From contig JAITSF010000023.1 in NCBI GenBank assembly GCA_031287975.1, positions 1 to 10,295 on the forward strand: 10,295 bases of DNA. The letters run 5' to 3'. How positions within the stretch are numbered: position 1 is the stretch's first letter; each line of letters opens with the position of its first letter. A program made the translations under genes and the position numbers. Source of the stretch: Candidatus Nomurabacteria bacterium (GTDB lineage Bacteria; Patescibacteriota; Saccharimonadia; Saccharimonadales; Saccharimonadaceae). Shown here one piece after another: positions 1 through 10,295 of the stretch. Under the pieces are notes generated by a model. The model did not search any database, had not been told where the DNA came from, and saw only the letters and a list, made by a program, of their open reading frames with translations.

Positions 1-326
1 GGGCTGATGGTGGTAGGGTTTTGGTAGAGTAGGTCAGTGCTGCTTGATTTGATTAGGAGGCTGTAGCCTGGAGTGTTGGCGGCTATGACTAGGTTTTGGC
101 AGGTGGATTTGAAGACTCCAGTGGAGGTTGGGTCTAGGGCTATATTGACACTGGTAGCGTTGGAGGAGTCGCAGTTGGTAATGGATAGCACAATTACGGG
201 ATTGACGGAGAGGGAGAGATCAGAATTAGCGGTTTCGGCTTGGACGGAGGTGGGCGCTGAGGAAGATAGCAGCATGCCGACTGTCAATATCATTGCGAGC
301 GTTAATTTCTTTAATATTTTATACAT
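1..326 (-). CDS. Secreted/surface protein, N-terminal part (cut by the window edge)
   Basis: The frame is open from an ATG at 326 to the left edge (108 codons seen, C-terminus outside). The start is set by a strong Shine-Dalgarno AAGGGGG at 332-338, five bases upstream. Residues 1-30 form a textbook signal peptide: MYKILKK, a hydrophobic core (LTLAMILTVGMLL) and a likely cleavage after VQA. The mature part is Ser/Thr/Asn-rich, with alternating hydrophobics suggesting a beta-sandwich, two cysteines (about 52 and 76) that could pair, and a segment around NTPGYSLLIKSS. From memory, this 'SLSV-P-I-(I/L)SI...NTPGYSL' layout recurs at the N-terminus of large surface proteins in Saccharibacteria; that link is recollection, not a search. 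The protein is probably exported by Sec and anchored or adhesive through its missing C-terminal part. Its promoter and leader are at 327-530. The exact function is unknown. Confidence 0.85.
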   Translation of the reverse strand, partial: MYKILKKLTLAMILTVGMLLSSSAPTSVQAETANSDLSLSVNPVIVLSITNCDSSNATSVNIALDPTSTGVFKSTCQNLVIAANTPGYSLLIKSSSTDLLYQNPTTIS

Positions 327-349
327 TTTATCCCCCTTATTATTTACTT

Positions 350-367
350 GAAACTTGTATAAGTTTC
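350..367 (-). repeat. Perfect 7-bp hairpin next to the ribosome binding site
   Basis: GAAACTT (350-356) and AAGTTTC (361-367) are complementary around a 4-base loop. In the mRNA of the secreted protein the hairpin ends about 12 nt before the AAGGGGG ribosome binding site. It could affect translation initiation or mRNA stability. No T-tract follows in the mRNA direction, so it is not a terminator of that message. Confidence 0.55.
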
Positions 368-385
368 TTTTGCTTGGCGGCTATC

Positions 386-497
386 AAAAAGCGACCATAT
401 CTGTCGCTAAACGTTTCAACCAGTGGTTTCCCAGAGAGTTGCGATATGGTCGCAGGGTTCTCTAGGAATACTCAAAAATCCACTAGCAACGTTTAGC
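386..497 (-). promoter_or_regulatory. Structured leader RNA with candidate attenuator (riboswitch-like)
   Basis: Read on the minus strand from the predicted +1 at 497, this leader shows nested helices. P1 pairs 488-497 with 406-415 (10 bp) and continues 480-486 with 420-426 (7 bp, one G-U). P2 pairs 459-466 with 430-437 (8 bp, one G-U). P3 pairs 450-454 with 440-444 (5 bp). Directly after P1, GCGAC (407-403) and GTCGC (395-391) form a hairpin followed by five T (390-386), an intrinsic-terminator shape. The segment 453-443 is also perfectly complementary over 11 bp to 401-391. That pairing would open both P3 and the terminator stem, acting as an anti-terminator. These complementarities are read directly. 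The switching role and any ligand are inference, and I do not recognise a known riboswitch class. The terminator stem is short (5 bp), which is the weakest point. Confidence 0.5.
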
Positions 498-503
498 ATT
501 ATC

Positions 504-530
504 AGTATAACACAAAAATTGAAAGAGCAA
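504..530 (-). promoter_or_regulatory. Extended -10 promoter of the secreted-protein gene
   Basis: On the minus strand an extended -10, TGTTATACT, occupies 512-504, with a weak -35-like TTGCTC at 530-525 (15-bp spacer). The predicted +1 is the G at 497, which is the first base of leader helix P1, so promoter and RNA structure support each other. The leader to the ATG at 326 is about 171 nt. Confidence 0.6.
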
Positions 531-540
531 CATTTTTTTA

Positions 541-580
541 AACAAAACCTAAATACCGCCCCAAACCAGAGCGGTATTTA
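541..580 (-). terminator. Intrinsic terminator of the aquaporin gene
   Basis: TAAATACCGC (550-559) and GCGGTATTTA (571-580) form a perfect 10-bp stem with an 11-base loop. It begins 18 bases after the aquaporin stop codon on the minus strand and is followed by a T-rich run (GGTTTTGTTT). It separates the aquaporin transcript from the promoter at 504-530. Confidence 0.75.
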
Positions 581-597
581 GATGAAACAGCTAGGAG

Positions 598-1602
598 CTA
601 TTTTTTACAACAGCTGCTATCGCACTGTTTGCCGCAATCTTTGCCGTCGCAGGGGCAACTGTCGCCACAGCAACAGCTGTCTTTCAGCATATAGCGATAA
701 GCCGTTGAGCCGATGATTACGCCAGCGATAGTCGCTACAACATAAGCCACAATCGGCCACATCACATCGGCTACATCGCCGCCCCAACCGTGCGAGAACG
801 AACCTAACGCGCCAGCCACCGCCGGATTCAAAATTACCGCCGAGCCGCCGACTACTAGACCAGCGAACAATCCGAAGCCTAACGCCAGAGCCTTAACAAC
901 CGGTTTACTGCGCTTAAAGTACGCTACACCGACCCCCAAGCCAAAGATGATTGCGCCGATTAGCTCGGAGAAGAACACAGTCAAACCTTTGCCGGAAATG
1001 TTGTTATCGACAAATGTTTGGATGCCGATTCGCTCCGCCAACTGCGCCAAATCGCTAAAACCATTGGCTTGCGCAAATTGCGCCAATCCGCCAGCTTCAT
1101 CGATCATTTCTTGGGTAATACCTTGCTTGTTGATTAAGTTGTCGATAATCAAAGCCTCGCTGCCCGAGAAAATATCGACACCATTACTGGCGGCGAAGAT
1201 AGCCTTGAAAACCAAAAACGCCAACATTGCGCCAAAAACTTGAGCCACAATATACAGCAAAGTTTTCACACCACCGATTTTTCGGTTCGCCCACAGCGCA
1301 ATCGAAATCGCCGGATTAAAATGAGCGTGGCTGATAGCGCCAAACACAATTACCAACACAATCAACACCAACGAAATGCCGATAATGCCGTCCGTGCCGC
1401 TGGCAAACAGGGCAAAGAAAGCTCCGGTTAAGACAAAAGCGCCCAAAAACTCAGCGATCAAAGCGCCAGGTCGTGGCAATTTCGACTCAACCTCGACATT
1501 TTTTTCCGCGACTTTCGCCGCTACCGCTTTTTTTGGAGCGGTTTTTTTGGCGGGCGCTTTCTTCTTAGGCGCCGCCTTTGTAGTAGCCTTTTTTGTGGCC
1601 AT
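598..1602 (-). CDS. Aquaporin-family (MIP) channel with basic N-tail and Cys-rich C-tail
   Basis: Membrane channel of the major intrinsic protein family, for water or small uncharged solutes. The two signature half-helices are present: NPA at 96-98 (HFNPAIS) and 259-261 (ILNPAVA). Six membrane segments fit around 47-67, 72-91, 115-138, 208-228, 235-255 and 281-302. The protein is longer than usual (334 against about 230-280 residues) for three reasons: a tail of about 40 residues made mainly of Ala, Lys and Pro; a loop of about 65 residues between helices 3 and 4; and a C-terminal tail with nine cysteines in 26 residues (CCC, C-PC, DC, QC, CC), like a small metal-binding peptide. The residue after the second NPA is Val262, where classical aquaporins have the selectivity-filter Arg, so substrate is uncertain. 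ATG at 1602 follows an ideal AAGGAGGT at 1607-1614. The family call is firm; water versus other solute is not. Confidence 0.88.
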   Translation of the reverse strand: MATKKATTKAAPKKKAPAKKTAPKKAVAAKVAEKNVEVESKLPRPGALIAEFLGAFVLTGAFFALFASGTDGIIGISLVLIVLVIVFGAISHAHFNPAISIALWANRKIGGVKTLLYIVAQVFGAMLAFLVFKAIFAASNGVDIFSGSEALIIDNLINKQGITQEMIDEAGGLAQFAQANGFSDLAQLAERIGIQTFVDNNISGKGLTVFFSELIGAIIFGLGVGVAYFKRSKPVVKALALGFGLFAGLVVGGSAVILNPAVAGALGSFSHGWGGDVADVMWPIVAYVVATIAGVIIGSTAYRYMLKDSCCCGDSCPCDGKDCGKQCDSSCCKK

Positions 1603-1628
1603 TTATACCTCCTTTATTATATATAAAC

Positions 1629-1657
1629 ACTATATCACATTTTAATTTTGTGGTAAA
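1629..1657 (-). promoter_or_regulatory. Promoter of the aquaporin gene
   Basis: Minus-strand extended -10 TGATATAGT (1637-1629) with TTTACC as -35 (1657-1652) at a 17-bp spacing. The predicted +1 is 1622, giving a leader of about 20 nt that holds the AAGGAGGT ribosome binding site. Its -35 overlaps the -10 of the divergent gene at 1667, so the two promoters probably compete or are co-regulated. Confidence 0.6.
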
Positions 1658-1666
1658 CTTTTTTAC
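1651..1666 (+). promoter_or_regulatory. Extended -10 promoter giving a leaderless mRNA
   Basis: TGGTAAACT (1651-1659) is an extended -10. Counting seven bases from its last T puts +1 at 1666, within a base or two of the ATG at 1667. No purine-rich ribosome binding site lies upstream; the bases before the ATG are a T-run and AC. A leaderless transcript is the simplest reading. Confidence 0.5.
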
Positions 1667-1939
1667 ATGGGAATTATTGTCAACGACAAAAGCGGACGCA
1701 GCCAGCTCCAAGAACGGCTAGCGGCGGAATTGAAAGAAAAACTAGCTCGCGCCGGCAGCGACGAAGCCGATAAGTTGGCGGCAAATCTGCAAAAAACTCC
1801 AGACATGGTCAGCGAAAGTGCCTATGTCAAAGATTTTCAAAAAAAGCCCGCCGGCGAGAACGGCCGTGTGGCAGCGATAATAATTGCGGCAGTCGCAGTA
1901 CTAGCCATATTCGGGTTGGTATTGACATTGTCGCTTTAG
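1667..1939 (+). CDS. Small tail-anchored membrane protein, unknown function
   Basis: Ninety residues, not recognised as a named family. Residues 1-65 are hydrophilic and rich in Lys, Glu, Ala and Leu, with helix-forming runs (QLQERLAAELKEKLARAG and SDEADKLAANLQK). Residues 68-88 (VAAIIIAAVAVLAIFGLVLTL) form one hydrophobic helix ending two residues from the C-terminus, so the protein is probably tail-anchored with its N-terminal part in the cytoplasm. Codon use (GCG, GCC, CTA) resembles neighbouring genes, and the absence of a competing frame supports coding. There is no ribosome binding site; the ATG coincides with the predicted transcript start. The TTGACA of the next promoter lies inside its last codons, and no terminator separates it from the gene at 2151, so some read-through is likely. 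It could be a scaffold or a regulator of a membrane enzyme, but nothing in the sequence decides this. Confidence 0.75.
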   Translation: MGIIVNDKSGRSQLQERLAAELKEKLARAGSDEADKLAANLQKTPDMVSESAYVKDFQKKPAGENGRVAAIIIAAVAVLAIFGLVLTLSL

Positions 1940-1950
1940 TGTACTACAAT
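1922..1950 (+). promoter_or_regulatory. Near-consensus housekeeping promoter
   Basis: TTGACA (1922-1927), a 17-bp spacer and TACAAT (1945-1950): a perfect -35 and a -10 with one mismatch, the best promoter in the window. The -35 sits inside the final codons of the preceding small gene. The predicted +1 is G1957, so the gene at 2151 has a leader of about 194 nt. Confidence 0.75.
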
Positions 1951-1956
1951 AAGGTG

Positions 1957-2150
1957 GCAGATATTTAGGTATCTGCTAGAAGGAGGTTAGCGAAGCGGGG
2001 CCGGCTTTGGTTTAGTTTTGCTAATCTTAGTTTTTTAAAAACTTTAGTGATTGTTTGGTGGTGGCGAACAGCATGGAGCTAATTATTTAGCGCTGAGCTG
2101 TTCGTCACCGGTCTGCGGCGAACCTATTATTGTTTTGAAAGGAGAAGAAT
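1957..2150 (+). promoter_or_regulatory. Long structured 5' leader of the 625-residue membrane protein gene
   Basis: No ORF fits here. From the predicted +1 there is first a 7-bp hairpin, GCAGATA/TATCTGC (1957-1963 with 1970-1976). Next comes GGTTAGC/GCTAATC pairing (about 1985-1991 with 2020-2026) enclosing a GC-rich patch. The largest element is a 13-bp helix, 2060-2072 with 2097-2109 (one G-U), capped through an internal loop by GCTAA/TTAGC (2078-2082 with 2087-2091). GTTCG at 2100-2104 can pair instead with a second CGAAC copy at 2119-2123, so two folds compete. No T-tract follows the large helix, so control of translation or stability is likelier than termination. The ribosome binding site AAAGGAG is at 2138-2144. 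No known riboswitch class is recognised. Confidence 0.45.
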
Positions 2151-4028
2151 ATGAGTTTTTTTAATTTTTTCAAAAAGAGAAGGTCTCCGCACGACAACAG
2201 AGAAGGAACTATGCGTGTCAATAAGGTATTGCTTGGAATAGCAGTCTTTTTCTTGTTTTTAGGCTGGTTGTTCTTTTACTGGCTCACATGTCTGCCAGTG
2301 ACGCTTGATTCCAATGCATCAATTTGGTGCTACGGGTCTACTCTGGCGATAGTTGTTGGCTTGTTGCTCGCAGCCTTTCAAAAAGACAGCGATGATTGGG
2401 ACACAGGATTCTTCGCTGAATATGGCAAAGGCTTTATACCTCTGGCTGTGTTTTTGGTCGGGTATATTGTGATTGGATTTTTCATTTCCAGTCCAATGCT
2501 CCATGCCAGCGCCTATGCTCAGCGAATATCCATTAGCCAAGTGACGGAATTCAAAGAATCGGATTTACCGGTCTTTGATCCGGAGCAGCTGCCGTGGGTC
2601 AGCGAGGAACAGGCTCAGGTGCTTGGCGACAAGAAACTGGGCGAGCTTGGTTCGATCGGCAGCTCGACCCACATGGGCGAGTATGTCCGGCAAGAGGTCA
2701 ACGGCGAATTATTTTATGTTTCGCCAATTTTGTGGGACGGGTTTTTTGAGTACAACTCTGATCCGTCCGGCACGCCGGGTTATGTTATGGTCAGCATGAC
2801 TAACGACTCAGATGTGCGGTTGATTGACGAGCTGGATGGCCAGCCGATTAAATTGCGCTACCAGCCGAGAGCGGCGTGGGGCGACAAGTTGGCTCGACAT
2901 ACCCGAGACGCATATCCGACATTGGCGATTGCCGAATGGAAATTCGAGGTTGACGAGGAGTTGCGCCCATATTGGGTTGGCTCATATATCGAAAAAACCA
3001 TCGGTCTCGCTGCGCCGGATGTCAGAGGGGCGCTAATCGTTGATGCCCAGACTGGCGAGATTGGCAAGTACGGTCTTGAGGAAATCCCAGACTGGGTGGA
3101 CCGAATCCAGCCAACGTCTTATATCGAGGACCAAATAAATTGGTGGGGACACTACAGCGGCGGTTTTTGGAACACGTGGTTCGGTAAGAGCAATTTAACC
3201 GAATTGACCGCTGGAAATACCATGGTCTTCAAAGACGGCGACTGCTATTTGTTCAGCGGTTTAACTGCCGCTGGCGGCACTGACGCTTCGACTGTCGGTT
3301 TTGTTCTGACCGACTACCGTACCAAAGAAACGGTGTATTACCACCGTACTGGTGCGACAGAAGAAGCGGCGATGACCTCAGCGATGGGCGATGACCGAGT
3401 CCGACCGTCAGGTTATGTAGCGGAATTTCCGATTCCGGTTATGATCGAGGGGCAGCCGACTTACTTTTTCGGGTTGCGCGATCCGGACTCGAACGTCAAT
3501 AAGGCGTTTGGGCTGGTTAATATCGAGCAGCACCAAATTGTCGGAATCGGTTCGACCATCAACGGAGCCAAAACCGACTACTTGACACGACTGCGTTCGT
3601 ACAAAGGCGGCGCTTTAAGCACGCCGACGGTGGGCTTGGTAGATGTCGAGGGTGTTGTACTAAGGATCGGCAGCTATGCAGATGGCGGCAACACTTTTTA
3701 TAAGTTTGTTGTCGATTCTGCGGCGGATAAAATTCTGCTAGCGGACACATCGCTAGCAGAAATTTCAATCACTAAAGAGGGCGACAAAGTAAAAGTGCGC
3801 GTCGTGAAAACTGACGAAAGCACTTGGTCCGTCTTCTCGTTTGACAACTTAGAGTTTACTCAAGAGTTGTCCGAGTTAGAAGAGGCGGTCTCGCAGACCG
3901 AAGTCGAGCAAAAGCTTGATGAGATCGCCGAGGACCCAAATGTCGCCAGTGGAGAGGAATTTAAGGAGTGGTTCAATGAGCTAACTCCGGAGCAGCAGGA
4001 CGAGTTCTTAAAGAGTCTTGAAGGCTAG
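2151..4028 (+). CDS. Large membrane protein with extracytoplasmic domain, family not recognised
   Basis: A 625-residue protein. ATG at 2151 follows AAAGGAG with a 6-base spacer. Residues 1-25 are basic (FKKRR), so the N-terminus is likely cytoplasmic. Three membrane segments lie near 26-46, 58-75 and 95-114, with an acidic cytoplasmic loop between the second and third. The remaining roughly 510 residues should then lie outside the membrane. This part is rich in Trp, Tyr and Phe (for example INWWGHYSGGFWNTWFG). It contains a stretch near 293-322 (ALIVDAQTGEIGKYGLEEIP) resembling the strand-turn core of PepSY-like modules, and a beta-rich stretch near 490-565 that may be an OB-like barrel (VEGVVLRIGSY...GDKVKVRVV). 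The last 60 residues are strongly acidic and helical. These domain impressions are inference from pattern only. It is a single-gene unit with its own strong promoter, a structured leader and a strong terminator. An envelope role is likely; the specific function is unknown. Confidence 0.85.
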   Translation: MSFFNFFKKRRSPHDNREGTMRVNKVLLGIAVFFLFLGWLFFYWLTCLPVTLDSNASIWCYGSTLAIVVGLLLAAFQKDSDDWDTGFFAEYGKGFIPLAVFLVGYIVIGFFISSPMLHASAYAQRISISQVTEFKESDLPVFDPEQLPWVSEEQAQVLGDKKLGELGSIGSSTHMGEYVRQEVNGELFYVSPILWDGFFEYNSDPSGTPGYVMVSMTNDSDVRLIDELDGQPIKLRYQPRAAWGDKLARHTRDAYPTLAIAEWKFEVDEELRPYWVGSYIEKTIGLAAPDVRGALIVDAQTGEIGKYGLEEIPDWVDRIQPTSYIEDQINWWGHYSGGFWNTWFGKSNLTELTAGNTMVFKDGDCYLFSGLTAAGGTDASTVGFVLTDYRTKETVYYHRTGATEEAAMTSAMGDDRVRPSGYVAEFPIPVMIEGQPTYFFGLRDPDSNVNKAFGLVNIEQHQIVGIGSTINGAKTDYLTRLRSYKGGALSTPTVGLVDVEGVVLRIGSYADGGNTFYKFVVDSAADKILLADTSLAEISITKEGDKVKVRVVKTDESTWSVFSFDNLEFTQELSELEEAVSQTEVEQKLDEIAEDPNVASGEEFKEWFNELTPEQQDEFLKSLEG

Positions 4029-4040
4029 ATTCCTTTCCTA

Positions 4041-4080
4041 AGCCCCGAGAAGAGACTATCTTTTCTCGGGGCTCTTCTTT
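4041..4080 (+). terminator. Strong intrinsic terminator
   Basis: AGCCCCGAGAA (4041-4051) pairs with TTCTCGGGGCT (4063-4073) over 11 perfect bp, and the stem can extend inward to a 3-base loop. A T-rich run (CTTCTTTT) follows at 4074-4081. It starts 12 bases after the stop of the 2151 gene. The convergent rarA stop codon lies in the T-run. On the minus strand no T-tract follows the stem, so termination of rarA here is less certain. Confidence 0.88.
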
Positions 4081-5246
4081 TATGTTTGGTTTAGATAGTT
4101 TGAAACATCTTCCGGCAGGTACGGCTTTTCGTGTTTGAAACCGGCTTCCCATTTTTGGCCTTTGCCAAAACCGAGTTGTTTCATAAGTTTGGTCGGGGCG
4201 TTGCGGACGTGAATCGGCACTGGGGAATTTGGGAAAGCGCGGGCTAACTTTTGCGAGGCGTACCAATTGTCGGTGGTCTCACGCGACTTTTTGGAGCGAG
4301 CCAGCGCCGTTACAACATGCGCCAAAATCAGCCCGCTTTCCGGCATACCGATACGTTCAATAGCTTGGAAAGCGCCAAGAGCCAGCCCCAGCGCGCCGTT
4401 GCCAGCCAGTCCGATGTCTTCGCTGGCAAAAATAATCATTCGTCGTGCCACAAACTTCGGATCTTCGCCAGCTTCCAGCATTCGTGCCATGTAAAACAGG
4501 GCAGCTTGGTCGTCGCCAGCGCGCATCGACTTAATAAAGGCGCTGATGTTGTCGTAGTGGGCGTCGCCTTTTTTGTCGTAAGCCGGCAGCTTTTTACCGG
4601 CGGCTTGCTCGATGGTGTTTCTGGTAATTTTCACGCCCAAATTCAGCGCTACTTCCAAAGTCCCCAGCGCTACCCGCGCATCGCCAGCCGAAATTTCCGC
4701 TAAATAATCAATAACTTCCGGCGTGATTTTCCGGCTGGCTTTGAGTTTTTTTAAAGCGGTTTTAATAATCACAATCAACGATTGTTTGTCGAGCGGCTCC
4801 AACACCACCACCCGCGAGCGCGAAATCAGCGGGCTAATCACTTCAAAAGATGGATTTTCAGTGGTAGCGCCGAGTAGAGCTATCAGCCCAGATTCAACAT
4901 GCGGCAGGAAAGCGTCCTGTTGAGCTTTATTAAAACGATGAATTTCGTCAACAAACAAAATAGTTTTTATATTCAAATTCCAATTTTGGCGAGCGTGTTC
5001 AACAATCCGCTCGATATCTTTCTTGCCGCTAGTAACCGCCGACAGCTCGATAAAATCGGCTTTCATTCCGGCGGCGATAATCCGCGCCAAAGTTGTCTTG
5101 CCAGTCCCCGGCGGCCCCCAAAAAATCAAACTAACCGGCTCGCCGCTGGCCACAATTTGTTTCAACATCGGCAAAACCTTGTCCTGACCGACCACTTCGT
5201 TCAGACTTTTTGGTCGCATAACCTCCGCTAATGGAACTTTATTCAT
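4080..5246 (-). CDS. rarA: Replication-associated recombination protein A (RarA/MgsA), AAA+ ATPase
   Basis: RarA is a cytoplasmic AAA+ ATPase related to clamp loaders that acts at stalled replication forks. The 388 residues show the expected order: the RP-S-L-EVVGQ motif near 11-21, Walker A GPPGTGKT at 44-51, Walker [11 protein letters not shown] at 96-105, sensor 1 GATTENPSF at 126-134, and an arginine-finger context ISRSR at 141-145. The C-terminal part has the family's tetramerisation region ([13 protein letters not shown] and [19 protein letters not shown]). It is shorter than E. coli RarA (about 447), mainly because the C-terminal end is brief ([15 protein letters not shown]). ATG at 5246 has no ribosome binding site and coincides with the predicted transcript start of an extended -10 at 5253-5261. 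It follows ndk by 19 bases on the same strand, so it may also be read from the ndk promoter. Confidence 0.93.
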
Positions 5247-5252
5247 TGACTA

Positions 5253-5261
5253 ATTGTAGCA
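5253..5261 (-). promoter_or_regulatory. Extended -10 promoter placing +1 at the rarA start codon
   Basis: Minus-strand TGCTACAAT (5261-5253) sits in the 19-base gap after ndk. Seven bases from the last T gives +1 at 5246, exactly the A of the rarA ATG. No -35 consensus lies upstream (CAACAA at 5281-5276). No Shine-Dalgarno lies between the -10 and the ATG. Confidence 0.5.
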
Positions 5262-5265
5262 TAAA

Positions 5266-5919
5266 TTAGTAATGTTTGTTGTACATCACTTCGTCGCCGG
5301 CGAGGGAATAATCGTGGATTTTTTCGCCGGCGAACCATAATTTTATTTCGTTTTCGGCTTCGGCGGCGTTTTCGCTGGCGTGGAAAATATTATGAATCGC
5401 CCGCTTTTCAACATTAGCCACTGCTGGCGTATCAACACTAAAATCGCCGCGAATTGTCCCCATTTCCGCCTGGCTGGGAATGGTACTGCCAGCCAACTTT
5501 CGCACCATATCAATCGCCTGTACACCCTCGACCACCATCGCTACACACGGTCCGGATTGCATATATTCAATTAAACTTTTTACCACCATATCGCCCAGTT
5601 CGCGTCGGTCGTCGGTGCCGTAAGTTTCCACTACATCGAGATTTAGACCCTCCAGCGCCGAAATACCTTTGTCGCCGAGGCGCTTTACCCAAGCTTCGTC
5701 GCTGGCGGGGTAATGTTTTTTAATAATCTCCTGATTCGGCACCAACATTTTCATCGCCACAATCCGCAGTCCTGATTTCTCAATCCGCCGCAAAATCTCG
5801 CCAACCAAACCGCGCATCACACCGTCTGGTTTAACCATACAAAAAGTCCGTTGATGTTTAATATTAAAAACCGACTTTGCCAGCCGTGAGTCGTAAACTT
5901 GCTTATTATTCTTTGCCAT
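5266..5919 (-). CDS. ndk: Nucleoside diphosphate kinase, long variant with insertions
   Basis: Ndk transfers the gamma phosphate between nucleoside triphosphates and diphosphates through a phosphohistidine, keeping the (d)NTP pools balanced in the cytoplasm. Visible family landmarks are RTFCMVKPDGV at 24-34 (phosphate-binding Lys30), GTIRGDF at 154-160, and the catalytic histidine His180 in NIFHASEN. The protein has 217 residues against the usual 130-150. The excess lies in an N-terminal extension of about 22 residues, an insertion of about 38 residues at roughly 71-109 (between the helix ending KKHY and the MQSGP motif), a further insertion of about 10 residues before the catalytic His, and a C-terminal tail of about 18. 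All core residues I can check are intact, so it should be active. ATG at 5919 follows AAAAGGAGG with a leader of only about 12 nt. It is divergent from ackA and upstream of rarA. Confidence 0.92.
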   Translation of the reverse strand: MAKNNKQVYDSRLAKSVFNIKHQRTFCMVKPDGVMRGLVGEILRRIEKSGLRIVAMKMLVPNQEIIKKHYPASDEAWVKRLGDKGISALEGLNLDVVETYGTDDRRELGDMVVKSLIEYMQSGPCVAMVVEGVQAIDMVRKLAGSTIPSQAEMGTIRGDFSVDTPAVANVEKRAIHNIFHASENAAEAENEIKLWFAGEKIHDYSLAGDEVMYNKHY

Positions 5920-5937
5920 TGAACCTCCTTTTGTAAC

Positions 5938-5957
5938 ATTCTAGCATATGCTACAAT
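5938..5957. promoter_or_regulatory. Symmetric divergent promoter for ndk and ackA
   Basis: A 12-bp perfect palindrome TAGCATATGCTA (5942-5953), extended by ATT and AAT on the two sides, creates two overlapping extended -10 elements: TGCTACAAT on plus (5949-5957) and TGCTAGAAT on minus (5946-5938). Predicted starts are near 5964 for ackA and 5931 for ndk, giving leaders of 12-14 nt that hold just the ribosome binding sites. Neither side has a good -35. Confidence 0.6.
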
Positions 5958-5977
5958 GTCGGTAAAGAGGAGGAAAT

Positions 5978-7168
5978 TTGAGCAATATTTTAGTTATCAA
6001 CAGCGGCAGTGCCAGCTTAAAGTTCCAGCTGATCGACGCTACTAGTGAAAAAACAATTCTCAAAGGCAAAGCCGACAAACTTGGTTTACCAGACGCTTGG
6101 GTCGAATTCAAATACGCCGGCGAGAACATCAAACAAAACCTAAAATCCGCCACCCACACCGCAGCCTTAAAAAACTTATTCAAGTTTATGGACAGCCGCG
6201 ACCTAACACCGACAATCTACGCCGTCGGACATCGTGTAGCGCACGGCGGCGAATTGTTCGCCGACTCAACCCCTATAACCGACTCAGTCCTCGCCAAAAT
6301 CAAGTCGCTTATCCCGCTGGCGCCGCTACACAACCCAGCCAATGTTCTCGGGATCGAAGCTGTCCAAAAAATCAACCCCAAACTTCCCCAAGTCGCGGTC
6401 TTCGACACCGCTTTTCACGCCACCATGCCGCCAGAGGCTTATCGCTACGCAGTGCCGGAAGATTGGTATAAAAAACACGGCGTTCGACGCTATGGTTTTC
6501 ACGGCACTTCGTACAAATTTATTACTCAAAAAACCGCCGAAATTCTCGGCAAAAAGCCAGACAAAGTCAACCTAATTGTTGCCCATATCGGCTCTGGCGC
6601 GTCAATTTCGGCCATTAAAAACGGTCAGTCGATTGCTAACACCATGGGTTTCACGCCGCTGGCTGGGTTGCCGATGGGAACACGCTCTGGCAATATCGAC
6701 CCCAGTGTAATTCCTTTTATTATGCAGCGCGAGGGTTTGACTGCCGACGAAGTTCTGTCCATTCTTAACCGCCAGTCAGGGCATAAAGCCACCGCTAAAG
6801 TTTCCGACGACATGCGCGATATTCTACTGGCCGCTCAAGCCGGCAACGCCCAAGCCGCTCTCGCCTATGACATTTTCGTACGCAAGTGCGCCAAATATAT
6901 CGGCGGCTTTATGACAATGTTGCCGCGTCTAGACGCCCTAATTTTCACCGCCGGTATCGGCGAAAATGGTTTCGAAACCCGCCAAGATATCGTCCAGCGC
7001 CTAGAAATCTTTGGTTTCAAACTCGACCAAAAAACTAACCGCTCTACCATCGTCCGCGACGGCCGCGAAGGCTTAATCTCCGCTAAAACTTCCAAATACC
7101 AAATCTACACCCTCGCTACCAACGAAGAACTAATGATCGCCCGCGACACCGCCCGAATTGTCAGCTAA
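5978..7168 (+). CDS. ackA: Acetate kinase (acyl phosphate kinase family)
   Basis: Acetate kinase interconverts acetyl phosphate plus ADP with acetate plus ATP, and in a fermenting cell yields ATP. The 396 residues match the usual length. The ASKHA-fold landmarks are in order: ILVINSGSASLKF at 4-16, HRVAHGG at 85-91, VFDTAFHATMP at 141-151 (catalytic Asp143), RRYGFHGTS at 170-178, HIGSGASI at 203-210, GFTPLAGLPMGTRSGNIDP at 224-242, TAGIGENG further on, and TNEELMIARDT near the C-terminus. The phosphate motif reads HIGSG where the E. coli and Methanosarcina enzymes have HLGNG, and the region after ILNRQSG differs from the common SGLLG. The start is TTG at 5978 after AAAGAGGAGG. No pta gene is in the window. 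It is convergent with the LiaF-like gene with only 13 bases between the stop codons and no terminator visible. Another short-chain acyl kinase is possible. Confidence 0.92.
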   Translation: MSNILVINSGSASLKFQLIDATSEKTILKGKADKLGLPDAWVEFKYAGENIKQNLKSATHTAALKNLFKFMDSRDLTPTIYAVGHRVAHGGELFADSTPITDSVLAKIKSLIPLAPLHNPANVLGIEAVQKINPKLPQVAVFDTAFHATMPPEAYRYAVPEDWYKKHGVRRYGFHGTSYKFITQKTAEILGKKPDKVNLIVAHIGSGASISAIKNGQSIANTMGFTPLAGLPMGTRSGNIDPSVIPFIMQREGLTADEVLSILNRQSGHKATAKVSDDMRDILLAAQAGNAQAALAYDIFVRKCAKYIGGFMTMLPRLDALIFTAGIGENGFETRQDIVQRLEIFGFKLDQKTNRSTIVRDGREGLISAKTSKYQIYTLATNEELMIARDTARIVS

Positions 7169-7181
7169 AATCGATACCATC

Positions 7182-7901
7182 TTAAACATAAATAATCTCA
7201 ACCCCAGACAGGTTTAGGCCGCCGACTATCTCGACGGTTTTTTCGTCTTTGGAATCGAAACGCCGGCGTTGGTTTTTCTCATCGACCCCAGACAAGTTGC
7301 GGCGGATATTGTTGACAATACGCCAATTGCTAGGAACGTAGAGTTCGATACCAGAGAACGAACTGTTGATTTCGATAGTGGCTTTGTCACCTTTGATTTT
7401 TGCGTTATCGAAATAAGCTTGAATTGATCCGAAGTTGCAGTCCAAACGAGCCTGACGGAAATTATCAGACTCGATATATTTGACAGCCGAGCCGAAATTA
7501 ACATCGACTACAAAATCGTTGTCGCTGGTTTTATCGCGGCGCGAACCAGTGCTACAACAACTTCCGCTGCGGCGCTGGCGATGAAATAAAATACTAAGGC
7601 CAATGGCGCTTAGACCAGCCACCGCCCAAACCGCGCCGATGGCAGAATCACTAGCACTCAAATATTCAGTTTGGTAGTTGGCGATTGTGATAATGCCGGC
7701 GATAGGTAGCAACAGCCCAAACCAATTCAGCCGAAGCAACGAGGCAATAGCCAGCGCCGCCAAGAAAATCGCCAACACTAACCAGCCGATATTACTAATA
7801 CCAGACAGGGTAAAAATATCCAGCAAGCTGAGGACTATAGCGGCCGCCGCCACCAAAAAAAGCAGACCCCAAAACACCCTCCAAGCATTATTTTTCTTCA
7901 T
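7182..7901 (-). CDS. LiaF-like membrane protein (four membrane helices plus C-terminal beta domain)
   Basis: A 239-residue protein of the LiaF/DUF5668-plus-DUF2154 layout, typical of Gram-positive cell-envelope stress modules, in which LiaF restrains a signalling system. Four hydrophobic helices lie near 9-27, 38-56, 59-75 and 87-107. A cytoplasmic linker follows with Arg/Ser and CC (115-116). The C-terminal part, 129-239, has repeated short strands of the 'toast-rack' type (VVDVNFGSAV, ARLDCNFGSI, ATIEINSSFSGIELYVP, VEIVGGLNLSGVEIIYV). I chose ATG at 7901 because AAAGGAG (7914-7908) sits six bases upstream; the ATG at 7916 falls inside that ribosome binding site. The gene overlaps the end of the LytTR gene by 14 bases, so the two are surely one operon with coupled translation. 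It probably senses or gates the LytTR regulator at the membrane. Confidence 0.85.
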   Translation of the reverse strand: MKKNNAWRVFWGLLFLVAAAAIVLSLLDIFTLSGISNIGWLVLAIFLAALAIASLLRLNWFGLLLPIAGIITIANYQTEYLSASDSAIGAVWAVAGLSAIGLSILFHRQRRSGSCCSTGSRRDKTSDNDFVVDVNFGSAVKYIESDNFRQARLDCNFGSIQAYFDNAKIKGDKATIEINSSFSGIELYVPSNWRIVNNIRRNLSGVDEKNQRRRFDSKDEKTVEIVGGLNLSGVEIIYV

Positions 7902-8355
7902 ACAAACTCCTTTCATTTAATCTATCCCTTAACATCTTAAAATAACCACGACTGACGCTAATTTGTTTGTGGCTGCCGCGAAACTGAATCAAGCTAGGGC
8001 CAGTCAAGTTGCGCGTGATAGCCAAAATTCGGCGAGTGTCGGCGATGGCGGACTTGCTGATGCGCACGAAACTGCTAGGCAAGCTGTTTTCTAGCTCATA
8101 TAGCCGCTGTTTAGACTCGAAAATCTGCTGTGTTGTGTGGGCGTAAGTCTTACCGTCAACACTTTCGAAAAACAGCACATCGTCCGGCGACAGATAGAAC
8201 TCCTTGCCGCCGCGAAACAGGGTTAGCTTTCGAGTCTTAGCCAGAGCCTTCATAATCGCGCTCTGAAGCTCGGCCGCATCACCGTCCAGTCGCTGCGAGC
8301 GGATAATTATCTCTGGCTCGCGCAAATTGTTGTCAGTTTCAATTCGGATTTTCAT
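7888..8355 (-). CDS. LytTR-family DNA-binding transcriptional regulator
   Basis: A 155-residue protein with a LytTR DNA-binding domain at about 45-148. Visible family marks are the LYLSPDDVLFFES-type strand (YLSPDDVLFFESVDGKTYAHT, 54-74), a helix (RLYELENSLP), the signature FVRISKSAIADTRRI (96-110) and the end ISVSRGYFKMLRDRL (132-146). There is no receiver domain; the first 40 residues are a short strand-helix region, as in standalone LytTR proteins usually paired with a membrane partner. That partner is the overlapping LiaF-like gene. ATG at 8355 has a modest AGGA site at 8368-8365 with a 9-base spacer. The target sites are unknown; LytTR proteins usually bind pairs of direct repeats and often control their own operon and envelope genes. 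The 91-base gap from pcrA holds no clear promoter. Confidence 0.9.
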   Translation of the reverse strand: MKIRIETDNNLREPEIIIRSQRLDGDAAELQSAIMKALAKTRKLTLFRGGKEFYLSPDDVLFFESVDGKTYAHTTQQIFESKQRLYELENSLPSSFVRISKSAIADTRRILAITRNLTGPSLIQFRGSHKQISVSRGYFKMLRDRLNERSLYEEK

Positions 8356-8446
8356 TGCAATTTATCCTGTTACTATCTTACGTAATATTGCGCGAAAAAG
8401 CTATGCTGATTACCCAAGAGGTAAAGATTTAGTGATAAGTGGTATT

Positions 8447-10295
8447 TCAAACCTTTTCTAACGGTGCAAAAGCCACATTAAGTTTCTTAAGCCCAGTCGC
8501 GAAACGGACCGCCACAATCGAGCCGTCGATATTCTCGACAAAACCATGCCCGAAAATTTTGTGGTTGACTTGGTCGCCGGCGGTCAGCTCGATTTCGTCC
8601 GGCACAAAACGCGGCTCATCATCAACAAAATCCGCCGAAATCCCACTAACATTGCCAAACTCCGAGCCGGCCGATATCATATCAAAATTCGCATCAACAT
8701 CGCCCAAAAACCGCGACGGCAAGTTATGCTGAGAATTACCATACAACAACCTCTCCCTAGCCGCCGTCAAAACCAACTCTTCGCGGGCGCGCGTCATACC
8801 GACATAAGCCAGCCGGCGCTCTTCCTCCAGCTCGCTAGCGTCAAAACTAGCCCGCGCCAGCGGGAAAACTCCCTCTTCCATTCCCACCATAAAAACCACC
8901 GGAAACTCCAAACCTTTCGCAGCATGAATTGTCATCAAGGTTACAGCGTCGCCATCAGCCGAAGTATCAACACTCGAAACCAACGCCACTTCTTCCAAAA
9001 ACTCCGCCAAATTCTCGAAACTTTTCGCTACCGACAACAACTCGTTAACATTCTCAATCCGCGCTTGCGCTGTTACCGAACCGTCGTCCAGCCAATCGAG
9101 ATAATCAGTTTTTTTCATAACCAGCCGTATCAAATCCTCTGGCGAAACAGTTTCGGCTTGACTAACTAGCGGCGACAAAACCTCCGCCAGCTCTCGAAAA
9201 GCCGCCTTAGCGCGCGGCGCTACCGGCAAATCTGCGCTCATCATAAACTCCACCAAAGATTGCCCGCTGTCAGACTGAGCATCGAGAAATTTCGCCACCG
9301 ACGTATCACCCAAACCGCGTCGCGGCACGTTGACAATCCTCAAAAAACTAGCTCTGTCAAACGGCTGGTAAATCAGCTTTAAATAAGCCAACATATCTTT
9401 AATCTCGGCGCGATCGTAAAACCGCGTACCGCCGATGATTTTATAAGGCACTGAATAACGAATAAAAATCTCCTCAACCGCTCGCGACTGCGCGTTAGTG
9501 CGATAGAGTACAGCGAAATCCGAAAACTTTCGAAACTGTAAATCAACATCAGTTTTAATGTGGTTGACCAAAATCTCGGCTTCGTGCAACTGATTCCCAG
9601 CCATCAAAATCTTAACCGGCTTGCCGGATTTCTTATCTGTCCAGAGCTTTTTGTCGGAACGCTGTTTGTTGTGCTGAATCACCATATGCGCGGCGTTCAA
9701 AATCGCTTCCGTCGTACGATAATTTTGCTCCAGTTTAATAATTTTCGCGCCCACAAAATCGCGCTCGAAGTTCAAAATATTAGTAAAATCCGCGCCTCGC
9801 CAAGAATAAATCGACTGCCAATCATCGCCCACCGCACAGACATTTTTTTCATCGCCGACCAACAATTTTATCATTTTATACTGCGCCTTGTTGGTATCTT
9901 GATACTCGTCAATCAAAATATGTCGAATAGTTTCGCGCAAATTTTGCCGCACCGCCGGCGCTTTTTCCAACAAATGAATAATTTCCAACAATAAATCGTC
10001 AAAATCCAACGCCTTGCCAGCTCGCCGCAACTGCTCGTAGCGCGGATAAACTTCAGCCGCCAGCTGCTGCGCTGGTGTCGAAGCCACCGCCTGATAGTCG
10101 TCCGCTGTCAAGCAATCGTTCTTAGCATTAGAAATATAACCAGCAATCAAACTCGGCGTAAATTGTTTATCAACCGCGCCCAACTTTTTCATAACTTGTT
10201 TTATTAAACTCTGTCGGTCGGCTTCGTCTAAAATCACAAAATTCTTCGGCACACCAATTTCCTCGCCGAAACGCCGCAAAATCCGCACCGAAATT
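8447..10295 (-). CDS. pcrA: UvrD/PcrA/Rep-type ATP-dependent DNA helicase (N-terminus outside the window)
   Basis: Superfamily 1A 3'-5' DNA helicase for repair and replication-fork clearance. The frame stays open to the right edge (ISVRILRRFGEEIG...), so the apparent GTG at 10288 is not the start; Walker A and the Q motif are missing from view. The seen motifs are in order: DEYQDTNKAQY (motif II), VGDDWQSIYSWRGA (III), LEQNYRTT (IV), VTLMTIHAAKGLEFPVVF (V), and ERRLAYVGMTRAREEL (VI). The PSRFL motif follows. The end, NHKIFGHGFVENIDGSIVAVRF, is the Tudor-like domain that in PcrA/UvrD binds RNA polymerase. About 616 residues are visible, and the family total is usually 700-750. UGA ends the gene. 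PcrA is likelier than Rep because of the Tudor-like tail, but UvrD and PcrA cannot be separated here. Confidence 0.95.
   Translation of the reverse strand, partial: ISVRILRRFGEEIGVPKNFVILDEADRQSLIKQVMKKLGAVDKQFTPSLIAGYISNAKNDCLTADDYQAVASTPAQQLAAEVYPRYEQLRRAGKALDFDDLLLEIIHLLEKAPAVRQNLRETIRHILIDEYQDTNKAQYKMIKLLVGDEKNVCAVGDDWQSIYSWRGADFTNILNFERDFVGAKIIKLEQNYRTTEAILNAAHMVIQHNKQRSDKKLWTDKKSGKPVKILMAGNQLHEAEILVNHIKTDVDLQFRKFSDFAVLYRTNAQSRAVEEIFIRYSVPYKIIGGTRFYDRAEIKDMLAYLKLIYQPFDRASFLRIVNVPRRGLGDTSVAKFLDAQSDSGQSLVEFMMSADLPVAPRAKAAFRELAEVLSPLVSQAETVSPEDLIRLVMKKTDYLDWLDDGSVTAQARIENVNELLSVAKSFENLAEFLEEVALVSSVDTSADGDAVTLMTIHAAKGLEFPVVFMVGMEEGVFPLARASFDASELEEERRLAYVGMTRAREELVLTAARERLLYGNSQHNLPSRFLGDVDANFDMISAGSEFGNVSGISADFVDDEPRFVPDEIELTAGDQVNHKIFGHGFVENIDGSIVAVRFATGLKKLNVAFAPLEKV

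Follow-up and report, generated by a model that had tools for sequence, protein, structure and literature searches.

A putative attenuating leader RNA family in Patescibacteria in which two strands may compete for the 3′ arm of a terminator hairpin

In the fluoride riboswitch, a pseudoknot fold and a terminator are mutually exclusive, and riboswitch aptamers keep the letters that contact the ligand. The antiterminator of T-box leaders takes the 5′ arm of the terminator. According to the portions available of PMC7337938 and PMC11625349, a pseudoknotted leader fold and a terminator also exclude each other in the ZTP/pfl and preQ1 riboswitches. T-box leaders carry a mutually exclusive terminator and antiterminator in the 5′ leader (PMC4695836, in part), and the HMP-PP (thiS) riboswitch is a terminator-embedded aptamer in which sensor and terminator share sequence (PMC6478431, in part). 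In the accessible parts of open-licence papers, little was found on RNA-level gene control in Patescibacteria.

The stretch of DNA analyzed here (the window, 10,295 nt) makes up all of contig C68; the genome has 506 kb in 78 contigs and an estimated completeness of 70%. The initial annotation read minus-strand positions 497–386 as an attenuating leader with mutually exclusive helices. Its observation is confirmed and its reading is supported. The features are listed in Table 1. The closing helix of 10 + 7 bp (P1) was present on the minus strand as described, pairing 497–488 with 415–406 (10 bp) and 487–480 with 426–419 (7 bp, or 8 including one G-U). Both inner helices, 468–459 with 437–428 (P2) and 454–450 with 444–440 (P3), were found in the window copy. 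Relatives gave the 5-bp P3 too little support for a separate conserved helix: its score averaged 9.03, compared with 8.46 when halves were swapped and 6.72 in shuffled sequences. RNA folding, which the annotation had suggested as a check, gave −43.0 kcal/mol for 386–497 compared with −23.4 (sd 3.25) in 200 dinucleotide shuffles (z = −6.02), none of which was as good.

The hairpin GCGAC (407–403)/GTCGC (395–391), followed by TTTTT (390–386), was also found as annotated. We refer to this pairing of strands B and C as T1. It has 5 contiguous pairs by direct count and 6 in the terminator scan, and overlaps P1 by 2 nt. The scan of 280–620 returned two sites, 583–547 and 408–390, compared with a shuffle mean of 0.2. 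The perfect alternative pairing (A:C) joins 453–443 to 401–391 over 11 bp with 0 mismatches. When the central 64 nt were shuffled and C was held fixed, the score of this flush 11-bp helix was reached by 1 of 20,000 dinucleotide shuffles. The two folds are mutually exclusive, as had been claimed, since A:C and B:C share strand C, and both pairings are kept in relatives. Two points go beyond the annotation: it is the 3′ arm of T1, not the 5′ arm, that the alternative helix takes up, and the same design is found again across the order and also outside it.

A consensus promoter scan found no promoter of the −35/−10 type in 280–620. The sole ATG in 497–386 (by eye, ATG frames only) opens a 4-codon frame inside the terminator. 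The preceding gene on the same strand (1602–598) encodes a major intrinsic protein, and the terminator-like hairpin at 583–547 lies between it and the leader, which therefore probably starts its own transcript. The downstream minus-strand gene (326–3) runs to the contig edge. Its product, annotated as a secreted surface-type protein, begins with a hydrophobic signal-like segment. This protein had no Pfam match up to E = 1, and the homologues found were itself and one fragment only.

Table 1. Features of the putative leader and its surroundings in the window
Feature	Position	Strand	Basis or remark
Extended −10 element TGTTATACT	504..512	(-)	at −15 to −7 of inferred +1 (497); one mismatch from extended −10
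P1, 5′ strand	480..497	(-)	first base = inferred +1; MFE fold and P1 covariation in relatives
U-rich 11-nt bulge, 5′ side between P1 and P2, possible hinge	469..479	(-)	MFE fold
P2, 5′ strand	459..468	(-)	partner 428–437; MFE fold
Strand A GCGACCATATC	443..453	(-)	partner is strand C, 11 bp; also within inner hairpin P3
P3, small inner hairpin	454–450 with 444–440	(-)	overlaps strand A
P2, 3′ strand	428..437	(-)	MFE fold
P1, 3′ strand	406..426 (426–419 and 415–406)	(-)	MFE fold
Strand B GCGAC	403..407	(-)	5′ arm of putative local terminator hairpin T1; shares 2 nt with P1 3′ strand
Strand C GATATGGTCGC	391..401	(-)	full-length partner of A; 395–391 is 3′ arm of T1
U-tract TTTTT	386..390	(-)	in the window copy flush with A:C and also with T1
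Shine-Dalgarno-like AAGGGGG for downstream gene	332..338	(-)	read from letters
Downstream gene start, signal-like N-terminus, 108 aa, cut by contig end	3..326	(-)	ORF list; no Pfam match to E = 1

A DNA search of the genome located the same 5′ UTR at two more places, on contigs C16 and C57. The window and its C16 paralogue are 97% identical over ~73 nt of 5′ UTR and gene start. The C16 leader differs in sequence and follows the same plan: a long stem closes the fold, the strand ahead of the U-tract has its pairing partner in the centre, and there is a local hairpin. The terminator letters of C16 recur unchanged in the copies on C24 and C1. A further match, on C13, is without a recognisable −10 box, and no ORF was chosen within 100 nt of it. 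The C57 copy is a truncated remnant (L003 908–1007) in which the terminator half, the 5′ UTR and the opening codons of a gene are left; it precedes a complete 338-aa ORF that by eye resembles tryptophanyl-tRNA synthetase.

The window contig (at 1–326) and the C16 contig (L002) both end inside homologous surface-protein genes, and more paralogous starts lie on other contigs. They point to a repeated gene family, possibly a variable one, at which the assembly breaks. The ORF after the C24 leader (L046/L012), a paralogous surface protein, weakly matched the Pam pilus pilin model NF058581 (E 5.7e-5, 23.2 bits, under the model cut-off of 55). The genome has 7 copies of an 18-bp palindrome, GAAACTT-N4-AAGTTTC (window 350–367 and contigs C16, C22, C41, C57, C60 and C64), and 0 of the same pattern read backwards. 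One copy sits between the window leader and its gene, and C64 holds a near copy 191 nt from its exact one. The palindrome may be a site to which a protein binds, or may belong to a repeat.

An exact pattern taken from the same-genome leaders was run on genome contigs and matched 14 stretches. The element is present in 11 of them, three of which coincide with loci already found by DNA search. The other three (L036, L040 and L043) are without the architecture and were taken for chance matches; in their genomes the second-round model R2 gave 1, 1 and 0 matches at E ≤ 1, the best at E 0.04. These three are the genomes outside the phylum on which R2 was run, and the distribution figures cover Patescibacteria. 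Three pattern scans of viral contigs gave no match, and neither did a DNA search of the one other genome in the genus.

In alignment A1, 14 elements were aligned without structure. RNAalifold took the long-range A:C helix as its consensus, with both-sided changes at three pairs. Model R1 matched 89/392 genomes of the order at E ≤ 0.01. R2, built from 99 aligned matches, at E ≤ 0.001 matched 114/392 genomes of the order, 105/315 good-quality genomes and 66/157 genera. In a sample of the phylum it matched 40/379 genomes at E ≤ 0.01. Of the genomes outside the order, 10 had matches at E < 1e-6; one of these belongs to the same class and the remaining nine to the rest of the phylum. The 12 matches in the phylum sample at E 0.001–0.01, several of them short, are probably due to chance.

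The annotation had recognised no known riboswitch class, and Rfam agreed. Rfam 15 had no match over the element in the window at gathering scores, and none on an element in 30 further loci at E thresholds of 1, 0.5 and 0.1; elsewhere in those loci it matched tRNAs, one L10 leader and, weakly and by chance, one microRNA. No such element was described in the available parts of open-licence papers on RNAs of candidate phyla and Patescibacteria, on pseudoknot antiterminators and on pili; an unnamed earlier listing in the supplementary tables of large RNA screens is possible. The portions available of PMC11665869 and PMC8040213 likewise contain no description of one. Sequence comparison points to a real RNA family, absent from Rfam, in many Saccharibacteria and some other Patescibacteria. 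One copy (L039) is in a single-cell genome of oral taxon 352, a lineage that has cultured members.

Three loci deserve separate mention. The same leader and protein start occur in two different taxonomic families (L071 1501–1629 and L072 1501–1629; G234 f6 and G025 f1), which suggests either a recent transfer or a mis-binned contig. L032, labelled as a Chloroflexi bacterium, carries an element identical to that of G040, a genome of the window's own family, and its label is probably wrong. In L026 (G040:C15), a second hairpin, GACAGCC/GGCTGTC, lies 3′ of the element beside the Shine-Dalgarno sequence and could add translational control in that copy.

Anatomy was counted in 128 distinct elements, window included. 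Left out were L153 and L179 (model matches without a real A:C), L177 (which has a 12-bp A:C and is cut by the contig end), L180 and two exact duplicates. In the common plan P1 begins at the inferred +1, strand A lies centrally, strand B overlaps P1, and strand C comes directly before the U-tract; A and B both pair with C. A:C has at least 10 contiguous pairs in 116/128 elements and is flush with the U-tract in 128/128, in a search that penalised other offsets. T1 has at least 6 contiguous pairs in 112/128; the window (5) is among the other 16. The gap between T1 and the U-tract is 1 nt in 100/128 and 2 nt in 23/128. The 5′ arm of T1 overlaps the 3′ strand of P1 by exactly 3 nt in 109/128, which puts P1 and T1 in competition. 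Elements open with GTC in 115/128, which is what one would expect if P1 and T1 both needed GAC. Of the 83 representatives, 60 have the larger bulge of the stem from P1 to the loop on the 5′ side and 21 on the 3′ side, and in 2 the sides are equal.

The annotation had placed the transcription start at 497. Relative to the first P1 base, a TATAAT-like box (at most 1 mismatch) begins between −16 and −9 in 72/83 representatives, and at exactly −12 in 57, a register that matches the window copy and supports this start.

The annotation had also asked whether homologous leaders covary, and they do so in the same A:C pairing. The test set was 83 representatives below 75% identity, a cut which is the permutation null's sole correction for relatedness. 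Scored with its own partners, A:C averaged 26.9, compared with 13.7 (sd 0.53) for permuted partners over 5,000 permutations (z = 24.8). The helix search fixes the first eight paired positions, and weight is therefore placed only on the pair types and the permutation control. At least 10 pairs between the central region and C were found in 90% of real and 0.9% of shuffled regions. On A1, which was not fitted to structure, 93.1% of the cells of P1 and A:C were paired, compared with 84.1% when shuffled and at most 44% when slid. On A3 (98 distinct rows; the structures fitted were P1, part of T1 and a small apical hairpin, not A:C), the corresponding values were 95.4% and 74.3%. T1 itself reached 98.5% on A3 compared with 90.4% shuffled, A3 being partly fitted to it. 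The A:C pair adjoining the U-tract, which T1 leaves unused in most members, is GC in 63, CG in 10 and UA in 8 of 81 representatives. A:C and B:C both look selected in these comparisons.

An ORF lies 3′ of the element in 83/83 representatives, at a median distance of 40 nt. A Shine-Dalgarno-like sequence precedes 77/83 of the chosen ORFs, the choice itself having favoured such a sequence. A membrane- or signal-like N-terminus was found in 52/81 downstream proteins compared with 26/140 neighbouring ORFs (Fisher p ~1e-11), and in 46/69 of those with at least 80 aa, as in the background (again p ~1e-11). Protein families for the 83 are reported from the first 25 of 35 and the first 25 of 33. The former include DUF4352 (6), serine recombinases (4), bacterial PH domain (2), DUF4190 (2) and DNA methylases of the C5 (2), N4/N6 (2) and EcoRI-like (1) types; the latter include GspG-like pseudopilins (2). 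Among the families so reported (25 of 35; 25 of 33) there are no thiamin, aminoacylation or ribosomal-protein genes. The downstream genes point to no single pathway, and a global signal therefore seems more likely than a pathway metabolite. Before serine recombinases, L108, L139 and L176 have a weak or almost absent B:C and keep an A:C of 11–12 bp. These leaders are perhaps a subtype belonging to mobile elements.

The reading that we prefer, and consider somewhat probable, is that the leader is a cis-acting transcription attenuator in which B:C is the terminator and P1 with the A:C pseudoknot is the read-through fold. Comparison supports P1, A:C and B:C, the way these exclude one another, the promoter register and the position before genes; termination, the direction of the switch and the signal are what we infer. 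Both marks of a transcription attenuator, a terminator hairpin and an alternative that excludes it, are conserved in the leaders compared. Transcription would start at 497, and P1 and P2 would fold first and present strand A. Strand C would then emerge beside the U-tract, and A and B would compete for it. B:C would give the local hairpin T1, whose full form must reclaim 2–3 nt from the foot of P1. We read it as the terminator from its usual terminator shape and from the 5′ arm that it has in common with P1. A:C would make a pseudoknot with P1, and P1 and A:C together would exclude T1. If T1 formed, a short transcript would end near 386 and the gene would be off; if P1 and A:C formed, polymerase would read through into the surface-protein gene and the gene would be on. 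The balance would be set by some signal: a metabolite, a protein, or the kinetics of folding or elongation. A strand A lying free in the loop was considered and rejected, as MFE folds of the upstream domain leave it on average 33% unpaired, and at least half unpaired in only 20/83. A must thus open before it pairs.

Several results tell against this attenuator, among them the pairing of A in the upstream folds and the failure of R1 and R2 to find the window copy significantly. A:C is by computation the stronger helix (mean −18.9 compared with −9.0 kcal/mol for T1) and, flush with the U-tract as it is, would also suit a terminator. In addition, 16/128 members have fewer than 6 T1 pairs, and L176 has almost none. 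The wiring may then be the reverse, with the A:C pseudoknot helix itself as the terminator and B:C as a competing hairpin that spoils or delays it. This would account for A:C being flush throughout (offset 0, again, was favoured by the penalty) while T1 usually stops 1–2 nt short, for a GC-rich helix at the U-tract with an A-rich stretch just 5′ of A (the two columns there are A in 92/96 and 89/94 letters), and for L058, L146 and L176, which are poor in T1 and still have A:C. We nevertheless find reverse wiring unlikely. T1 is terminator-shaped and has its 6 or more pairs in most members, the GAC common to P1 and T1 is most easily explained if T1 formation matters, and A:C would have to recruit its partner from a distant loop. 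There may also be no switch at all, the leader being constitutive or the source of a stable small RNA, with helices that tune a fixed read-through or RNA stability. The heterogeneous downstream genes would fit this, and the RNA end could be shielded by the long stem at the 5′ side. Such a fixed leader would hardly keep three strands complementary in two exclusive ways across strongly diverged sequences, or have an ORF close downstream in every representative, and we regard it as improbable.

The attenuator reading may be right for the family and fail for the window copy, whose pairings would then be due to chance or be those of a decayed remnant. Its letters in A, B and C differ from those of other members. 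R1 had no match at 386–497, and R2 without filters gave 9.3 bits (E 0.4), which is not significant and is exceeded at two other places in the window. The B:C hairpin overlaps P1 as it should, and is weaker than most (5–6 pairs, 2-nt overlap). With neither model significant, the grounds for membership are the architecture, the register of the promoter and a gene context in common with a canonical member. Here the window copy has P1 at the inferred +1, a −10 box in the main register of its relatives, and an 11-bp A:C directly before the U-tract of a quality that shuffles almost never reach, in a region whose fold is itself far below its shuffles (z = −6.0). Its gene context is shared with the C16 paralogue, which carries a canonical leader before a gene start that is nearly the same, and C also ends in GTCGC in L148, L169 and L174. 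We consider a chance or decayed origin very improbable and place the window copy in the family as a diverged member, a judgement made from architecture and context and not from its score. If this is correct, A, B and C have changed together with their pairing kept, so pairing rather than sequence would matter.

Leaders of this family precede surface-protein and pilin-like genes, of a kind possibly employed by these epibionts on their hosts. Should the switch work as proposed, it would be a widespread class of regulatory RNA in Patescibacteria, it would give a list of genes possibly controlled together, and its strand-exchange logic would be the capture of a terminator 3′ arm by a pseudoknot. 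A bolder conjecture, which we hold to be doubtful, is that one design serves scattered Patescibacteria genes: similar strands A (in a distant loop) and B (beside P1) would exchange on C beside the U-tract, A:C would be an intrinsic terminator made through a tertiary fold, and surface, recombinase and DNA-methylase genes would answer one common signal.

Compared with ribosomal protein leaders, the family is likewise a structured cis leader, with no ribosomal protein among the families reported downstream; the one L10 leader matched (RF00557, L035 2860–3001) is on the opposite strand and apart from the element at L035 3329–3452. As in the HMP-PP (thiS) riboswitch, sequence is common to the putative sensor part and the terminator. 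Unlike that riboswitch, the family has no Rfam match, a long P1/P2 domain stands before the terminator, and no thiamin gene is among the families reported. Unlike the ligand-contact letters of aptamers, its paired strands change freely. With T-box leaders it shares an exclusive terminator and alternative structure in the 5′ leader; it differs from them in the lack of an Rfam match and of aminoacylation genes among the families reported, and in that strand A takes the 3′ arm. As in the ZTP/pfl, preQ1 and fluoride riboswitches, pseudoknot and terminator exclude each other. Unlike in these, no Rfam model matches the element, and the strand that the pseudoknot uses is the 3′ arm of the terminator itself.
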